A stretch of DNA of 64,000 nucleotides, from contig NZ_JAAAMJ010000001.1 of NCBI RefSeq assembly GCF_010500835.1, forward strand, positions 372,001 through 436,000. The letters run 5' to 3'. The notes beneath the pieces were generated by a model. It worked only from the letters and a program-made list of their open reading frames with translations. It did not search any database and was not told the origin of the DNA. This DNA comes from Aurantimonas aggregata (GTDB taxonomy: Bacteria > Pseudomonadota > Alphaproteobacteria > Rhizobiales > Rhizobiaceae). The position numbers and the translations under genes are program-made. Positions within the stretch are counted from its first letter, which is position 1. Each line of letters begins with the position of its first letter. Of the stretch, positions 1 to 64,000 are shown in pieces.

Positions 1-1
1 C

Positions 2-481
2 CTGCTCCTGATCCTGGTCTTCGCCCTGTCGCTCGGCCTGCTGCCGGCCGCAGGCCATAGCGATGCGATCCACTTCGTGCTGCCTTCGGTAACGCTGGCG
101 CTCGGCCTCGCCGCCATCTCGTCCCGCGTCGCCCGCGACGCGACAGCGGAGGTGGTCGCGGCGCCCTTCTATGCCTTCGCCCGGCTCAAGGGCCTGCCGG
201 AGCGCCAGCTCTTTCCGCGCCACGGCCTGCGCAACGTCTCGGTGCCGGTCGTCACCTATCTGGGTGTCCAGCTCGTCATGCTCATCGAGGGCGTGGTGGT
301 GGTGGAGACGCTGTTCGCCTGGCCCGGCATCGGTCACGCCCTCGTCCACGCCATCGTCCAGCGCGACCTGCCGATGGTGCAGGGAACCGCACTGGCCATG
401 GGGCTGATGTTCGTCGTCCTCAACGCCGTCGTCGACATCGTCAACGCGCAACTGGATCCGCGCGCAAGGAGCGCCGCATGA
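2..481 (+). CDS. ABC transporter permease, DppB/NikB type (5' end cut off)
   Basis: This is the C-terminal 159 residues of an inner-membrane permease of the dipeptide/nickel ABC importer family. The reading frame is open from base 2, so the N-terminus lies outside the window. Visible features are hydrophobic membrane segments and the EAA-like cytoplasmic loop (A-R-L-K-G-L-P near residue 60) that contacts the ATPase. The C-terminus ends in the DPRAR pattern common to this family. Its stop codon overlaps the next gene's start (ATGA at 478-481), so it is the first visible gene of a permease-permease-ATPase operon. The substrate cannot be read from a permease fragment. The zinc genes directly downstream make a chelated metal a reasonable guess, and a peptide is the alternative. 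Confidence 0.85.
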   Translation: MLLILVFALSLGLLPAAGHSDAIHFVLPSVTLALGLAAISSRVARDATAEVVAAPFYAFARLKGLPERQLFPRHGLRNVSVPVVTYLGVQLVMLIEGVVVVETLFAWPGIGHALVHAIVQRDLPMVQGTALAMGLMFVVLNAVVDIVNAQLDPRARSAA

Positions 482-1296
482 GCCTCGCCGAAATCCTTCC
501 GGCTACCCCGGACCAGCCGCGACGGCTGCCCCATGTCGGGGCAGCGCTGCTCCTCCTGCTGGTGCTCTTCGCCGTCCTCGCACCGATCCTCGCGTCGAGC
601 GATCCGGCACGTCAGGACTACGGGGCGATCCTCTCAGGGCCAAGCCAGGCGCATCCGTTCGGCACCGACCATCTCGGGCGCGACATGTTCGCCCGGCTCG
701 GCGCAGCCCTTCGGCTTTCGCTCGGCCTCGCGGTGCTTAGCGTGCTGACCGCGGGTATTCCCGGTACGCTACTCGGCATTCTCGCCGCCTGGAAGGGCGG
801 GTGGATCGATCGGCCGCTGTCGATCGTGGCGGACGTTTTCCTGTCCCTGCCGGGGCTGCTTCTCGTGCTGCTGATCAGCGCGATCTTCCCGGGCTCCTTT
901 CTCGCCATCTACGGCGCGATCTCGCTGGTCCTGTGGATCGAGTATTTCCGCATCACACGGGCGACTTCGCGCGCGATCCTCGCCTCGCCGGCCGTCGAGG
1001 CCTCGCGTCTCCTCGGCTTCGGCCCGGCCTACATCGTCCGGCACCATCTCTGGCCGGAGCTTTCGCCGGTCATCCTCACTGTCGGCGCATTCGGCGCGGC
1101 GACGGCGATCATGGCGGTGGCGGCGCTCGGCTTCGTCTCGGTCGGCCTCAGGCCCCCCACCGCCGAACTCGGCCTGATGATGACGGAACTGCTGCCCTAT
1201 TACGCCGAGGCACCCGGTGTGCTGCTCCAGCCGATCCTGGCGGTGTTCCTGCTCGTCCTGTCCCTCAACCTCCTTGCAGGATACCGCGCCCGATGA
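478..1296 (+). CDS. ABC transporter permease, DppC/NikC type
   Basis: A 272-residue second permease of the dipeptide/nickel ABC family. The N-terminal region has the OppC-type opening: one membrane helix near residues 20-40, then the HPFGTDHLGRD motif near residue 60 that precedes the transmembrane domain. Several further hydrophobic helices follow. The EAA-type loop is around residues 165-185 (SRLLGFGPAYIVRHH). Start and stop overlap the neighbours by 4 nt on both sides, so translation is probably coupled with the upstream permease and the downstream ATPase. Length is normal for the family. Nickel, peptide or metallophore uptake are all possible. Confidence 0.88.
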   Translation: MSLAEILPATPDQPRRLPHVGAALLLLLVLFAVLAPILASSDPARQDYGAILSGPSQAHPFGTDHLGRDMFARLGAALRLSLGLAVLSVLTAGIPGTLLGILAAWKGGWIDRPLSIVADVFLSLPGLLLVLLISAIFPGSFLAIYGAISLVLWIEYFRITRATSRAILASPAVEASRLLGFGPAYIVRHHLWPELSPVILTVGAFGAATAIMAVAALGFVSVGLRPPTAELGLMMTELLPYYAEAPGVLLQPILAVFLLVLSLNLLAGYRAR

Positions 1297-2732
1297 ATCC
1301 GGTCCTCACTATCGAAGCGGTATCGGTGCACGCCGGATCGCAGCGCATCGTCGCGCCGACCAGTCTCGCGCTGGTCCCGGGGCGGCCGCTCACCATCATC
1401 GGCGAGACCGGATCGGGAAAGAGCCTCCTCGCGCAGGCCATCGTCGGCAATCTGCCGGACGGGCTGTCGGCCGAGGGACACGTCACGATCGGCGACGTCT
1501 CGGAGGATGCGGGTGCCTCCGGCCGCCATGCGCTCTGGGGACGCGGCATCACCGTGCTCCCGCAGGAGCCATGGCTGAGCCTCGATCCGACCATGCGTGC
1601 GCTGCCGCAGGTCGCCGAGACGCACCAGTTCGTCGCTGGGCTCGGCGACGCGGAGGCGGACCGGGCGGCGGCCGATGGTCTCGCCGGCGTCGGCCTGTCG
1701 GAAGCGGGTGCGAAGTATCCGTTCCAGCTTTCCGGCGGCATGGCGCAGCGCCTTGCGTTCGTCGTGGCGCGGGCCGGTGGCGCGCCGATCGTCATCGCCG
1801 ACGAGCCGACCAAGGGCCTCGACGCGGCCCGGATCGGCGAGGTCGTGGATCTCCTGCGCAAGGGCCTGGCGGATGGCGGCGCGCTGCTGACCATCACCCA
1901 CGATGTCGAAGTGGCGCGGCGCCTGGGCGGCGAGGTAGCGATCATGCTGAAGGGCGAGATCGTCGAGCGCGGCGAAGCGGATCTCGTGCTGACGGCGCCG
2001 CAGCACGAATACACCCGGATGCTGCTCGCCGCCGATCCGCGCCATTGGCCAACACGAAGTCCGGCAGATCCCTCAGTGGCGACGGAAGGAAACGTTCTTG
2101 CGTTGCGCGACGTATCCGCCTCGCGCGGTGGCCGCACCCTGTTTTCCGGCCTCTCATTGGCGGTGGGTCCCGGCGAGATCGTCGGGCTCACGGGCCCGAG
2201 CGGCTGCGGGAAGTCGACCCTCGGCGACGTGGCGCTCGGGCTGGTCCGCGCGGATGCGGGCATGGTGCAGCGTCAAGCCAGCCTGCCGCCCGCCGCTTTC
2301 CAGAAGCTCTACCAGGACCCCGTCGCGGCCTTCCCGCCGCGCCGGACGCTCCGCCGCACCCTTGGCGACCTCGCCGCGCTGCATCGGCTGGATGCGTCGA
2401 AGATTCCTGAACTCATGAAGCGCCTGCGCCTCTATCCGGCGCTGCTCGATCGCCGTCCCGGCCAAGTCTCCGGCGGGGAGCTCCAGCGCTTCTCGCTCCT
2501 GCGGGTACTGCTCCTCAAGCCGGCGCTGATCGTCGCGGACGAGCCAAGCTCGCGTCTCGATCTCGTCACTCAGAAGGAGATGATCGAACTGATCGTCGAC
2601 GCAGCGGACCGGGACGGCTGCGCGATCATCCTGATCAGCCACGACGAGGCCTTGGTCGACGCGGTGGCCGATCGTCGAATCCGGCTGGACGGCGACGTCT
2701 CGGTCAGAGAGCCGGACCGTCAATCCGCCTGA
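1293..2732 (+). CDS. Fused ABC transporter ATPase, DppD-DppF type
   Basis: A 479-residue protein with two complete ABC ATPase domains, equivalent to a fusion of DppD and DppF. Domain 1 has Walker A GETGSGKS (residues 37-44), signature LSGGM and Walker B IVIADEP. Domain 2 has Walker A GPSGCGKST (about residue 300), signature VSGGE and Walker B LIVADEP. I chose the ATG at 1293 because it overlaps the stop of the permease (ATGA) and begins directly before the first ABC domain. The same frame is open further upstream, but only as a shadow of the permease gene. It powers the importer encoded by the two preceding permeases. No substrate-binding protein is seen downstream, so it must lie before the window. 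Confidence 0.88.
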   Translation: MNPVLTIEAVSVHAGSQRIVAPTSLALVPGRPLTIIGETGSGKSLLAQAIVGNLPDGLSAEGHVTIGDVSEDAGASGRHALWGRGITVLPQEPWLSLDPTMRALPQVAETHQFVAGLGDAEADRAAADGLAGVGLSEAGAKYPFQLSGGMAQRLAFVVARAGGAPIVIADEPTKGLDAARIGEVVDLLRKGLADGGALLTITHDVEVARRLGGEVAIMLKGEIVERGEADLVLTAPQHEYTRMLLAADPRHWPTRSPADPSVATEGNVLALRDVSASRGGRTLFSGLSLAVGPGEIVGLTGPSGCGKSTLGDVALGLVRADAGMVQRQASLPPAAFQKLYQDPVAAFPPRRTLRRTLGDLAALHRLDASKIPELMKRLRLYPALLDRRPGQVSGGELQRFSLLRVLLLKPALIVADEPSSRLDLVTQKEMIELIVDAADRDGCAIILISHDEALVDAVADRRIRLDGDVSVREPDRQSA

Positions 2733-2763
2733 TCCTCGCCGGCGGGCGACACGTTCCATCCAC

Positions 2764-2792
2764 TTGCATCTTGTACTGTAATTTTATAACAT
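2764..2792 (+). promoter_or_regulatory. Putative Zur operator and promoter of the zinc operon
   Basis: The 15-mer TGTAATTTTATAACA at 2777-2791 is a near palindrome. It agrees at 12 of 15 positions with the alphaproteobacterial Zur box I know as TGTTATAATATAACA. It sits in an AT-rich island in otherwise very GC-rich DNA. A TTGCAT (2764-2769) and TATAAC (2785-2790), 15 bases apart, could be the -35 and -10, which would put the operator over the promoter. It lies 143 bp before the first gene of the zinc cluster, which itself encodes a Fur/Zur protein. The operator is inferred from similarity and position only. Confidence 0.65.
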
Positions 2793-2934
2793 AAAGATGC
2801 CTGTGACGTCCTTCCAGGTTCGTGCCCAGGAGCCAGTTCTCGGGCCGCCGGCTGCGCGGATGAGAACGCTGCCGATCCGGGAAATGCCGTCCGCGATCTG
2901 AAACCTCGTCCGTGATGGGCGGAGAAGAAAAAGC

Positions 2935-3081
2935 ATGACCGCCTTTCAAAGCCCAAGCGTGCCCAATCCGCGCCGCTCTTCCGCCCTGCGTCAGTCGGCT
3001 TCCCAGCGGCTGACGCTGGCAGCGATCCCCATCGTCTTCCTGTGGCTCGCGGTCGCCTTCGCGCTGGATCTCTTCGCATGA
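2935..3081 (+). CDS. Small single-span membrane protein (48 aa), first gene of the zinc operon
   Basis: A 48-codon reading frame begins at an ATG preceded by a good Shine-Dalgarno sequence (GGAGAAG at about 2921-2927). It ends in an ATGA overlap with the start of the zinc ATPase at 3078. Residues 1-26 are polar and basic, with several Arg. Residues 27-47 form one hydrophobic segment rich in Ala, Leu, Val, Ile and Phe. The predicted product is therefore a membrane-anchored peptide with a short basic cytoplasmic tail. It lies directly behind the putative Zur-controlled promoter. I do not recognise a family. It could be an accessory subunit of the importer, or a leader peptide that couples translation of the ATPase. 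Confidence 0.6.
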   Translation: MTAFQSPSVPNPRRSSALRQSASQRLTLAAIPIVFLWLAVAFALDLFA

Positions 3082-3848
3082 ACTCGACCGTGAGCATGCC
3101 TGTCGTCCGCCTCGACGACCTGACCCTCGCCTACCGCCGCCATCCGGCCGTCCACCACGTCACCGGCAGCTTCCCGGGTGGCTCGCTGACGGCGATCGTA
3201 GGACCGAACGGCGCCGGCAAGTCGACGCTCCTGAAGGGCATCATGGGCCTGCTCCCGCCTTCGGAAGGCCGGGTCCATCTCGGCGGCGTGCGCCGCCGCG
3301 ATATCGCCTATCTGCCGCAGGCCAGCGAACTCGACAGATCCTTCCCCGTCAGCGTGACCGATCTCGTCTCGCTGGGTGCGTGGCGCGAGGCGGGCATCTT
3401 CGGCCGCATCAAGGGCAAAGCACTCGATCGTGTCTTCGAGGCGATAGAGGCGGTCGGGCTGAGCGGTTTCGAGGACCGCATCATCGGCACCCTCTCCGGC
3501 GGGCAGCTCCAGCGCGCGCTCTTCGCCAGGGTGCTCGTCCAGGATTCGCGCCTGCTGCTGCTCGACGAGCCATTCACCGCCATCGACACGCGCACCGTGC
3601 TCGACCTGCTCGCCATCGTCCGCCGCTGGCACGGCGAGAGGCGCACCGTCATCGCCGTTCTCCACGACATGGATCTGGTGCGAGAGCACTTCCCGCAAAC
3701 GCTTCTCATCGCCCGCGAACTGGTCGGCTGGGGCGAAACAGACGACGTGCTTCGGCCCGAGCGGCTGAAGGAGGCCCGGGCGCTGAGCGAGACGTGGAAC
3801 GAGGATCCGCATTTCGGGGCTCCCCGCGGCGCAAGGAGGGCTGCATGA
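3078..3848 (+). CDS. Zinc/manganese ABC transporter ATPase (ZnuC/AztA-like)
   Basis: A 256-residue ATPase of the cluster-9 metal importer family, which powers high-affinity zinc or manganese uptake. Walker A GPNGAGKST is near residue 45, the signature LSGGQ near 140 and Walker B LLLLDEP near 160, followed by the H-loop in VLHDMD. The start at 3078 is chosen because it overlaps the stop of the small membrane protein. An in-frame upstream start at 3042 would read through that gene. The permease follows with a 4-nt overlap. Zinc rather than manganese is favoured by the downstream Zur-like regulator, the His-rich binding protein and the COG0523 genes. Confidence 0.88.
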   Translation: MNSTVSMPVVRLDDLTLAYRRHPAVHHVTGSFPGGSLTAIVGPNGAGKSTLLKGIMGLLPPSEGRVHLGGVRRRDIAYLPQASELDRSFPVSVTDLVSLGAWREAGIFGRIKGKALDRVFEAIEAVGLSGFEDRIIGTLSGGQLQRALFARVLVQDSRLLLLDEPFTAIDTRTVLDLLAIVRRWHGERRTVIAVLHDMDLVREHFPQTLLIARELVGWGETDDVLRPERLKEARALSETWNEDPHFGAPRGARRAA

Positions 3849-4729
3849 CCCTGATTGCCGCCGCATTCGACTACGCCGTCGCGCCGTTCCTCGACTATGG
3901 CTTCATGCGCCGCGCGCTCGTCGGATGTCTTGCCCTCTCCTTAGGCGCCTGCCCGCTGGGCGTGCTTCTCGTCCTGAGGCGCATGAGCCTCGTCGGCGAC
4001 GCTATGAGCCACGCGATCCTGCCGGGTGCCGCAGTGGGCTTCCTGCTCGCCGGCTTCTCGCTCTTCGCCATGACGGTCGGCAGCCTGGCCACCGGTCTGG
4101 CAGTGGCGGTGCTGGCCGGGCTCGTCTCGCGCTTCACGCCGCTCCGGGAGGACGCGAGCTTCGCGGCCTTCTACCTCTCATCGCTCGGGCTCGGCGTGAT
4201 GCTCGTCTCAGTGCACGGCTCGAACATCGACCTCCTGCACGTCCTCTTCGGCACCGTGCTGGCCCTGAACGATCCCGCCGTGTTGCTGATGGCGACGATC
4301 GCCACGGTCACCATGGCGGCGCTCTCCCTCCTCTACCGCCCGCTGATCGCCGAATGCCTCGACCCGGGGTTCCTGCGGTCGGTCGGCGGTGGCGGCGGGA
4401 TCGTCCACATGCTGTTCGTGACGCTCGTCGTCCTGAACCTCGTCGGCGGCTTCCAGGCGCTCGGCACGCTGATGGTCGTCGGCATCATGATGCTGCCGGC
4501 AGCGTCCTCGCGCTTCTGGGCCGAGACGGTGCCTGGCCAGATGGCCGTCTCCGCGGCGATCGGCCTTGCCGCCGCGATGGTCGGGCTCCTCGTATCCTAC
4601 CACCACGACCTGCCCGCCTCGCCGGCGATCATCCTGTCGGCGAGCGCGGTCTACGCCGTCTCGGTCCTGCTCGGGCGCTTCGACAGCGTCGCCGCGCGGG
4701 CCGTTCTCCGCCCCCACTACCATCACTGA
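3845..4729 (+). CDS. Zinc/manganese ABC transporter permease (ZnuB/AztB-like)
   Basis: A 294-residue ABC-3 family permease with about eight hydrophobic segments. It carries the family's typical RRMSLVGDAMSHAILPG stretch after the second helix (about residues 45-61), which contains the cytoplasmic coupling region. The tail ends in RPHYHH, a short His cluster. ATGA overlap with the ATPase gene at 3845-3848 and a short gap of 19 nt to the binding-protein gene mark one operon. It forms the inner-membrane channel for the metal delivered by the periplasmic protein encoded next. Confidence 0.88.
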   Translation: MTLIAAAFDYAVAPFLDYGFMRRALVGCLALSLGACPLGVLLVLRRMSLVGDAMSHAILPGAAVGFLLAGFSLFAMTVGSLATGLAVAVLAGLVSRFTPLREDASFAAFYLSSLGLGVMLVSVHGSNIDLLHVLFGTVLALNDPAVLLMATIATVTMAALSLLYRPLIAECLDPGFLRSVGGGGGIVHMLFVTLVVLNLVGGFQALGTLMVVGIMMLPAASSRFWAETVPGQMAVSAAIGLAAAMVGLLVSYHHDLPASPAIILSASAVYAVSVLLGRFDSVAARAVLRPHYHH

Positions 4730-4748
4730 TCCCACGAAAGGACATTCC

Positions 4749-5744
4749 ATGCGTTTCCGCACTAAGATACTGACACTCTCGCTCGGCGCCTCCCTGATCG
4801 CCCTCGCCTCGCAGGGGAGCGCGCAGGAACAGGTCAAGGTCGTCGCCTCCTTCTCCATCCTCGGCGACATGGTCGAGCAGATCGGCGGCGATCACGTCGC
4901 GCTGACGACGCTCGTGGGCCCCGACGGCGACGCCCATGTCTACGAGCCGACGCCGTCCGACGCACGCGCCGTCGGCGCTGCGGACGTCCTCGTCGTTAAC
5001 GGTTTGCAGTTTGAGGGCTGGCTTCCGCGCCTCGTGGATACGGCGGAGTTCAAGGGCGAGGAGATCGTCGCCACCACCGGCATCGAGCCGATCCCCTTCG
5101 CAGAAGAGGAAGAGGGCCACGATCACGCCGCGGGCGAACATGCGGGAGCCGGCCATGAGGATCATGCCCACGAGGCGGGCGAAGCCGCCGGGCACGAGGG
5201 CCACGATCACGGTGCGAACGACCCGCATGCCTGGCAGAGCCTGTCGAACGGCGTCGTCTATGCCGAGAACATTGTCAAAGGTCTGGTGGCCGCCGATCCT
5301 GACAACGCCGCCGACTACCGCGCCAGGGGCGACGCCTATATCGGCGAGATGAAGGCGATGGACGAAAGGGTGAAGACCGAACTCGCCGCCATTCCCGAGG
5401 ACCGGCGCAAGGTGGTGACCTCGCACGACGCCTTCGGCTATTTCGCCAAGGCCTACGATGTCACCTTCATCGCTCCGGAGGGTGTCTCGACCGAAGCCGA
5501 AGCCTCGGCAGCCGATGTCGCCAAGATCATCGACCAGATCAGGCACGACGGCATCTCCGCGGTGTTCGTCGAGAACATCAGCGACACGCGGCTAGTCGAC
5601 CGTATCGCGGCGGAGACCGACGCCAAGGTCGGCGGCACGCTCTACTCCGACGCGCTGTCGGGCGAGGACGGCCCCGCCCCGACCTATCTCGACATGTTCC
5701 AGCACAACATCGAGCAGATCGTCGCCGCGCTGAAGACGAGCTGA
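4749..5744 (+). CDS. Periplasmic zinc-binding protein (ZnuA/AztC-like) with His-rich loop
   Basis: A 331-residue cluster-9 substrate-binding protein. A signal peptide covers about residues 1-25 and ends in QGSAQ. After the first domain there is an acidic, histidine-rich loop at about residues 117-156 with repeated HDH, HEDHAH and HDHG. This loop is typical of zinc-specific ZnuA proteins and absent from manganese ones. Conserved metal-ligand histidines are visible in AHVYEP and NDPHAW and in TSHDAFGYF. The start is supported by AAAGGA 8 nt upstream. The protein captures zinc in the periplasm and hands it to the permease encoded just before. Confidence 0.9.
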   Translation: MRFRTKILTLSLGASLIALASQGSAQEQVKVVASFSILGDMVEQIGGDHVALTTLVGPDGDAHVYEPTPSDARAVGAADVLVVNGLQFEGWLPRLVDTAEFKGEEIVATTGIEPIPFAEEEEGHDHAAGEHAGAGHEDHAHEAGEAAGHEGHDHGANDPHAWQSLSNGVVYAENIVKGLVAADPDNAADYRARGDAYIGEMKAMDERVKTELAAIPEDRRKVVTSHDAFGYFAKAYDVTFIAPEGVSTEAEASAADVAKIIDQIRHDGISAVFVENISDTRLVDRIAAETDAKVGGTLYSDALSGEDGPAPTYLDMFQHNIEQIVAALKTS

Positions 5745-5759
5745 TCCCGACTTGCCCCA

Positions 5760-5796
5760 GGCACGGGACACCGGCCCAGGCCATGCGTCCCGTGCC
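5760..5796 (+). terminator. Intergenic hairpin between the zinc-binding protein gene and zur
   Basis: GGCACGGGAC (5760-5769) pairs perfectly with GTCCCGTGCC (5787-5796). The 17-nt loop itself contains a short GGCC-rich inner stem. No T-run follows, so it is more likely an attenuator or mRNA-processing/stability element than a full terminator. It would allow the regulator gene to be expressed at a different level from the transporter. Confidence 0.5.
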
Positions 5797-5817
5797 GCCG
5801 GATCTTTGCGAGGAAGC

Positions 5818-6231
5818 ATGGGACGATTGATGGACACCCTGCGCAATCACGAGCGCGTCTACCAGGTGCTCAAGGCGGCCCGCACGCCGCTCTCGGCCTA
5901 CGCGCTTCTGGCAGCACTACGTGGCCAGGGGATCACCGCGCCGCTGACGGTGTACCGCGCCCTCGAACGGCTGGTGCTGGAGGGGCGCGTGCATTGCCTC
6001 GAATCCCTCAAGGCATACGTCGTCTGCCGTCACCCGAGCGAACATGCCGGCGGGAGCGCCGTCTTCGCGATCTGCCGGGATTGCGGGGTTGCCGAGGAAC
6101 TCGTCCAGCCGGCGGCCTTTGCTAGGCTGCGCGAGGCGGGAGAGCGGCACGGCTTTGCCACCGACGAAGCCTCGATCGAGTTGAGGGGCTATTGCGCCGC
6201 CTGCCGGGAAAGGGCGGACGCGCATGTCTGA
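5818..6231 (+). CDS. zur: Fur-family regulator, probable Zur
   Basis: A 137-residue Fur-family protein. The N-terminal winged helix covers about residues 1-80 (TVYRALERLVLEGRVHCLES is the recognition region). The C-terminal dimerisation domain contains a CRDC pair near residue 88 and a CAAC pair near 129, the structural zinc site found in Fur/Zur proteins. The ATG at 5818 is chosen for its AGGA 5 nt upstream. Longer in-frame starts read through the hairpin. Its place inside a zinc uptake operon, downstream of a Zur-box-like site and overlapping a COG0523 gene (6224), supports zinc sensing and autoregulation. A general Fur role is less likely. Confidence 0.85.
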   Translation: MGRLMDTLRNHERVYQVLKAARTPLSAYALLAALRGQGITAPLTVYRALERLVLEGRVHCLESLKAYVVCRHPSEHAGGSAVFAICRDCGVAEELVQPAAFARLREAGERHGFATDEASIELRGYCAACRERADAHV

Positions 6232-7450
6232 CCACGTCCCCGTCACCATCCTCACCGGCTTCCTCGGCTCCGGAAAGACGACGCTCCTCAACGCGCTCCT
6301 CTGCGACCCTGCCTTCGCCGACACGGCCGTTATCGTCAACGAGTTCGGCGACATCTCGATCGACCATGATCTCGTCCAGGTCGGCAAAAAGGAGATGATG
6401 GTGACGACGACCGGATGCCTTTGCTGCACGATTGGCAGCGACATCCGGTCATCGCTCGCCGAACTCCTCGACGCGTCGCGCAGCGGCGCCGTTCCTTCGT
6501 TCTCCCGGGTCATCGTCGAGACCACCGGCCTTGCCGATCCCGCGCCCGTCATCAACCAGATCGTTCCGGGCGGCGCGCCGGCCATGGGCCTTCGCGACCA
6601 CGGCGTCGGCCGAACGTTCACTTTAGCCGGCGTCGTCTGCACCATCGACATCGTCACCGCCGAGGCGACGATCGAGCGCTATTTCGAGGCGATGAAGCAG
6701 GTCGCCTTCGCCGACCGCATCGTCCTCACCAAGACTGACCTGGCACGCGACCCGGCGAGCCTGGCGGATATCGATCTGCTCCGCCAGAGGCTGCGGGAGC
6801 TGAATCCTTCGGCCACGCTTCTCGATCGCAACGAGGGCGGTTTCGACCTCGCGGGGGTATTTGCCCCCCGGAGCTATGCGCCGCACGACGTCGGCCCGGA
6901 CGTCGAGGGCTGGCTCGCGCTCGAACAGGCGCTGTCCGCGGAAGCGGCGAGCGGAGCCGCCCATGCCAACGTCGCGCGACACGGCGACGGCGGCATCCTG
7001 ACCTCCTGCCTGATCGCGGACCGCCCGATCGGCGCGAAGGACCTCGACGCCTTCTTCCTCGTGCTGAAGGCGGCGGCCAGCATCCGGCTCCTGCGCCTCA
7101 AGGGCCTCATATGCCTCGAGGACGATCCCGAGCGGCCGCTCGTCGTCCACTGCGTGCAGCATGCGGTTCATCCCCCGAATCGCCTCGATGCTTGGCCCTC
7201 GGACGACCGCCGGACGCGCATCGTGGCAATCACCCACGACATCGACCCCAAGGCGCTTCGCCAGCTCTTCGATGCCGTCACCGGCGAGAAGAAGCCGCTG
7301 CGCGTGGCCCCTGCCGCCGCCCTGGCCGGGATCATCCTGGCCGTCGCCCTCGTCGGCGTCGGCCTCGTCTTCACCGCCAGTTCCCTCGCCGGCGCCGAGC
7401 GGCCCGGCGTCGAGCTTCCCGTCAACCTTTCCGCGACACACGCCCCCTGA
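6224..7450 (+). CDS. COG0523 (CobW-type) GTPase with a C-terminal membrane segment
   Basis: A 408-residue G3E GTPase of the COG0523 metallochaperone family. Walker [10 protein letters not shown] is at about residues 12-20, the metal-binding CxCC motif (GCLCC) at about 64-68 and the base-recognition motif TKTD near 170. The CobW C-terminal domain follows. Unusually, after about residue 360 there is a hydrophobic stretch of roughly 22 residues ([18 protein letters not shown] and beyond) that looks like a membrane anchor, with a 25-residue tail. Members of this family move zinc to client proteins under zinc starvation. The gene overlaps zur by 8 nt and is followed by a second COG0523 gene. Confidence 0.85.
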
Positions 7451-7461
7451 TGGAGACCACC

Positions 7462-8442
7462 ATGTCCGCTTCCCCTTCGCCGTCCACGCAGACTCCCGTC
7501 ACCGTCCTCACCGGCTATCTCGGCGCCGGCAAAACGACGCTGCTCAACCGCATCCTCACCGAGGCGCACGGCAAGCGCTACGCCGTGATCGTCAACGAGT
7601 TCGGCGAGACCGGCATCGACAACGACCTCGTGGTCGATGCCGACGAGGAAATCTTCGAGATGAACAACGGCTGCATCTGCTGCACCGTGCGCGGCGATCT
7701 GATCCGCATCGTCAGCGGCCTGATGCGCCGGCCGGACCGCTTCGATGGCATCATCATCGAGACCACGGGCCTTGCAGACCCGGCCCCCGTCGCCCAGACC
7801 TTCTTCGTTGACGAGGACGTCCGGGCAAAGACCCGGCTCGATGCGATCGTGACCGTGGTCGATGCCGTCCATCTTCTCGGCGCGATTGAGGAGGCGCATG
7901 AGGCGCAGGAACAGTTGGCGTTCGCCGACGTGATCCTCCTCAACAAGACCGACCTGGTCGACGAGGCGCAGCTTGCCGAAGTGGAAGCGCGCATTCGCCG
8001 GATCAATCCATATGCGAAGATCCACCGCACCAGCCGCTGCGGGATCGACCTCGCCGAGGTGCTGGGCCGCGAAGCCTTCAGCCTCGACCGCGTGCTCGAG
8101 GTCGAGCCCGACTTCCTCGACCATTTCCACGAGCACGAGCACGACGACGCGGTGACCAGCCTGTCGCTCCTGTCGGACACGCCAATGGATCCGGGCAAGC
8201 TCCTGCCCTGGCTCCAGGACGTCACGCAGCGCTATGGCCTTGAGATCCTGCGGATGAAGGGCATCCTGTCGATGCAGGACGACGACGACCGCTTCGTCGT
8301 GCAGGGCGTCCACATGCTGCTGGAAGGCGACCACCAGCGCCCCTGGAAGGACGGGGAGCGGCGCCAGAGTCGCCTGGTCTTCATCGGCCGCGACCTGCCA
8401 AGGGAAATCCTCAGCCAGGGCTTCGAGTCGTGCCGCGCCTGA
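7462..8442 (+). CDS. COG0523 (CobW-type) GTPase, second copy
   Basis: A 326-residue COG0523 GTPase without a membrane tail. Walker [10 protein letters not shown] is near residue 19, the CxCC metal site (NGCICC) near 70, [10 protein letters not shown] near 95, NKTD near 150, and an acidic/His stretch (FHEHEHDD) near 220. The CobW C-terminal domain is complete. I start at 7462 because GGAGACC lies just upstream. An ATG at 7450 overlapping the previous stop is the alternative and adds four residues. It is closer to the usual zinc-responsive COG0523 proteins than its neighbour. The WD40 gene begins in a TGATG overlap at its end. Confidence 0.87.
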
Positions 8443-9479
8443 TGCAGGCCGCGCGTCCGGCACCGATGGGCGAAGCGCCGCTGGCGCAGCACATCGGCCA
8501 GGAAGTGGCGACGGGCGCGCATGTCTCAGCCGTCCGCTTCATCTCTGGCGCGATGGCCGCGGCGCTCGGCGACGGCACAGTCAGGTTCTGGGAGCCCGGT
8601 GTCCCGGAGCCCGAAAGCATCGTCGCGCATTCCGGCCCGATCCTTGCCGTGGCGACGCATGCCGAGGCGGGTACGATCCTGACCGGCGGCGACGACGGCC
8701 TTGTCTGCCGGGTCGGACTCTCCGGCGCCCATCCGGTGGCAGAGACCGGCGGCAAATGGGTGGATGCGGTCGCAGCCGCGCCATGGGGCGGCATCGCCTT
8801 CTCCTCCGGCAAGGCGGTCACGGCGATCCGGAGCGACGGGACGCGGCGGGAGATCGCCACAAACTCAACCGTCCAGGGTCTCGCCTTCGCGCCGAAGGGC
8901 CGCAGCCTCGCCATTGCCCATTACGGCGGAGTGACGCTCGCCGATATGCAGGCCAAACCGTCGGCGAACCGCTTGCTGGCGTGGATGGGCTCTCACATCG
9001 CCGTGAGCTTCAGCCCGAACGGTCGGTACGTCGTCTCGGCGATGAACGAGAACGTCCTGCATGGCTGGCGGATCGAGGACGGGGCCGACATGCGGATGAG
9101 CGGCTACCCCTCGAAGCCGCGATCGCTGTCTTGGTCGCCGGGCGGTGCCTGGCTCGCCACCTCCGGTGCCGACTGCGCCGTGCTCTGGCCATTCCGGGGA
9201 AAGCAAGGGCCGATGGGCAAGCAGGCGACACCGATCGCCTTCGCGCAGGCGCTGGTCACGGCGGTGAGCTGCCATCCGGTGAGCGACGCGGTGGCCGTCG
9301 GCTATGCCGACGGCGCTGTCGTCTTCGCCCGCCGCGGCGACGACGCCGTCATCCCCGTACGGGCAGCGGACGGGGACCGCATCACCGATCTGGGCTTCGA
9401 CGCCGGCGGTCATCTCTTCGGCTACGGGACGGAGGGCGGCAGGCTCGGTCTCCTGGATCTGCGGGGCATCGGGCGATGA
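8442..9479 (+). CDS. WD40-repeat protein of the zinc operon
   Basis: A 345-residue cytoplasmic beta-propeller protein. Recurrent blades show the WD40 pattern (for example ALGDGTVRFW, LTGGDDGLVCRV and ISFSPNGRYVVSA-like stretches). No signal peptide is visible. The start at 8442 is chosen for its TGATG overlap with the COG0523 stop. A GTG at 8430 in the same frame is possible. WD40 proteins are recurrent neighbours of COG0523 genes in alphaproteobacteria, so it may be a scaffold or client in zinc allocation. The function is not established from the sequence. Confidence 0.8.
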   Translation: MQAARPAPMGEAPLAQHIGQEVATGAHVSAVRFISGAMAAALGDGTVRFWEPGVPEPESIVAHSGPILAVATHAEAGTILTGGDDGLVCRVGLSGAHPVAETGGKWVDAVAAAPWGGIAFSSGKAVTAIRSDGTRREIATNSTVQGLAFAPKGRSLAIAHYGGVTLADMQAKPSANRLLAWMGSHIAVSFSPNGRYVVSAMNENVLHGWRIEDGADMRMSGYPSKPRSLSWSPGGAWLATSGADCAVLWPFRGKQGPMGKQATPIAFAQALVTAVSCHPVSDAVAVGYADGAVVFARRGDDAVIPVRAADGDRITDLGFDAGGHLFGYGTEGGRLGLLDLRGIGR

Positions 9480-9757
9480 GCGGCTTCGTCAATCCGCTCG
9501 CCCGCAGGCAGAAGCCGGGTTATCCAGAGGCCGTCGCCGCGCTCAAGGCCGAGACGCGGCGGCTGCTCGATCTCTCCGACGACGTCGCCGTCTCCGTCAC
9601 CGAACTCACCTGCCGCGACCTGGACTGCCCCGATATCGAGACGGTGATCGGTATCCTCGTCGCCGGCACCGCGCCGCGCATCGCCAAAATCCACAAGACC
9701 GTTCCGGAGGTCACGCCCGCCGATCTCGCCGCGGCCTTTGCCGCGGGCAAGCTGTGA
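9476..9757 (+). CDS. Small conserved protein with a C-x4-C motif, end of the zinc operon
   Basis: A 93-residue protein with the core TELTCRDLDCPDIETVIGIL at about residues 42-61. The two cysteines spaced by four residues could bind a metal. The rest is helix-prone and charged. The start overlaps the WD40 stop (ATGA at 9476-9479), so it is translated with the zinc genes. I do not recognise an assigned function. It closes the run of genes that starts at 2935. A role as small metal carrier or partner of the COG0523 GTPases is inference from context. Confidence 0.7.
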   Translation: MSGFVNPLARRQKPGYPEAVAALKAETRRLLDLSDDVAVSVTELTCRDLDCPDIETVIGILVAGTAPRIAKIHKTVPEVTPADLAAAFAAGKL

Positions 9758-9974
9758 GGTGGCGCCATGGCGGGATTCCTGATGGGTGGCGGTGTGCGCA
9801 AGCTTCTTGATATCTGACTTCTTACGTTGGCCCTCTACGACGAAGGCACGCCCCGAAGTCGAGGGCGAGATGGACGTTCTCACACCCCTGCCCAAGCGCG
9901 GGCCCGCCGTTCCCGGAGGCGAGCTGCCGATCCACGAGGATTTACCAGAGGGGGTGGCGCGGGCAGTATATTTC
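9758..9974. other. Intergenic stretch after the zinc operon
   Basis: No supported gene. Short open frames on both strands here lack a ribosome-binding site and family resemblance. One of them ends just inside the hairpin at 9975. Confidence 0.5.
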
Positions 9975-10017
9975 TGAAGGGACCGGATGGCTGAGGTTGG
10001 CCGGCTACGTCCCTTCA
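9975..10017. terminator. Hairpin between the zinc operon and dmeF
   Basis: TGAAGGGAC (9975-9983) pairs with GTCCCTTCA (10009-10017), a perfect 9-bp stem with an inner CGG/CCG. It lies directly at the 3' ends of two convergent transcription units (the stop codon of dmeF begins at 10018), so it probably ends one or both. Confidence 0.6.
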
Positions 10018-10980
10018 CTATGCAGCCCCTGCCTGGACCTCGACTTCCACGGTGAGGTGGGAGAGATCGTGGATGTGGGCCACCTTGGCCCGATAGGCTT
10101 CCAGAGGACGGGCATGCGCGGTCGCTATCGACACGATGGCCGCGTGGTGGCCGGGGCCGACCTGCCAGACATGGAGATCGGCGATGCGGTCCCCGTCGGC
10201 CTCGATCGCCTGGCGGATTTCGTCGGGCAGGTCTTCGCCTTCCGGGACATAGTCGAGAAGCACCGCCCCGGCATCCCGCGCCAGCCCCCATGACCAGCGC
10301 GCGATGACGAGGGCGCCGACGATGCCTATGACCGGGTCCAGCCAGATCCAGCCATAAACGCTGCCAAGGCTGAGTGCTGCGATGGCAAGTATGGAGGTCA
10401 GGGCATCGGCAAGGACATGCAGGTAGGCGGCGCGGAGATTATTGTCGCCGCCTCCGGCAATAGCCGCGCGATGATCATGATGAGCGTGATCGTGACCAGG
10501 GTGATGGTGATCGTCCCTTAGAAGCCATGCGCTTGCGAGGTTTACCGCAAGTCCGACAATCGCCACCGAGATCGCCTCCCCGAACGAGATGGGCACGGGC
10601 GACGCAAGGCGCAGGAAGCTTTCGTAGGCGATGAGGAGTGCAACCAAAGCCAGGATGACCGCACTGGCGAACGCTGCGAGATCCCCGATCTTGCCTGTCC
10701 CGAACGTGAAGCGGGAGTTATGGGCGTGCTTGCGGGCGAAGACGTAGGCGCCGACGGTGATCAGCATAGCCGCGGCGTGCGTCGACATGTGGAGCCCGTC
10801 CGCGACCAGGGCCATGGAGCCGTAGATCGTCCCCGCCACGATCTCAATCACCATCATGGAAACGGTAAGCGCTATCACGAGCCAGACGCGGCGCTCGTTC
10901 CGGCTGTGGGCGTCCCCCAAGAAGACGTGACCGTGTGGCGTGCCATGGGTCGGCAGAGCCGGCGTCTCCCCCGTCGTCAT
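10018..10980 (-). CDS. dmeF: Cation diffusion facilitator DmeF (Co/Ni efflux)
   Basis: A 320-residue cation-diffusion-facilitator exporter. About six membrane segments are visible, the motif ADGLHMSTHA is in helix II (around residues 60-70), and a second helix motif HVLADALTS is near 190. Between helices IV and V there is a histidine-rich cytoplasmic loop with DDHHHPGHDHAHHDH (about 155-169). The N-terminus is also His-containing (HGTPHGHVFLGDAH). These features match DmeF, which exports cobalt and nickel. The gene is translated from an ATG overlapping the stop of dmeR, so both are on one transcript and relieved by Co or Ni. Confidence 0.9.
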   Translation of the reverse strand: MTTGETPALPTHGTPHGHVFLGDAHSRNERRVWLVIALTVSMMVIEIVAGTIYGSMALVADGLHMSTHAAAMLITVGAYVFARKHAHNSRFTFGTGKIGDLAAFASAVILALVALLIAYESFLRLASPVPISFGEAISVAIVGLAVNLASAWLLRDDHHHPGHDHAHHDHRAAIAGGGDNNLRAAYLHVLADALTSILAIAALSLGSVYGWIWLDPVIGIVGALVIARWSWGLARDAGAVLLDYVPEGEDLPDEIRQAIEADGDRIADLHVWQVGPGHHAAIVSIATAHARPLEAYRAKVAHIHDLSHLTVEVEVQAGAA

Positions 10981-11255
10981 TTCAGGTAGGTCCGCACGAC
11001 CGCGATCAAGTCCGCCGCGCCCTTGGCCTTCTCCGGGTCATCCTCATGCTCGGGGTCGACCACATGGTTTCGCACGTGCTCTTCGATCAGTTCGATCGTA
11101 AGGCCATTCACAGCGCCGCGGACGGAAGCGACGAGCTGGAGGACGTCGCCGCACGGAGCGTCGTTTTCGAGGCTACGGACGATCGCCTCCAGTTGTCCCT
11201 GGAGCCGACGGATCCGGGCGACGAGTTTCGCGGAATTGTTCGGGAGATGCGCCAT
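10977..11255 (-). CDS. dmeR: Metal-sensing repressor DmeR (RcnR/CsoR family)
   Basis: A 92-residue all-helical RcnR/CsoR-family repressor. With the start at 11255, the ligand set His3, Cys35, His60 and His64 falls exactly at the positions of the RcnR Ni/Co fingerprint. This both fixes the start and argues for nickel/cobalt rather than copper sensing. An upstream in-frame start would add 25 unrelated residues and displace His3. The ATGA overlap with dmeF and the flanking operator candidate at 11259-11275 support an autoregulated dmeRF operon. Confidence 0.9.
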   Translation of the reverse strand: MAHLPNNSAKLVARIRRLQGQLEAIVRSLENDAPCGDVLQLVASVRGAVNGLTIELIEEHVRNHVVDPEHEDDPEKAKGAADLIAVVRTYLK

Positions 11256-11258
11256 AGC

Positions 11259-11275
11259 ATAGCTACCTACCCTAT
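11259..11275 (-). promoter_or_regulatory. Candidate DmeR operator
   Basis: On the plus strand the site reads ATAGCTACCTACCCTAT: ATAG and CTAT arms around a C-rich core. RcnR-family repressors recognise a G/C tract flanked by A/T-containing inverted repeats, and the known rhizobial dmeRF operator has the same plan. The site lies only 4 bp before the dmeR start codon, so binding would block expression. Inferred from pattern and position. Confidence 0.55.
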
Positions 11276-11336
11276 TTTGGACGCTGCGGCTAGTGATCGA
11301 TAACAGCCAGCTTGACTCTACAGCCGACATGTAACA

Positions 11337-11349
11337 ATGAAAGTTTCAT
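11337..11349 (+). promoter_or_regulatory. Perfect inverted repeat over the start of the Rrf2 gene
   Basis: ATGAAAGTTTCAT is a perfect 6-bp inverted repeat with a 1-nt centre. It overlaps the ATG of the Rrf2-family regulator at 11348. It could be an autoregulatory operator or simply limit translation. Confidence 0.4.
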
Positions 11350-11815
11350 GAAACGAGATAGTCGATTGTCGGGCGTCCTGCACGTCCTCCTCCACATGGC
11401 CGAGACCGACGGCCCGGTCACTTCCGAGCAACTTTCCAAAGCGATGCGGACCAACCCGGTCGTCATCCGCCGCACCATGGCCGGGCTGCGCGAGCAAGGC
11501 CTAGTTCGGTCCGAGAAGGGGCACGGGGGCGGCTGGACCATCGCGAAGGACCTCGTGACCGTGACGCTGCGGGACATCTACGAGGCGCTCGGGTCACCCG
11601 GCATCTTCGCGATGGGGAACCGCACCGAGGCTCCGGGTTGTCTTGTCGAAGAGGCCGTCAACGCGGCAATGGACGAGACGTTCGCCCAAGCAGAAGCCCT
11701 CCTCCTCAAGCGCTTCGGCGAGGTCACGCTCGCTGCTCTCAGCGCCGACTTCCACGCTCGCGTGACGAGACGCACCAGTCATTGCGATTTCAAGGACGAA
11801 CCCCATGCGGCATGA
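11348..11815 (+). CDS. Rrf2-family transcriptional regulator
   Basis: A 155-residue Rrf2-type regulator: winged helix in the first 80 residues (SEQLSKAMRTNPVVIRRTMA) with the family's GxGGG wing (GHGGGWTIAKD near 60). The C-terminal half is helical. There is one Cys near residue 100 (APGCLVEEAV) and one near the end, but not the three-cysteine cluster of FeS-binding members such as IscR or RirA. Thiol or redox sensing is therefore more likely than an iron-sulfur cluster. The ATG at 11348 matches the usual N-terminus; one 12 codons upstream is possible. It overlaps the downstream flavoprotein gene, its probable target, which is broken. Confidence 0.8.
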   Translation: MKRDSRLSGVLHVLLHMAETDGPVTSEQLSKAMRTNPVVIRRTMAGLREQGLVRSEKGHGGGWTIAKDLVTVTLRDIYEALGSPGIFAMGNRTEAPGCLVEEAVNAAMDETFAQAEALLLKRFGEVTLAALSADFHARVTRRTSHCDFKDEPHAA

Positions 11816-12700
11816 TGCGATCGTTATTGGCGGAAGCTTTGCCGGGCTTTCGGCGGCCACCTACATTGCCCGCGGGCGCCGCTCCGTCGCGGTGATCGAC
11901 GCGGGCGCGCCCGCAACCGCTTCGCGGCCTATTCCCACGGCTTCCTCGCTCAGGACGGCTCGGAGCCTCGCGCCATCCTGTCGGCCGCCCGCCAGCAGCT
12001 TACTGCTTATACAGGCTTGTCGCTCATCGGGGCGACCGCTCTCGATGCCCGGAGGACTGACGATGGATTCGCCGTTGTTCTCGACGGCGGCGAGACGCTG
12101 GAGGCCGCGAGGCTCGTGCTGGCCTTCGGTCTCACTGATCTATTGCCGGACCATCCGGGTTTGCGCGAACGCTGGGGCCAGAGCGTGCTCCACTGCCCCT
12201 ATTGCCACGGCTACGAGTTTGCCGCGCAGCGCCTCGGCGTCCTCCAGACCGCGCCGCATTCGGCGCACCAGGCGATGCTGATCGCCGAATGGGGGCCAAC
12301 GACGTTCTTCCTCGACGGCAGGGAAATGCCGGAAGTGACGACGCAGGACGAGCTGGCGCGACGCGGTGTCCGGATCGAGCCGGCGCCCGTATCCTCGCTA
12401 GAGGGAGACGATGGCGATCTTTCGCATCTTGCTCTTGGCGATGGCCGCAACGTGCCAGTCGACGCGCTCTACATCGCGGCGCCTACACGGCTTAACAGCG
12501 ACCTTGCGGAGCGTCTGGGCTGCGCAGTCGATGAGGGCCCTCTCGGCCCGCTCATCCGGACTGATGCAGACAGGTTGACGACGGTTCCGGGCGTCTATGC
12601 CGCCGGCGACATCGCCCGCGCCCCGCACATGGTTGCCTGGGCGACGAGCGACGGGGTCACGGCGGGTGTCTCGCTGCACCGCTCGCTCGTATTCGGGTAA
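11805..12700 (+). pseudogene. Thioredoxin-reductase-like flavoprotein, frameshifted
   Basis: An NAD(P)/FAD-dependent oxidoreductase that would be about 298 residues if intact. The first 35 codons, with the FAD-binding GGSFAGLSAA motif, are in one frame. From about 11913 the protein continues in another frame (NRFAAYSHGFLAQDGSEP and onward to the stop at 12698-12700). Restoring one C in the CCC run at 11910-11912 joins both parts seamlessly. The second part holds the redox-like CPYCHGYE motif and the C-terminal FAD motif GVYAAGDIARAPH. Either this is a recent pseudogene or a single-base sequencing error. An Rrf2-regulated partner of the preceding gene. Confidence 0.85.
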
Positions 12701-12704
12701 GGAG

Positions 12705-13064
12705 GACAGCATAGCGATCGGCGGCGAGTTCACGCTTCGGCTCCTGCGCGACGCAGGGATTGCCGAGCGAATGCGGATCCTCGACGTCGGGTGCGGCACC
12801 GGCGGCGTGCCCTTAATCGCCGCGGACCTTATCGGGTTCGGTGGAAGCGTGCTCGGCATCGACCGCGACGCTCGGATGGTCGAGATGGCACGCGAACGCG
12901 CGCTGGGCGCCGGCATGGGCAACATCCGCTCCGAGGTACTCGACATGGATGACCTGCCTGCCGGCTCCGACCCCTTGTGGAGACTGCCGGCTGAGATAGG
13001 TCGGGTGCGGACCCAGGTCAGACCTGCATCCATTCCAGCTCCATCATGCCAGCTCATCCAGTAG
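12705..13064 (+). pseudogene. SAM-dependent methyltransferase fragment
   Basis: From about 12711 to 12970 the frame encodes the N-terminal half of a class I methyltransferase, with the SAM-binding motif ILDVGCGTG and the acidic loop GIDRDARMVE. No start codon with a ribosome-binding site precedes it, although GGAGGA stands right after the reductase stop. After DMDDLPAGSDP the resemblance ends abruptly and the frame runs into 30 unrelated residues before a stop. The second half of the domain is missing. It was probably the third gene of the Rrf2-reductase operon and has been cut by a deletion or insertion event. Confidence 0.7.
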
Positions 13065-13122
13065 GTGATCGTATCCGTCTCCGGTTCTGACGCACTGCCG
13101 CAACAGGCGGCCCTTTGCGCCG

Positions 13123-14034
13123 TCAGGCCGGCGGCCCCCGTCGCCTCGGCAGGGCGACGAGAGAGCCGGCGAGGACCAGCGGTGCGGCGACGAGGAACGC
13201 CCAGTTCGGAACCTCGGCGAAGAAGAGGCCGCCCGCGGCAGCGGCCCACAGGATCGAGAGATATTCGAACGGTGCGAGGGCAGCGGCCTCCGCATGGCGA
13301 AAGGACAGCGTCATCAGGATATGCGCGATCCCGCCGGCAAGGCCCGCGCCGAACAGCAGCAGCGCCTGGTGCACATCGGGCATGACCCAGCCGAACGGCA
13401 GGGTCGCCAGCCCCGCCACGGCCGACACGATGGCGAACCAGAAGGCGATCGCGCCTGCCCTTTCGCCGGCGAGGGTCAGGCGGCGGACCTGGATCAGCGC
13501 GCCGGCGGTAAGGAACGACGTCGCCAGCCCCAACAGAACACCGAGAAGCGCGCCATCGGCCAGGTTTCCGGAAAGGGCCGGCAGGCAGAAGGCGGCGCCC
13601 CCGCAAAGACCGAGAACGATGCCGCCGATCCGTCGCGGGCCGAGGCCCTCCCCCAGGAGCGCCCACCCGAGAAGCGCCAGCATCACCGGGGCCAGATAGG
13701 ACAGGAGCGTCGCTTCAGCGAGCGGAAGAAGGCTGATCGTGGCAAAGGCGGTGAACATGGCGCACGCACCCAGAAGGGAGCGCGCGACATGGCCAAGTGG
13801 TCGGCGCGTGGCAAGACCGCGCGGGAAATCGCCGCTCCACCACAAGAACAGCACCAAAGGCAGCAGGGCAACCGCCGAGCGGAAGAACACCATCTGCCCG
13901 AGCGGCACCGAACCGCTCAGGGCCTTGATGCAAACGCCCATCGCCGCGAAGGCCAATGTGGAACCGATGCGCAGCCAGATGCCGAATGACTCGTCGGCGA
14001 TCGGAAGGCGAAACTCTTCGCGCGCGGCGCTCAA
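13123..14034 (-). CDS. EamA/DMT-family transporter
   Basis: A 303-residue drug/metabolite-type exporter with ten hydrophobic segments in two EamA repeats (the first starting near residue 20, the second near 155). The best start is TTG at 14034, which overlaps the stop of the ABC ATPase (TTGA) and leaves a normal short cytoplasmic N-terminus. The next ATG would remove most of the first helix. The frame is open further upstream only as a shadow of the ATPase. It is the last gene of the siderophore-type ABC operon. Being an exporter behind an importer, it could secrete the chelator or remove its breakdown product. Confidence 0.8.
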   Translation of the reverse strand: MSAAREEFRLPIADESFGIWLRIGSTLAFAAMGVCIKALSGSVPLGQMVFFRSAVALLPLVLFLWWSGDFPRGLATRRPLGHVARSLLGACAMFTAFATISLLPLAEATLLSYLAPVMLALLGWALLGEGLGPRRIGGIVLGLCGGAAFCLPALSGNLADGALLGVLLGLATSFLTAGALIQVRRLTLAGERAGAIAFWFAIVSAVAGLATLPFGWVMPDVHQALLLFGAGLAGGIAHILMTLSFRHAEAAALAPFEYLSILWAAAAGGLFFAEVPNWAFLVAAPLVLAGSLVALPRRRGPPA

Positions 14035-14792
14035 TCGCTGCAAAACCGGATGTGCGGGCGGCCGGACCCGGCGAGCTCGACCTCCGCCTCGATGCGGAAG
14101 ACGTTCTTGAGCAGTGCCTGGCTCAGCACGTCCGCCGGCGCGCCGCATTCGACCAACGCGCCTTCCTGCATCACCACGATCCGGTCGCAGAACATGGCCG
14201 CGAGATTCAGGTCGTGAAGCGCCACGATGCTGGTCAGATCCAGATCGCGCACCATGCGCAGGATCTCGATCTGATGGTGAATGTCGAGATGGTTGGTCGG
14301 CTCGTCGAGAAACATGACCGTGGGCGCTTGCGCCAGTGCCCGCGCGATATGGACCCGCTGGCGTTCGCCGCCGGACAGGGTCTGCCAGGCCTGTGCGCGT
14401 CGCTGGTGCATGTCGACCCGCGACAGGGCGGCCGAAACGGCCGCTTCGTCGGCGGTCGACCATCCACCAAGGGCCGAGCGGTGCGGGGTGCGCCCCAGCC
14501 TGACCACGTCGCGAACGGAGACGTTGGTATCGGTCGCGGCGTTCTGCTGCACGAAAGCGACCTGCCGCGCCATAGTGCGGCGCGAGACCCCCGCGATGTC
14601 CCGGCCGTTGATTTCCACCCGTCCCGAGCGCGGGCGCTTCAACCCGGCGAGAAGGCGCAGGAGCGACGATTTTCCCGATCCGTTCGGGCCGATCAGCCCG
14701 AGGGTTTCGCCCCTGCGCACGGACAGGGAGACGTCCCGCACGATGGTCTTGCGGCCGACGCCCCAGACGAGGTTGCCCGCGACGATCGTCAT
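14031..14792 (-). CDS. ABC transporter ATPase, FecE/BtuD type
   Basis: A 253-residue ATPase of the iron-siderophore/cobalamin importer family. Walker A GPNGSGKSS is near residue 38, the Q-loop FVQQNA near 85, the signature LSGGE near 140 and Walker B VMFLDEPTNHLD near 160. The start at 14792 overlaps the permease stop. Gene order (binding protein, permease, ATPase) and overlaps at both ends show one operon on the minus strand. It supplies energy for uptake of a metal chelate such as ferric siderophore. Confidence 0.87.
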   Translation of the reverse strand: MTIVAGNLVWGVGRKTIVRDVSLSVRRGETLGLIGPNGSGKSSLLRLLAGLKRPRSGRVEINGRDIAGVSRRTMARQVAFVQQNAATDTNVSVRDVVRLGRTPHRSALGGWSTADEAAVSAALSRVDMHQRRAQAWQTLSGGERQRVHIARALAQAPTVMFLDEPTNHLDIHHQIEILRMVRDLDLTSIVALHDLNLAAMFCDRIVVMQEGALVECGAPADVLSQALLKNVFRIEAEVELAGSGRPHIRFCSD

Positions 14793-15829
14793 GCCTGGGG
14801 CCGCGAGCGGTAGAGGATGAGGGCGAAGAACGGCACGCCGACAAGCGCCGTGACGACGCCGATGGGCACCGTCTGCTGGGTGACGACGACGCGCGAGGCG
14901 ATGTCCGCCAGAACCATGAAGACCGCCCCGACCGCCGCACAGGCGGGCAGCAGACGCAGATGCGTCGGGCCCACGACGTAACGGGCCGCATGCGGGACGA
15001 CGAGGCCGACAAAGCCGATCGCGCCGACCATGCTGACGATCGTCGCCGTGATCATGGCGGTGACGGCGAACAGCACCAGCCGGATGCGCGCTACCGGCAC
15101 GCCGAGCGCCGCCGCATCCTCGTCGCCGAAGGTGAAGGCGTCGAGCGCGCGGGCCATCCACAGGCAGATGCCCAGACCCAGGACCACCACCACGACCAGA
15201 AGCTGGAAGTCGGGCCAGCGCACGCCGCCGAAGCTGCCAAGCAGCCAGAACATGACGTCGCGTGCCTGCTGGGCGTTACCGGAGGTGGTGACGATGTAGG
15301 AGGTCAGCGCGTTGAAGAGCTGCGCTGCGGCGACGCCGGCGAGGATCGTATGATTGGGTCCGCTCGTCGCGCCGTTGGACAGGATCGCGACGACGGCGAA
15401 AGCGGCAAAGGCGCCGGCGAAGGCGCCCATCGAAAGCGACAGGCCGCCCGCGCCGATGCCCAGAACGATCACGCAGACTGCCCCGGTGGAGGCGCCGGCC
15501 GAAACGCCGAGAACGAAGGGCTCGGCCAGCGGGTTGCGCAACAGCGCCTGAAGGATGGCACCGCAAAGCGCCAGACCTGCGCCGGCGAGCGCGGCCACCA
15601 GCGCCCGACTGAGGCGCAGGTCCCAGATGACGCTTTCCTGGATCGGCGGAATGTCGGCACTGGTCAGGCCGAGGCCATTGGTGATGGCAAGAACCACCGT
15701 GCCGAGCCCGATACTGTAATCGCCGATGGCGGTCGCCAGAGCGACCGCGAAGGCGAGAGCGATGAGAAACAGCGCCAGGAACAGGACGAGCCCGCCGGCC
15801 CCTCGTTCCGCTTCTTCCGATGTGGTCAC
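14789..15829 (-). CDS. ABC transporter permease, FecCD family
   Basis: A 346-residue permease with about ten membrane segments. It has the FecCD-family signature RNPLAEPFVLGVSAGAS (around residues 100-116) and the C-terminal GLVVPHAAR stretch near 280. The start is GTG at 15829, overlapping the stop of the binding-protein gene (GTGA). The longer open frame upstream is only a shadow. It forms the inner-membrane pathway for the siderophore- or cobalamin-type substrate delivered by the preceding gene's product. Confidence 0.87.
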   Translation of the reverse strand: MTTSEEAERGAGGLVLFLALFLIALAFAVALATAIGDYSIGLGTVVLAITNGLGLTSADIPPIQESVIWDLRLSRALVAALAGAGLALCGAILQALLRNPLAEPFVLGVSAGASTGAVCVIVLGIGAGGLSLSMGAFAGAFAAFAVVAILSNGATSGPNHTILAGVAAAQLFNALTSYIVTTSGNAQQARDVMFWLLGSFGGVRWPDFQLLVVVVVLGLGICLWMARALDAFTFGDEDAAALGVPVARIRLVLFAVTAMITATIVSMVGAIGFVGLVVPHAARYVVGPTHLRLLPACAAVGAVFMVLADIASRVVVTQQTVPIGVVTALVGVPFFALILYRSRPQA

Positions 15830-16848
15830 GGCAGATCGAGGGTCCGCAGTTGCTCGGCGACCTGCTCGGCGCCGTAGATCGTGCGGATGCTCGGATTCAT
15901 CGCGGCGCCGCTCATGACGACGATCCGTCCGGCCTTGACCGCGTCCATCTGGCTGACGGTCGGGTCGGATGTCAGATAGGCCACCTTCGCATCGGCGTTG
16001 TCGAGCTCCCAGCGGTTGCGATCCACCTGCGAGGCCACGAAGACGGTGGGATTGGCGGCCATGATGCCTTCCCAGCCGAGCGTCGGCCATTCGGCCTCGG
16101 TCTTCACCGCATTCGACCCGCCCAGAATGTCGGCGATATAGCCAGAGGGCCCGTTGCCACCGCCCAGATAGGCGTCGTCTGCGGGCGACGGGCTGGAGAA
16201 CCAGAACAGGAAGGTCAGATCCTCCCGGTCCTCGAACTCGGCACGTAGTGCGGATTCACGGGCCTTGAAGTCCTCGATGATGGCCTGCCCGCGGTCGCCC
16301 ACGTCGAAGATGCGCGCAAGCTCCTCGATCTCCTTGTAGAGCAGGTCCATAGTCCACAATTCGCCGCGGCTGCCATAGGCGTCATGGGCGTCCAGCGTCG
16401 TGGAGCAGGCGCTCGGCGACAGATAGGTCGGAATTTCGAGGCTCTCGAAATCTTCTCGCTTGGCGACCTTGCTGTCCGGCCCCATCAGCGTCGTCAGCAT
16501 CGAGGCGACGAAGTCGGGCTGTTTCGACAGAACGGACTCCAGCGTCGGGAACTCGACCGTCAGAACCTCGACCTTGTCGTTGGCGGTCTGAAGTTCGGGC
16601 AGCACCTTGTTCGGCCAGAACGCGGTGGCGGCCATCCGGTCCTCCAGCCCCAGCAGCAGCATGACTTCGGCGCTGTTCTGCCCCAGCGCTACGGCCCGTT
16701 CCGGTGCCTGTGCGAACGTGACCGTCTGCCCGCAATTCTCGATCGTCAGCGGATAGCTTGTCGGCTCGGCCCGCACCGAGGTGCAGAGGGCGGCCACCGC
16801 GAGGCCACCCAGAGCGACGAGGCTCCTGTTCAGCATGTTCATATCCAT
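15826..16848 (-). CDS. Periplasmic iron-siderophore/cobalamin-type binding protein
   Basis: A 340-residue class III (BtuF/FecB-like, PF01497) binding protein. A signal peptide covers about residues 1-27 (SVRA then E). The N-lobe begins TIENCGQTVTFAQAPERAV, a typical opening of this family, and PTLESVLSKQPDFV marks the central region before the long helix linker. First gene of the four-gene minus-strand operon. The AGGGGGG-type Shine-Dalgarno lies upstream of an ATGGATATG double start; I use the first ATG. The ligand is not evident: ferric siderophore, haem or another chelate are possible. Confidence 0.87.
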   Translation of the reverse strand: MDMNMLNRSLVALGGLAVAALCTSVRAEPTSYPLTIENCGQTVTFAQAPERAVALGQNSAEVMLLLGLEDRMAATAFWPNKVLPELQTANDKVEVLTVEFPTLESVLSKQPDFVASMLTTLMGPDSKVAKREDFESLEIPTYLSPSACSTTLDAHDAYGSRGELWTMDLLYKEIEELARIFDVGDRGQAIIEDFKARESALRAEFEDREDLTFLFWFSSPSPADDAYLGGGNGPSGYIADILGGSNAVKTEAEWPTLGWEGIMAANPTVFVASQVDRNRWELDNADAKVAYLTSDPTVSQMDAVKAGRIVVMSGAAMNPSIRTIYGAEQVAEQLRTLDLP

Positions 16849-17213
16849 TGTCCACGAAGGAAAGCCCCCCTCCGTATTGCCGCGCGGCGGCTAAAACAAG
16901 AGTGACACAGTCACGTTTTATCGCGGGCAACAAACGGGCGCCAGGGTCAACCCGGCAACATTCGTACGAGTTCTCCGACGGGGACTGTCGTTGCCCGGGC
17001 AGTACGCTTTTGGCGAGCATGTCCACCGAGGCGGCCAGCCGGATGACCCGGTTAACTCGACGCCGCTTGCCCGGCAAAGCGGACTCACACCATTGTCGCG
17101 TCCGGGACCGCCATGCCTTTACCATTGGATGCCCGGCGCGGGTGCGTTACGTGAACGCAACGTTATATGATCATGTGGTCCACTGAATGGGATCGATCGG
17201 AAAGGAGGCGGGC
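16849..17213. other. Divergent intergenic region with nested inverted repeats
   Basis: 365 bp without a supported gene between the siderophore-type operon and the AAA remnant. At 16902-16914 lies GTGAC-aca-GTCAC, a perfect inverted repeat, flanked by TAAAAC (16892) and GTTTTA (16915). This is a plausible promoter/operator zone for the minus-strand operon. No cobalamin riboswitch consensus was recognised. The right part contains an AT-rich TATATGAT near 17165 and a ribosome-binding site AAAGGAGG near 17201 serving the AAA remnant. Confidence 0.5.
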
Positions 17214-17440
17214 ATGTCGATGAAGCAGATACTCGCGCTCCTGAACTCACACATCGATGGCGATGAGGAACAGCTCCTGTCGATCGCGCTTCAGTTCGCG
17301 GCCCAAGAGGCACGGAACGGGCGAGCCGATGATGCCGACAAGCTGAAGCGGCTCGTTCAGAAGGCGCGTGATCAAAGGCGCCCCGGGGCGTCAGCTTCGG
17401 GACAGACGCCCATCCCGCTGGCGCGACCGCGTGGTGAGCT
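17214..17440 (+). pseudogene. AAA-family ATPase, N-terminal remnant
   Basis: Behind a strong AAAGGAGG ribosome-binding site, about 75 codons match the N-terminal helical region that precedes the ATPase domain of AAA proteins paired with subtilisin-like proteases (ALLNSHIDGDEEQLLSIALQ, then AAQEARNGRADDADKLKRLV). Then come P-I-P-L-A-R-P-R-G-E-L-S and a sudden loss of similarity. No Walker motifs are present: the whole ATPase domain is gone. At about 17433-17447 the sequence switches to the C-terminal part of a subtilase in another frame. This fits an internal deletion that removed the rest of this gene and the start of the next. Family assignment is from remembered patterns. Confidence 0.7.
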
Positions 17441-18126
17441 CTCCTGTCGCCGCGAGACAAAACTTGCTCCGGGAGTTCGGCTACGGCGTTCCCGACCTCG
17501 AGCGTGCGTTACAGTCCGCTAGGAACGACGTAACGCTCGTCGCCGAGGCGGAGATCCAGCCGTTCGCGCCGTCACCGGACGGACGGACCGCAGTGTTCAA
17601 CGAGATGCATTTCTACGACCTGCCGTGGCCGCGGGCCGCCCTTGAGCAGTTGGAGAACGAGATCGTCACCATGAAGGTGACGTTGTCGTACTTCGTCGAG
17701 CCGAACTTAACGGGCAAGGCGGCGACGCGGCCCGATACCTACAGATCCTTCGGGCTCCGCTTCGCGCTGAAGAAGCGGGGCGAGTCGATGCCGAAGTTCC
17801 GAAGCCGCGTATCGGCCGCGCAGGAAAAGGACGGTACAGCGAGCCCCGAGGAAACGAGCTGCTGGCTGCTCGGCCCGAACGCGATGCAGGCTGGATCCCT
17901 CCACTGCGACCTATGGCGTGGACGAGCCGTCGACCTGGCCGGGCACGGCGCCATCGCGGTGGTTCCGGTCACCGGCTGGTGGAAGTCCCACGTCGGCCAG
18001 CGTCGAATGGGTGATCGGGCGCGTTACTCCCTCGTGATATCCATTTCCGCGGCGGGGCATGGCGTGGATCTGCATACGGAAATCTCAACGCTCGTCGAAG
18101 CTGCCCAGATCGTCGAGATCGCTTGA
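17441..18126 (+). pseudogene. Subtilisin-like (S8) protease, C-terminal remnant
   Basis: About 228 codons match the C-terminal region of large S8-family proteases that are encoded next to an AAA ATPase: LLREFGYGVPDLERAL, FYDLPWPRAALEQL, VTLSYFVEPN, GSLHCDLWRGRAVDLA and RYSLVISISA. The catalytic Asp, His and Ser regions (including GTSxAxP) would lie before the junction and are missing. No start codon with a ribosome-binding site belongs to this frame. The fragment is fused out of frame to the AAA N-terminus. The tract lies against the 3' side of a tRNA gene, a common place for acquired islands. Confidence 0.75.
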
Positions 18127-18326
18127 CGCGAGTCGATGTCTTTTCAGGGCACCGCTGGCGGCAGCTCTTCACACGAAGGCCGTCGCTGGAGGATTCAAAG
18201 CCTGCAAAGGATGGCTGATTCGGCTCAGTTTCAGGCTGGCTCACGTAAACAACGGAGAATGCTGACGTTTCTGAGCCGAGTTATTGCGCCCAGTTTCATA
18301 CGTTTCTGCACGATGCAATTGGTGTG

Positions 18327-18400
18327 TGGGCCCGGCAGGACTCGAACCTGCAACCAAGCGGTTATGAGCCGCCGGCTCTAACCAATTGAGCTACAGGCCC
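18327..18400 (-). tRNA. tRNA-Ile2 (anticodon CAU)
   Basis: A complete cloverleaf on the minus strand. Acceptor stem GGGCCTG pairs with CGGGCCC, the D arm is GCTC/GAGC, the anticodon loop CTCATAA sits between GGCGG and CCGCT, and the T arm is GCAGG-TTCGAGT-CCTGC. The CCA end is not encoded. The CAT anticodon could be Met or lysidine-modified Ile. The GGGCCTG acceptor and the anticodon-arm sequence resemble alphaproteobacterial tRNA-Ile2 more than elongator tRNA-Met. Its 3' end faces the AAA/subtilase remnant. Confidence 0.93.
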
Positions 18401-18550
18401 CACGCCTGACGCCGTAGCGCAATCGCGGCGGCGCCTCAAGCGCGGTGTGGAAGGAAGCGTCGGCTGCTGCCGCAAAGGTGGGGACGGACGGTTTGCCGCC
18501 GCAATGCCTGCCTAGAAACGGCGCCTCGACCCGAATCGGAGAACTGTCCC

Positions 18551-19279
18551 ATGCGCCGAACCCATACCGCCCTCGCCCTCGTTTTCATGCTGACCGCGCC
18601 GCTGCCGGCTTTGGCGCAGGAGACCGGCTCGCCGACCCCGCCGACGATCACCGTCACCGGCACCGGCGAGGCCAGCGCCCGGCCCGACCAGGCGCTCGCG
18701 ACCTTCACCGTGCTGCGGACGGCCGAGACGGCGCGCGCTGCCCTCGACCAGGCGAACGAAGCGATGCGGGAAGTGAGCGGCGGGATGCGCGAACTCGGCG
18801 CCGAGGACCGCGACCTGCAGACATCCGGCTTCTCGATCAATCCGCAATATCGCTACGACAATACCGAGGGCAGTCAGCAGCCGCCGACGATCGTCGGCTA
18901 CGAGGTCCGCAACACGCTGACCGTGCGGGTGCGCGACCTGGCGCGGCTCGGCGAGATCCTCGACCAGGCGGTGACGCTCGGCGTCAACCAGGGCGGCGAG
19001 ATCCGCTTCGATCTCGCCGAGCCAGGCCCGGTGGAGGATGCGGCCTTGAAGGACGCGGTCGCCGACGCCACCGCCACGGCCCGGCTGATCGCCGAAGCCG
19101 CCGGCGTGACGCTCGGGACGGTTCGCCAAATCCACGAGAATGTCGGTATGGCGCCGCCGCCGATGCCGTTCGCGACGATGAAGATGCGCGCCAACGGGGC
19201 CGCGGAGAGCGTGCCCGTCGAGGCCGGCGAGAACAGCTTCAACGCCAGCGTCAGCATGGTCTTCGCCATCGGCGAGTAG
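18551..19279 (+). CDS. SIMPL-domain (DUF541) periplasmic protein
   Basis: A 242-residue exported protein. The signal peptide is about residues 1-22 (ending ALA-Q). The mature part is one SIMPL/DUF541 domain: it opens with the typical ITVTGTGEASARPDQA and has YEVRNTLTVRVRDL in the middle. The function of this family is poorly known; members have been linked to outer-membrane or oxidative-stress phenotypes. Transcribed away from the tRNA and followed by a strong hairpin at 19305-19332. Confidence 0.85.
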   Translation: MRRTHTALALVFMLTAPLPALAQETGSPTPPTITVTGTGEASARPDQALATFTVLRTAETARAALDQANEAMREVSGGMRELGAEDRDLQTSGFSINPQYRYDNTEGSQQPPTIVGYEVRNTLTVRVRDLARLGEILDQAVTLGVNQGGEIRFDLAEPGPVEDAALKDAVADATATARLIAEAAGVTLGTVRQIHENVGMAPPPMPFATMKMRANGAAESVPVEAGENSFNASVSMVFAIGE

Positions 19280-19304
19280 CCGTCCCGGTGCCACGCAAAG
19301 CAAA

Positions 19305-19332
19305 GGGGGCGGATGCGACAGCACCCGCCCCC
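19305..19332. terminator. Strong hairpin between convergent genes
   Basis: GGGGGCGG (19305-19312) pairs with CCGCCCCC (19325-19332). The stem continues TGC/GCA to a GACA tetraloop. It lies between the 3' ends of the SIMPL gene and the minus-strand exported-protein gene and probably terminates both. No long T-run on the plus strand. Confidence 0.65.
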
Positions 19333-19351
19333 CGGCTGTTTCAGAACTGGT

Positions 19352-19687
19352 TCAGCGGCGGAAGCTGATCACCGGGCAGCCCGGGGCGAGGGCGAAGCGC
19401 ACCAGGGTATGATCGCCGCGCGAGCGGCCGGCGACCACCACGGCGCGGCGATTGACGTTCCGCACATGCGCGCGGCGCACGCCCATCCGCTCGGCCTTGC
19501 GCAGTGCCTGGCCCGGCGCGCAGAGCGCCGGCCGGTGCGGGCGGTGGTCGCGGACATGATGGACCGGCGCATTGCCGATGGTGACGCCGAAGCGGAAACT
19601 GTCGGCGGCAGCCGGGGCGGCGGTGGCCATGGCGCCGATGGTCAGCGTGGCGGCGACGGCGAGCGAACGGGCGAGGGTCGAGAACAT
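19352..19687 (-). CDS. Small exported protein, function unknown
   Basis: A 111-residue protein with a clear signal peptide (about residues 1-29, Ala-rich, ending APAAADS). The mature 80 residues are basic, with His/Arg clusters (VHHVRDHRPHRPALC) and two Cys. The start at 19687 is chosen for AGGAGA 7 nt upstream. An in-frame extension to 19792 lacks a ribosome-binding site. No family recognised. The Cys pair could form a disulfide in the periplasm. Confidence 0.65.
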   Translation of the reverse strand: MFSTLARSLAVAATLTIGAMATAAPAAADSFRFGVTIGNAPVHHVRDHRPHRPALCAPGQALRKAERMGVRRAHVRNVNRRAVVVAGRSRGDHTLVRFALAPGCPVISFRR

Positions 19688-19824
19688 CGGGGCATCTCCT
19701 GTCGGGTCGGCCGCAGGGCGCGGCGGGTTCGACAGGATTGACCCTAGACGCAGAGCGCTGAACCGGTGCCGAAGCCGCCATTCATGCAGCATTCAGCCCG
19801 CCGGCGTCCCCTCGCCCGCGTCCC

Positions 19825-20694
19825 TCAGCCGAGCATGTGGCTGACCTTGCTCGACACCTTGTCGAACACCCAGTCCGGCACGAAGAAATCGGCGACCGGC
19901 TCGCCGCCGCCCTGCGGCCCGTAGACGGAAAAGTCGCTCACGCCTTCCTCCATCAGCACCAGTTCGTCGATGTAGAACTGGCCGGTCGCCTCGCGCGACG
20001 GCCGGCTGAGGATGGCGTGGGCAGCGTCCGCGACGATCTCCGGCGAGCGGCTCATCTTCGCCATGGCATCCCCGCCGAGGACGTTGCGGACCGCCGCCGT
20101 GTCGATCGCCGTCAGCGGCCACAGCGAGTTCACCGCGATGCCGTCCTTGCGGAATTCCTCGGCCATGCCGAGCGTGCACATCGACATGCCGAACTTCGCC
20201 ATCGTGTAGGCGACATGGTTGCGGAACCACTTGGCGCTCATGTCGAGCGGCGGCGAGAGGTTGAGGATATGCGGGTTCTCGGCCTGCTTCAGATGCGGGA
20301 TGCAGGTCTTGGAGACAAGGAACGTGCCGCGCGCGTTGACGCCGTTCATCAGGTCGTAGCGCTTCATCTCGGTCTGGAGCGTACCGGTCAGCGCCATGGC
20401 GGAGGCATTGTTGATGCAGATGTCGATGCCGCCGAAGCGTTCCACCGCCGCCGCCACCGCGGCCTCGACCTGCGCCTCGTCGCGGATGTCGCAGACGACG
20501 CCGAGGCCCTTGCCCCCCGCCGCCTCGATCTCTTCGACGGCCGAATGGATCGTGCCGGGCAGCTTCGGGTTCGGGCTGTCAGTCTTGGCCGCGACGACGA
20601 CGTTGGCGCCGTCGCGCGCTGCCCGAAGCGCGATCGCCAGGCCGATGCCGCGCGAGCCGCCCGACATGAAGATGGTCTTGTCTTTGAGTGTCAC
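19825..20694 (-). CDS. Short-chain dehydrogenase/reductase (HSDL2-like)
   Basis: A 289-residue classical-fold SDR. The dinucleotide motif [11 protein letters not shown] is near residues 12-22, NNAS near 95, and the catalytic Tyr and Lys are in YTMAKFG near 170. The serine position lies in LNLSPPLD. The overall sequence resembles the SDR part of hydroxysteroid dehydrogenase-like protein 2, whose substrate is not firmly known but linked to fatty-acyl metabolism. Stand-alone minus-strand gene between the exported protein and hlyU. Confidence 0.8.
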
Positions 20695-20774
20695 GATGTC
20701 TCTCCCCAGTTCGTCGGGAGAGACCTAGCCGAGGCGGGCCGCCGGGGAAAGCACCGGCTGCCCTGATGCCGGCG

Positions 20775-21064
20775 TCAGCCGAACATCCCCTCGCCCTGCT
20801 CGTCCACCACCTGCCGCGCCTTGCGCAGGCCGGCCTGCGCCGCTTCATCCTCGGAGGTGAAGAGATCGGCGCGGATCAGCCGGTGGATCTTTTCCTCCCC
20901 GGCAACAGTCTTGGTAATCGTGGCCGCAAGGCGGAACTGGCCGCCTTCCGGCATCGGCGTCGCGGCCAGCGCGAAACCTTCGTAGGTCTCGGTTGCGGCG
21001 ATGCGCGGGGCGGCGGGCTCGCTGGAGCCGCCGCCACCGCCGAAGAGCTTCTTGAGGAACGACA

Positions 21065-21065
<1 letters not shown>
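20775..21065 (-). CDS. HlyU-family protein
   Basis: A 96-residue protein of the HlyU family (PF10115). It starts with a basic, glycine-rich segment ([13 protein letters not shown]) and a small alpha/beta domain follows. In Vibrio, HlyU is a winged-helix activator of haemolysin genes. In alphaproteobacteria the family is widespread and its role unknown, so the virulence label should not be transferred. Its ATG overlaps the rpoD stop (TGATG at 21063-21067), so it is translated behind the principal sigma factor. Confidence 0.75.
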
Positions 21066-23038
<1,973 letters not shown>

Positions 23039-23334
23039 GTATTCTATTCTCCAGTTCGGGCGCCATGAACGTCCCGCCGTCTCGAACCGCTCATCCAGCG
23101 GCGCACCGTGCGGGAGAGTCTACGGCGGCAGCCGTTAACACTCGCCTAACCATGATGCGCTCGCCTTCCGGGACAGGGCCCGAATGCGGCAGCGCCCTCA
23201 AGAAGGGGCGAGTGGGCAATAAATCAAGGTCAGGTTGGATCGAACCACCCTGTCGACCGGCCTCATATGATGTGTCAACGGCTTGAAGGCAATGGACGAC
23301 CAGCCGGTGTCGGCCTCGCAGGGTTTTGTTTTCC
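23039..23334 (-). promoter_or_regulatory. dnaG-rpoD intergenic region, probable rpoD promoter zone
   Basis: 296 bp without a supported gene. On the minus strand a TTGACA is present at 23278-23273, but no good -10 stands 16-18 bases after it, so the promoter position is uncertain. The start of rpoD at 23038 is preceded by GGAGAATAGAAT-type sequence. Confidence 0.35.
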
Positions 23335-25290
23335 CTATATTGAGGTGGCAGGCCGTCCCGACAAGAGGCCGAAGCCCTCAATCAGCGCTTCCGTGCCGTC
23401 AACCTGGTCGAGTTCGCGCTTGACCTCCATCAGATGGGCGAAGGCAGCTTCCGTCGGGTCGCGACCGAGCGCTGCCTCGGCGTCTCGCAGTTCCTGCCGC
23501 AGCGCCAGCGAGCGGTGCGAGAGATAGAGCGCCTGGCGCACCGCCTCCATCGCGTCCTCGGGTGCCGCGTCGGACAGGAACGGCCAGAGTCGCAGGTCGC
23601 GCAGCCGCTGCAGCAGCCGGTCGTAGACCGGCCTCAGGCCGCGCGCGTCGATGGCGACCAGCAGCGCATCGCGCGACGTCGTCTGCGCCTCGGCATAGGC
23701 GTCGAGCACCGCAGTGCGCAGCTTGGCGAGTTCGCCGTCCGGCAATGCGAGGTCGGCGAAATAGTCGAAGGCCTCGTTGATCAGCACCGGATGGTTGATG
23801 AAGCCGAGCACGATCGCGACCTCGCGCAAGGCCGCCTCGGGCGCCTTGCCCGGCCTTGTCAGACTGGAGCGGGCGAGCCGCTCCGAGATCGCCGATCGCC
23901 GCGCGCCCTGGGGACTGCCGCCACCGCCCCGCGCGCCGGGGCGCCCGCCCTGCACTCGATCACGATCGCCGCCCTGCCGCCTTCCGCCGCCCCGCGCCTC
24001 GCGAGCCGCGCCGAAGAAGCTCCGCAGCCGCTCGTCGGCATCCGCCAGATAATGGCGGCGCACGCTCTCGTCGCCGATCTGGCGCAGCGTCGCCTTCAGC
24101 CGGTGCTCGAGATCGGCCCGCCGCTCCGGCGTGTCGTAGTCGCCGCCGGCGGTCTCGCGCGACCAAAGCATGTCGGAGAGCGGCCGGGCCGCCGACAGGA
24201 CACCCTGCATCGCCTCGGCGCCGCCCTCGCGGATCAGGTCGTCGGGATCCTTGCCTTCGGGCAAGAGCGCAAAGCGCAGCGAGCGGCCGGGCTTGAGCGC
24301 CGGCAGAGCGGTTTCGGCCGCCCGGTGCGCGGCCTTGACGCCCGCGGCGTCGCCATCGAAGCAGAGGATCGGCTCGCTGGTGACGCGCCAGAGCAGATCG
24401 AGCTGACGGTCGGTGAGCGCCGTGCCCAGCGGCGCGACGGCGTGCTCGATCCCGGCCTGGGCGAGCATGATCGTGTCCATGTAGCCCTCGACCACCACCA
24501 GCGTGCCGGCAGCCTTGGCGGCGCGCCGCGCGCGGGCGAGATTGAACAGCACCTGGCCCTTGTGGAAGACCTCCGATTCCGGCGAGTTGAGGTATTTCGC
24601 CGAGACGTCCGACGACAGCGCCCGGCCGCCGAACGCGATCGGCCGCTCGCGCAGGTCGAGGATCGGAAACATGATCCGGTCGCGGAACCGGTCGTAGGAG
24701 ACGGCGATGCCCTCGCCGTGGACGACGAGGCCTGCCGCCTCGATCTCCGCCTTGCCGACATTCTTCTGGGCGAGGAATTCCTTCAGGCGGTTGCGCGAGT
24801 CGGGCGCGTAGCCGAGCCCGAAGGCCTTTTGGGTCTGCGGGTGGAGACCCCGGTCGCGCAGATAGGCCCGTGCCTTGGCGCCATCCGCCTCCTGCAGCAT
24901 CGCCTGGAAATAGCGCGACGCGTGCTCCAGCGCGTCGACCAGCGTGGCACGGGTCTCCTCGCGCCGCTCGGCCTCCGGGTCGCGCGCGGGCATGGCGAGC
25001 CCGGCCTCCCCGGCCAGCCGTTCGACGGCCTCGGGAAAGGACAGGCCCTCGAGCTCGGTCAGGAAGCGGAAATGGTCGCCCGAGACGCCGCAGCCGAAGC
25101 AATGGTAGCGGCCTTTGGAATCCTCGCAGTGGAAGGACGGGGTTTTTTCGCCGTGGAACGGGCAGCAGGCCCAGTAGTCGCCCCGCCCCGGCTGCGACTT
25201 GCGCCGGTCCCACGCGACGCGCCGGCCGATGACGTCCGAAATCGGAACGCGGGCACGGATGTCGTCGAGAAAGGCGGGCGGGAAGCGCAT
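23335..25290 (-). CDS. dnaG: DNA primase DnaG
   Basis: A 651-residue bacterial primase that makes RNA primers for replication. The N-terminal CHC2 zinc site is visible as Cys43, His46, Cys64 and Cys67. The RNA polymerase core and TOPRIM domain follow, with VVVEGYMD near 265 and FDGDAAG near 315. The C-terminal helicase-interaction domain is present (residues about 450-650), preceded by a low-complexity Gly/Arg/Gln linker near 415-440 (GGGRRQGGDRDRVQGG). Length is normal. Neighbouring rpoD gives the conserved dnaG-rpoD macromolecular-synthesis arrangement. Confidence 0.97.
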   Translation of the reverse strand: MRFPPAFLDDIRARVPISDVIGRRVAWDRRKSQPGRGDYWACCPFHGEKTPSFHCEDSKGRYHCFGCGVSGDHFRFLTELEGLSFPEAVERLAGEAGLAMPARDPEAERREETRATLVDALEHASRYFQAMLQEADGAKARAYLRDRGLHPQTQKAFGLGYAPDSRNRLKEFLAQKNVGKAEIEAAGLVVHGEGIAVSYDRFRDRIMFPILDLRERPIAFGGRALSSDVSAKYLNSPESEVFHKGQVLFNLARARRAAKAAGTLVVVEGYMDTIMLAQAGIEHAVAPLGTALTDRQLDLLWRVTSEPILCFDGDAAGVKAAHRAAETALPALKPGRSLRFALLPEGKDPDDLIREGGAEAMQGVLSAARPLSDMLWSRETAGGDYDTPERRADLEHRLKATLRQIGDESVRRHYLADADERLRSFFGAAREARGGGRRQGGDRDRVQGGRPGARGGGGSPQGARRSAISERLARSSLTRPGKAPEAALREVAIVLGFINHPVLINEAFDYFADLALPDGELAKLRTAVLDAYAEAQTTSRDALLVAIDARGLRPVYDRLLQRLRDLRLWPFLSDAAPEDAMEAVRQALYLSHRSLALRQELRDAEAALGRDPTEAAFAHLMEVKRELDQVDGTEALIEGFGLLSGRPATSI

Positions 25291-25375
25291 GGCGCGGTGA
25301 TAGCGCGTTCGGACGGGGAATGGGATGGGGATCGCACCGGCAGCGGCGCAACCCCCATCTTGTCTCGGAGAGTGG

Positions 25376-26230
25376 CTAGCGGATGACCAGCACCGGCACG
25401 GTGCAGGCCTGGATCAGCGCCGTCGTCGTCGAGCCGACGATCAGGTTGCGGATCCGCGAATGGCCGTAGGCGCCCATGACCAGCAGGCCGATACCGTCGC
25501 GCTTGACCTTCTCGGCAATCACCGTTTCCGGATCGCCGCTCTCCACGCCGACCGTGACGTCATAGCCGGCCGCAGCGAGCTGCTCGCGGGCGACGTGGAG
25601 ACGTTGCCCGGCCTCGCCGCTGCCGTCGCCGACCATGAACAGATGGCAGGCGACGTCCTTGAGCAGCGGGCTCGCCAGCAGCCGCTCGACGATCATCGGC
25701 GAGCTGCGGCCACCGTCGAACGCCACCATGAAGCGCTCGATCGGCTGGAAGGCGCGCGAAGCGACCAGCAGCGGCTTCGTCATCGAACGCACCACCCGCT
25801 CGAGATTGGAGCCGAGATGGCCCTTGGCCATGTCGGCGGCCTCGCCGCGCTTGCCGATGACCACCAGTCGCGCCTCCGGCTCGATCTCCTTGATCGCGTC
25901 GGTGACCTCGCCGTTGCGCAACCGCTCGGTCACCTCTGACACGCCGTCGGCCTTCACGCGCGCCGCCGCCTGCTCGAGGATCAGCCGACCGCGCCGGTTG
26001 GCGAGCTTGGCCTTCTGCGCGTCGAGCTCGGCGAGCTCGGCGAGCAACGCCTCACGGCCACCGAGTTCGAGACTGCCGCTGAGGTCGAACGGCCGGCTCG
26101 AGACCTCGCGCCGGCCGAGCACGTGGAGGATTTCCACCGGCACGTCGAGCCGCTTGGCGGCCCAGCTTGCGTGGTCGCAGACGCTCGTCGCGTAGTTCGA
26201 CCCGTCGATGCAGGCGATGATCTTGTTCAT
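25376..26230 (-). CDS. Universal stress protein (tandem UspA domains)
   Basis: A 284-residue protein made of two UspA domains. The first starts IIACIDGSNYATSVCDHA; the second starts near residue 165 with VAFDGGRSS and ends in the ATP-binding pattern GAYGHSRIRNLIVGSTT (about 252-268). The gene begins 11 nt after the stop of the SulP transporter gene, so the two are co-transcribed. A SulP-UspA pairing is common in alphaproteobacteria and suggests stress-linked control of anion transport. Confidence 0.88.
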   Translation of the reverse strand: MNKIIACIDGSNYATSVCDHASWAAKRLDVPVEILHVLGRREVSSRPFDLSGSLELGGREALLAELAELDAQKAKLANRRGRLILEQAAARVKADGVSEVTERLRNGEVTDAIKEIEPEARLVVIGKRGEAADMAKGHLGSNLERVVRSMTKPLLVASRAFQPIERFMVAFDGGRSSPMIVERLLASPLLKDVACHLFMVGDGSGEAGQRLHVAREQLAAAGYDVTVGVESGDPETVIAEKVKRDGIGLLVMGAYGHSRIRNLIVGSTTTALIQACTVPVLVIR

Positions 26231-26241
26231 GGCAATCCTCC

Positions 26242-27726
26242 CTAGTGGGCCGAGAGGCTGTCCATCGCCCCGGGCCTGTCGTGGATGGCGAGCTTGTCGA
26301 CGATCGTCGCGCTCGCTTCGTTGAGGCCGAGGATTTCCACCTCGGCGCCTTCCCGCCGAAACTTCAGCACCACCCGGTCGAGGGCCGCAACGCCGGAGAG
26401 ATCCCAGATATGCGCCGCACCGACGTCGATGACGACCTTGTCGAGCGATTCCTTGAAGTCGAAGGCATTTGCGAACTGGTCGGTCGAGGCGAAGAACACC
26501 TGCCCCTCGACGCGGTAGGTCCGGGTGCGGCCATGCTCCGACAGATCGGACGTGACGCGGAAGATCTGCGCCACCTTCCAGGCGAAGAACACGCCCGACA
26601 GCATGACGCCGACGAGCACGCCGATCGCGAGGTTATGCGTCCACACGACGGTGATGACGGTCGCCAGCATGACGACCGAGGAACGACGCGGATGGTCGCG
26701 CAGGTCTTTCAGCGATACCCATGAGAACGTCCCGATCGAGACCATGATCATGATCGCGACCAGCGCCGCCATCGGGATCACCGCGACCCAGTCGCCGAGC
26801 ACGACGATGAGGAACAGCAGGAAGACGCCGGCCGCAAAGCACGACAGCCGGCCGCGGCCGCCGGACTTCACGTTGATGACCGACTGGCCGATCATCGCGC
26901 AGCCGGCCATGCCGCCGAAGAAGCCGGTCACGGTGTTGGCGATGCCCTGCCCGACGCATTCGCGGTTCTTGTCGGAGCCGGTGTCGGTCAGCTCGTCGAC
27001 GATCTGCGCGGTCATCAGCGACTCGAGCAGGCCGACCACCGCCACCGCCGCCGCATAAGGCAGGATGATCATCAGCGTCTCGAGATTGAGCGGCACGTTC
27101 GGAATGAGGAAGAACGGCAGCGTCGAAGGCAGTTCGCCCATGTCGCCGACGATGCGCAGGTCCAGGCCGAAGAACAGCGACACGGCGGTCAGGACGACGA
27201 TCGTCACCAGCGGCGACGGGATCGCCGTGGTGAGGCGCGGGAACAGATAGATGATGGCCAGCCCTGCCGCGACCATGACGTAGGTCATCGACGGAACGCC
27301 GACGAGTTCGGGGATCTGCGCCATGAAGATCAGGATCGCCAAGGCGTTGACGAAGCCGGTCATCACCGACCGCGAGACGAAGCGCATGGCACTGGCGAGC
27401 CCCGAAAAGCCCGCCGCGATCTGTAGCAATCCGGCCAGGACGGTGGTGGCGAGCAGATATTCCAGCCCATGGTCGCGAACCAGCGTGATCATCAGGACGG
27501 CGGTCGCCGCCGTCGCGGCGGAGATCATGCCCGGCCGTCCGCCGGTAAAGGCGATCAGCACGGCGATCGAGAAGGAGGCGTAGAGCCCGACCCTCGGATC
27601 GACGCCGGCGATGATGGAGAAGGCGATGGCCTCGGGAATCAGCGCGAGCGCGACGACGAGCCCGGCGAGCAGATCGCCGCGGACATTGCCGAACCACTCG
27701 TGGCGGAGTGTTTCTAGGGAAAACAT
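26242..27726 (-). CDS. SulP-family anion transporter with STAS domain
   Basis: A 494-residue SulP transporter. The transmembrane domain (about residues 1-380) has the family pattern [18 protein letters not shown] near 27-44 and [11 protein letters not shown] near 275. A C-terminal STAS domain follows (about 400-490, [17 protein letters not shown]). Such proteins import bicarbonate, sulfate or other anions with sodium or protons. The substrate cannot be told from sequence alone, and bicarbonate is often inferred for short members like this. First gene of a two-gene operon with the universal stress protein. Confidence 0.88.
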
Positions 27727-28010
27727 TGGGGTTCTTTTTGACTTGCGCGGGAGAGCGAGGCGTCGGCCGGTGTGCGACGGGTCGGTCTGAAGTTAGCCGA
27801 GGGATGGGCGCCCGGCGTAGCCACCCAATTCAATGGGTCCTTGCAGTCCGGCGTTCATGCCACTTCGCACCTGCGAGATCAACCGGGCGAAGCGATGTCC
27901 CGAGCATAGGCGGATTGCGGCAGGTCCTGGCCTGAAAGACCGTGATGCCCATTTCGCCGTGCCTTGAGGTCGGCTAACGCTCACGCGACCTCTCACGATC
28001 CGGGTGTCCG

Positions 28011-28367
28011 ATGCTCCAGGCTCTGACCGCCATATTCGCATGCCAACTCGCCGGCGAAGCGATCACCGTCGCGCTCGGCCTGCCGTTGCCCGGACCGGTC
28101 ATCGGCATGGCGCTTCTGTTCACGTTCCTGCTGCTGCGCAAAAGCGTGCCGGTGAGCCTCGGCAAGGTCGGCGACGGGCTGCTCGCCAACCTGTCGCTGC
28201 TGTTCGTGCCGGCCGGCGCCGGCATCATGATGCATGCCGGCCGGCTCGAGGGCGAGGCACTGTCGATCGGCCTGACGCTGGTGGTGTCGACGCTGGCGAC
28301 CATCACGGTAACGGCGCTGGTGATGAACCGGCTCGGCCCCGGCCGCAAGGAGCGCTCCGATGGGTGA
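28011..28367 (+). CDS. lrgA: CidA/LrgA-family membrane protein
   Basis: A 118-residue protein with four membrane segments and the family stretch PLPGPVIGMALLF (about residues 25-37). LrgA/CidA proteins are holin-like and work with the adjacent LrgB. In other bacteria the pair is tied to murein hydrolase control or to pyruvate/glycolate transport (the plant homologue PLGG1 moves glycolate and glycerate). It overlaps lrgB by 8 nt. No convincing ribosome-binding site precedes the ATG. Confidence 0.8.
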   Translation: MLQALTAIFACQLAGEAITVALGLPLPGPVIGMALLFTFLLLRKSVPVSLGKVGDGLLANLSLLFVPAGAGIMMHAGRLEGEALSIGLTLVVSTLATITVTALVMNRLGPGRKERSDG

Positions 28368-29079
28368 AACGCTGGTCGATGTCTGGGTCTATCTGGCGGC
28401 GAGCCCGCTTCTGGCGCTGACCATGACGCTGATCGCCTATCAGGGCGCGGTCTGGCTTCATCAAAAGGCCGGCTCGACGGCGCTGCTCAACCCGGTGCTC
28501 GTCACAGTGGCGCTCGTCGTCGCGGTACTGACGGCGACGGGCACGAGCTACCAGACCTATTTCGAGGGGGCGCAGTTCATCCACTTTTTGCTCGGCCCGG
28601 CGACCGTGGCGCTGGCGATCCCGCTCTATCGGCAGTTCGACCGGGTCCGGCGCAGCGCGCTCGCCATCGCGGCGAGCCTCCTCACCGGTTCGCTCACCGC
28701 CATCGCCTCGGCCCTCGCGGTCGGCGCGCTGACGCGGCTCGATGCGGTCAGCCTTGCCTCGCTGGCACCGAAATCGGCAACCGCACCGGTGGCGATGGGC
28801 ATCGCCGAAAAGCTCGGCGGCCTGCCGTCGCTGACGGCGGTGTTCGTGATCCTGACGGGAATCATCGGCGCGGCTCTTGGGCCGGTCGTGCTCAACCTGC
28901 TCGGAGTCCGCGACGAGGCGGCACGGGGTCTCGCCATGGGCACTGCCTCGCACGGCATCGGCACGGCGCGGGCCTTGCAGGAGAGCGAGGTGGCAGGCGC
29001 CTTCTCGGGCCTCGCCATGGGGCTGAACGCCCTGGCGACGGCGCTGCTCCTGCCGCTGGTCTGGGTGTTGTTCTTCTGA
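28360..29079 (+). CDS. lrgB: LrgB-family membrane protein
   Basis: A 239-residue LrgB/CidB protein with about six or seven hydrophobic segments. The family motifs SLAPKSATAPVAMGIA near residue 130 and GTASHGIGTARAL near 190 are present. Partner of the preceding LrgA-like gene. The pair may transport a small carboxylate. Given the glyoxylate/glycine locus 8 kb downstream, glycolate or glycerate is an idea to test, but the sequence does not show it. Followed by a hairpin at 29082-29107. Confidence 0.85.
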   Translation: MGETLVDVWVYLAASPLLALTMTLIAYQGAVWLHQKAGSTALLNPVLVTVALVVAVLTATGTSYQTYFEGAQFIHFLLGPATVALAIPLYRQFDRVRRSALAIAASLLTGSLTAIASALAVGALTRLDAVSLASLAPKSATAPVAMGIAEKLGGLPSLTAVFVILTGIIGAALGPVVLNLLGVRDEAARGLAMGTASHGIGTARALQESEVAGAFSGLAMGLNALATALLLPLVWVLFF

Positions 29080-29081
29080 TC

Positions 29082-29107
29082 GCCCCGAGGCCTGGCCTCG
29101 CCGGGGC
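29082..29107. terminator. Hairpin between lrgB and the convergent yqeY-like gene
   Basis: GCCCCG (29082-29087) pairs with CGGGGC (29102-29107), and AGGC (29088-29091) pairs with GCCT (29095-29098), with a small bulge. It sits between convergent 3' ends and likely ends transcription on both strands. Confidence 0.55.
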
Positions 29108-29118
29108 ATAAGGGCGCT

Positions 29119-29568
29119 CTAACGCAGCATGCCCTTGACCAGGGTCGAGGCCTGGTTGAAGTCCATCTGACCCGGGTAGCGCTCTTTCAGCGCGTTCATG
29201 CAGCGGCCGACGTCCCGCAGGCCCCTGGCATCGGTGTCCTCGACGACCTTCTTGCAGGCCTGCTCGATTTCGCCGGTGCCGAGCTGCGGCGGCAGAAACT
29301 CCCGGATGACGCCAATCTCCTCGCGCTCCTGCGCGGCGAGATCGGGCTGGCCATTCTCGTCGTGGGCCTTCGCCGACTCGATCCGCTGCTTGATCATCTT
29401 GGCGAGAATCAGCTGGATGTCATCGTCGCCCACCGGGTCCCTGCCGGCCGAACGCTGGGCGATGTCGCGATCCTTGATCGCGGCATTGATCAGCCGCAGC
29501 GTACAAACGCGGCGGCGCTCCTGGTTCTTGGTAGCGGCGGTCAGGGCTTCCGCGAGTTGCTCGCGCAT
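29119..29568 (-). CDS. GatB/YqeY-domain protein
   Basis: A 149-residue YqeY-family protein. It is related to the tail domain of GatB, the tRNA-dependent amidotransferase subunit that contacts tRNA. Typical stretches are TLRLINAAIKDRDIA near residue 23 and the C-terminal GRCMNALKERYPGQMD near 122. The free-standing protein's function is not settled; tRNA amidation support is inferred. It stands divergent to carA, an arrangement conserved in Hyphomicrobiales near dnaG and rpoD. Confidence 0.87.
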   Translation of the reverse strand: MREQLAEALTAATKNQERRRVCTLRLINAAIKDRDIAQRSAGRDPVGDDDIQLILAKMIKQRIESAKAHDENGQPDLAAQEREEIGVIREFLPPQLGTGEIEQACKKVVEDTDARGLRDVGRCMNALKERYPGQMDFNQASTLVKGMLR

Positions 29569-29928
29569 TGTCAGGCTTTCGTTTTTTATCGCATCGATGC
29601 CCGCGTCCCGGCGAACGGGGCCGCGTCAGCGTAATGCATACTTGTTGCAGAAGAAGGTAAAGCCGAATTGGACGCAATGCCGCAGCTTCGGCTCAATGTG
29701 ACTCTGTCGTGTCTCTCGATTGCATCGGGCGTTGCCGCTTGGGCCGATCGGCCGCGGGACGTCCTGGGGTCGCGCCAGCCTCTTGCGGTGCAACCGAAGG
29801 CGGATGTAGAGACTTCCCCACCGGTCCACAAGTCCCTTGTCTCATAGCTGCCCTGCGCCGATATCGGGGCTGCGGGAGAGCGACGCGCGACAGGCGGACC
29901 CCTGCGGACGAAAGAGCTTGGAGACATC
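29569..29928. other. Divergent intergenic region between yqeY and carA
   Basis: 360 bp without a supported gene. It should carry the promoters for both genes. I found no certain -35/-10 pair, riboswitch or strong hairpin. GGAG at about 29920 serves as ribosome-binding site for carA. Confidence 0.45.
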
Positions 29929-31116
29929 ATGACCGAAGGCTGGACGAAGCGGAAGGCGACCGGATTGCTGGTTCTCGCCGACGGCACGGTAATCGAGGGA
30001 TTCGGCCTTGGCGCGCCCGGCGCGATCGAAGGCGAGGTCTGTTTCAACACCGCCCTGACCGGCTACCAGGAGATCCTGACGGATCCGTCCTATGCGCGCC
30101 AGATCGTCACCTTCACCTTCCCCCACATCGGCAATGTCGGCGCCAATGACGAGGACCAGGAGGACATGGTGCCGCTGAACGGCGCCGGCGCGGTCGGCGC
30201 GATCTTCCGTGCCGAGATTTCCGAACCGTCGAACTATCGCTCATCCGGCCATCTCGACGCCTGGCTGAAGGCGCGCGGCGTCGTCGCCCTGTCGGGCATC
30301 GACACCAGGGCGCTCACCGCGCTGATCCGCGAGAAGGGCATGCCCAACGCGGTGATCGCCCACGACCCGGACGGCAATTTCGACATCCCTGCCCTGCAGC
30401 AGCGCGCTGCCGCCTGGAGCGGCCTCGTCGGGCTCGACCTCGCCAAGGACGTCGCGACGACCGAGACGCTGGTCTGGGACGAGCGGCCGTGGGTCTGGGG
30501 CAGCGGCTACGCCAAGGGAGGCGAGCCCCGCTACACGATCGTCGCCGTCGACTACGGCACCAAGCGCAACATCCTGCGGCTGATGGCCGGCGAAGGCGCC
30601 CGCGTCGTGCTGGTGCCGCCGACCGCCACCGTCGACGAGATCATGGCGCACCAGCCGGACGGGGTTTTCCTGTCGAACGGCCCGGGCGATCCGGCGGCGA
30701 CCGGCGAATATGCCGTGCCGACGATCCAGGCGCTGATCGAGAAGGACGTGCCGGTGTTCGGTATCTGCCTCGGCCATCAGTTGATGGCACTGGCGCTCGG
30801 CGGCAAGACCGAGAAGATGCATCAGGGCCACCACGGCGCCAACCACCCGGTCAAGGACTTCACCACCGGCAAGGTGGAGATCGTCTCGATGAATCACGGC
30901 TTCGCCGTCTCGGCCGGCTCCTTGCCGCAGGGCGTCGAGGAAACCCATCGCTCGCTGTTCGACGGCAGCAATTGCGGTCTGCGCCTTTCCGATCGGCCGG
31001 TGTTCTCGGTGCAGCATCATCCGGAGGCATCGCCCGGCCCGCAGGACTCGCACTATCTCTTCCAGCGCTTCTTTCGGATGATCGACGCGCACCGCGCGGA
31101 CTCCGCCGCCGCCTGA
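29929..31116 (+). CDS. carA: Carbamoyl-phosphate synthase small subunit CarA
   Basis: A 395-residue glutaminase subunit of carbamoyl-phosphate synthase. It hydrolyses glutamine and passes ammonia to CarB for arginine and pyrimidine synthesis. The N-terminal CPSase_sm domain has the opening GFGLGAPGAIEGEVCFNTA. The C-terminal class I amidotransferase domain carries Cys280 in FGICLGHQLM and His364 and Glu366 in HHPEASPGP. The gene is monocistronic here: an exceptionally strong hairpin follows at 31143-31185 and carB is not in the window. Confidence 0.96.
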   Translation: MTEGWTKRKATGLLVLADGTVIEGFGLGAPGAIEGEVCFNTALTGYQEILTDPSYARQIVTFTFPHIGNVGANDEDQEDMVPLNGAGAVGAIFRAEISEPSNYRSSGHLDAWLKARGVVALSGIDTRALTALIREKGMPNAVIAHDPDGNFDIPALQQRAAAWSGLVGLDLAKDVATTETLVWDERPWVWGSGYAKGGEPRYTIVAVDYGTKRNILRLMAGEGARVVLVPPTATVDEIMAHQPDGVFLSNGPGDPAATGEYAVPTIQALIEKDVPVFGICLGHQLMALALGGKTEKMHQGHHGANHPVKDFTTGKVEIVSMNHGFAVSAGSLPQGVEETHRSLFDGSNCGLRLSDRPVFSVQHHPEASPGPQDSHYLFQRFFRMIDAHRADSAAA

Positions 31117-31142
31117 TCGCGCGGACGCCTCTCTCCTCCCCG

Positions 31143-31185
31143 AAACGACAGCGGCGCCGGATGCAATCCGGCGCCGCTGTCGTTT
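31143..31185. terminator. Perfect 20-bp hairpin terminator after carA
   Basis: Bases 31143-31162 (starting AAACGACAGCGG) and 31166-31185 are perfect reverse complements around a GCA loop. The stem starts with AAA and ends with TTT, giving A and T flanks on both strands, so it can end both carA (+) and the small gene at 31205-31342 (-). Confidence 0.85.
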
Positions 31186-31204
31186 CAGTCATTTCTTCAG
31201 GCGT

Positions 31205-31342
31205 TTACTTCCAGCCTATCCGGGCCATCATGCGCTTGAACCATGCCCGCACGCCGCAGTTGAACGTGGCGTGACGATGCAGGTCGTCCCGGTCTCGGTC
31301 GCCGCCGTAGGAAGAGCGACCGACGATGATATCAGCAAGCAT
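31205..31342 (-). CDS. Small basic protein, 45 aa
   Basis: A 45-codon minus-strand frame with a strong ribosome-binding site (AGAGGAG, 8 nt before the ATG). It ends just before the shared 20-bp terminator. The product is polar in the first half (GRSSYGGDRDRDDLHRH) and ends in the basic amphipathic segment RAWFKRMMARIGWK. This plan recalls the short Arg-rich DUF1127-type proteins of alphaproteobacteria, but similarity is loose. The combination of ribosome-binding site and terminator makes it a likely real gene. Confidence 0.55.
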   Translation of the reverse strand: MLADIIVGRSSYGGDRDRDDLHRHATFNCGVRAWFKRMMARIGWK

Positions 31343-31457
31343 TCTACCGCTCCTCTTGTGCTCAAGAACCAGAAGCAGCGTGCCTTTCCGCCGAGGGGAA
31401 CCCTTCGGATTCCGCTTGGGCGGCCATCGGCAAGCCGCGTCTCATGCGAATAAAGAT

Positions 31458-31504
31458 GTGCACTTCGTGCGCTATGTCAACAGATTTTGGCGCACTCGGT
31501 GCAT
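31458..31504 (+). promoter_or_regulatory. Imperfect inverted repeat upstream of the XRE regulator gene
   Basis: GTGCACTTCGTGCGC (31458-31472) and GCGCACTCGGTGCAT (31490-31504) are near reverse complements separated by 17 nt of AT-richer sequence. The distance to the regulator's ATG is 135 bp. A candidate operator for the XRE protein or its promoter zone. Confidence 0.35.
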
Positions 31505-31639
31505 ATTTTTCGTTTGCAGCCCGACCGGGCCCGGCCTAGAAGGCCGGCGCGTCGCCGACGCCCCGGAACAAGCGATTGTGCGGGGCGAAAGCTCACCCCA
31601 GACTTAAATCCCGGCGTGCCGCTGGCGGACGGAGAGAAT

Positions 31640-31939
31640 ATGACCCCTGAGACCTTCAAGAGCTGGCGCAAGTCGCTCGAGCTCAAGCAGAAGGACGCAG
31701 CCGAAAAGCTCGGACTGAAGAAGCGCGTCATCCAGTATTACGAAAAGGGCCATCGCGACGGCAAGAAGGTCGAGATCCCGAAGACCGTCGAGCTGGCCTG
31801 CATGGCGTTGTCGCTCGGCTACGAGGAATATGACGGCCGGCCCCTGCCGCGTTCGGCGACCGAGGCGCGCTCGACGAACCGGCCGCAGACTCCCAGGGCT
31901 GAGGCTCTGGACGACGGTTACCGCCTAACGATCAGCTGA
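31640..31939 (+). CDS. XRE-family helix-turn-helix protein
   Basis: A 99-residue protein. The helix-turn-helix is at about residues 5-45 (FKSWRKSLELKQKDAAEKLG, then KKRVIQYYEKGHR). A short tail without recognisable domain follows. The start at 31640 has GGAGAG 6 nt upstream; the open frame further upstream is not protein-like. Likely a DNA-binding repressor of its own promoter. It overlaps the 3' end of the convergent kinase-fusion gene by 22 nt. Confidence 0.8.
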   Translation: MTPETFKSWRKSLELKQKDAAEKLGLKKRVIQYYEKGHRDGKKVEIPKTVELACMALSLGYEEYDGRPLPRSATEARSTNRPQTPRAEALDDGYRLTIS

Positions 31940-33447
31940 CGGGCGCGGTCGGCGACGATCTCGATCGAGGCCTCGCTCGGCAGAACCTCCCACTCCACCG
32001 GATCACGGTCCCGCGCCACCTGCTCCCGGACGACGTCCGTGGTGGCGTCCGAAGGGTCAGCGGTCCGCCGGGCCACCCGCTCCAGCAGCCGATCGGTCGG
32101 CGCTTCGAGCCACAGCCCGGTGAAGGACAGCCCTGCCGCTTCCGCAGCGGCGGCGATACGCGCACGCTCCGACGGCCGGTCGAACACCCCGTCCGCGACC
32201 ACGCCGTGCCGCAGTCGGGCGATCCGCTCGGCCGTTTCGATCATCGCATCATAGACACGGTCGGACACGTCCGCAGTGTAGCATTCGGCCGGTAGCCGGG
32301 TTTCGACCGGGACGGCGAAGAGCCGCTTGCGGAGCCGGTCGCTGGAGACGATCCGCGCCCCCGGCGGCGGGCCGATTTCGGGCGCGATCGCTGCCGCGAC
32401 GGTCGACTTGCCGGAGCCGGAAAGCCCGCCGACGGCGACCACGCGCGGTGCCCGCGGCTCGAGCAGTTCGCGGGCCAGATCGAAATACGCCCGCGCCTCG
32501 TCGGCAAGGCGGGCAGCCCCGGTACCGCCTTCAACAGCCTGGGTGGCCGTGACGTGGGCGCGGACGGCGGCCCTGACGGCCATCAGGAACGGCAGAAGCG
32601 GCAGGCCCTCCGTCTCGTCGATCTCGTCCAGATAGCGGTTGAGCACGAGGTTGGCCGCTTCCTCGAGCCCGCGGTGCCACAGATCCATCAGCAGGAAGGC
32701 GAGATCGTAGAGAATGTCGGTGGTAGCCATCGCCTCGTCGAATTCGAGGCAGTCGAACAACGTCGGCTCGCCGCCGACGAGGCAGATATTGTGCAGATGC
32801 AGATCGCCATGGCAGCGGCGGATCTTGCCGGTCTCGCCGCGCCGGTCGAGCAGCGCGGCGTGCACCGATAGCGTAGCCCGGAAGCGACGGTTGAACGCCG
32901 CGACCTCGTCAGTGGGAAACACCGTAGTGGTCGCCAGGGCGCGCTCGTTGATGTCGAGGACGCCCGCCATCACCGCGGCTCCCCCAGTGCCGCGCTCCGC
33001 GGGTAGCCCCGCGTGAAAGCCGGCGACATGGCGGGCAAGCCGCGTCATCAGCGGCGCGGTTAGCCTGCCATCGATCGCCATCTGGTCGAACAGCCCGTCA
33101 CCGTCGAACCGCGCCATCTCGACGACGGCGTCCACCAGGGTCCCCTCGCCGTCCAGCGCAAGGCACCCATCCGATCCGCGGACGATCCGGCGCACGCCCT
33201 TGTAGAGCATGGGCGCTGTGCGACGATTGAGTTCGACCTCGCGCTGGCAGGCGGCGACCCGGCGCTCCGGTGTCGCGAAGTCGACATAGCCCAGCTTGAC
33301 TGCCCGCTTCAGCTTGAATGCCCGGTCGCCACCGATCTGGACAACCGAAATATGTGTCGTGACCTCATCGAGAGCAGCCGGATCGACGCCCTCGAACGCC
33401 GCCTGGCGAACGAAGTCGATCGTCTCGCCCTGCCCCTCCCCGCCCAT
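31918..33447 (-). CDS. Aminoglycoside phosphotransferase-like/P-loop kinase fusion
   Basis: A 509-residue two-domain protein. The first about 330 residues form an APH-type kinase fold, with the catalytic loop HGDLHLHNI near residue 215 and FDCLEFDE near 235. The last about 180 residues are a P-loop kinase with Walker A GGLSGSGKST near 345. This fusion (COG2187 plus COG0645) is widespread in proteobacteria. Its substrate is unknown, and aminoglycoside resistance should not be inferred. The ATG at 33447 gives the usual N-terminus; the upstream open frame is a shadow of the esterase gene. Confidence 0.85.
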   Translation of the reverse strand: MGGEGQGETIDFVRQAAFEGVDPAALDEVTTHISVVQIGGDRAFKLKRAVKLGYVDFATPERRVAACQREVELNRRTAPMLYKGVRRIVRGSDGCLALDGEGTLVDAVVEMARFDGDGLFDQMAIDGRLTAPLMTRLARHVAGFHAGLPAERGTGGAAVMAGVLDINERALATTTVFPTDEVAAFNRRFRATLSVHAALLDRRGETGKIRRCHGDLHLHNICLVGGEPTLFDCLEFDEAMATTDILYDLAFLLMDLWHRGLEEAANLVLNRYLDEIDETEGLPLLPFLMAVRAAVRAHVTATQAVEGGTGAARLADEARAYFDLARELLEPRAPRVVAVGGLSGSGKSTVAAAIAPEIGPPPGARIVSSDRLRKRLFAVPVETRLPAECYTADVSDRVYDAMIETAERIARLRHGVVADGVFDRPSERARIAAAAEAAGLSFTGLWLEAPTDRLLERVARRTADPSDATTDVVREQVARDRDPVEWEVLPSEASIEIVADRARQLIVRR

Positions 33448-33530
33448 GGATCGCCTCCTGCTCTCTCGCGCGCCGCCGCGCCGCGCGCCTCGCATCATCT
33501 CGCCAGCGTCGCGCGCCGACAAGCCGGCGA

Positions 33531-34640
33531 TCAGTTCGAAGGACCATCCTGCTCGAGGAAGAAGCGCAGCATCTCGCGGCTCGCATCCGGCCCGCGCGGG
33601 TCGGTATAGGTGCCGGCGCTGCTGCCGCCTGCCCAGGCATGACCGGCGCCGTGCAACAGCCAGTGCTCGTGCAGCGCTTGGCCCCGCTTGTCGCGAAAGC
33701 GGGTGCGGGTGTAGCCGACGCCGCCCGGCGACGTGCCCTTGTCCCGGTCGGCGGTAAAGTCGTTGCCCGCCTTGGCCTGGGCGATGACCTGATCGCCGTT
33801 GACCTTGTTGACGGTGGCATCGCCGTCGCCGTGAAAGGCGATGGTCGGCACACCGGCGCCGCGTACCGTTGACGGCGCACCGCCCTTGCGCATCGCCGAG
33901 AACGCCGAGGTGACGTCGCGCGCCGCGCCGCAGGCAAGACCCGAATGCACCCCTACTGCAGCGAAGACATCCGGGTAGGTGGCGCCCATGATCGCAGCCT
34001 GCGCGCCGCCGGCGGACAGGCCGGCGACGTAGACGCGCTTCGGATCGACGCCGAACTCGGCGACGACTTCCCGGGTGATGCCGGCGATCAGCGACGGCTC
34101 GCCGCGCTCGCGCTCCTGATCGGCGGCGGAAAACCAGTTCCAGCATTTGGAGCTGTTGGCGGCCTTCGACTGCACCGGATAGGCGACCAGGAAGCCGGCT
34201 TCCTCGGCCAGCTCGTTCATCCGCGTGCCGGCGGCGAAATCGTCCGGCGACTGGGTGCAGCCGTGCAGCATGACGATCAGGGCGCGGTCGCGCTCGGCAG
34301 GCTTGCTTGGAACGTAGAGCTTGTAGTCCCGCGTGCCGGCGGTGTTGGCGAACAGCCGCGTGATGAACTGCGCCCCCTCCGGCACCGGAACCGCATTCTT
34401 CGCGGCCGGCTCGGCGCCCGTCCGCCTGACGGCGCCGGCGTCCGCCATTCGGCGCCACCGCTCGGTGAGCCCGGCAGGAAACGCCGACGGGGCGGTTCGG
34501 GCGGAAGAAGCACTATCAGCCGGTGCCGACGGTGTCATTGCGCCGCGCGTGCCGCCGAGGAGGGCCATCGCCTCGTTCAGCCTGCCTTTGCGGGTGAGCC
34601 GCATGACTTCCATCATTTCGATTCCAGATAATGGCTTCAT
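33531..34640 (-). CDS. PHB depolymerase-family esterase
   Basis: A 369-residue alpha/beta-hydrolase of the esterase-PHB family. The nucleophile elbow GLSAGG (Ser near residue 215), the oxyanion-region LIVMLHGCTQSPDDFA near 122 and the catalytic His in LLHGAGHAWAGG near 330 are visible. The first 90 residues are a low-complexity linker-like region and no clear signal peptide is seen, so a cytoplasmic enzyme acting on short polyesters is more likely than a secreted depolymerase. The ribbon-helix-helix protein gene lies directly upstream on the same strand. Confidence 0.85.
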   Translation of the reverse strand: MKPLSGIEMMEVMRLTRKGRLNEAMALLGGTRGAMTPSAPADSASSARTAPSAFPAGLTERWRRMADAGAVRRTGAEPAAKNAVPVPEGAQFITRLFANTAGTRDYKLYVPSKPAERDRALIVMLHGCTQSPDDFAAGTRMNELAEEAGFLVAYPVQSKAANSSKCWNWFSAADQERERGEPSLIAGITREVVAEFGVDPKRVYVAGLSAGGAQAAIMGATYPDVFAAVGVHSGLACGAARDVTSAFSAMRKGGAPSTVRGAGVPTIAFHGDGDATVNKVNGDQVIAQAKAGNDFTADRDKGTSPGGVGYTRTRFRDKRGQALHEHWLLHGAGHAWAGGSSAGTYTDPRGPDASREMLRFFLEQDGPSN

Positions 34641-34679
34641 ATGCCTTCCCCTTCCTGGGGTGAATTTGAACGCGGCCGA

Positions 34680-35096
34680 TCAGCCGATGCGGCCGCGAAG
34701 GGCTGCCTTGACGGCGGGGCTCGCCTGCAACGAGCCGAGCACGTGCAGCGAGGCGATGGTGTCGAGTGCAAGTTCGGCGGAAACGTCCGGATCGATGATC
34801 GCGAGCCCCAAGACGTTGAGTGCGAGCGTTTCGCCCCGCGCCTTGAAGCTCTCCAGATCCTGGCGTGTCACCCGTCGCAGCCCGAGATCCAGCGAGCGCC
34901 GCGCCGCGGACTGGCGAACCGCCTCCTCGTGCCGCTCGAGCTGGTTGCGGATGGCGGTGCGGATGAAGTCCGTCCGGTTCGAGTAGAAGCCCTCCTTCAC
35001 CAAGAGCTCGATCTGCCCCAGATCGACAAAGCCGAGATTGATCGTGATCTTCTCGCTTTCGACAGGATTTTTGACCGCCTCGATCACCGTCGCCAT
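34680..35096 (-). CDS. Ribbon-helix-helix (CopG-type) protein
   Basis: A 138-residue protein. Residues about 14-55 form a ribbon-helix-helix unit: EKITINLGFVDLGQIELLVK then YSNRTDFIRTAIRNQLE. A helical C-terminal part of about 80 residues follows. The start at 35096 has GGAGGG about 9 nt upstream. Located 39 nt before the polyester-hydrolase gene on the same strand, it may be its regulator. Longer than classical CopG proteins. The DNA target is not evident. Confidence 0.75.
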   Translation of the reverse strand: MATVIEAVKNPVESEKITINLGFVDLGQIELLVKEGFYSNRTDFIRTAIRNQLERHEEAVRQSAARRSLDLGLRRVTRQDLESFKARGETLALNVLGLAIIDPDVSAELALDTIASLHVLGSLQASPAVKAALRGRIG

Positions 35097-35355
35097 AATT
35101 ATTCCCTCCATCCGTGTGGATGGTAAGTGGATGGCGGGCATCCTCTGTGCAAGCCCATCGTCTTGATTTGGCCGGATCAGACACTGATGCCGTCTTTCTG
35201 CCGCTACGCAACTGTTGCGCAACGGGGGAATTGTTGTGGAGCAATCCGACACTATCTAAGACTTCAACACTCAATATCGTTCCTGATTGCTGCATCGCCC
35301 TGTAAGGTTGGTGGCGCTCTTGATTCGGACACCGCCGACGGAGCCGGATGCCGCC

Positions 35356-35847
35356 ATGCCCAAGACCAAACGCCGCAAGCAATTCGCCGCCCTGCCCTTT
35401 CGGGCTGGTACCGACGGCATCGAGATATTGCTGGTCACCTCGCGCGACACCGGACGATGGGTGATCCCCAAGGGCTGGCCGATGAAGAACCGGCGGCCGC
35501 ACCGCGCCGCGGCCATCGAGGCCTACGAAGAGGCGGGCGTCGTCGGCAAGGCCGACAAGACGCCGCTCGGGACGTTCGACTACGAGAAACGAACCGAGAC
35601 CGGCGCGATCGCCTGCCGAGTCACCGTCTTCCCCCTACCGGTTTCGCGCCTTCTCGACGAATGGCCCGAACGGGCGGAGCGTCACCGCTTGTGGCACAAC
35701 TGGCAGCGCGCCAGTGAACTCGTTGAGGAACCGGAACTGCAGGCGATCCTGCGCGATTTCGGCCGCCGCGCGGGGAAGCAATCCTCCAGCCGCGCGAGTC
35801 CCGCCAAGATCCCGAAAGACGAGCGCGACGCGTCTGCGGCAGGATAA
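35356..35847 (+). CDS. Nudix hydrolase
   Basis: A 163-residue Nudix-fold hydrolase. The Nudix helix is GWPMKNRRPHRAAAIEAYEE followed by AGVVG (about residues 41-65). It keeps the EEAG metal-binding core but lacks the first glutamate of the GX5E part, so activity may be altered. Related small proteins act on diphosphoinositol or nucleotide substrates. A basic N-terminus (KTKRRKQFAALPFR) and a charged low-complexity tail are present. Solitary plus-strand gene convergent with the GntR regulator. Confidence 0.83.
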   Translation: MPKTKRRKQFAALPFRAGTDGIEILLVTSRDTGRWVIPKGWPMKNRRPHRAAAIEAYEEAGVVGKADKTPLGTFDYEKRTETGAIACRVTVFPLPVSRLLDEWPERAERHRLWHNWQRASELVEEPELQAILRDFGRRAGKQSSSRASPAKIPKDERDASAAG

Positions 35848-35886
35848 TCTGCGGCCTCGCCACGATGGCGATGAAGTCGCCTCCCC

Positions 35887-36561
35887 TTATTCGGTGAGGC
35901 TGGTCGCCAGCGCCTCGAGCTTGTGGGTCAAATGCTCGCGCAGCAGCCGTCCGAGACGTCCGCTGTCGCGCGCCTCGAGCGCCGCCGCGATGGCCTCGTG
36001 CTCAGCCGTGGCGGCCAGCCAGCGTTCCGGCGTCAGATTCGCCTGGTAGCGCGCCCGGTAGACCCGGCGCGCCAGGATCGCGTGATGCTGGACCAGCGTC
36101 GGATTGCGGGCCGCGGCGAGGATCGCGGAATGGATGGCCTGGTTGACGGTGAAATAGGCCGGGCGGTCGCGATCTTCGTAGGCCGCCCGCAGCCGGACCG
36201 TATCATCCGAGATCGCGACGATCTCCGCATCGGTGGCGTGCGTCGCCGCGAGTTCCCCGGCCAGTCCTTCCAGCACCGCGACCAGCGGGAACAGTTCGGT
36301 GAGTTCGGCGAGACTCTGCGCGGCGACCACCGCGCCGCGATTGGGCAGCAAGGTCACGAAGCCCTCATGCGCCAGCACCTTGATCGCCTCGCGGATCGGC
36401 GTGCGCGAAACGCCGAAGCGCTCCGTCAGCAGTCTCTCTGGCACCTTCTCGCCCGGCGCCAGCTCGCCCTCCATGATAATCCGGCGCAGCCGGTCGGTCA
36501 GTTCGACCGCGAGCGCCGGCCGGGCGAGCGGGCCGTCGAGGCGGGTATCGGCAAGGCTCAT
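35887..36561 (-). CDS. GntR-family regulator (FadR/FCD type)
   Basis: A 224-residue regulator: N-terminal winged helix with RLLTERFGVSRTPIREAIKV (about residues 42-61) and a helical FCD ligand-binding domain from about 85 with the Asp/His metal-ligand pattern of the family (NQAIHSAIL near 140). FCD regulators sense organic acids. The start at 36561 overlaps the stop of the FAD/FeS oxidoreductase gene (ATGA), so it is translated with that enzyme and presumably controls it and the divergent aminotransferase-TRAP operon. Confidence 0.88.
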   Translation of the reverse strand: MSLADTRLDGPLARPALAVELTDRLRRIIMEGELAPGEKVPERLLTERFGVSRTPIREAIKVLAHEGFVTLLPNRGAVVAAQSLAELTELFPLVAVLEGLAGELAATHATDAEIVAISDDTVRLRAAYEDRDRPAYFTVNQAIHSAILAAARNPTLVQHHAILARRVYRARYQANLTPERWLAATAEHEAIAAALEARDSGRLGRLLREHLTHKLEALATSLTE

Positions 36562-39530
36562 GAGCTGACTTCCGCTCGAAGGGGGGGCGTGGCCGGCGCT
36601 GCGGCGGGGTCCAGTGCCGCGGCCAGGACCTGTGCGACATGGATCGCCTGGCGCTTCGTACCGTCGTCGATCTGGTGGCGGCAAGACGTTCCGTCGGCTA
36701 CGATCACCGCGTCGGCGGGCGCCGCCCGCACTGCCGGCAAGAGCGACAGCTCGCCCATCGCCATCGACACGTCGATCGTCGCCGCGTCGTAGCCGAAGGC
36801 GCCGGCCATGCCGCAGCAGGACGATTCGACGACCGACAACTCAAGGTCCGGAATCAGCCGCAGCGCAGCCTCCACCGCCGACATGGCGCCGAACGCCTTC
36901 TGGTGGCAGTGACCGTGCAGCAGCGCCGGGCGGCCGATCGGGCGCAGCTTCAAGGCAAGCCGCCCGGCCTTGTCCTCGCGCATCAGGAACTCCTCGAACA
37001 GCAGCGCATGCTCGGCGACCTGCTTGGCCGCCGCGCCCGGCACCAGCGCCAGGAATTCGTCCCGCAGCGTGAAGATGCACGAGGGCTCCAGCCCGACGAT
37101 GCTCCAGCCTCGTTCGATTTCCGGCAGCAGCGCGGCGATGGTGCGCTCGGCCTCGGCCTTCGCCCGGTCGAGCATGCCGGCGGCAAGATAGGTCCGTCCG
37201 CAGCAGAGCGCCCGGCCGCCTTCCGGAACACCTGCAATTTTCACGGCATAGCCCGCCGCCTCCAGCACGCGCACCGCCGCACGCAAGGTCTCGGGGTCGA
37301 ACCAGCGCCCGAACGTGTCGGCGAAGAGCACGACGCCTTTCGTTTCCGGCCGTCGCCCCGCCACCCTGCCTTCGACGTCGCGGAACCAGTCGCGCCGGAA
37401 GCGCGGCAGCGAGCGGCGCTTCGACAGGCCGAACAGCCGCTCCGACAACGCCGCCAGCGCCGGGATCCGGTCGCGCAGTCCGACCAAACCGGAAAACCGC
37501 GCGGCGAACGGAGCATAGCGCGGCAGGCCGGCGATCAGCCGGTCCTTCAGCGAATAGCCCTTCGCCCGGCCCCGCTGGTAGAGCACCTCGCTCTTCATCT
37601 TCGCCATGTCGACGCCGGTGGGACATTCGCGCCGGCAGGCCTTGCAGGAAACGCACAATTGCAGCGTCTCGGCCATCTCGTCGGAGAGCAGCGCGTCCTT
37701 CCCGAGCTGTCCGGACAGCGCCAGCCGCAGCGTGTTGGCGCGGCCGCGCGTGACGTCGCGTTCATTGCGGGTGACGCGGTAGCTCGGGCACATCACGGCG
37801 CCGGCGGATTTGCGGCAGGCGCCGTTGTTGTTGCACATCTCGACGGCGCCCTGCAGCCCGCCCGCCGATCCCGGCCACGCCGACCAGTCGAAGCCGGTGG
37901 GCAGGTCCTCGACCGCATAGCCGGGCGGATAGCGCATCAGGCTGCGGTCATCCATCTTCGGCGCCGCGACGATCTTGCCGGGGTTGAGCCGGTTGCCGGG
38001 ATCGAAGGCGGCCTTCACCTCCTCGAAGGCGGCGACGATCCGGCCGCCGAACATCTGCGCGTGGAATTCCGAGCGGACGATGCCGTCGCCATGCTCGCCG
38101 GAATGCGAGCCCTTGTACTCGCGCACCATGGCGAACGCCTCCTCGGCGATCGCCCGCATCGCCTTGACGTCCTTGTCGAGCTTGATGTTGAGGAGCGGCC
38201 GCACGTGCAGGCAGCCTTCCGAGGCGTGCGCATACCAGGTGCCGCGCGTGCCGTGCTTCGCGAAGATCGCCGTCAGCCGGTCGGTGTAGTCGGCGAGGTG
38301 TTCCAGCGGCACCGCGCAGTCCTCGACGAAGGAGACCGGCTTTCCCTCCTCCTTCATCGACATCATGATGTTGAGGCCGGCGGCCCGCAACTCGGCGATC
38401 GCCGTCTGCAGCTTCAGGTCGGACACGGCGACGACGCCGCCCTCGTGCGCCGCGCCGCGTCCGAAGCCGTAGCCGAGGCCGCCCATCACGTCCTCGAGTG
38501 CCGCCATGCTGGCGGCGTTCTCGTCCGGCTCGTCGGCGAATTCGACCAGCAGCAGCGCCGCCGGATCGCCTTCGACGAAGGCCTCCAGCGTCGGCACGAA
38601 CATGTCGATCCGCCGGGCGAGCCCGATCATCGTCGCATCGACGAGTTCGACCGAGGTCGGCTTCAACGCCACCAGGTGCTGCGCCGCCTCCATCGCGGCG
38701 CAGAAGGTCGGGAAATGGCAGGCCCCGAGCAGCCTTGTCGGCTTCGGCAGCGGCGACAGGGCGATCTCGATGGCGGTCGAGATGCCGAGCGTGCCTTCCG
38801 AGCCGACGAGGAGATGCGCGAGATTCACTGGCTCGAAGGCCGGCGTCAGCGCGTCGAGATTGTAGCCGCCGACCCGCCGCTGCACCGCCGGGAAGCGCCT
38901 TGCGATCTCGTCCGCCTCGCGCCGGCCGAGTGCCAGCATCGCGGCGACGAGGTCGCGCGGCGGCTCGCCTGAGGCGTTCTGGTCAAGTCGGCCGAAATGG
39001 CCCACCGTGCCGTCGGCGAGGATCGCATCGATGGCGATGACGTTGTCGCGCGTCGTGCCGTAGCGCAGCGAGCGGGCGCCGCAGGAATTGTTGCCGACCA
39101 TCCCGCCGATCGTCGCCCGCGAGGCGGTCGAGACATCGACGGGAAACCACAGGCCGTGCGGCTTGAGCAGCCGGTTGAGATCGTCGAGGACGATGCCCGG
39201 CTCGACCAGCGCGCGTCGCCCGGCGACGTCGAGCTCGAGCAGGCGGTTCAGGTATTTCGACGTGTCGACGATCAGCCCTGAAGTGACCGTCTGGCCGCAT
39301 TGCGACGTGCCGCCGCCCCGCATGGTCAGCGCCAGCCCCTCCTCGCGGGCCGCATCGAGCGCCGCCGCGACGTCGCCGGTCGTCTTCGCCACGACGACGC
39401 CTGCCGGCATGATCTGGTAGATCGAGGCATCCGTTGCGTAGCGGCCGCGGGTGAAGCGGTCGAGATGTACGTCGCCGACGATCTCCCGCGACAGCCGGCG
39501 CGCCAGACCCGGCCGGATCATCTCGCCCAT
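36558..39530 (-). CDS. FAD-linked oxidoreductase/4Fe-4S/CCG-domain fusion (D-2-hydroxyacid dehydrogenase type)
   Basis: A 990-residue flavoprotein of the YdiJ/GlcD-GlcF fusion type. The FAD-binding PCMH domain is N-terminal (NNSCGARSLRYGTTRDN near 140), followed by a FAD-oxidase C-terminal domain to about 550. Then come two cysteine clusters for iron-sulfur binding (CNNNGACRKSAGAVMCP and CVSCKACRRECP) and two CCG motifs (ALCCGRT, SSCCGMAG). Such enzymes oxidise D-lactate, glycolate or D-2-hydroxyglutarate to 2-oxoacids. I start at 39530, with GGGGGAG 9 nt upstream. An ATG at 39581 lacks a ribosome-binding site and lies by the palindromes. Confidence 0.87.
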   Translation of the reverse strand: MGEMIRPGLARRLSREIVGDVHLDRFTRGRYATDASIYQIMPAGVVVAKTTGDVAAALDAAREEGLALTMRGGGTSQCGQTVTSGLIVDTSKYLNRLLELDVAGRRALVEPGIVLDDLNRLLKPHGLWFPVDVSTASRATIGGMVGNNSCGARSLRYGTTRDNVIAIDAILADGTVGHFGRLDQNASGEPPRDLVAAMLALGRREADEIARRFPAVQRRVGGYNLDALTPAFEPVNLAHLLVGSEGTLGISTAIEIALSPLPKPTRLLGACHFPTFCAAMEAAQHLVALKPTSVELVDATMIGLARRIDMFVPTLEAFVEGDPAALLLVEFADEPDENAASMAALEDVMGGLGYGFGRGAAHEGGVVAVSDLKLQTAIAELRAAGLNIMMSMKEEGKPVSFVEDCAVPLEHLADYTDRLTAIFAKHGTRGTWYAHASEGCLHVRPLLNIKLDKDVKAMRAIAEEAFAMVREYKGSHSGEHGDGIVRSEFHAQMFGGRIVAAFEEVKAAFDPGNRLNPGKIVAAPKMDDRSLMRYPPGYAVEDLPTGFDWSAWPGSAGGLQGAVEMCNNNGACRKSAGAVMCPSYRVTRNERDVTRGRANTLRLALSGQLGKDALLSDEMAETLQLCVSCKACRRECPTGVDMAKMKSEVLYQRGRAKGYSLKDRLIAGLPRYAPFAARFSGLVGLRDRIPALAALSERLFGLSKRRSLPRFRRDWFRDVEGRVAGRRPETKGVVLFADTFGRWFDPETLRAAVRVLEAAGYAVKIAGVPEGGRALCCGRTYLAAGMLDRAKAEAERTIAALLPEIERGWSIVGLEPSCIFTLRDEFLALVPGAAAKQVAEHALLFEEFLMREDKAGRLALKLRPIGRPALLHGHCHQKAFGAMSAVEAALRLIPDLELSVVESSCCGMAGAFGYDAATIDVSMAMGELSLLPAVRAAPADAVIVADGTSCRHQIDDGTKRQAIHVAQVLAAALDPAAAPATPPLRAEVSS

Positions 39531-39582
39531 GTCGGCAGGCTCCCCCGGCAGCGATAATGACGCTGCCCGCTTGACACGCATA

Positions 39583-39605
39583 ATGAATTCATAATCCAAT
39601 TGGAT
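39583..39605. promoter_or_regulatory. Twin palindromes in the divergent promoter region, candidate GntR operator
   Basis: ATGAATTCAT (39583-39592) and ATCCAATTGGAT (39594-39605) are two adjacent perfect palindromes in an AT-rich island. They lie between the divergent oxidoreductase-GntR and aminotransferase-TRAP operons. FCD-type GntR proteins bind short palindromes, often with TTGGAT/ATCCAA-like halves. This is the best place for the local regulator to act on both directions. Confidence 0.55.
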
Positions 39606-39689
39606 GGCAAAAATTCGCAGCGCCGGCAAGAGCGCAGCAGAGCAAGCGGATCACTTGCGCGTAAGCGCCGATCCTGAGGAGACGCCATC

Positions 39690-40886
39690 GTGACCTACCG
39701 AGCCGGCCGGCATTTTCTGCAGATCCCCGGCCCCACCAACGTTCCCGACCGCGTCCTCCGCGCCATGGACATGCCGACGATCGATCATCGCGGGCCTGAC
39801 TTCCAGGCCATGGCGAAGCGGGTGCTGACCGGGATCCGCAGCGTCTTCAAGACGGCCAATCCGGTGGTGATCTATCCGGGATCGGGCACCGGCGCGTGGG
39901 AAGCAGCGCTCGTCAACACGCTGTCGCCGGGCGACCTTGTGCTGATGTACGAAACCGGCCACTTCGCCTCACTGTGGAAGAAGCTGGCCGAACGGCTCGG
40001 GCTGCGGACCGAGTTCATCACCGGTGACTGGCGCCACGGCGCCGACGCCGCGGCGATCGGCGAGCGCCTCAAGGCCGATACCGAGCACGAGATCAAGGCG
40101 GTCTGCGTCGTCCACAACGAGACCTCCACCGGCTGCGTCTCGCCGATCGGCGACATCCGCAAGGCGATCGACGCGGCGGGCCATCCCGCCCTGTTCCTCG
40201 TCGACACCATCTCCTCGCTCGCCTCGATCGACTCTCGCCACGACGAATGGGGCGTCGACGTCACCGTCGGCGGCTCGCAGAAGGGGCTGATGCTGCCGCC
40301 GGGCCTCTCGTTCAACGCCCTTTCGGACAAGGCGATCGCGGCCCAGGCCGGCGCGAAGATGCCGCGCTCCTACTGGGCGTGGGACGAGATGCTGGCGATG
40401 AACCCGAACGGGTTCTTCCCCTCCACCCCGGCGACCAACCTGCTCTACGGCCTCGACGCGGCACTGGAGATGCTGGACGAGGAAGGCTTGGAGAACGTCT
40501 TCGCCCGCCACCAGCGCCATGCCGCGGCGACGCGCGCGGCGGTCGACGCATGGGGCCTCGAGATCCTGTGCGCCGAGCCGGCGCATCATTCCGGCGCCCT
40601 CACCGCCGTCTTGATGCCGGACGGCAAGGGAGCCGATGCGCTCCGCAAGACGATCCTCGAGCATTTCGACATGTCGCTCGGTGCCGGCCTGTCGAAGCTC
40701 GCCGACAAGATCTTCCGGATCGGCCATCTCGGCGACTTCAACGACCTCACGCTCGTCGGGACGCTGGGAGGCGTCGAGATGGGTCTGAAGCTGGCCGGGG
40801 TGAAGCACCGGTCTGGCGGTGTCGACGCGGCGATGGCGGTTCTCGCCGCGGCAGCACCAACGGAGGCGCGGCAGGCAGCGGAATAG
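39690..40886 (+). CDS. Class V aminotransferase, glyoxylate type (AGXT/serine-glyoxylate-like)
   Basis: A 398-residue PLP-dependent fold-type I enzyme of the alanine/serine/aspartate-glyoxylate aminotransferase family. It opens with FLQIPGPTNVPDRVLRAM, carries the PLP lysine at Lys198 in GGSQKGLMLPPG and the cofactor Asp in LFLVDTISSLAS. It would convert glyoxylate to glycine using an amino-acid donor. The start is GTG with AGGAGA upstream. First gene of a long plus-strand run through the TRAP transporter to gcvP, which gives glyoxylate as acceptor good contextual support. The donor is undetermined. Confidence 0.88.
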   Translation: MTYRAGRHFLQIPGPTNVPDRVLRAMDMPTIDHRGPDFQAMAKRVLTGIRSVFKTANPVVIYPGSGTGAWEAALVNTLSPGDLVLMYETGHFASLWKKLAERLGLRTEFITGDWRHGADAAAIGERLKADTEHEIKAVCVVHNETSTGCVSPIGDIRKAIDAAGHPALFLVDTISSLASIDSRHDEWGVDVTVGGSQKGLMLPPGLSFNALSDKAIAAQAGAKMPRSYWAWDEMLAMNPNGFFPSTPATNLLYGLDAALEMLDEEGLENVFARHQRHAAATRAAVDAWGLEILCAEPAHHSGALTAVLMPDGKGADALRKTILEHFDMSLGAGLSKLADKIFRIGHLGDFNDLTLVGTLGGVEMGLKLAGVKHRSGGVDAAMAVLAAAAPTEARQAAE

Positions 40887-40949
40887 GCGGAGAAGACCAA
40901 CGGGCGGTTGAGGAGCCGTCCGCCAACGACAATAACGGGAGGAAGACCA

Positions 40950-41927
40950 ATGACGATACGCAGATTGATGCTCGGCGTCGCCGCGGCGGCGCTGCTTGCT
41001 CCGACCGCGGGCGCCGGGGCGCAGGAAACCCTCGATCTCGGCCATGTCGGCGACCCCGGCTCGCTCTACGAGGCGACGGCGGAGAATTTCGCAGAATGCG
41101 TCGCCGCGACCGGCACGGCGACCGTGCAGGTGTACGGCTCCTCGCAGCTCGGCAGCGACGAGGAGATGCTGCAGAAGCTGAAGCTCGGACAGATCGACTT
41201 TTCCGTGCCCTCGTCGGTGATGAGCTCGGTGTCGCCGATCTTCGGCGTCTTCGAGATGCCGTATCTGATCAAGAGCCGCGAGCACATGAAGAAGGTCCGC
41301 GACGAAAAGCGCGACACCTTCGTCGAAGCCGCCGCGGGCCGCGGCTACCAGATCCTCGGCTTCTGGGAGAACGGCTTCCGCCACGTGACCAGCAACGCCA
41401 AGCCGGTCAACGTCCCGGCCGACCTGCAGGGCATCAAGCTGCGCGTGCCGAAGGGCGAGTGGCGGGTGAAGATGTTCCAGAGCTACGGCGCCAACCCGAC
41501 GCCGATGGCCTTCTCGGAAGTCTTCACGGCGCTGCAGACCGGGGTCATCGACGGCCAGGAGAACCCGCTCGCCCAGATCTATTCTGGCCGCTTCCAGGAA
41601 GTGCAGAAGTTCATGTCGATGACCGGGCACGTCTATTCGCCGGCCTTCCTCGCCACCTCCTCGCGGAACTGGGACGGCTGGGACGATGAGCTGAAGACCG
41701 CCATCCAGGATTGCGCCACAAAGTCCAGCGACTTCGCCTATGAGCGCTCGCAGCAGATGGACGACGAACTCGTCGGCAAGATCGAGGAAGCCGGCGTCGC
41801 GGTGAACGAGGCCGACAAGGACGCCTTCATCGAGGCATCCGCGCCGATCTACGAGGAGTTCGGGACGCAGGTCGAAGGCGGCCAGAAGCTGGTCGAGGAC
41901 ATCCAGGCGCTCGCCGCCGGGTCCTGA
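40950..41927 (+). CDS. TRAP transporter substrate-binding protein (DctP type)
   Basis: A 325-residue periplasmic protein. The signal peptide is about residues 1-24 (GAGAQ). The DctP fold is recognisable by GSSQLGSDEEMLQKLKLGQI near 64, by the ligand-carboxylate Arg region LQGIKLRVPK near 152 and by ALQTGVIDGQENP near 190. It binds an organic acid for the following DctQ/DctM proteins. The start at 40950 has GGGAGG about 8 nt before. The ligand is not predictable in detail; the neighbouring enzymes suggest a hydroxy- or oxo-acid. Confidence 0.9.
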   Translation: MTIRRLMLGVAAAALLAPTAGAGAQETLDLGHVGDPGSLYEATAENFAECVAATGTATVQVYGSSQLGSDEEMLQKLKLGQIDFSVPSSVMSSVSPIFGVFEMPYLIKSREHMKKVRDEKRDTFVEAAAGRGYQILGFWENGFRHVTSNAKPVNVPADLQGIKLRVPKGEWRVKMFQSYGANPTPMAFSEVFTALQTGVIDGQENPLAQIYSGRFQEVQKFMSMTGHVYSPAFLATSSRNWDGWDDELKTAIQDCATKSSDFAYERSQQMDDELVGKIEEAGVAVNEADKDAFIEASAPIYEEFGTQVEGGQKLVEDIQALAAGS

Positions 41928-42033
41928 TCTCGGCGATCCGCGTCCTTTCTTCGGGTGCCGGTCGACGCGTCGGCCGGCACCCTTCTCCCTGCATCGACGA
42001 TGAAACGGCGTCCGGCGGACGCGGGAGGCGAAA

Positions 42034-42567
42034 TTGCGCCAGCTGGCAAGAATCCTGGGCGAGTTTCTGACCTGGGTAGTGATCGGGCTGATGGTGGGCC
42101 TGACAGCCGTCGTCGTCGCCGCGGTGATCTATCGGAAGCTCGGTGCGTCGCTCTCATGGTACGACGAGATCGCCGGCGTCCTCCTCGCCTGGATCACCTA
42201 TTACGGAGCAGCACTCGCGGCCCTGAAGCGCAGCCACATCGGCTTCGACGACGTGCTGCTTTCGCTGCCGCTGCCGGCCCGCAAGGCAGCGGTCATCCTC
42301 TCCGAGGGGCTGGTGATCCTGTTCTTCGTGCTGCTCGCATGGTCGGGGCTGGAGGTTCTCGCCATCCTCCAGGGCGAGACACTCGTCAGCCTGACCTGGG
42401 TCCCGGTCGCCCTCACACAGTCGATCATCCCGATCGGTGCGATCCTGTTCATCGTCGCAGAGCTGCTGAGCGTCCCCGACTACTGGCGCGACGTGATGGC
42501 CGGACGCTCCGTCGAGCACCCGCCGATGGCGCACGGCGCCTCACCCGACAAGGGCCATCACCCATGA
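42034..42567 (+). CDS. TRAP transporter small membrane subunit (DctQ type)
   Basis: A 177-residue protein with four membrane segments and the DctQ stretch WYDEIAGVLLAWITYYGAA near residue 42. It starts at a TTG preceded by GGGAGG, the only start that keeps the first helix whole. Its stop overlaps the dctM start (ATGA at 42564-42567). It connects the periplasmic binding protein with the large transport subunit. Confidence 0.88.
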   Translation: MRQLARILGEFLTWVVIGLMVGLTAVVVAAVIYRKLGASLSWYDEIAGVLLAWITYYGAALAALKRSHIGFDDVLLSLPLPARKAAVILSEGLVILFFVLLAWSGLEVLAILQGETLVSLTWVPVALTQSIIPIGAILFIVAELLSVPDYWRDVMAGRSVEHPPMAHGASPDKGHHP

Positions 42568-43844
42568 TGATGTTCGTGATCTTCATCGCGCTCGTCGCGA
42601 TGGTGTGCATCAACGTGCCGATCGCCATCGCGCTGGCGCTGGCGGCCGTGCTCGCGGTCTTCATCAGCGACGGCGGCGCCGCGCTCGTGACCATCGCGCT
42701 CGACATGTACAACGGCGCTCGATCGTTTTCCCTGATCGCCATCCCGATGTTCGTGCTGGCCGGCGCCATCATGAACGCCACCGGCATCACCCGGCGCCTG
42801 ATCGCCTTCGTCTCCGCCGTCATCGGCTTCGTGCGGGGCGGGCTGGCGATGGTCAATGTCGGCGTGTCGCTGTTCTTCGCCGAGATTTCCGGCTCGGCCG
42901 TCGCCGACGTGGCGGCCATGGGCTCGATCATCATTCCGGAGATGAAGAAGCGCGGCTATCCCGCCCCCTTCGCGGCGGCGATCACCTCGTCCTCGGCCTC
43001 GCTCGCCATCATCATCCCGCCGTCGATCCCGATGATCCTCTATGCGGTCGCCGCCGGCACCAGCATCGAGCAGCTCTTCGTCGCCGGCATCGTGCCGGGC
43101 CTGATCGGTGCCGCCGGTCTGATGGGCGTCGCCTACTATTACGCGGTGAAGTACAATCTGCCGATGGAGGAGGCCTTCAACCTCCGCCAGCTGCGCAGGA
43201 CCTTCGTCGAGGCGCTGCCGACCTTCTCGCTGCCGGTGATCATCCTCGGCGGCATCTTCGGCGGCTTCGTCACCGCCACCGAGGGCGCCGGCCTTGCCGT
43301 CGTCGCGGCCATCCTCGTCGGCATCTGGTACCGCGAGGTCGATTGGCGCCAGCTCAAGCAGGCCATGCTCGAGGGTGGCATCCAGACCGCCGTGGTGATG
43401 CTGCTGGTCGCCGCCTCGATCCTGATGGGCAGCTATCTGACCCAGGCGCGCGTGCCACAGCAGCTGGCCGCAGGCATCCTCGACATCACGTCAAACCAGT
43501 ATCTGATCCTTCTGATTCTCAACGTCTTCTTCCTGATCATCGGGTTCTTCCTGCACTCCGCCGCGGCGATCATTCTGGTCGTGCCGGTGATCGTGCCGCT
43601 GATCCAGCAGGCCGGGATCGACCCGGTGCATTTCGGCCTCGTGGTGACGCTGAACCTGGCCATCGGGCAGCAGACCCCGCCGGTCGCCTCGGTGCTGATC
43701 ACCGCCTGCTCGATCGCCAAGGCGAACATATGGGAGGTCTCGAAGGCGAACCTGCCCTTTGTCGGCGTGCTGTTGTTCGTGCTCCTGCTTTGCACCTATG
43801 TGCCGGCAGTCCCGATGTTCCTGGTCGAATATTTCTACAGGTAG
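42564..43844 (+). CDS. TRAP transporter large membrane subunit (DctM type)
   Basis: A 426-residue transport subunit with about twelve membrane segments. Family landmarks are SFSLIAIPMFVLAGAIMNAT near 52, FFAEISGSAVADVAAMGSI near 95 and SASLAIIIPPSIPMILYA near 147. It imports the substrate with sodium. The start overlaps the dctQ stop. The crotonase gene begins 4 nt after its stop, so uptake and catabolism are on one transcript. Confidence 0.92.
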   Translation: MMMFVIFIALVAMVCINVPIAIALALAAVLAVFISDGGAALVTIALDMYNGARSFSLIAIPMFVLAGAIMNATGITRRLIAFVSAVIGFVRGGLAMVNVGVSLFFAEISGSAVADVAAMGSIIIPEMKKRGYPAPFAAAITSSSASLAIIIPPSIPMILYAVAAGTSIEQLFVAGIVPGLIGAAGLMGVAYYYAVKYNLPMEEAFNLRQLRRTFVEALPTFSLPVIILGGIFGGFVTATEGAGLAVVAAILVGIWYREVDWRQLKQAMLEGGIQTAVVMLLVAASILMGSYLTQARVPQQLAAGILDITSNQYLILLILNVFFLIIGFFLHSAAAIILVVPVIVPLIQQAGIDPVHFGLVVTLNLAIGQQTPPVASVLITACSIAKANIWEVSKANLPFVGVLLFVLLLCTYVPAVPMFLVEYFYR

Positions 43845-43848
43845 CCCG

Positions 43849-44631
43849 ATGAGTCATGACGAACTCCTCTACGAAATCCGCGGAACGACGGGCTGGATCA
43901 CGCTGAACCGGCCGCAGGCCCGCAACGCGCTGACCTTCGCCATGTACGAGGGCCTGGCCGATATCTGCCGGACGGTGCCGACCGACGGCTCGGTAAAGTG
44001 CCTCGTCGTCACCGGGGCCGGCGAGAAGGCCTTTGCCGCCGGCACCGACATGACGCAGTTCCGCGGCTTTTCCACCGACCAGGACGCGCTCGACTACGAG
44101 CACAAGATGGATGTCGTGCTGGGCGCGGTGGAAGCCTGCCCGCTGCCGATCATCGCGGCGCTATCAGGCGCCTGCACAGGCGGTGGCGCCGGCATCGCGG
44201 CAGCCTGCGACATTCGCATCACGACGGCGGATCTGCGCTTCGGTTTCCCGATCGCCCGCACCCTCGGCAACTGCCTGTCGATCGCCAATCTGTCGCGCCT
44301 CTCGGGCCTGATGGGTCCCGGCCGCACCAAGGAGATCATCTTCACCGCCCGCCTCCTCGGAGCCGAGGAAGCACTTTCCTGCGGCCTGGTGTCGGAGGTC
44401 GTCGCCGACCACGCGGCGCTGCTCGCCCGCGCCGGGGAACTCGCCACGCTGCTGGCGGGCCACGCGCCGATCACGCTCGCCACCAACAAGGAAGCGCTGC
44501 GGCGGCTGCGCGTCGAAGGCGCCGGCGCCAACGACCGCGACCTCGTGGTCAGGGCCTATATGAGCGAGGATTTCAAGGAGGGCATGGAAGCCTTTCTCGG
44601 CAAGCGCAAACCCGAATGGAAGGGCCGCTGA
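43849..44631 (+). CDS. Enoyl-CoA hydratase/isomerase family protein
   Basis: A 260-residue crotonase-fold enzyme. The oxyanion-hole segments are GAGEKAFAAGTDMTQF (about residues 59-74) and SGACTGGGAGIAAACDIR (about 105-122). The usual catalytic glutamates of classical enoyl-CoA hydratases are not obvious, so the reaction may differ. It lies between the TRAP transporter and a CaiB-type CoA transferase (1-nt overlap), a pairing that suggests the imported acid is activated to a CoA ester and then hydrated, isomerised or cleaved. Confidence 0.85.
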   Translation: MSHDELLYEIRGTTGWITLNRPQARNALTFAMYEGLADICRTVPTDGSVKCLVVTGAGEKAFAAGTDMTQFRGFSTDQDALDYEHKMDVVLGAVEACPLPIIAALSGACTGGGAGIAAACDIRITTADLRFGFPIARTLGNCLSIANLSRLSGLMGPGRTKEIIFTARLLGAEEALSCGLVSEVVADHAALLARAGELATLLAGHAPITLATNKEALRRLRVEGAGANDRDLVVRAYMSEDFKEGMEAFLGKRKPEWKGR

Positions 44632-45848
44632 TGGCTGCCGCCAAGGGCCCGCTCGAGGGCATGAAGGTCGTCGAGCTGGCCCATATCATGGCCGGCCCGG
44701 TCTGCGGCATGATGCTCGCCGACATGGGCGCCGACGTCGTCAAGGTCGAGAAGCCGGAGGGCGACGACACCCGCCGCTTCCTGCCGCCGGACATCAACGG
44801 CGAATCCGCCGCCTACATGATGATGAACCGCAACAAGCGCGGCATCGTCCTCGACCTGAAGAGCGAGGACGGCAAGGCCGTGCTGCGGCGCATGCTGGAG
44901 ACCGCCGACGTCGTCATCGAGAACTACCGCATGGGCACGATGGAGAAGCTCGGCCTTGGCTACGAGACGCTGCGCAAGGCCAATCCCGGGCTGATCTACT
45001 GCGAGATCTCCGGCTTCGGCCGCACCGGCCCCTATGCCGGCCGCGGCGGCTTCGACCTGATCGCGCAAGGGATGAGCGGACTGATGTCGATCACCGGCGA
45101 GGGCGCCGGCCGCCCACCGGTGAAGTCCGGCGCGCCGGTCACCGACATCACCGCCGGCATTCTCGGCGCGCTCGGCTGCGCCGCCGCCTATGCCCGCAAG
45201 CTGCAGACCGGCGAGGGCCAGAGGGTCGACACCTCGCTGTTCGAGGCCGGCATCACCCACACCTACTGGCAATCGGCCATCGCCTTCGCCACCGGCGTGG
45301 CACCGGGACCGCTCGGCTCGGCGCATCCTCTGAACGCGCCCTACCAGGCCTTCCGCACCGCCGACGGCTGGATCAATCTGGGCGCCGCCAACCAGAAGAA
45401 CTGGGAGCGGATGCTGTCGGTCATCGGCGCCGAGGAACTGGCATCCGACCCGCGCTTCGGCAATAATCACGGCCGCATGCAGAATCTCCCCGCCCTTGCC
45501 GAAATCCTCGACGATCATTTCTCGACCCGGACGTCGGCCGAGTGGCTGGCGCAGCTCGAGGCCGCGGGCGTGCCCGCGGGGCCGGTGCTCGACGTCGGCG
45601 AGATGCACCGCGATCCGCAGACGCTTCATCGCGAGATGGTGGTCGAGACCACCCATCCGAAGGCCGGCCCCGTCAAGGCGATCGGCCTGCCGATCAAGTT
45701 TTCCGGCACGCCCGGCGGTGTCACGCGCCCGGCCCCGCTGCTGGGGCAGCACAGCCGCGAAGTCCTGGCGGAATATGGCTGGGACGACGACGCCGTCGAC
45801 GGCTTCCTCGCCTCCGGCGCGGTCCGAGAGAGTGCGGCCGGCCGTTGA
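44631..45848 (+). CDS. CaiB/BaiF-family (class III) CoA transferase
   Basis: A 405-residue class III CoA transferase. N-terminal GMKVVELAHIMAGPVCGMML and the ENYRMGTMEKLGLGYETL region are typical. The catalytic aspartate should be the Asp in PVTDITAG (about residue 175). It would move CoA between two carboxylic acids and so activate the catabolic substrate. Start TGATG with the crotonase stop. Donor and acceptor cannot be read from sequence. Confidence 0.88.
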   Translation: MAAAKGPLEGMKVVELAHIMAGPVCGMMLADMGADVVKVEKPEGDDTRRFLPPDINGESAAYMMMNRNKRGIVLDLKSEDGKAVLRRMLETADVVIENYRMGTMEKLGLGYETLRKANPGLIYCEISGFGRTGPYAGRGGFDLIAQGMSGLMSITGEGAGRPPVKSGAPVTDITAGILGALGCAAAYARKLQTGEGQRVDTSLFEAGITHTYWQSAIAFATGVAPGPLGSAHPLNAPYQAFRTADGWINLGAANQKNWERMLSVIGAEELASDPRFGNNHGRMQNLPALAEILDDHFSTRTSAEWLAQLEAAGVPAGPVLDVGEMHRDPQTLHREMVVETTHPKAGPVKAIGLPIKFSGTPGGVTRPAPLLGQHSREVLAEYGWDDDAVDGFLASGAVRESAAGR

Positions 45849-45861
45849 TGGCAGGACGCGC

Positions 45862-47145
45862 ATGACCCGAACCGATCGCTTCGACGATATCGCCGGCTCG
45901 GCCGCGGACGATTTGCAGGCCGAACTCGCCGAACGGGTACGCGGCGAGGCGCATCGCCTCCGCCACGAGCGGCTGATCCTCTATGCCGGCGCCAACATCC
46001 TGACGCCGGCGCTGGAATCCGCCTTCGACGCGACGCTCAGCCTGATGCCCTACATGGGCCCGCCGCACGACAAGGAGCAGCCGGGCAGCGACTTCGCTGC
46101 CTCGCTCGAAATCCTGACCAGCCGGCTCGCCTGCGAGGTCTTCGAGGCGGCCTGGGCCGACTGCCGTCTGCCGAGCTGCACCATCGCCAATCTCGCCGTC
46201 TTCGCCTGCTTCACGACGCCGGGCGACACCATACTCGCCCCGGCGGCCAGCGATGGCGGCCATCTCAGCCAGCGCCGCGGCGGCACACCCTCGCTCTTCG
46301 GCCTCGACATCGTCGACCTGCCCTTCGATGCCGCCGGCCAGTGCCTCGACGCGCCCGCCGCCGCCGCCCTGATCCGCGCCCACCGGCCGCGCCTCGTCAT
46401 GCTCGGCCGCAGCGTGATGCTCGGGCCCGACACGCTCGAGCCCGTGGTCAGCGCTGCCCGCGAAACCGGCGCGCTGACCGTCTACGATCTCTCCCACGTC
46501 GCCGGGCTGGCCGCCGGCGGCGTCTTCCCCAACCCGCTGCGCGCCGGCGTCGATCTTCTGACCATGTCGACCTACAAGACCCTGGCCGGCCCGACCGGCG
46601 CCATCGTCGCCGGCACCGACCCGGAGATGGGCGCGCGCTTCGCCGCCTTCGTCGACGGCGCACTCCTCGCCAACCAGGACCTCTCCCGCCTGCCGGCCCT
46701 GGCGGGCGCCCTCGCCGAGTTCCGCGACGGCGGGACCTACGCACGCCGGACCGTCGACCTCGCCACGTCGTTGAAAGCGGCGCTGGCGGCGGCCGGCCTG
46801 CCCGTCCTCCTCCCCGAGGCGCCCGCCCAGAGCCATCAGGTCGTGGTGCCGATCGGCGACCTCGATGCGACCAAGGCGGCAATGGCGGCGCTGGAGCGGG
46901 GCCACCTGCTCGTCGGCCGCTGCCCGGTTCCGGGCGAGCCGGGTAGCCATGGCCTGCGCTTCGGCAGCCAACTTGCTGCCCGCATCGGCATGGCGCCGGT
47001 CAGCCTGACGGCGGTCGCAGAGGCGGTGGCGACGCTGCTGCACACGACGCGTGCCGCAGGCCGGGCGCCGACCGATGATCACGAAGCGGTGCTGGCTTGC
47101 CGGCGCGCCGTGATGGCCGCGCTGGCAACCACGGCTCCGGGGTAG
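45862..47145 (+). CDS. SHMT-like PLP-dependent enzyme
   Basis: A 427-residue fold-type I PLP enzyme related to serine hydroxymethyltransferase. The cofactor region VYDLSHVAGLAAGGVFPNPL (about 211-230) and the presumed PLP lysine at Lys239 in STYKTLAGPTG resemble SHMT (in which the motif is THKTLRGPRG). The overall sequence is clearly divergent, and the usual SHMT tetrahydrofolate-site residues are hard to place. It could cleave or form a beta-hydroxy amino acid from glycine. It stands between the CoA transferase and the glycine cleavage genes, so glycine as substrate or product fits. Confidence 0.75.
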   Translation: MTRTDRFDDIAGSAADDLQAELAERVRGEAHRLRHERLILYAGANILTPALESAFDATLSLMPYMGPPHDKEQPGSDFAASLEILTSRLACEVFEAAWADCRLPSCTIANLAVFACFTTPGDTILAPAASDGGHLSQRRGGTPSLFGLDIVDLPFDAAGQCLDAPAAAALIRAHRPRLVMLGRSVMLGPDTLEPVVSAARETGALTVYDLSHVAGLAAGGVFPNPLRAGVDLLTMSTYKTLAGPTGAIVAGTDPEMGARFAAFVDGALLANQDLSRLPALAGALAEFRDGGTYARRTVDLATSLKAALAAAGLPVLLPEAPAQSHQVVVPIGDLDATKAAMAALERGHLLVGRCPVPGEPGSHGLRFGSQLAARIGMAPVSLTAVAEAVATLLHTTRAAGRAPTDDHEAVLACRRAVMAALATTAPG

Positions 47146-47227
47146 ACGCGCAGCCCGACTGCGACTACCCACCATCCTGCCTATCGTCCGAGGGACGAAT
47201 CGCGACTTTCACAAGGAGCTGGCGCCC

Positions 47228-48361
47228 ATGACGGATCTGAAGCGAACACCGCTCACCGACCTGCACGTCTCGCTCGGCGCGCGGATGGTGCCGTTCGCGG
47301 GCTACTCGATGCCGGTGCAGTACCCTGCCGGCATCATGAAGGAACACCTTCACACCCGCAGCGCCGCCGGGCTGTTCGACGTTTCGCACATGGGACAGAT
47401 CGCGATCCGGCCGCGCTCCGGCAATCTGCGCGATGCGGCGCTGGCGCTGGAGACGCTGGTGCCCGTCGACGTCGCCGGTCTCGCCGAAGGCCGTCAGCGC
47501 TACGGCGTGTTCACCGACGATTCCGGCGGCATACTCGACGATCTGATGATCGCCAACCGTGGCGACCACCTGTTCCTCGTCGTCAACGCCGCCTGCAAGG
47601 ACCAGGACCTGGCGCATCTCGAAGCTGGCCTCGCCACCACCTGCATCGTCGAGAACCTGCCGCATCGGGCGCTGCTCGCCCTGCAGGGACCGGCGGCGGA
47701 GGCTGCCCTCGCGACGCTTGCGCCGGAAGTCGCTGCCATGCGCTTCATGGACGTTCGCGCGGTCGACCTGGTCGGTGCCGGCTGCATCGTCTCGCGTTCC
47801 GGCTATACCGGCGAGGACGGCTACGAGATTTCCGTCCCGGCGGCCGACGCGGAACGCCTCGCCAAGGCGCTGCTCGCCATCGACGGCGTCGCCCCCGTCG
47901 GGCTCGGTGCGCGCGACTCGCTGCGGCTGGAAGCCGGTCTCTGCCTGCACGGCAACGACATCGACACCACGACGACGCCGGTGGAGGCCTCGCTCGAATG
48001 GGCCATCCAGAAGATCCGGCGCGCCTGCGGCGATCGCCAGGGCGGCTTTCCCGGCGCCGACATCATCCTGAAGCAGCTCTCGGCGGGCGCTGCGCGGCGG
48101 CGCGTCGGCCTGCGTCCCGAGACCAAGGCGCCGATCCGCGCCGAGACGCCGCTCTTTGCCGAAGAGGCGAGTGGCGAGCCGATCGGCCGCGTCACCTCGG
48201 GCGGCTTCGCGCCGTCTCTGGAGGCGCCGGTCGCCATGGGATACGTTCCGACGGAGCAGGCGGGAGTGGGCACCCGGCTCTTTGCGGAGGTCCGCGGCAA
48301 GCGGCTTCCCGTCACCGTCACATCCCTGCCCTTCGTCACGCCCGGCTACAAGCGCCGGTAG
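47228..48361 (+). CDS. gcvT: Glycine cleavage system T protein (aminomethyltransferase)
   Basis: A 377-residue T protein that transfers the methylene group from the H protein to tetrahydrofolate and releases ammonia. Typical features are VPFAGYSMPVQYPAGIMKEH near 21, FDVSHMGQI near 49, the folate-binding acidic region in RSGYTGEDGYEI near 190 and a GCV_T_C domain from about 280. AAGGAG lies 10 nt before the ATG. The 82-bp gap upstream is too short for a glycine riboswitch. The gene order T-H-P follows. Confidence 0.94.
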   Translation: MTDLKRTPLTDLHVSLGARMVPFAGYSMPVQYPAGIMKEHLHTRSAAGLFDVSHMGQIAIRPRSGNLRDAALALETLVPVDVAGLAEGRQRYGVFTDDSGGILDDLMIANRGDHLFLVVNAACKDQDLAHLEAGLATTCIVENLPHRALLALQGPAAEAALATLAPEVAAMRFMDVRAVDLVGAGCIVSRSGYTGEDGYEISVPAADAERLAKALLAIDGVAPVGLGARDSLRLEAGLCLHGNDIDTTTTPVEASLEWAIQKIRRACGDRQGGFPGADIILKQLSAGAARRRVGLRPETKAPIRAETPLFAEEASGEPIGRVTSGGFAPSLEAPVAMGYVPTEQAGVGTRLFAEVRGKRLPVTVTSLPFVTPGYKRR

Positions 48362-48380
48362 ACACTGAAGGAATTTTCCA

Positions 48381-48749
48381 ATGCTGAAATACACCAAGGA
48401 ACACGAGTGGCTGCGGATCGAGGGCGACGTGGCGACGGTGGGGATCACCCCGCACGCCTCGGTGCAGCTGGGTGATCTGGTCTTCGTCGAGCTGCCGGCC
48501 GTCGGCACGAACTTTGCCAAGGGCGACGATGCCGCCGTGGTGGAATCCGTCAAGGCCGCCTCGGAGATCTACGCGCCGCTCGATGGCGAGATCGTCGAAA
48601 TCAACCAGGCGATCGTCGACGACCCGTCGATCGTCAACAGCGACCCGGGCGAAGCCGGCTGGTTCTTCAAGATGAAGCTCGCCGATGCCAGTGCCGCCGC
48701 CGAGCTGATGGACGAGGACGCCTACAACGCGATGGTCGGGCAGGCCTGA
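48381..48749 (+). CDS. gcvH: Glycine cleavage system H protein
   Basis: A 122-residue lipoyl carrier. The lipoylated lysine is Lys58 in [10 protein letters not shown]. The N-terminal [16 protein letters not shown] and C-terminal GWFFKMK segments are conserved. It shuttles the aminomethyl group between P, T and the shared dihydrolipoamide dehydrogenase (L protein), which is not in the window. Located 19 nt after gcvT and 4 nt before gcvP. Confidence 0.95.
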
Positions 48750-48753
48750 TCCG

Positions 48754-51606
<2,853 letters not shown>

Positions 51607-51639
51607 CCGCCGGCGGCGGCCCGCGGATAGGGCATCACC

Positions 51640-52083
51640 ATGGGTGATCCGGGGCTCTACGGCGGGCTGATGCTGGCCTCGTTCCTGGCGGCGACGCTGC
51701 TGCCGGGATCGTCGGAGGCGCTGCTGTCCGGGCTGCTGGCGAACGGCTACGGCGAGCCGATCCTGCTCGTCGGAGCCGCCTCCTTCGGCAACGTCACCGG
51801 CTCGCTCGCCAACTGGCTCTGCGGACGTTTCCTCGCCCGCTTCATGGGAAGGCGCTGGTTTCCCGTGTCCGAAAAGGCCTACGGGCAGGCAGCGTCCTGG
51901 TTCGGGCACTACGGGCTGTGGACGCTTCTGTTCGCCTGGGTGCCGATCATCGGCGATCCGCTGACCGTGGTCGCGGGCGCCCTACGAACGCCGATCCTGC
52001 CGTTCGTCGTGCTGGTGAGCATCGGCAAGGTCGTGCGCTATGCCGGCGTCGCCGCCGCGACCCTCTGGTGGACCGGCGGGTGA
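51640..52083 (+). CDS. YqaA/DedA-like membrane protein
   Basis: A 147-residue protein with about four hydrophobic segments and the VTT/SNARE-associated pattern (LPGSSEALLSGLLANGY near 20, then GSLANWLCGRFLARFMGRRW near 52). DedA-superfamily proteins move or flip lipid carriers and phospholipids. The next gene encodes a cardiolipin synthase, which fits a membrane-lipid context. The short length matches the YqaA subgroup. Confidence 0.8.
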   Translation: MGDPGLYGGLMLASFLAATLLPGSSEALLSGLLANGYGEPILLVGAASFGNVTGSLANWLCGRFLARFMGRRWFPVSEKAYGQAASWFGHYGLWTLLFAWVPIIGDPLTVVAGALRTPILPFVVLVSIGKVVRYAGVAAATLWWTGG

Positions 52084-52152
52084 CCGGACGTCGCCGTTCA
52101 TGTCAGGATCATGCCCCTGTCTCGCCGCCGGCGGCGCGGCTATGGTGGCGCC

Positions 52153-53571
52153 ATGATCGCTGCCGTCACCGACCATCTGGGTCTCATCTATCTGGTCTGC
52201 GAATGGATCATCCGGCTGGCGATGCTCGCCGTGGTGCCGCGCCGGCGCAACTCGCCATCTGCCCGGAGCTGGCTGCTCTTCATCTTCTTCCTGCCGATAC
52301 CCGGCGTCCTCATCTATGCCGCGATCGGCCGTCCCGCCTTTGCGCAATGGCGCGCCGAACGCTTCCGTCGGCTTGCACCGTTCTTCGCCGACACCAACGC
52401 CCGCATGCGCCCCGCAGGGCTGCGGATCCCGAATGCACAGAACCGCAAGGCGGTGGATCTGGCCGACAGCGTCGGCGGGTTCCCGGCGATCGGCGGCAAC
52501 GCCATCGAGCTGATGGACGGATACGACCAGACCATCGACAGGCTCGTCGCCGACATCGACGCAGCGCGCTTTTCCGTGCGGCTGCTGGTCTACATCTTCG
52601 CCGACGACGCGACGGGCATGAAGGTCATCGACGCGCTGGCGCGGGCCGTCGCCCGCGGCGTCAAATGCCACGTCCTGCTCGATCCGGTCGGGTCGCATCG
52701 CTGGCGCCGCGGCACCGTCTCGCGCCTCCGCTCGGCCGGCGTCGAGGTCCGCGAGGCCCTGCCCTACCGGCTGCTGCACCGGCGCACCCGCGGCGACATG
52801 CGCAACCACCGCAAGCTTTTCGTCATCGACGGGGCGATCGGCTATGCCGGCTCGCAGAACATCGTCGCCAAGGATTTCCGGCCGGGCGTCACCAACCAGG
52901 AACTCGTCGTGCGCGTCGTCGGCCCGGTCGTCGCGGCGATGACGGCGGTGTTCGTCGCCGACTGGTTCCTCGAGACCGAAACCATGCTCTGCAATGCCGT
53001 CGACGTCCCGGCGCCTGCCGGCGCCGTCGTCGCGCAGATCCTGCCGAGCGGCGCCAATTATGCGCTGGAGGGTTTCGCCACGCTGCTGGTCTGGCTGATC
53101 CACACGGCGCAGCACTCGGTCGTGGTGACGACGCCCTATCTCATCCCTGAGGAAGAACTGATGGGCGCGATGCGCACTGCGGTGCTGCGCGGCGTCAGGG
53201 TCAGCATCATCGTTTCGGCCGTCGCCGATCAGCGGCTCGTGCGGCTGGCGCAGGAATCCTACTACGAGGATCTCCTGGCGGCCGGGGTCTCGATCTATCT
53301 GTTCGAGAACTATCTGCTGCATGCCAAGAATGTCAGCATCGACGGGCGCCTGTCGATCATCGGCTCGAGCAATGTCGACCTGCGCTCGTTCCAGTTGAAC
53401 GAGGAGGTCAGCCTGCTGATCCCTGACGAGGCGACGACGATGATGCTCGACGCAACCCAGGATCGGGCGATCACGGGCAGTCGGCAGCTGCTGCTGGAGG
53501 ACTGGAAGCGCCGTTCGCGGCCAAGGCGTTTTGCCGAAAACCTCGCCCGCCTTCTGAGCCCGCTGCTCTGA
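52153..53571 (+). CDS. cls: Cardiolipin synthase (phospholipase D family)
   Basis: A 472-residue ClsA-type enzyme. Two N-terminal membrane helices (about residues 5-60) are followed by two phospholipase-D domains with HxK motifs: HRKLFVIDGAIGYAGSQN near 230 and HAKNVSIDGRLSIIGSSN near 395. It joins two phosphatidylglycerols into cardiolipin at the inner membrane. The ATG at 52153 is preferred since it starts just before the first helix. An in-frame ATG at 52111 adds a basic 14-residue tail. Confidence 0.9.
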   Translation: MIAAVTDHLGLIYLVCEWIIRLAMLAVVPRRRNSPSARSWLLFIFFLPIPGVLIYAAIGRPAFAQWRAERFRRLAPFFADTNARMRPAGLRIPNAQNRKAVDLADSVGGFPAIGGNAIELMDGYDQTIDRLVADIDAARFSVRLLVYIFADDATGMKVIDALARAVARGVKCHVLLDPVGSHRWRRGTVSRLRSAGVEVREALPYRLLHRRTRGDMRNHRKLFVIDGAIGYAGSQNIVAKDFRPGVTNQELVVRVVGPVVAAMTAVFVADWFLETETMLCNAVDVPAPAGAVVAQILPSGANYALEGFATLLVWLIHTAQHSVVVTTPYLIPEEELMGAMRTAVLRGVRVSIIVSAVADQRLVRLAQESYYEDLLAAGVSIYLFENYLLHAKNVSIDGRLSIIGSSNVDLRSFQLNEEVSLLIPDEATTMMLDATQDRAITGSRQLLLEDWKRRSRPRRFAENLARLLSPLL

Positions 53572-53643
53572 AAGAGAGCGTTCCGCTCGATTGACCGAGC
53601 CCGCGCGCAGGGTGGTGCGCACGGGAGCCGCGAAACCGCTTCG

Positions 53644-54417
53644 TCACAGCGAATTGGCGGCATCCACCAGTTGCGGCACGAGGGCGGCCTCGATCCGGGC
53701 GCGATCCCATTTCAGGCCGGACACCGAGCACTGGATCGCGGCCGCGCGCCGGTTGCCGCGCACCGGGGCGGCGATTCCGACCTCGTTCATCAGCAGCTCG
53801 TCGTAGCCGATCGCATAGCCGGTCTCGGCCGCCTCGTCGATGAGCCGGAGCACCGCCATCCGGTCCATCACGGTGTTCTGCGTATAGCGCTTCATCGGCC
53901 ATTCCTCGGCGCAGCGGCGGCGCTCCTCCGGCGGTCGCAGCGAGAGCATGGCCCGGCCGCTGGAGGTATTCAGCGCCGGGGCACGGCGGCCCACGATGGT
54001 CGCGGCGTAGCTGGTGCGCGCATTCGGCATGCGGGCGGCATAGACGATGCTGTCGCCGTCGAGCAGCGCGAGATTCACCGTTTCGCCCAGTGCCTGCCGC
54101 AGGTCGATCAGCCGTGGCATCGCCGCCCGCACCGTCTCGTCCGCGAACAGGAAGGCGTTGGCGAGTTCGAGGAACTTGATTGCCGGCCGATAGCGCCGGG
54201 TCTGCGGATCCTTCTCCAGATAGCCGAGCCGATGGAAGGTGTTGGCGAAGCGCTGCGTCGCGCTCTTGTCGAGCCCGGTGGCGAGCGCGAACTCGCGCAA
54301 TCCCATGTCCGTGTGCGCCTCGTCGAAGGCGGCGAGCACCCGCATTCCCTTTTCGAGGGATGAGACGAACAGCGTGTCCTGCTTGGGAGTGATCGTATCC
54401 ATCTGCCGTTCCGTCAT
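53644..54417 (-). CDS. IclR-family transcriptional regulator
   Basis: A 257-residue IclR regulator. The winged helix covers about residues 15-75 (LREFALATGLDKSATQRFAN). The effector domain covers about 85-250, with the family stretches TVNLALLDGDSIVYAARMPN and LNTSSGRAML. The start at 54417 is chosen over one four codons upstream; a third at 54402 is possible. It diverges from the GGT-like/peptide-ABC operon, so it very likely controls that operon through the intergenic inverted repeat at 54493-54506. Confidence 0.87.
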   Translation of the reverse strand: MTERQMDTITPKQDTLFVSSLEKGMRVLAAFDEAHTDMGLREFALATGLDKSATQRFANTFHRLGYLEKDPQTRRYRPAIKFLELANAFLFADETVRAAMPRLIDLRQALGETVNLALLDGDSIVYAARMPNARTSYAATIVGRRAPALNTSSGRAMLSLRPPEERRRCAEEWPMKRYTQNTVMDRMAVLRLIDEAAETGYAIGYDELLMNEVGIAAPVRGNRRAAAIQCSVSGLKWDRARIEAALVPQLVDAANSL

Positions 54418-54492
54418 GATGCGCTGCACAAATTATGCGCAGGGTGCGGTGTTGACTACTTCGTGACCTGATGCGTAGCTTAGCATATTACA

Positions 54493-54506
54493 GTGATGGA
54501 TATCAC
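54493..54506. promoter_or_regulatory. Inverted repeat between iclR-type gene and the peptide operon
   Basis: GTGAT-GGAT-ATCAC is a perfect 5-bp inverted repeat inside an AT-rich stretch (54480-54520) between two divergent operons. IclR proteins bind short palindromes in such positions. It is 76 bp from the regulator start and 81 bp from the GGT-like gene. Confidence 0.5.
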
Positions 54507-54586
54507 ATTATGATACCTGCGGCAGTCCGGGCTTCGTCGAAATCGCCAGCCGAGCATCGCCGCTCGGGCGTTCGAACCGTTGGCGG

Positions 54587-56188
54587 ATGGCCAGCCCGAT
54601 GAACGCGTTCTCCCGCTCGCAGACGATCCGCAAACCGGCGATCCGATCGAAAGCCGGGATCGTCGCGGCGCAGAGCCGGCTCGCGGCGGAAGCTGGCGCT
54701 GCCGTTCTCGCCGAGGGCGGAGACGCATTGGATGCCGCTGTCGCGACATCCTTTGCGCTGGGCGTGCTCGAGCCGTGGATGAGCGGCCCGGCCGGTGGCG
54801 GCGCGATGATGATATGGCGCGAGGCCGAGCAGAAGGCCTACTGCGTCCATTACGGCATGCGCGCGCCGGCAGGCCTCGACCCGGCCGACTACCCCCTGTC
54901 GGGCGAAGGGGTCGCCTCGGATCTGTTTCCCTGGAAGGCCGTCGTCGACGATCGCAACGTCGAGGGCGCCACGGCCGTTGCCGTGCCGGGGCTCGTCGAC
55001 GGGATCGGCATCGCCCATCAACGCTTCGGGCGGCGGCCCTGGCAGGGGCTGCTCGAGCCCGCCATCGCTCTTGCCCGGGAAGGGCTCCGGATCGACTGGT
55101 ATGCGGCGCTGATCCTGGCGTCGAACACCCGGTCGCTGGCCCGCGACGCCGATGCGGCAGCGCTGTTCCTCGAGGACGGCATGTGGCCGCCGGTGCCGGG
55201 CTGGACCGCCCTGGTCGACCGGCGCGTCCCCAATCCGGCCATGGCCGAGACCCTTGCCGTCCTTGCCGAACGCGGCCACCGCGAATTCTACGATGGCGAG
55301 ATCGGCCGCAGGCTCGCCGCCGATGTCCAGGCCAAGGGCGGATCGCTCTCTGCCGAGGACCTCTCCGCCTATCACGCCACGATCGCCGAAATCGCCCGCA
55401 CGCCCTATCGCGACGGCGGCTTCTACCTGCCGGGCAACCTCACCGCCGGCCCGACTTTCGCCGACGTCTTCGCGCGCCTCGGCGAAGGCGACATGACGGG
55501 TCTGGATCAGCCCGACGGGCACAGCTTCGGGGCCTATGCGGATGCCTTCGCGGGCGCCTACCAGGACCGCCTCGCCGGCATGGGCGACAACGAGGCGCCG
55601 CACAGCCCGACCTGCACGACGCATTTCTCAGTCGTCGACCGCGACGGCAACATGGTGGCGATGACGCAGACGCTGCTGTCGGTGTTCGGCTCGCGGGTCG
55701 TCTCGCCCTCGACGGGCCTCCTGCTCAACAACGGCATCATGTGGTTCGATCCCGAGCAGGGCAAGCCGAACTCGCTCGGCCCCGGCAAGCGCTGCCTGAT
55801 GAATGTCTGCCCGGTCATCGGCGAGACGGCCGACGCACGCTTTGCCATCGGCGCGTCGGGCGGGCGCAAGATCTTGCCGGCGGTGGCGCAGCTCTCGTCC
55901 TTCCTGATCGATTTCGGCTTGGACCTCGACGCGGCCTTCCATCACCCGCGCATCGACGCCAGTGGCGGCCCGGCGGTGATCGCCGACGAGGCGCTGTCGC
56001 CCGAGATCCTCGCCGCGCTCGGCCAAACCCGCCGCGTCGTGACGGCACCGCGCACGGTTTATCCGAATTCCTTCGCCTGCCCCGCCGGCGTGATGCGTCG
56101 CGGCGCCCAGAATTTCGGCGCCACCGAGATCATGTCGCCCTGGGGAGACGCGGTCGCCGAGCCTTCGGGTGCCAGTGACCATCCATGA
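54587..56188 (+). CDS. Gamma-glutamyltransferase-family (Ntn) hydrolase
   Basis: A 533-residue member of the GGT family, which self-cleaves before a catalytic threonine and hydrolyses gamma-glutamyl amides. The presumed nucleophile is Thr344 in CTTHFSVVDRDGNMVAMTQT. The N-terminal AGIVAAQSRLAAEAGAAVLA and ASGGRKILPAVAQ near 425 also fit the family. The usual PLSSM oxyanion motif is replaced here by KRCLMNVCPVI, so chemistry or substrate probably differs. No signal peptide, so it acts in the cytoplasm on imported material. An ATG at 54599 is an alternative start. First gene of the peptide operon. Confidence 0.85.
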   Translation: MASPMNAFSRSQTIRKPAIRSKAGIVAAQSRLAAEAGAAVLAEGGDALDAAVATSFALGVLEPWMSGPAGGGAMMIWREAEQKAYCVHYGMRAPAGLDPADYPLSGEGVASDLFPWKAVVDDRNVEGATAVAVPGLVDGIGIAHQRFGRRPWQGLLEPAIALAREGLRIDWYAALILASNTRSLARDADAAALFLEDGMWPPVPGWTALVDRRVPNPAMAETLAVLAERGHREFYDGEIGRRLAADVQAKGGSLSAEDLSAYHATIAEIARTPYRDGGFYLPGNLTAGPTFADVFARLGEGDMTGLDQPDGHSFGAYADAFAGAYQDRLAGMGDNEAPHSPTCTTHFSVVDRDGNMVAMTQTLLSVFGSRVVSPSTGLLLNNGIMWFDPEQGKPNSLGPGKRCLMNVCPVIGETADARFAIGASGGRKILPAVAQLSSFLIDFGLDLDAAFHHPRIDASGGPAVIADEALSPEILAALGQTRRVVTAPRTVYPNSFACPAGVMRRGAQNFGATEIMSPWGDAVAEPSGASDHP

Positions 56189-56249
56189 GCCGCAGGTCCG
56201 CCGCAGGCGGCCTCGCACGCAATCCCACCGCAACAAAGGAGCAGGGCAC

Positions 56250-57866
56250 ATGAAGCATCTTCGATCCCTCGGAACGGCCGTCCCGCAAGGAAGCCTGCGC
56301 AGGCATCTGCTGGCCTCGGCCATCGCGCTGGCGAGTATCGGCGTCGCCTCCCCCGTCTTCGCGCAGGAGATCCGCGCCGTGATGCATTCGGGCCTTCGCG
56401 TGCTCGACCCGATCATCACCACGGCGCACATCACCCGCAACCATGGCTACATGATCTACGACACCCTGCTGGCGGTGGACGAGAACCAGGCGCCGCAGCC
56501 GCAGATGGCCGAGTGGACCGTCTCCGGCGACGGCATGGCCTACACGTTCACGCTGCGTGACGGGCTGAAGTTCCACGACGGCGCCGACGTCAAGGCGGCC
56601 GACGTGGTCGCCTCGCTGAAGCGCTGGGCCGAACGCGACGGCGGCGGCCAGATGCTGATGGGCTACACCGCGAGCATCGAGGCGAGCGACGACAAGACGG
56701 TCGTCCTCACGCTCTCGGAGCCGTTCTCCTACGTCATCGAGCTGATCGCCAAGCCGTCGGCCGTGCCGGCCTTCATCATGCCGGAGCGGATGGCGTCGAC
56801 GCCGGGGACGGAAGCCGTCGCCGAGCACATCGGCTCCGGGCCGTTCCGTTTCATGGACGCTGAGTACGAGCCGGGCGTGCGCGTCGTCTACGAGAAGTTC
56901 GAGGACTACGTCCCCCGTTCCGAACCGGCGAGCTGGACCGCCGGCGGCAAGAACGTGCTGGTCGACCGCGTCGTCTGGGTCAACATGCCGGACGCCCAGA
57001 CCGGGATCAACGCCCTGACCTCCGGGGAGATCGACTACATGGAGCAGCCACCGATCGACCTCCTGCCGCTGCTCGAGGGCAGCGAGGACATCACCGTCGA
57101 CGTCCTCAACACGCTCGGCTACCAGACGATGGGCCGGCTCAACTGGCTGCATGCGCCCTTCGACGACGTGCGCGTGCGCCGCGCAGCTATGCTGGCGCTG
57201 AACCAGACCGACGTGCTCGGCGCGCTTATCGGCAACCCCGACTACTACAGCGTCTGCGCTTCCATGTACGGCTGCGACACGCCGCTGGCGACCGACGCCG
57301 GTGGTGAAACCATGATGGAAGGCTCGGATGTCGAGGGCGCAAAGGCGCTGCTCGCGGAAGCCGGCTATGACGGCACGCCGATCGTGCTGATGCAGCCGAC
57401 CGACGTCTCCTCGGTCAGCCCGCAGCCGGTGGTCGCCGCGCAGCTGCTGCGCGAGGCGGGCTTCACCGTCGACCTGCAGCCGATGGACTGGCAGACGCTG
57501 GTCACCCGCCGTGCCAGCCAGGCAGCGCCCGCCGATGGCGGCTGGAACATGTTCTTCACCAACTGGGTCATCCCGGAAGTGTGGAACCCGATCATCAATC
57601 CGATGCTCAACGGCGGCGGCACCGAGAAGGCGTGGTTCGGCTGGCCGGACGATCCGGAGTTGGAGGCGATGCGCAAGGAGTTCGTGCAGGCGACGAGCGA
57701 CGAGGAGCGCCAGGAGATCGCGACGCGGCTCCACCAGCACGCCTATGAGGTCGTCAACTACATCCCGCTCGGCCAGTATCTGAGCCCGTCGGCATGGCGC
57801 AACGAATTGTCCGGCGTGCGGAAGTCTCCCGTGCCGCTGTTCTGGGACATCTCCAAGGCCGAGTAG
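56250..57866 (+). CDS. Peptide ABC transporter substrate-binding protein (SBP family 5)
   Basis: A 538-residue periplasmic binding protein of the DppA/OppA family. The N-terminal signal peptide is about residues 1-39 (SPVFAQ). The family pattern is clear: TFTLRDGLKFHDGADVKAAD near 110, SGPFRFMDAEY near 200, and VRRAAMLALNQTDVL near 308. AAAGGAG lies 8 nt before the ATG. It recognises the peptide-like substrate of the following permeases. The GGT-like, M81 and M20 neighbours suggest a modified peptide or amide. Confidence 0.9.
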   Translation: MKHLRSLGTAVPQGSLRRHLLASAIALASIGVASPVFAQEIRAVMHSGLRVLDPIITTAHITRNHGYMIYDTLLAVDENQAPQPQMAEWTVSGDGMAYTFTLRDGLKFHDGADVKAADVVASLKRWAERDGGGQMLMGYTASIEASDDKTVVLTLSEPFSYVIELIAKPSAVPAFIMPERMASTPGTEAVAEHIGSGPFRFMDAEYEPGVRVVYEKFEDYVPRSEPASWTAGGKNVLVDRVVWVNMPDAQTGINALTSGEIDYMEQPPIDLLPLLEGSEDITVDVLNTLGYQTMGRLNWLHAPFDDVRVRRAAMLALNQTDVLGALIGNPDYYSVCASMYGCDTPLATDAGGETMMEGSDVEGAKALLAEAGYDGTPIVLMQPTDVSSVSPQPVVAAQLLREAGFTVDLQPMDWQTLVTRRASQAAPADGGWNMFFTNWVIPEVWNPIINPMLNGGGTEKAWFGWPDDPELEAMRKEFVQATSDEERQEIATRLHQHAYEVVNYIPLGQYLSPSAWRNELSGVRKSPVPLFWDISKAE

Positions 57867-57944
57867 GCCGCTTCCGGGCAGGCGAGACGCGAAAGCCGCC
57901 CGCCTGTCCGGCCCGCATTCCTCCTGCCGTGGAGCCCTGACGCC

Positions 57945-58886
57945 ATGCTCGCCTATTTCGTGCGCCGCGTGCTCGCCGCCATCCCGGTGATGATCGTCGT
58001 CGCCCTGTTCGTCTTCCTGCTGCTGCGCCTGACGCCGGGCGACCCCGCGGCGATCATCGCCGGCGACATGGCGACGCCGCAGCAGCTGGCCGATATCCGG
58101 GAAGCGCTGGGGCTCAACGAGCCGCTCTACACGCAGTTCGTCACGTGGAGCACCCAGCTCCTCACCGGCGATTTCGGCACATCGCTGATCTCGCGTACGC
58201 CGGTGACGACGCTGATCGGCCAGCGCCTCGAGCCGACGGTGAGCCTCGCGCTCCTGACCATCACCCTGACCATCCTGATCTCCGTGCCGCTCGGCGTGCT
58301 GGCGGCCTGGAAGCATGGCAGCTGGATCGACAACCTCGTCACCACCGCCTCGGTCGTCGGCTTCTCCATCCCGGTCTTCGTGATCGGCTACATCCTGATC
58401 CAGATCTTCGCACTGGAGCTCAAGCTCCTCCCCGTCCAGGGCTTCCGCAGCATCTCCGAAGGAGTCGGACCGTTCCTCGAACGCGCGATCCTCCCCGCCC
58501 TGACGCTCGCCTCGATCTACATCGCGCTGATCACCCGGATGACCCGCGCCGCCATGCTCGACGTGCTCGGCGAGGACTACGTCCGAACCGCCCGCGCCAA
58601 GGGGCTGGACGAAAACGCCGTGTTGTTCGGCCATGCGCTGCGCAACGCCGCTGTGCCGATCCTGACCGTCATCGGCACCGGCTTCGCGCTGATGATCTCC
58701 GGCGTCGTCGTCACCGAGAGCGTCTTCAACATTCCCGGCCTCGGCCGCCTGACCGTCGATGCGATCCTCGCCCGCGACTATCCGGTGATCCAGGGCCTGA
58801 TCCTCCTGACCAGCGGCATCTACGTGCTGGTGAACCTCGCGATCGACCTTTCCTACGCATTCCTGGACCCGAGGATCCGCTATTGA
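57945..58886 (+). CDS. Peptide ABC transporter permease (DppB type)
   Basis: A 313-residue permease with six hydrophobic segments. It begins with the DppB signature MLAYFVRRVLAAIPVMIVV and RLTPGDPAAIIAGD near 27, contains the EAA-type loop TARAKGLDENAVLFGHALRN near 210 and ends DLSYAFLDPRIRY. Its stop overlaps the next permease start (TGATG). Confidence 0.92.
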   Translation: MLAYFVRRVLAAIPVMIVVALFVFLLLRLTPGDPAAIIAGDMATPQQLADIREALGLNEPLYTQFVTWSTQLLTGDFGTSLISRTPVTTLIGQRLEPTVSLALLTITLTILISVPLGVLAAWKHGSWIDNLVTTASVVGFSIPVFVIGYILIQIFALELKLLPVQGFRSISEGVGPFLERAILPALTLASIYIALITRMTRAAMLDVLGEDYVRTARAKGLDENAVLFGHALRNAAVPILTVIGTGFALMISGVVVTESVFNIPGLGRLTVDAILARDYPVIQGLILLTSGIYVLVNLAIDLSYAFLDPRIRY

Positions 58887-59773
58887 TGACCCAAGTCGAG
58901 GCTCGGGCGGAGCCGCTGGTGCGCCGGCGTTTCCCATCCCTCACCGGCGGACGCGGCATCGGCATTGCAGCGACCCTTGCCGCCATCATGCTGTTCCTGA
59001 TCGTGATGCTGGCGATCTTCGCGCCGCTGATCGCTCCCTACGACCCGATCCAGATGGATCCGTCGAAGCGGCTGCAGCCGGCCAGCGAGATGTTCCTGCT
59101 CGGCACCGATGCCTATGGCCGCGACCTGTTCTCGCGGATCGTCTACGGCGCCCGCATCTCGCTGATCGTCGGCATCGGGGCGGCCGTCGTCAGCGTCGGG
59201 ATCGGCCTGCCGCTCGGACTGCTGTCGGGCTTCTTCCGCCCGCTCGACGCGATCCTGATGCGGATCATGGACGGGCTGATGGCGATCCCCAGCATCCTCC
59301 TCGCCATCGCCGTCGTGTCGCTGGCCGGCGCCAGCCTCTGGACCGTTCTCGTCGCGATCACGATTCCCGAGATCCCGCGGGTAGTGCGGCTGGTCCGATC
59401 GGTCGTCCTGACCGCCCGCGAGGAGCCCTATGTCGAGGCGGCGATCGCCGTCGGCTCCAGCCTGCCGAAGATCATGTGGCGGCATCTGATGCCGAACACG
59501 CTGGCGCCGCTGATCGTCCAGGGCACCTATATCTGCGCCTCCGCGATCCTGACCGAGGCGATCCTGTCCTTCCTCGGCGCCGGCATCGGCACCGAGACGC
59601 CGTCCTGGGGCAACATCATGTCCGAGGGCCGGGTCTACTTCCAGCTGAAGCCCTCGCTGATCTTCTGGCCCGGCCTGTTCCTCTCGATCTGCATCCTGTC
59701 GATCAACCTCCTGGGCGATACCGCCCGCGACCTGCTCGACCCCCGCATGAAGCAGCGTGGAGCCGCCCGATGA
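58886..59773 (+). CDS. Peptide ABC transporter permease (DppC type)
   Basis: A 295-residue permease. It has the OppC-type N-terminal helix, LLGTDAYGRDLFSRIVYGAR near 72, the EAA-type loop AIAVGSSLPKIMWRHLMPN near 193 and the DLLDPRMK end. Start and stop overlap the neighbours. With the preceding permease it forms the transmembrane pore of the importer. Confidence 0.92.
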   Translation: MTQVEARAEPLVRRRFPSLTGGRGIGIAATLAAIMLFLIVMLAIFAPLIAPYDPIQMDPSKRLQPASEMFLLGTDAYGRDLFSRIVYGARISLIVGIGAAVVSVGIGLPLGLLSGFFRPLDAILMRIMDGLMAIPSILLAIAVVSLAGASLWTVLVAITIPEIPRVVRLVRSVVLTAREEPYVEAAIAVGSSLPKIMWRHLMPNTLAPLIVQGTYICASAILTEAILSFLGAGIGTETPSWGNIMSEGRVYFQLKPSLIFWPGLFLSICILSINLLGDTARDLLDPRMKQRGAAR

Positions 59774-61422
59774 GCACCCCCATCCTGCGCATCGAGAACC
59801 TCGTGGTCGAGACCGGCGGCCGCTACCCGGTGCCGATCCTCAACGGCATCTCGCTGGAGATCGGCAGCGGCGAGACCGTCTGCCTCGTCGGCGAAAGCGG
59901 CTCGGGCAAGTCGGTGACCTCGCTCGCCACCATGGGCCTTCTGCCGAAGGGCGCCCTCGTCGCCCGGAGCGGCCACATCTGGCTGGAGGGCGAGGACGTT
60001 CTTGCCGCCGGTCCGCGGCGCCTGAAGCAGTTGCGCGCCACCCGCATGTCGATGATCTTCCAGGAGCCGATGACGGCGCTCAACCCGGTGCTGACCGTCG
60101 GCCGGCAGATCGAGGAAGTCCTGAAGGCGCATGCCAGCCTCGGTGCCGGCGAGCAGCGCCGGCGTGTGCTGGAGATGCTCGAGCAGGTGCACCTGCCCGA
60201 CGTCGAGCGGATCTACGGCTCCTATCCGCACCAGCTGTCCGGCGGCCAGCGCCAGCGCATCATGATCGCCATGGCGCTGATCCTGCGGCCGAAGCTCCTG
60301 ATCGCCGACGAGCCGACCACGGCGCTCGACGTCACCACGCAGAAGCAGATCCTCAAGCTGGTGCGTGAACTCCAGGCAGAGCTCGGCACCTCCGTCCTGT
60401 TCATCACCCACGACATGGGCGTCGTCGCCGACATCGCCGACCGGGTCTGCGTCATGCACCATGGCGACATCGTCGAGACGGCCGCGACGAAGACCATTCT
60501 CAGCGACCCGAAAGAGGCCTATACCCGCGCGCTGCTGGCCGCCGTCCCGGCGCTGCTGCCGCGCTCGCCGCGCGCCGACAAGAGCTACGAGACGGTGCTC
60601 GAGACCGTCGAGCTCGGCATGGTCTACCGGCAGAAATCCTTCCTGCGCGCCAGGCCCGGAACCGTCGCCGCCGAGGACGTCAACCTGGTCCTGCGCCGGG
60701 GCCGCACCCTCGGCATCGTCGGCGAGAGCGGCTCGGGCAAATCCACCGTGGCGCGCTGCGTGATGCGCCTGATCGACCCGACCGCGGGCAGCGTGCGCGT
60801 CGGCGGCAAGGACATTTCCAGCCTTTCGCGCAACGCGCTGCGACCGTACCGCAAGCGCATCCAGATGATCTTCCAGGATCCCAACCGCTCGCTCAACCCG
60901 CGCATCACCGTCGGCGACAGCATCACCGAAGGGCCGATCAACTACGGCGCCAAGCGCGCAGCGGCCCGCAGCCGCGCGGCCGAGCTGCTGGAGCTCGTCG
61001 GCATGCCCGCCGACGTCCTCGACCGGCACCCGCACCAGTTCTCGGGCGGTCAGCGCCAGCGCATCGCCATCGCGCGGGCGCTCGCGATGGACCCGGACGT
61101 GCTCGTTGCCGACGAGGCGGTTTCGGCGCTCGACGTGTCGGTGCAGGCGCAGGTGCTGGACCTGCTCGACGACATCCAGGCCCGGCTCGGCGTCGCCATT
61201 CTCTTCATCACCCACGACCTGCGGGTCGCGGCGCAGATCTGCGACGACGTCGCCGTCATGCAGAAGGGCCGCGTCGTCGAATACGGCCCGGCGGAGGCCG
61301 TCCTCCGCCACCCCCGCCAGGACTACACGCGCGAGCTGATCGAGGCCGCCCCCGGCCGCGACTGGGACTTTCCGAACTTTCGCCCGCTTGCCGCGACGCT
61401 CGCCGCCGACCCCCGCATCTAG
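59770..61422 (+). CDS. Fused peptide ABC transporter ATPase (DppD-DppF type)
   Basis: A 550-residue protein with two ABC domains: Walker [10 protein letters not shown] near residue 41 and GESGSGKST near 320, signatures [10 protein letters not shown] near 157 and [10 protein letters not shown] near 425, Walker B LLIADEP and VLVADEA. The second Walker B has Ala after Glu (DEAVSALD), common in this family. It overlaps the permease stop by 4 nt. It is the second DppDF fusion in the window; the other is at 1293-2732. Confidence 0.93.
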
Positions 61423-61431
61423 GACCCCAAG

Positions 61432-62931
61432 ATGACCAAACCGCGCATCGCCGTCGGCGGCTTCATGCATGAGACCAACACCTTCGGCCCCAGCAAGGCG
61501 GGCATTGACGCCTTCATCGAGGGCGGCGGCTGGCCGGCGCTGAGCGAAGGCGCGGCATTGATCGAGGCGACACGCGACGTCAACATGGGGATATGCGGCT
61601 TCGTCGAGGCGGCCGAGGCCGAAGGCTGGGACCTCGTGCCGACCCTGTGGTGCGCCGCCAGCCCCTCGGCCCACGTCACGGAAGCGGCGTTCGAAGACAT
61701 TGCCGGGCGCATCATCGCCGGCATCGAGGCCGCCGGCCCGCTGGACGGCGTCTATCTCGACCTCCACGGCGCCATGGTCGCCGAGCATGTCGACGACGGT
61801 GAAGGCGAGTTGCTGGCGCGGGTGCGCGCCGTCGTCGGCCCGAACGTGCCGATCGTCGCCAGCCTCGACCTGCACGCCAACGTCACGCAGACGATGGTCG
61901 ACGCCGCCGACGCGCTGATCGCCTATCGCACCTATCCGCATGTCGACATGGCCGAGACCGGCCGCCGCGCCGCCGCCTATCTCGGACGCCGGCTGGACGG
62001 CCAGCGCGACGCAAAGGCCTTCCGCCAGGTGCCGTTCCTCATCCCGATCGCCTGGCAGTGCACCGGCATGGAGCCCTGCCGCAGCCTCTACGCGTCCCTG
62101 CCGCCATTCGAGGCCGACGGTATCGCCTCGATCTCGCTGCTCACCGGATTCCCGGCCGCCGACTTTGCCGATTGCGGGCCGAGCATCGTCGCCTACGCGC
62201 CGACCCAGGAAGCGGCCGACCGCGCCGCCGATGCTCTGCTTGACGCCATCAGCCGTCGCGAGACCGACTTCGCCGGCAAAGTGTTCGCGCCGGATGCCGG
62301 CGTCGCCGAGGCCATCGCCCTTTCCGCGAATGCCCGTCGCCCGGTGGTCATCGCCGACACCCAGGACAATCCCGGCGCCGGCGGCGACTCCGACACGACC
62401 GGCATGCTTCGCGCACTGGTCACGGCCGACGCCCAGCGCGCGGCGATCGGCGTCATCGTCGACCCGCAGGCGGCCGCCGAGGCGCACCGCGCCGGCGTCG
62501 GCGCCACGGTCTCGCTCGGCCTCGGCGGCAAGTCCGGCATCGCCGGTGACGCGCCCTTCGAGGCCGCGTTCATCGTCGAATCCCTCTCCGACGGGCAGCT
62601 GGTCGCCGCGGGGCCCTTCTATGGCGGGGCGCGCATGCAGCTCGGCCCCTCCGCGTGCCTGCGCATCGGTGAAGTCAGGATCGTCGTCGGCTCGCGCAAG
62701 GCGCAGATGGCCGACCAGGAAATGTACCGCTTCGTCGGCATCGAGCCGACCGAGCAGGCGATCCTCGTCAACAAGAGCTCGGTGCATTTCCGCGCCGATT
62801 TCGAACCGATCGCCGAGACCATCCTCGTCTGCGCCGCGCCGGGGCCGATGCCGGTCGACCCGGCGGCGCTCCCGTTCACGCGCCTGCGCCACGGCATGCG
62901 CCTCTCCCCCGGCGGCCCGGCCTTCGGCTGA
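61432..62931 (+). CDS. M81-family metallopeptidase (MlrC-like)
   Basis: A 499-residue protein of the M81 family. Zinc-ligand type motifs are seen in GGFMHETNTFGP near 9, VYLDLHGAMVAEH near 107 and SLDLHANVTQTMVDAADALI near 145. A C-terminal MlrC domain begins near 300 (VIADTQDNPGAGGDSDTTG). The namesake degrades linearised microcystin, but most family members sit with peptide transporters and have other amide substrates. It begins 9 nt after the ATPase gene, so it is part of the import operon and likely hydrolyses what is imported. Confidence 0.88.
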   Translation: MTKPRIAVGGFMHETNTFGPSKAGIDAFIEGGGWPALSEGAALIEATRDVNMGICGFVEAAEAEGWDLVPTLWCAASPSAHVTEAAFEDIAGRIIAGIEAAGPLDGVYLDLHGAMVAEHVDDGEGELLARVRAVVGPNVPIVASLDLHANVTQTMVDAADALIAYRTYPHVDMAETGRRAAAYLGRRLDGQRDAKAFRQVPFLIPIAWQCTGMEPCRSLYASLPPFEADGIASISLLTGFPAADFADCGPSIVAYAPTQEAADRAADALLDAISRRETDFAGKVFAPDAGVAEAIALSANARRPVVIADTQDNPGAGGDSDTTGMLRALVTADAQRAAIGVIVDPQAAAEAHRAGVGATVSLGLGGKSGIAGDAPFEAAFIVESLSDGQLVAAGPFYGGARMQLGPSACLRIGEVRIVVGSRKAQMADQEMYRFVGIEPTEQAILVNKSSVHFRADFEPIAETILVCAAPGPMPVDPAALPFTRLRHGMRLSPGGPAFG

Positions 62932-62965
62932 GACGCCGCCACCATTCTTGCCAAGGAAGCTTGCC

Positions 62966-64000
62966 ATGACCGCCCTGCCACTCATCGACACCTTCAAGGG
63001 CGACCTCGTCGCCATCCGCCATGACCTGCACGCCCATCCCGAGATCGGCTTCGAGGAGAAGCGCACCTCGGGCGTCGTCGCCGCCAAGCTGGAAGAGTGG
63101 GGCGTGACGGTGCATCGCGGCATCGGCGGCACCGGTGTCGTCGGCATCATCGAGGGCAAGCGGCCCGGCCGCCGTATCGGCCTGCGCGCCGACATGGACG
63201 CGCTGCCGATGGACGAGCTCTCCAACCTGCCCTACCGCTCGACCATCCCCGGCCGCTTCCACGGCTGCGGCCATGACGGCCACACCACGATGCTGCTCGG
63301 CGCCGCGCGCTATCTGGCCGAGACGCGCGACTTCGCGGGCACCGCTGTGCTGATCTTCCAGCCCGCCGAGGAAGGCCTCGGCGGCGCCCGCGCCATGCTC
63401 GCGGACAAGCTCTTCGAGCGCTTCCCCTGCGACGAAATCTACGGCCTGCACAACTCCCCCGACCTCGAACCCGGCCAGATCTCGATCTTCCCCGGCAAGG
63501 GGATGGCCGGCGCCAGCTTCTTCGACATCAAGATTACCGGGGCCGGCAGCCACGGCGCCATGCCGCACAAGTCGCGTGATCCGATCGTCGTCGCAACGCA
63601 CCTCGCCGCGGCGCTGCAGAGCATCGTCAGCCGCAACACCGACCCGACGAAGTCGGCCGTCCTGTCGATCACCCAGATCCATTCGGGCTCTGCCTACAAC
63701 GTCGTGCCGGAGGAGGCGTCGCTGGCTGGCACGATCCGCTTCTTCGACGACGCCATCGGCGAGATGGTCCGCACCCGCCTACGCAAGATCGCGGCCGGCG
63801 CAGCGCTTTCCTTCGAGGTGGAGATCGACGTCGACATCCGCGACATCTTCTCGGTGCTCGACAACCACCCGGCCGAGACCGGCTACTTCACCGAAGCCGC
63901 GACCGACATCGTTGGCGCCGAGAACGTCCTCACCGAGCCCCGCCCGACGATGGGCAGCGAGGATTTCGCCGACATGCTCCAGGCGGTGCCCGGCGCCTAT
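62966..64000 (+). CDS. M20-family amidohydrolase (3' end cut off)
   Basis: The first 345 codons of an M20D-type aminoacylase/amidohydrolase, still open at the window end. Metal-site motifs are RHDLHAHPEIGFEE near 18, LRADMDALPMDE near 73, HGCGHDGHTTMLL near 95 and IFQPAEEGLGGA near 130. The dimerisation domain starts near 185 (ITGAGSHGAMPHKSRDPI). Such enzymes remove acyl or carbamoyl groups, or cleave amide bonds, from amino acids and dipeptides. The start is the ATG at 62966, 34 nt after the M81 gene. Third amide hydrolase of the operon. Confidence 0.9.
   Translation, partial: MTALPLIDTFKGDLVAIRHDLHAHPEIGFEEKRTSGVVAAKLEEWGVTVHRGIGGTGVVGIIEGKRPGRRIGLRADMDALPMDELSNLPYRSTIPGRFHGCGHDGHTTMLLGAARYLAETRDFAGTAVLIFQPAEEGLGGARAMLADKLFERFPCDEIYGLHNSPDLEPGQISIFPGKGMAGASFFDIKITGAGSHGAMPHKSRDPIVVATHLAAALQSIVSRNTDPTKSAVLSITQIHSGSAYNVVPEEASLAGTIRFFDDAIGEMVRTRLRKIAAGAALSFEVEIDVDIRDIFSVLDNHPAETGYFTEAATDIVGAENVLTEPRPTMGSEDFADMLQAVPGAY

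Follow-up and report, generated by a model that had tools for sequence, protein, structure and literature searches.

A COG0523 GTPase with a transmembrane-like C-terminal tail in a zinc operon of Aurantimonas aggregata

A zinc operon of Aurantimonas aggregata encodes a COG0523 GTPase, here called cob1, that carries a transmembrane-like tail beyond a complete soluble core. The window, meaning the whole 64,000-nucleotide stretch of DNA that was analysed, places this gene behind AztABC-like zinc importer genes and a Zur-like regulator, and directly before a second COG0523 gene without a tail, cob2. Within our searches the tail is confined to one clade. From its sequence, cob1 is apparently a membrane-anchored variant of a known family, and the tail is a real and unusual feature. 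We consider the anchoring itself very probable on hydropathy. The full explanation, a C-tail-anchored inner-membrane COG0523 GTPase that would handle zinc at the membrane, is the reading towards which we lean.

The cob1 protein and its tail

cob1 consists of a two-domain core followed by a long C-terminal extension.

6224..7450, + strand: cob1, COG0523 GTPase with a C-terminal transmembrane-like tail; open reading frame from ATG to TGA, 408 residues
6224..7279, + strand: soluble core of cob1, residues 1–352, from Pfam domains and sequence
7280..7447, + strand: tail of cob1, residues 353–408 (56 residues), beyond CobW_C
7313..7375, + strand: predicted transmembrane segment of cob1, residues 364–384; 19-residue Kyte-Doolittle (KD) mean of 2.72 at 365–383, preceded by KKPLR

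Pfam places cobW (PF02492, 1.2e-40) at residues 6–199 and CobW_C (PF07683) at residues 265–352, with the tail falling wholly outside the latter. A Walker A motif (GFLGSGKT) and a CxCC motif (GCLCC, residues 64–68) are present, in agreement with the canonical GTPase and CxCC site that an earlier note on this DNA had read in the frame. Both hallmarks of a COG0523 (G3E) protein, a cobW domain with Walker A and CxCC and a CobW_C domain, are thus found in cob1. Metal binding and GTP hydrolysis are putative, following from the family assignment by domains. The NCBIfam ZigA equivalog (NF038288) scored 97.2 bits, below its cut-off of 600. A frame error or assembly artefact as the source of the tail was ruled out by the Aurantimonas endophytica gene, which has identical frame and length in a separately sequenced genome.

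The hydrophobic stretch that the earlier note had placed near residues 360–382 is real, its best 19-residue window lying slightly downstream, at 365–383. The naive sum over these residues on the Hessa scale is −2.2. No charged residue occurs within 361–391, and KKPLR lies directly N-terminal of the segment. Measured with the same window, the segment exceeds the helices of the operon's own AztB-like permease (1.77–2.33) and the best helix of a CDF transporter (2.62). AztA, Zur, cob2, the WD40 protein and the 93-residue protein all scored at most 1.37, and AztC 1.42. The best window in the cob1 core, 1.60, is located inside the GTPase domain. None of 5,858 random 55-codon stretches without stops, drawn at the G+C of the window, had a KD of 2.5 or more, nor did any of 653 overlapping off-frame 55-residue windows from six coding stretches. 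By hydropathy only, cob1 therefore has what defines a C-tail-anchored protein, a single C-terminal transmembrane segment with nothing comparable elsewhere; every transmembrane-like call in this work is made on hydropathy scales. The membrane anchor proposed in the earlier note fares accordingly: a tail outside CobW_C that is transmembrane-like by hydropathy and recurs in divergent orthologues is borne out, and the anchoring is a prediction.

Foldseek's best match to the cob1 model was YjiA (E 1.8e-19). E. coli YjiA (1NIJ, 4IXM, 4IXN), the only PDB sequence match, resembles cob1 in GTPase fold and CxCC, by sequence (residues 5–304) as well as by fold, but unlike cob1 it ends at 318 residues without a tail. 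The AlphaFold model, built from five window and related sequences, has a mean pLDDT of 57.9 and a low-confidence helix at 362–379; searches of viral contigs for a deeper alignment gave one relative and none, respectively. Since pLDDT is below 50 across 356–408, the model speaks neither for nor against a segment packed inside the CobW C-terminal domain, the check that the earlier note had proposed.

An ordinary COG0523 tail was also considered as the identity of the cob1 tail and rejected. The commonest long tails seen, of a 'DRPD..NPLA' type, are hydrophilic, and 60 of them have a median lipid-binding score of −0.58 (windows with internal proline skipped).

Distribution and descent of the tail

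The best named match to cob1, from A. endophytica, is 95% identical across all 408 residues and has the same tail. Another family contributes further transmembrane-like tails: two of its genera have orthologues with such an extension, at 52% and about 60% identity to cob1. One gene, seen in loci L105 and L148, is 59% identical over its aligned part and has a tail KD of 2.59. The other, L150, is 52% identical with a tail KD of 2.94, and its part after the transmembrane segment is not conserved. L178 and L179 carry nearly the same tail as L105; the open frame of L179 is cut short at its 5' end. Among 177 distinct COG0523 reading frames (at least 200 residues, complete in their locus, BLASTP E at most 1e-15, loci from at most 30 matches per search), the tail window reached a KD of at least 1.6 in four: the window protein and those of A. 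endophytica, L105/L148 and L150. Transmembrane-like tails thus persist in proteins that differ from cob1 at about 40–48% of aligned positions.

Matches to cob1 were counted across several overlapping sets of genomes, the window's own genome included. They occur in 45 of 60 relatives at E up to 1e-30 and in 39 of 397 genomes of the order at E up to 1e-80. At E up to 1e-85 the counts are 43 of 394 genomes for the family, 18 of 385 for the class and 68 of 149 for the family of G582, one of the genomes with a transmembrane-tailed gene. In the genus of G582, the source of L178 and L179, 3 of 60 genomes match at E up to 1e-110, G582 included. Only G1232 itself has a match among the 18 genomes of its genus, and 2 of the 8 window-genus genomes among the 60 relatives have a close match.

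A phylum-wide draw yielded no transmembrane-like tail at any of 90 sampled CobW_C places, where the longest tail was 33 residues. This survey covered 160 genomes, 54 of which held 146 CobW_C places; the 90 comprise 30 fetched loci and 60 chosen going down the list, with the window gene's own place left out and some places overlapping genes from the other searches. The comparison of COG0523 relatives that the earlier note had called for finds a transmembrane-like tail in divergent orthologues and in none of the survey sample. Among the papers listed by our literature searches, none has a title or abstract opening that reports a transmembrane tail on a bacterial COG0523 protein.

A further 21 orthologues, 44–58% identical to cob1 and including those of Phyllobacterium zundukense (L041) and Mesorhizobium huakuii (L100), have charged tails of 25–47 residues after the core. 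Their KD is at most 1.08, meaning no transmembrane segment, and their net charge is +1 to +8. Hydrophobic moments are mostly high, and most of these tails are predicted to be amphipathic, a label assigned automatically at a moment of 0.45 or more. Compared with shuffled versions of each tail, the moment was higher at p < 0.05 for 12 of the 21 on the Eisenberg scale and for 16 on the Fauchère–Pliska scale, and the helix lipid-binding score exceeded 0.68 in all 21 and 1.34 in 15. These tests are not independent, because the moment served to assign the label and the tails come from related sequences. Such features predict that the charged-tail relatives may bind the membrane peripherally.

Trees of the cores, computed with the tails removed, separate the two kinds of tail. 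In the careful tree, built from 48 rows (every row with a transmembrane or amphipathic label, L178 and 21 hand-picked others), the five transmembrane rows and L149 form one clade (98/94) and the 21 charged-tail rows another (98/95). Both group with the short-tailed rows L040, L114 and L117 (99/92), and the two clades and these three rows meet in a three-way fork, so a single origin of the C-terminal extension does not follow from the tree. A quick tree of 118 rows, 116 of the 177 reading frames (at least 262 bits) plus two outgroup rows, joined the transmembrane and charged-tail groups with an SH-aLRT of 86. L179 is in neither tree, and L103, automatically labelled amphipathic, was removed from the charged group in the careful tree because of its position among short-tailed rows in the quick one. 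L149 has a short, non-transmembrane tail of 23 residues and pairs with L150 inside the transmembrane clade (99/95); most simply, L149 lost the transmembrane tail, or else L150 acquired one of its own.

The case for selection on the tail is indirect and lies in hydrophobicity retained over deep divergence. Between the window and A. endophytica, 4 synonymous and 8 nonsynonymous changes fall in the tail, distributed 4/4/4 over codon positions, and omega is about 0.84 in the tail versus 0.055 in the core (tail pN 0.068 and pS 0.08; core pN 0.017 and pS 0.26). Residues 364–384 differ by two changes only, L to M and V to I; a transmembrane helix tolerates swaps among hydrophobic residues. The tails of G582 and G1326 differ by 2 synonymous and 3 nonsynonymous changes. 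Codon-level testing in these close pairs detected no clear purifying selection on the tail; with an omega near 0.84 and few changes, they yield no evidence of residue-level constraint.

The synonymous rate offers a separate observation. For the window and A. endophytica it is 0.080 in the tail (7280–7447), lower than the 0.260 of the core, and 5 of 353 windows are as low, on small numbers. For G582 and G1326 it is 0.043 versus 0.092, an unremarkable value reached by 107 of 364 windows. Core rates from two L179 pairs were unusable, the truncated open frame being out of register at its start.

The zinc operon and its neighbours

The genes around cob1 run in one direction, in an order that is identical in A. 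endophytica.

3078..3848, + strand: AztA-like ATPase; NF040873 220.7 bits, just over its cut-off of 220
3845..4729, + strand: AztB-like permease; NF040871 262.5 bits, under its cut-off of 280
4749..5744, + strand: AztC-like zinc-binding protein; NF040870 320 bits, under its cut-off of 350; Pfam ZnuA 4e-89
5830..6231, + strand: Fur/Zur-family regulator; 3' end overlaps the cob1 start
7462..8442, + strand: cob2, second COG0523 protein, 326 residues, without tail or transmembrane segment
8430..9479, + strand: WD40 beta-propeller protein; the A. endophytica, G1232 and G1201 loci have it next to cob2 as well
9476..9757, + strand: 93-residue protein without a Pfam or NCBIfam match; beside cob1/cob2 in many loci

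The AztA-like frame is open from a GTG at 3042, with an ATG at 3078. The regulator is Zur-like, scoring 18.8 bits with Pfam FUR (cut-off 23.1) and 69.9 with its best NCBIfam model, Zur PRK11639 (cut-off 167). An in-frame ATG of cob2 at 7450 overlaps the cob1 stop.

cob2 is 97–98% identical in A. endophytica and 66–76% in the other measured loci beside cob1, and no cob2 row seen extends more than 14 residues past the core. It adjoins the tailed gene in 11 of the 21 charged-tail rows. A tail-less cob2 stands beside a tailed cob1 in several loci, which makes this a repeated arrangement. The earlier note's soluble second copy next door is upheld in that cob2 lacks a transmembrane-like segment (KD at most 1.37), and we infer the division of labour that it suggested between the two. 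A match to the 93-residue protein adjoins cob1/cob2 in 22 of the 37 loci of one set and in 12 of 12 of another, at 38–57% identity outside A. endophytica. Two plasmid records label a similar-sized gene beside a COG0523 pair 'nitrate reductase'.

Linkage to azt genes varies. In G1232 and the non-transmembrane G1201 the order is zur-cob1-cob2-WD40-small, without azt genes; in G582, G1326 and G1345 it is cob1-cob2-small, again without azt genes and without zur, bar a weak match about 6.6 kb off in G1326. Just ahead of its cob1, G582 has genes for a TonB receptor and a PepSY_TM protein. No aztABC lies within about 7–9 kb either side of the transmembrane-tailed gene in G582, G1326, G1345 and G1232, four of the five other genomes with such a gene. 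The short-tailed rows L081, L082, L085 and L096, too, adjoin azt genes, so being next to azt genes is not enough to predict a transmembrane-like tail; many short tails are basic. An AztB-like permease was found in all 13 genomes checked (best E 1e-68 or better in each), including G582, G1326, G1345 and G1232, where it lies away from the tailed gene, and six window-genus members without cob1. All 13, the window's own included, fall below the model's cut-off, and at E up to 1e-20 the model also matches in 11 of 14 control genomes, so the search is not specific and shows only the presence of a zinc-type ABC permease. Gene adjacency to azt is not the rule, and proximity at the membrane is possible.

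A candidate Zur box, GTAATTTTATAAC, lies at 2778–2790, about 290 bases upstream of aztA. It is an AT-rich near-palindrome with one mismatch to a Zur motif. Its statistics are weak: a scan allowing up to two mismatches found 4 sites (two overlapping) versus 1.70 expected, and 10 of 100 shuffles had as many.

Other metal-related genes surround the operon. A 48-residue reading frame (2935–3081, +) has one transmembrane-like segment (KD 2.52), no Pfam match and a stop that overlaps the AztA ATG at 3078. A counterpart precedes aztA in A. endophytica (69% identity). Weaker matches sit immediately in front of aztA in two loci, L040 (E 0.004) and L066 (E 0.36), and others lie close to AztB-like genes, in L190 (E 3e-4) and L194–L196 (E about 0.03). 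The frame may encode a small membrane protein, so far unannotated, that works with azt importers. Dipeptide/nickel-type ABC transporter genes at 77–2732 (+) come immediately before the zinc operon. By analogy with the Zur-regulated cluster C (dipeptide-type) transporter that shares an operon with a COG0523 gene in Paracoccus denitrificans (PMC5387054), this transporter may import a zinc complex. Downstream, on the opposite strand (10018–11330, −), genes for a CDF cation efflux protein and a metal-sensitive repressor may form a unit for metal export next to the import cluster.

The arrangement has known counterparts. COG0523 proteins are described in PMC5387054 as metal-regulated GTPases, and their CxCC in PMC9010474 as a putative metal-binding motif. 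Zur-regulated members often adjoin znuABC and zur, according to PMC2770081. Such ZigA/YciC-type proteins likewise sit beside zur and a zinc ABC importer; they differ from cob1, which reaches 97 bits against the 600 of the ZigA model, and the 90 surveyed CobW_C places hold no tail like its own. In P. denitrificans, aztABCD, the Zur-regulated COG0523 gene pden1338 and a cluster C transporter belong to one zinc response (PMC5387054); the gene order differs from that of the window, and the portion of that paper seen does not mention membrane attachment. The diatom COG0523 protein ZCRP-A lies near a membrane, the ER, when tagged, but it is eukaryotic, and the corresponding portion of PMC9010474 describes no anchor in it and gives ZCRP-B as the single-transmembrane protein.

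Proposed zinc handling at the membrane

We propose that cob1 works as a membrane-held zinc GTPase. Its GTPase and CobW_C domains would face the cytoplasm, and one helix (about 364–384) would cross the inner membrane; KKPLR would stay on the cytoplasmic side, and the short end would reach the periplasm. Under zinc starvation the tail would hold the GTPase at the membrane, where the CxCC could take up zinc arriving through AztABC or another importer. GTP hydrolysis would then accompany its release, either to clients at the membrane or to cob2 as a soluble partner. The import-side hand-off is plausible, though we hold it with reserve: azt adjacency in Aurantimonas favours capture on the import side over delivery to clients, and the lack of azt genes beside the tailed gene in four other genomes weakens it.

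Those same four genomes count in favour of a client-side role. Here the membrane-held GTPase would supply zinc to metalloenzymes of the membrane or envelope that face the cytoplasm, such as FtsH-like proteases, rather than receive it from an importer. The TonB receptor and PepSY_TM neighbours in G582 fit this account, as do the reported links of Acinetobacter COG0523 proteins to envelope processes (MigC with MurD, ZigA with SltB). Both Aurantimonas genomes, however, have the gene behind importer genes, and no client gene was noticed nearby in stretches searched with the window's own gene set; we regard delivery to clients as fairly unlikely.

The two other alternatives question the tail rather than its partner. 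It could be a near-neutral extension, hydrophobic by accident and with no zinc-handling role, as the omega of the Aurantimonas pair, the scarcity of changes in the G582 group and the shortened tail of L149 would allow. Yet hydrophobicity is kept at 40–48% divergence from cob1, and chance stretches in both simulations were never as hydrophobic, which makes an accident improbable. The segment might instead pack on the protein or between dimer subunits without crossing a membrane; its helix is rich in alanine and glycine, and AlphaFold draws it without confidence. Against such packing, the segment comes after a complete CobW_C domain, YjiA offers no room for such a tail, and cob1 has a 31-residue uncharged run, unusual for a soluble helix. 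We judge this quite improbable.

A membrane-anchored, zinc-handling cob1 bears on how cytoplasmic proteins receive the zinc that an ABC importer brings in, and on the physical role of COG0523 GTPases. Our widest proposal, which we regard as doubtful, is that a Hyphomicrobiales branch of zinc-cluster COG0523 GTPases sits at the inner membrane, attached at the same place by a transmembrane or a cationic amphipathic anchor, and, with cob2 and the 93-residue protein, links the entry of zinc to its distribution in the cytoplasm. The tail-anchored-looking cob1, its soluble sister and the charged-tail clade are natural material for testing the tail's effect on zinc distribution. If this widest proposal is true, COG0523 proteins would be the missing cytoplasmic receivers of imported zinc.
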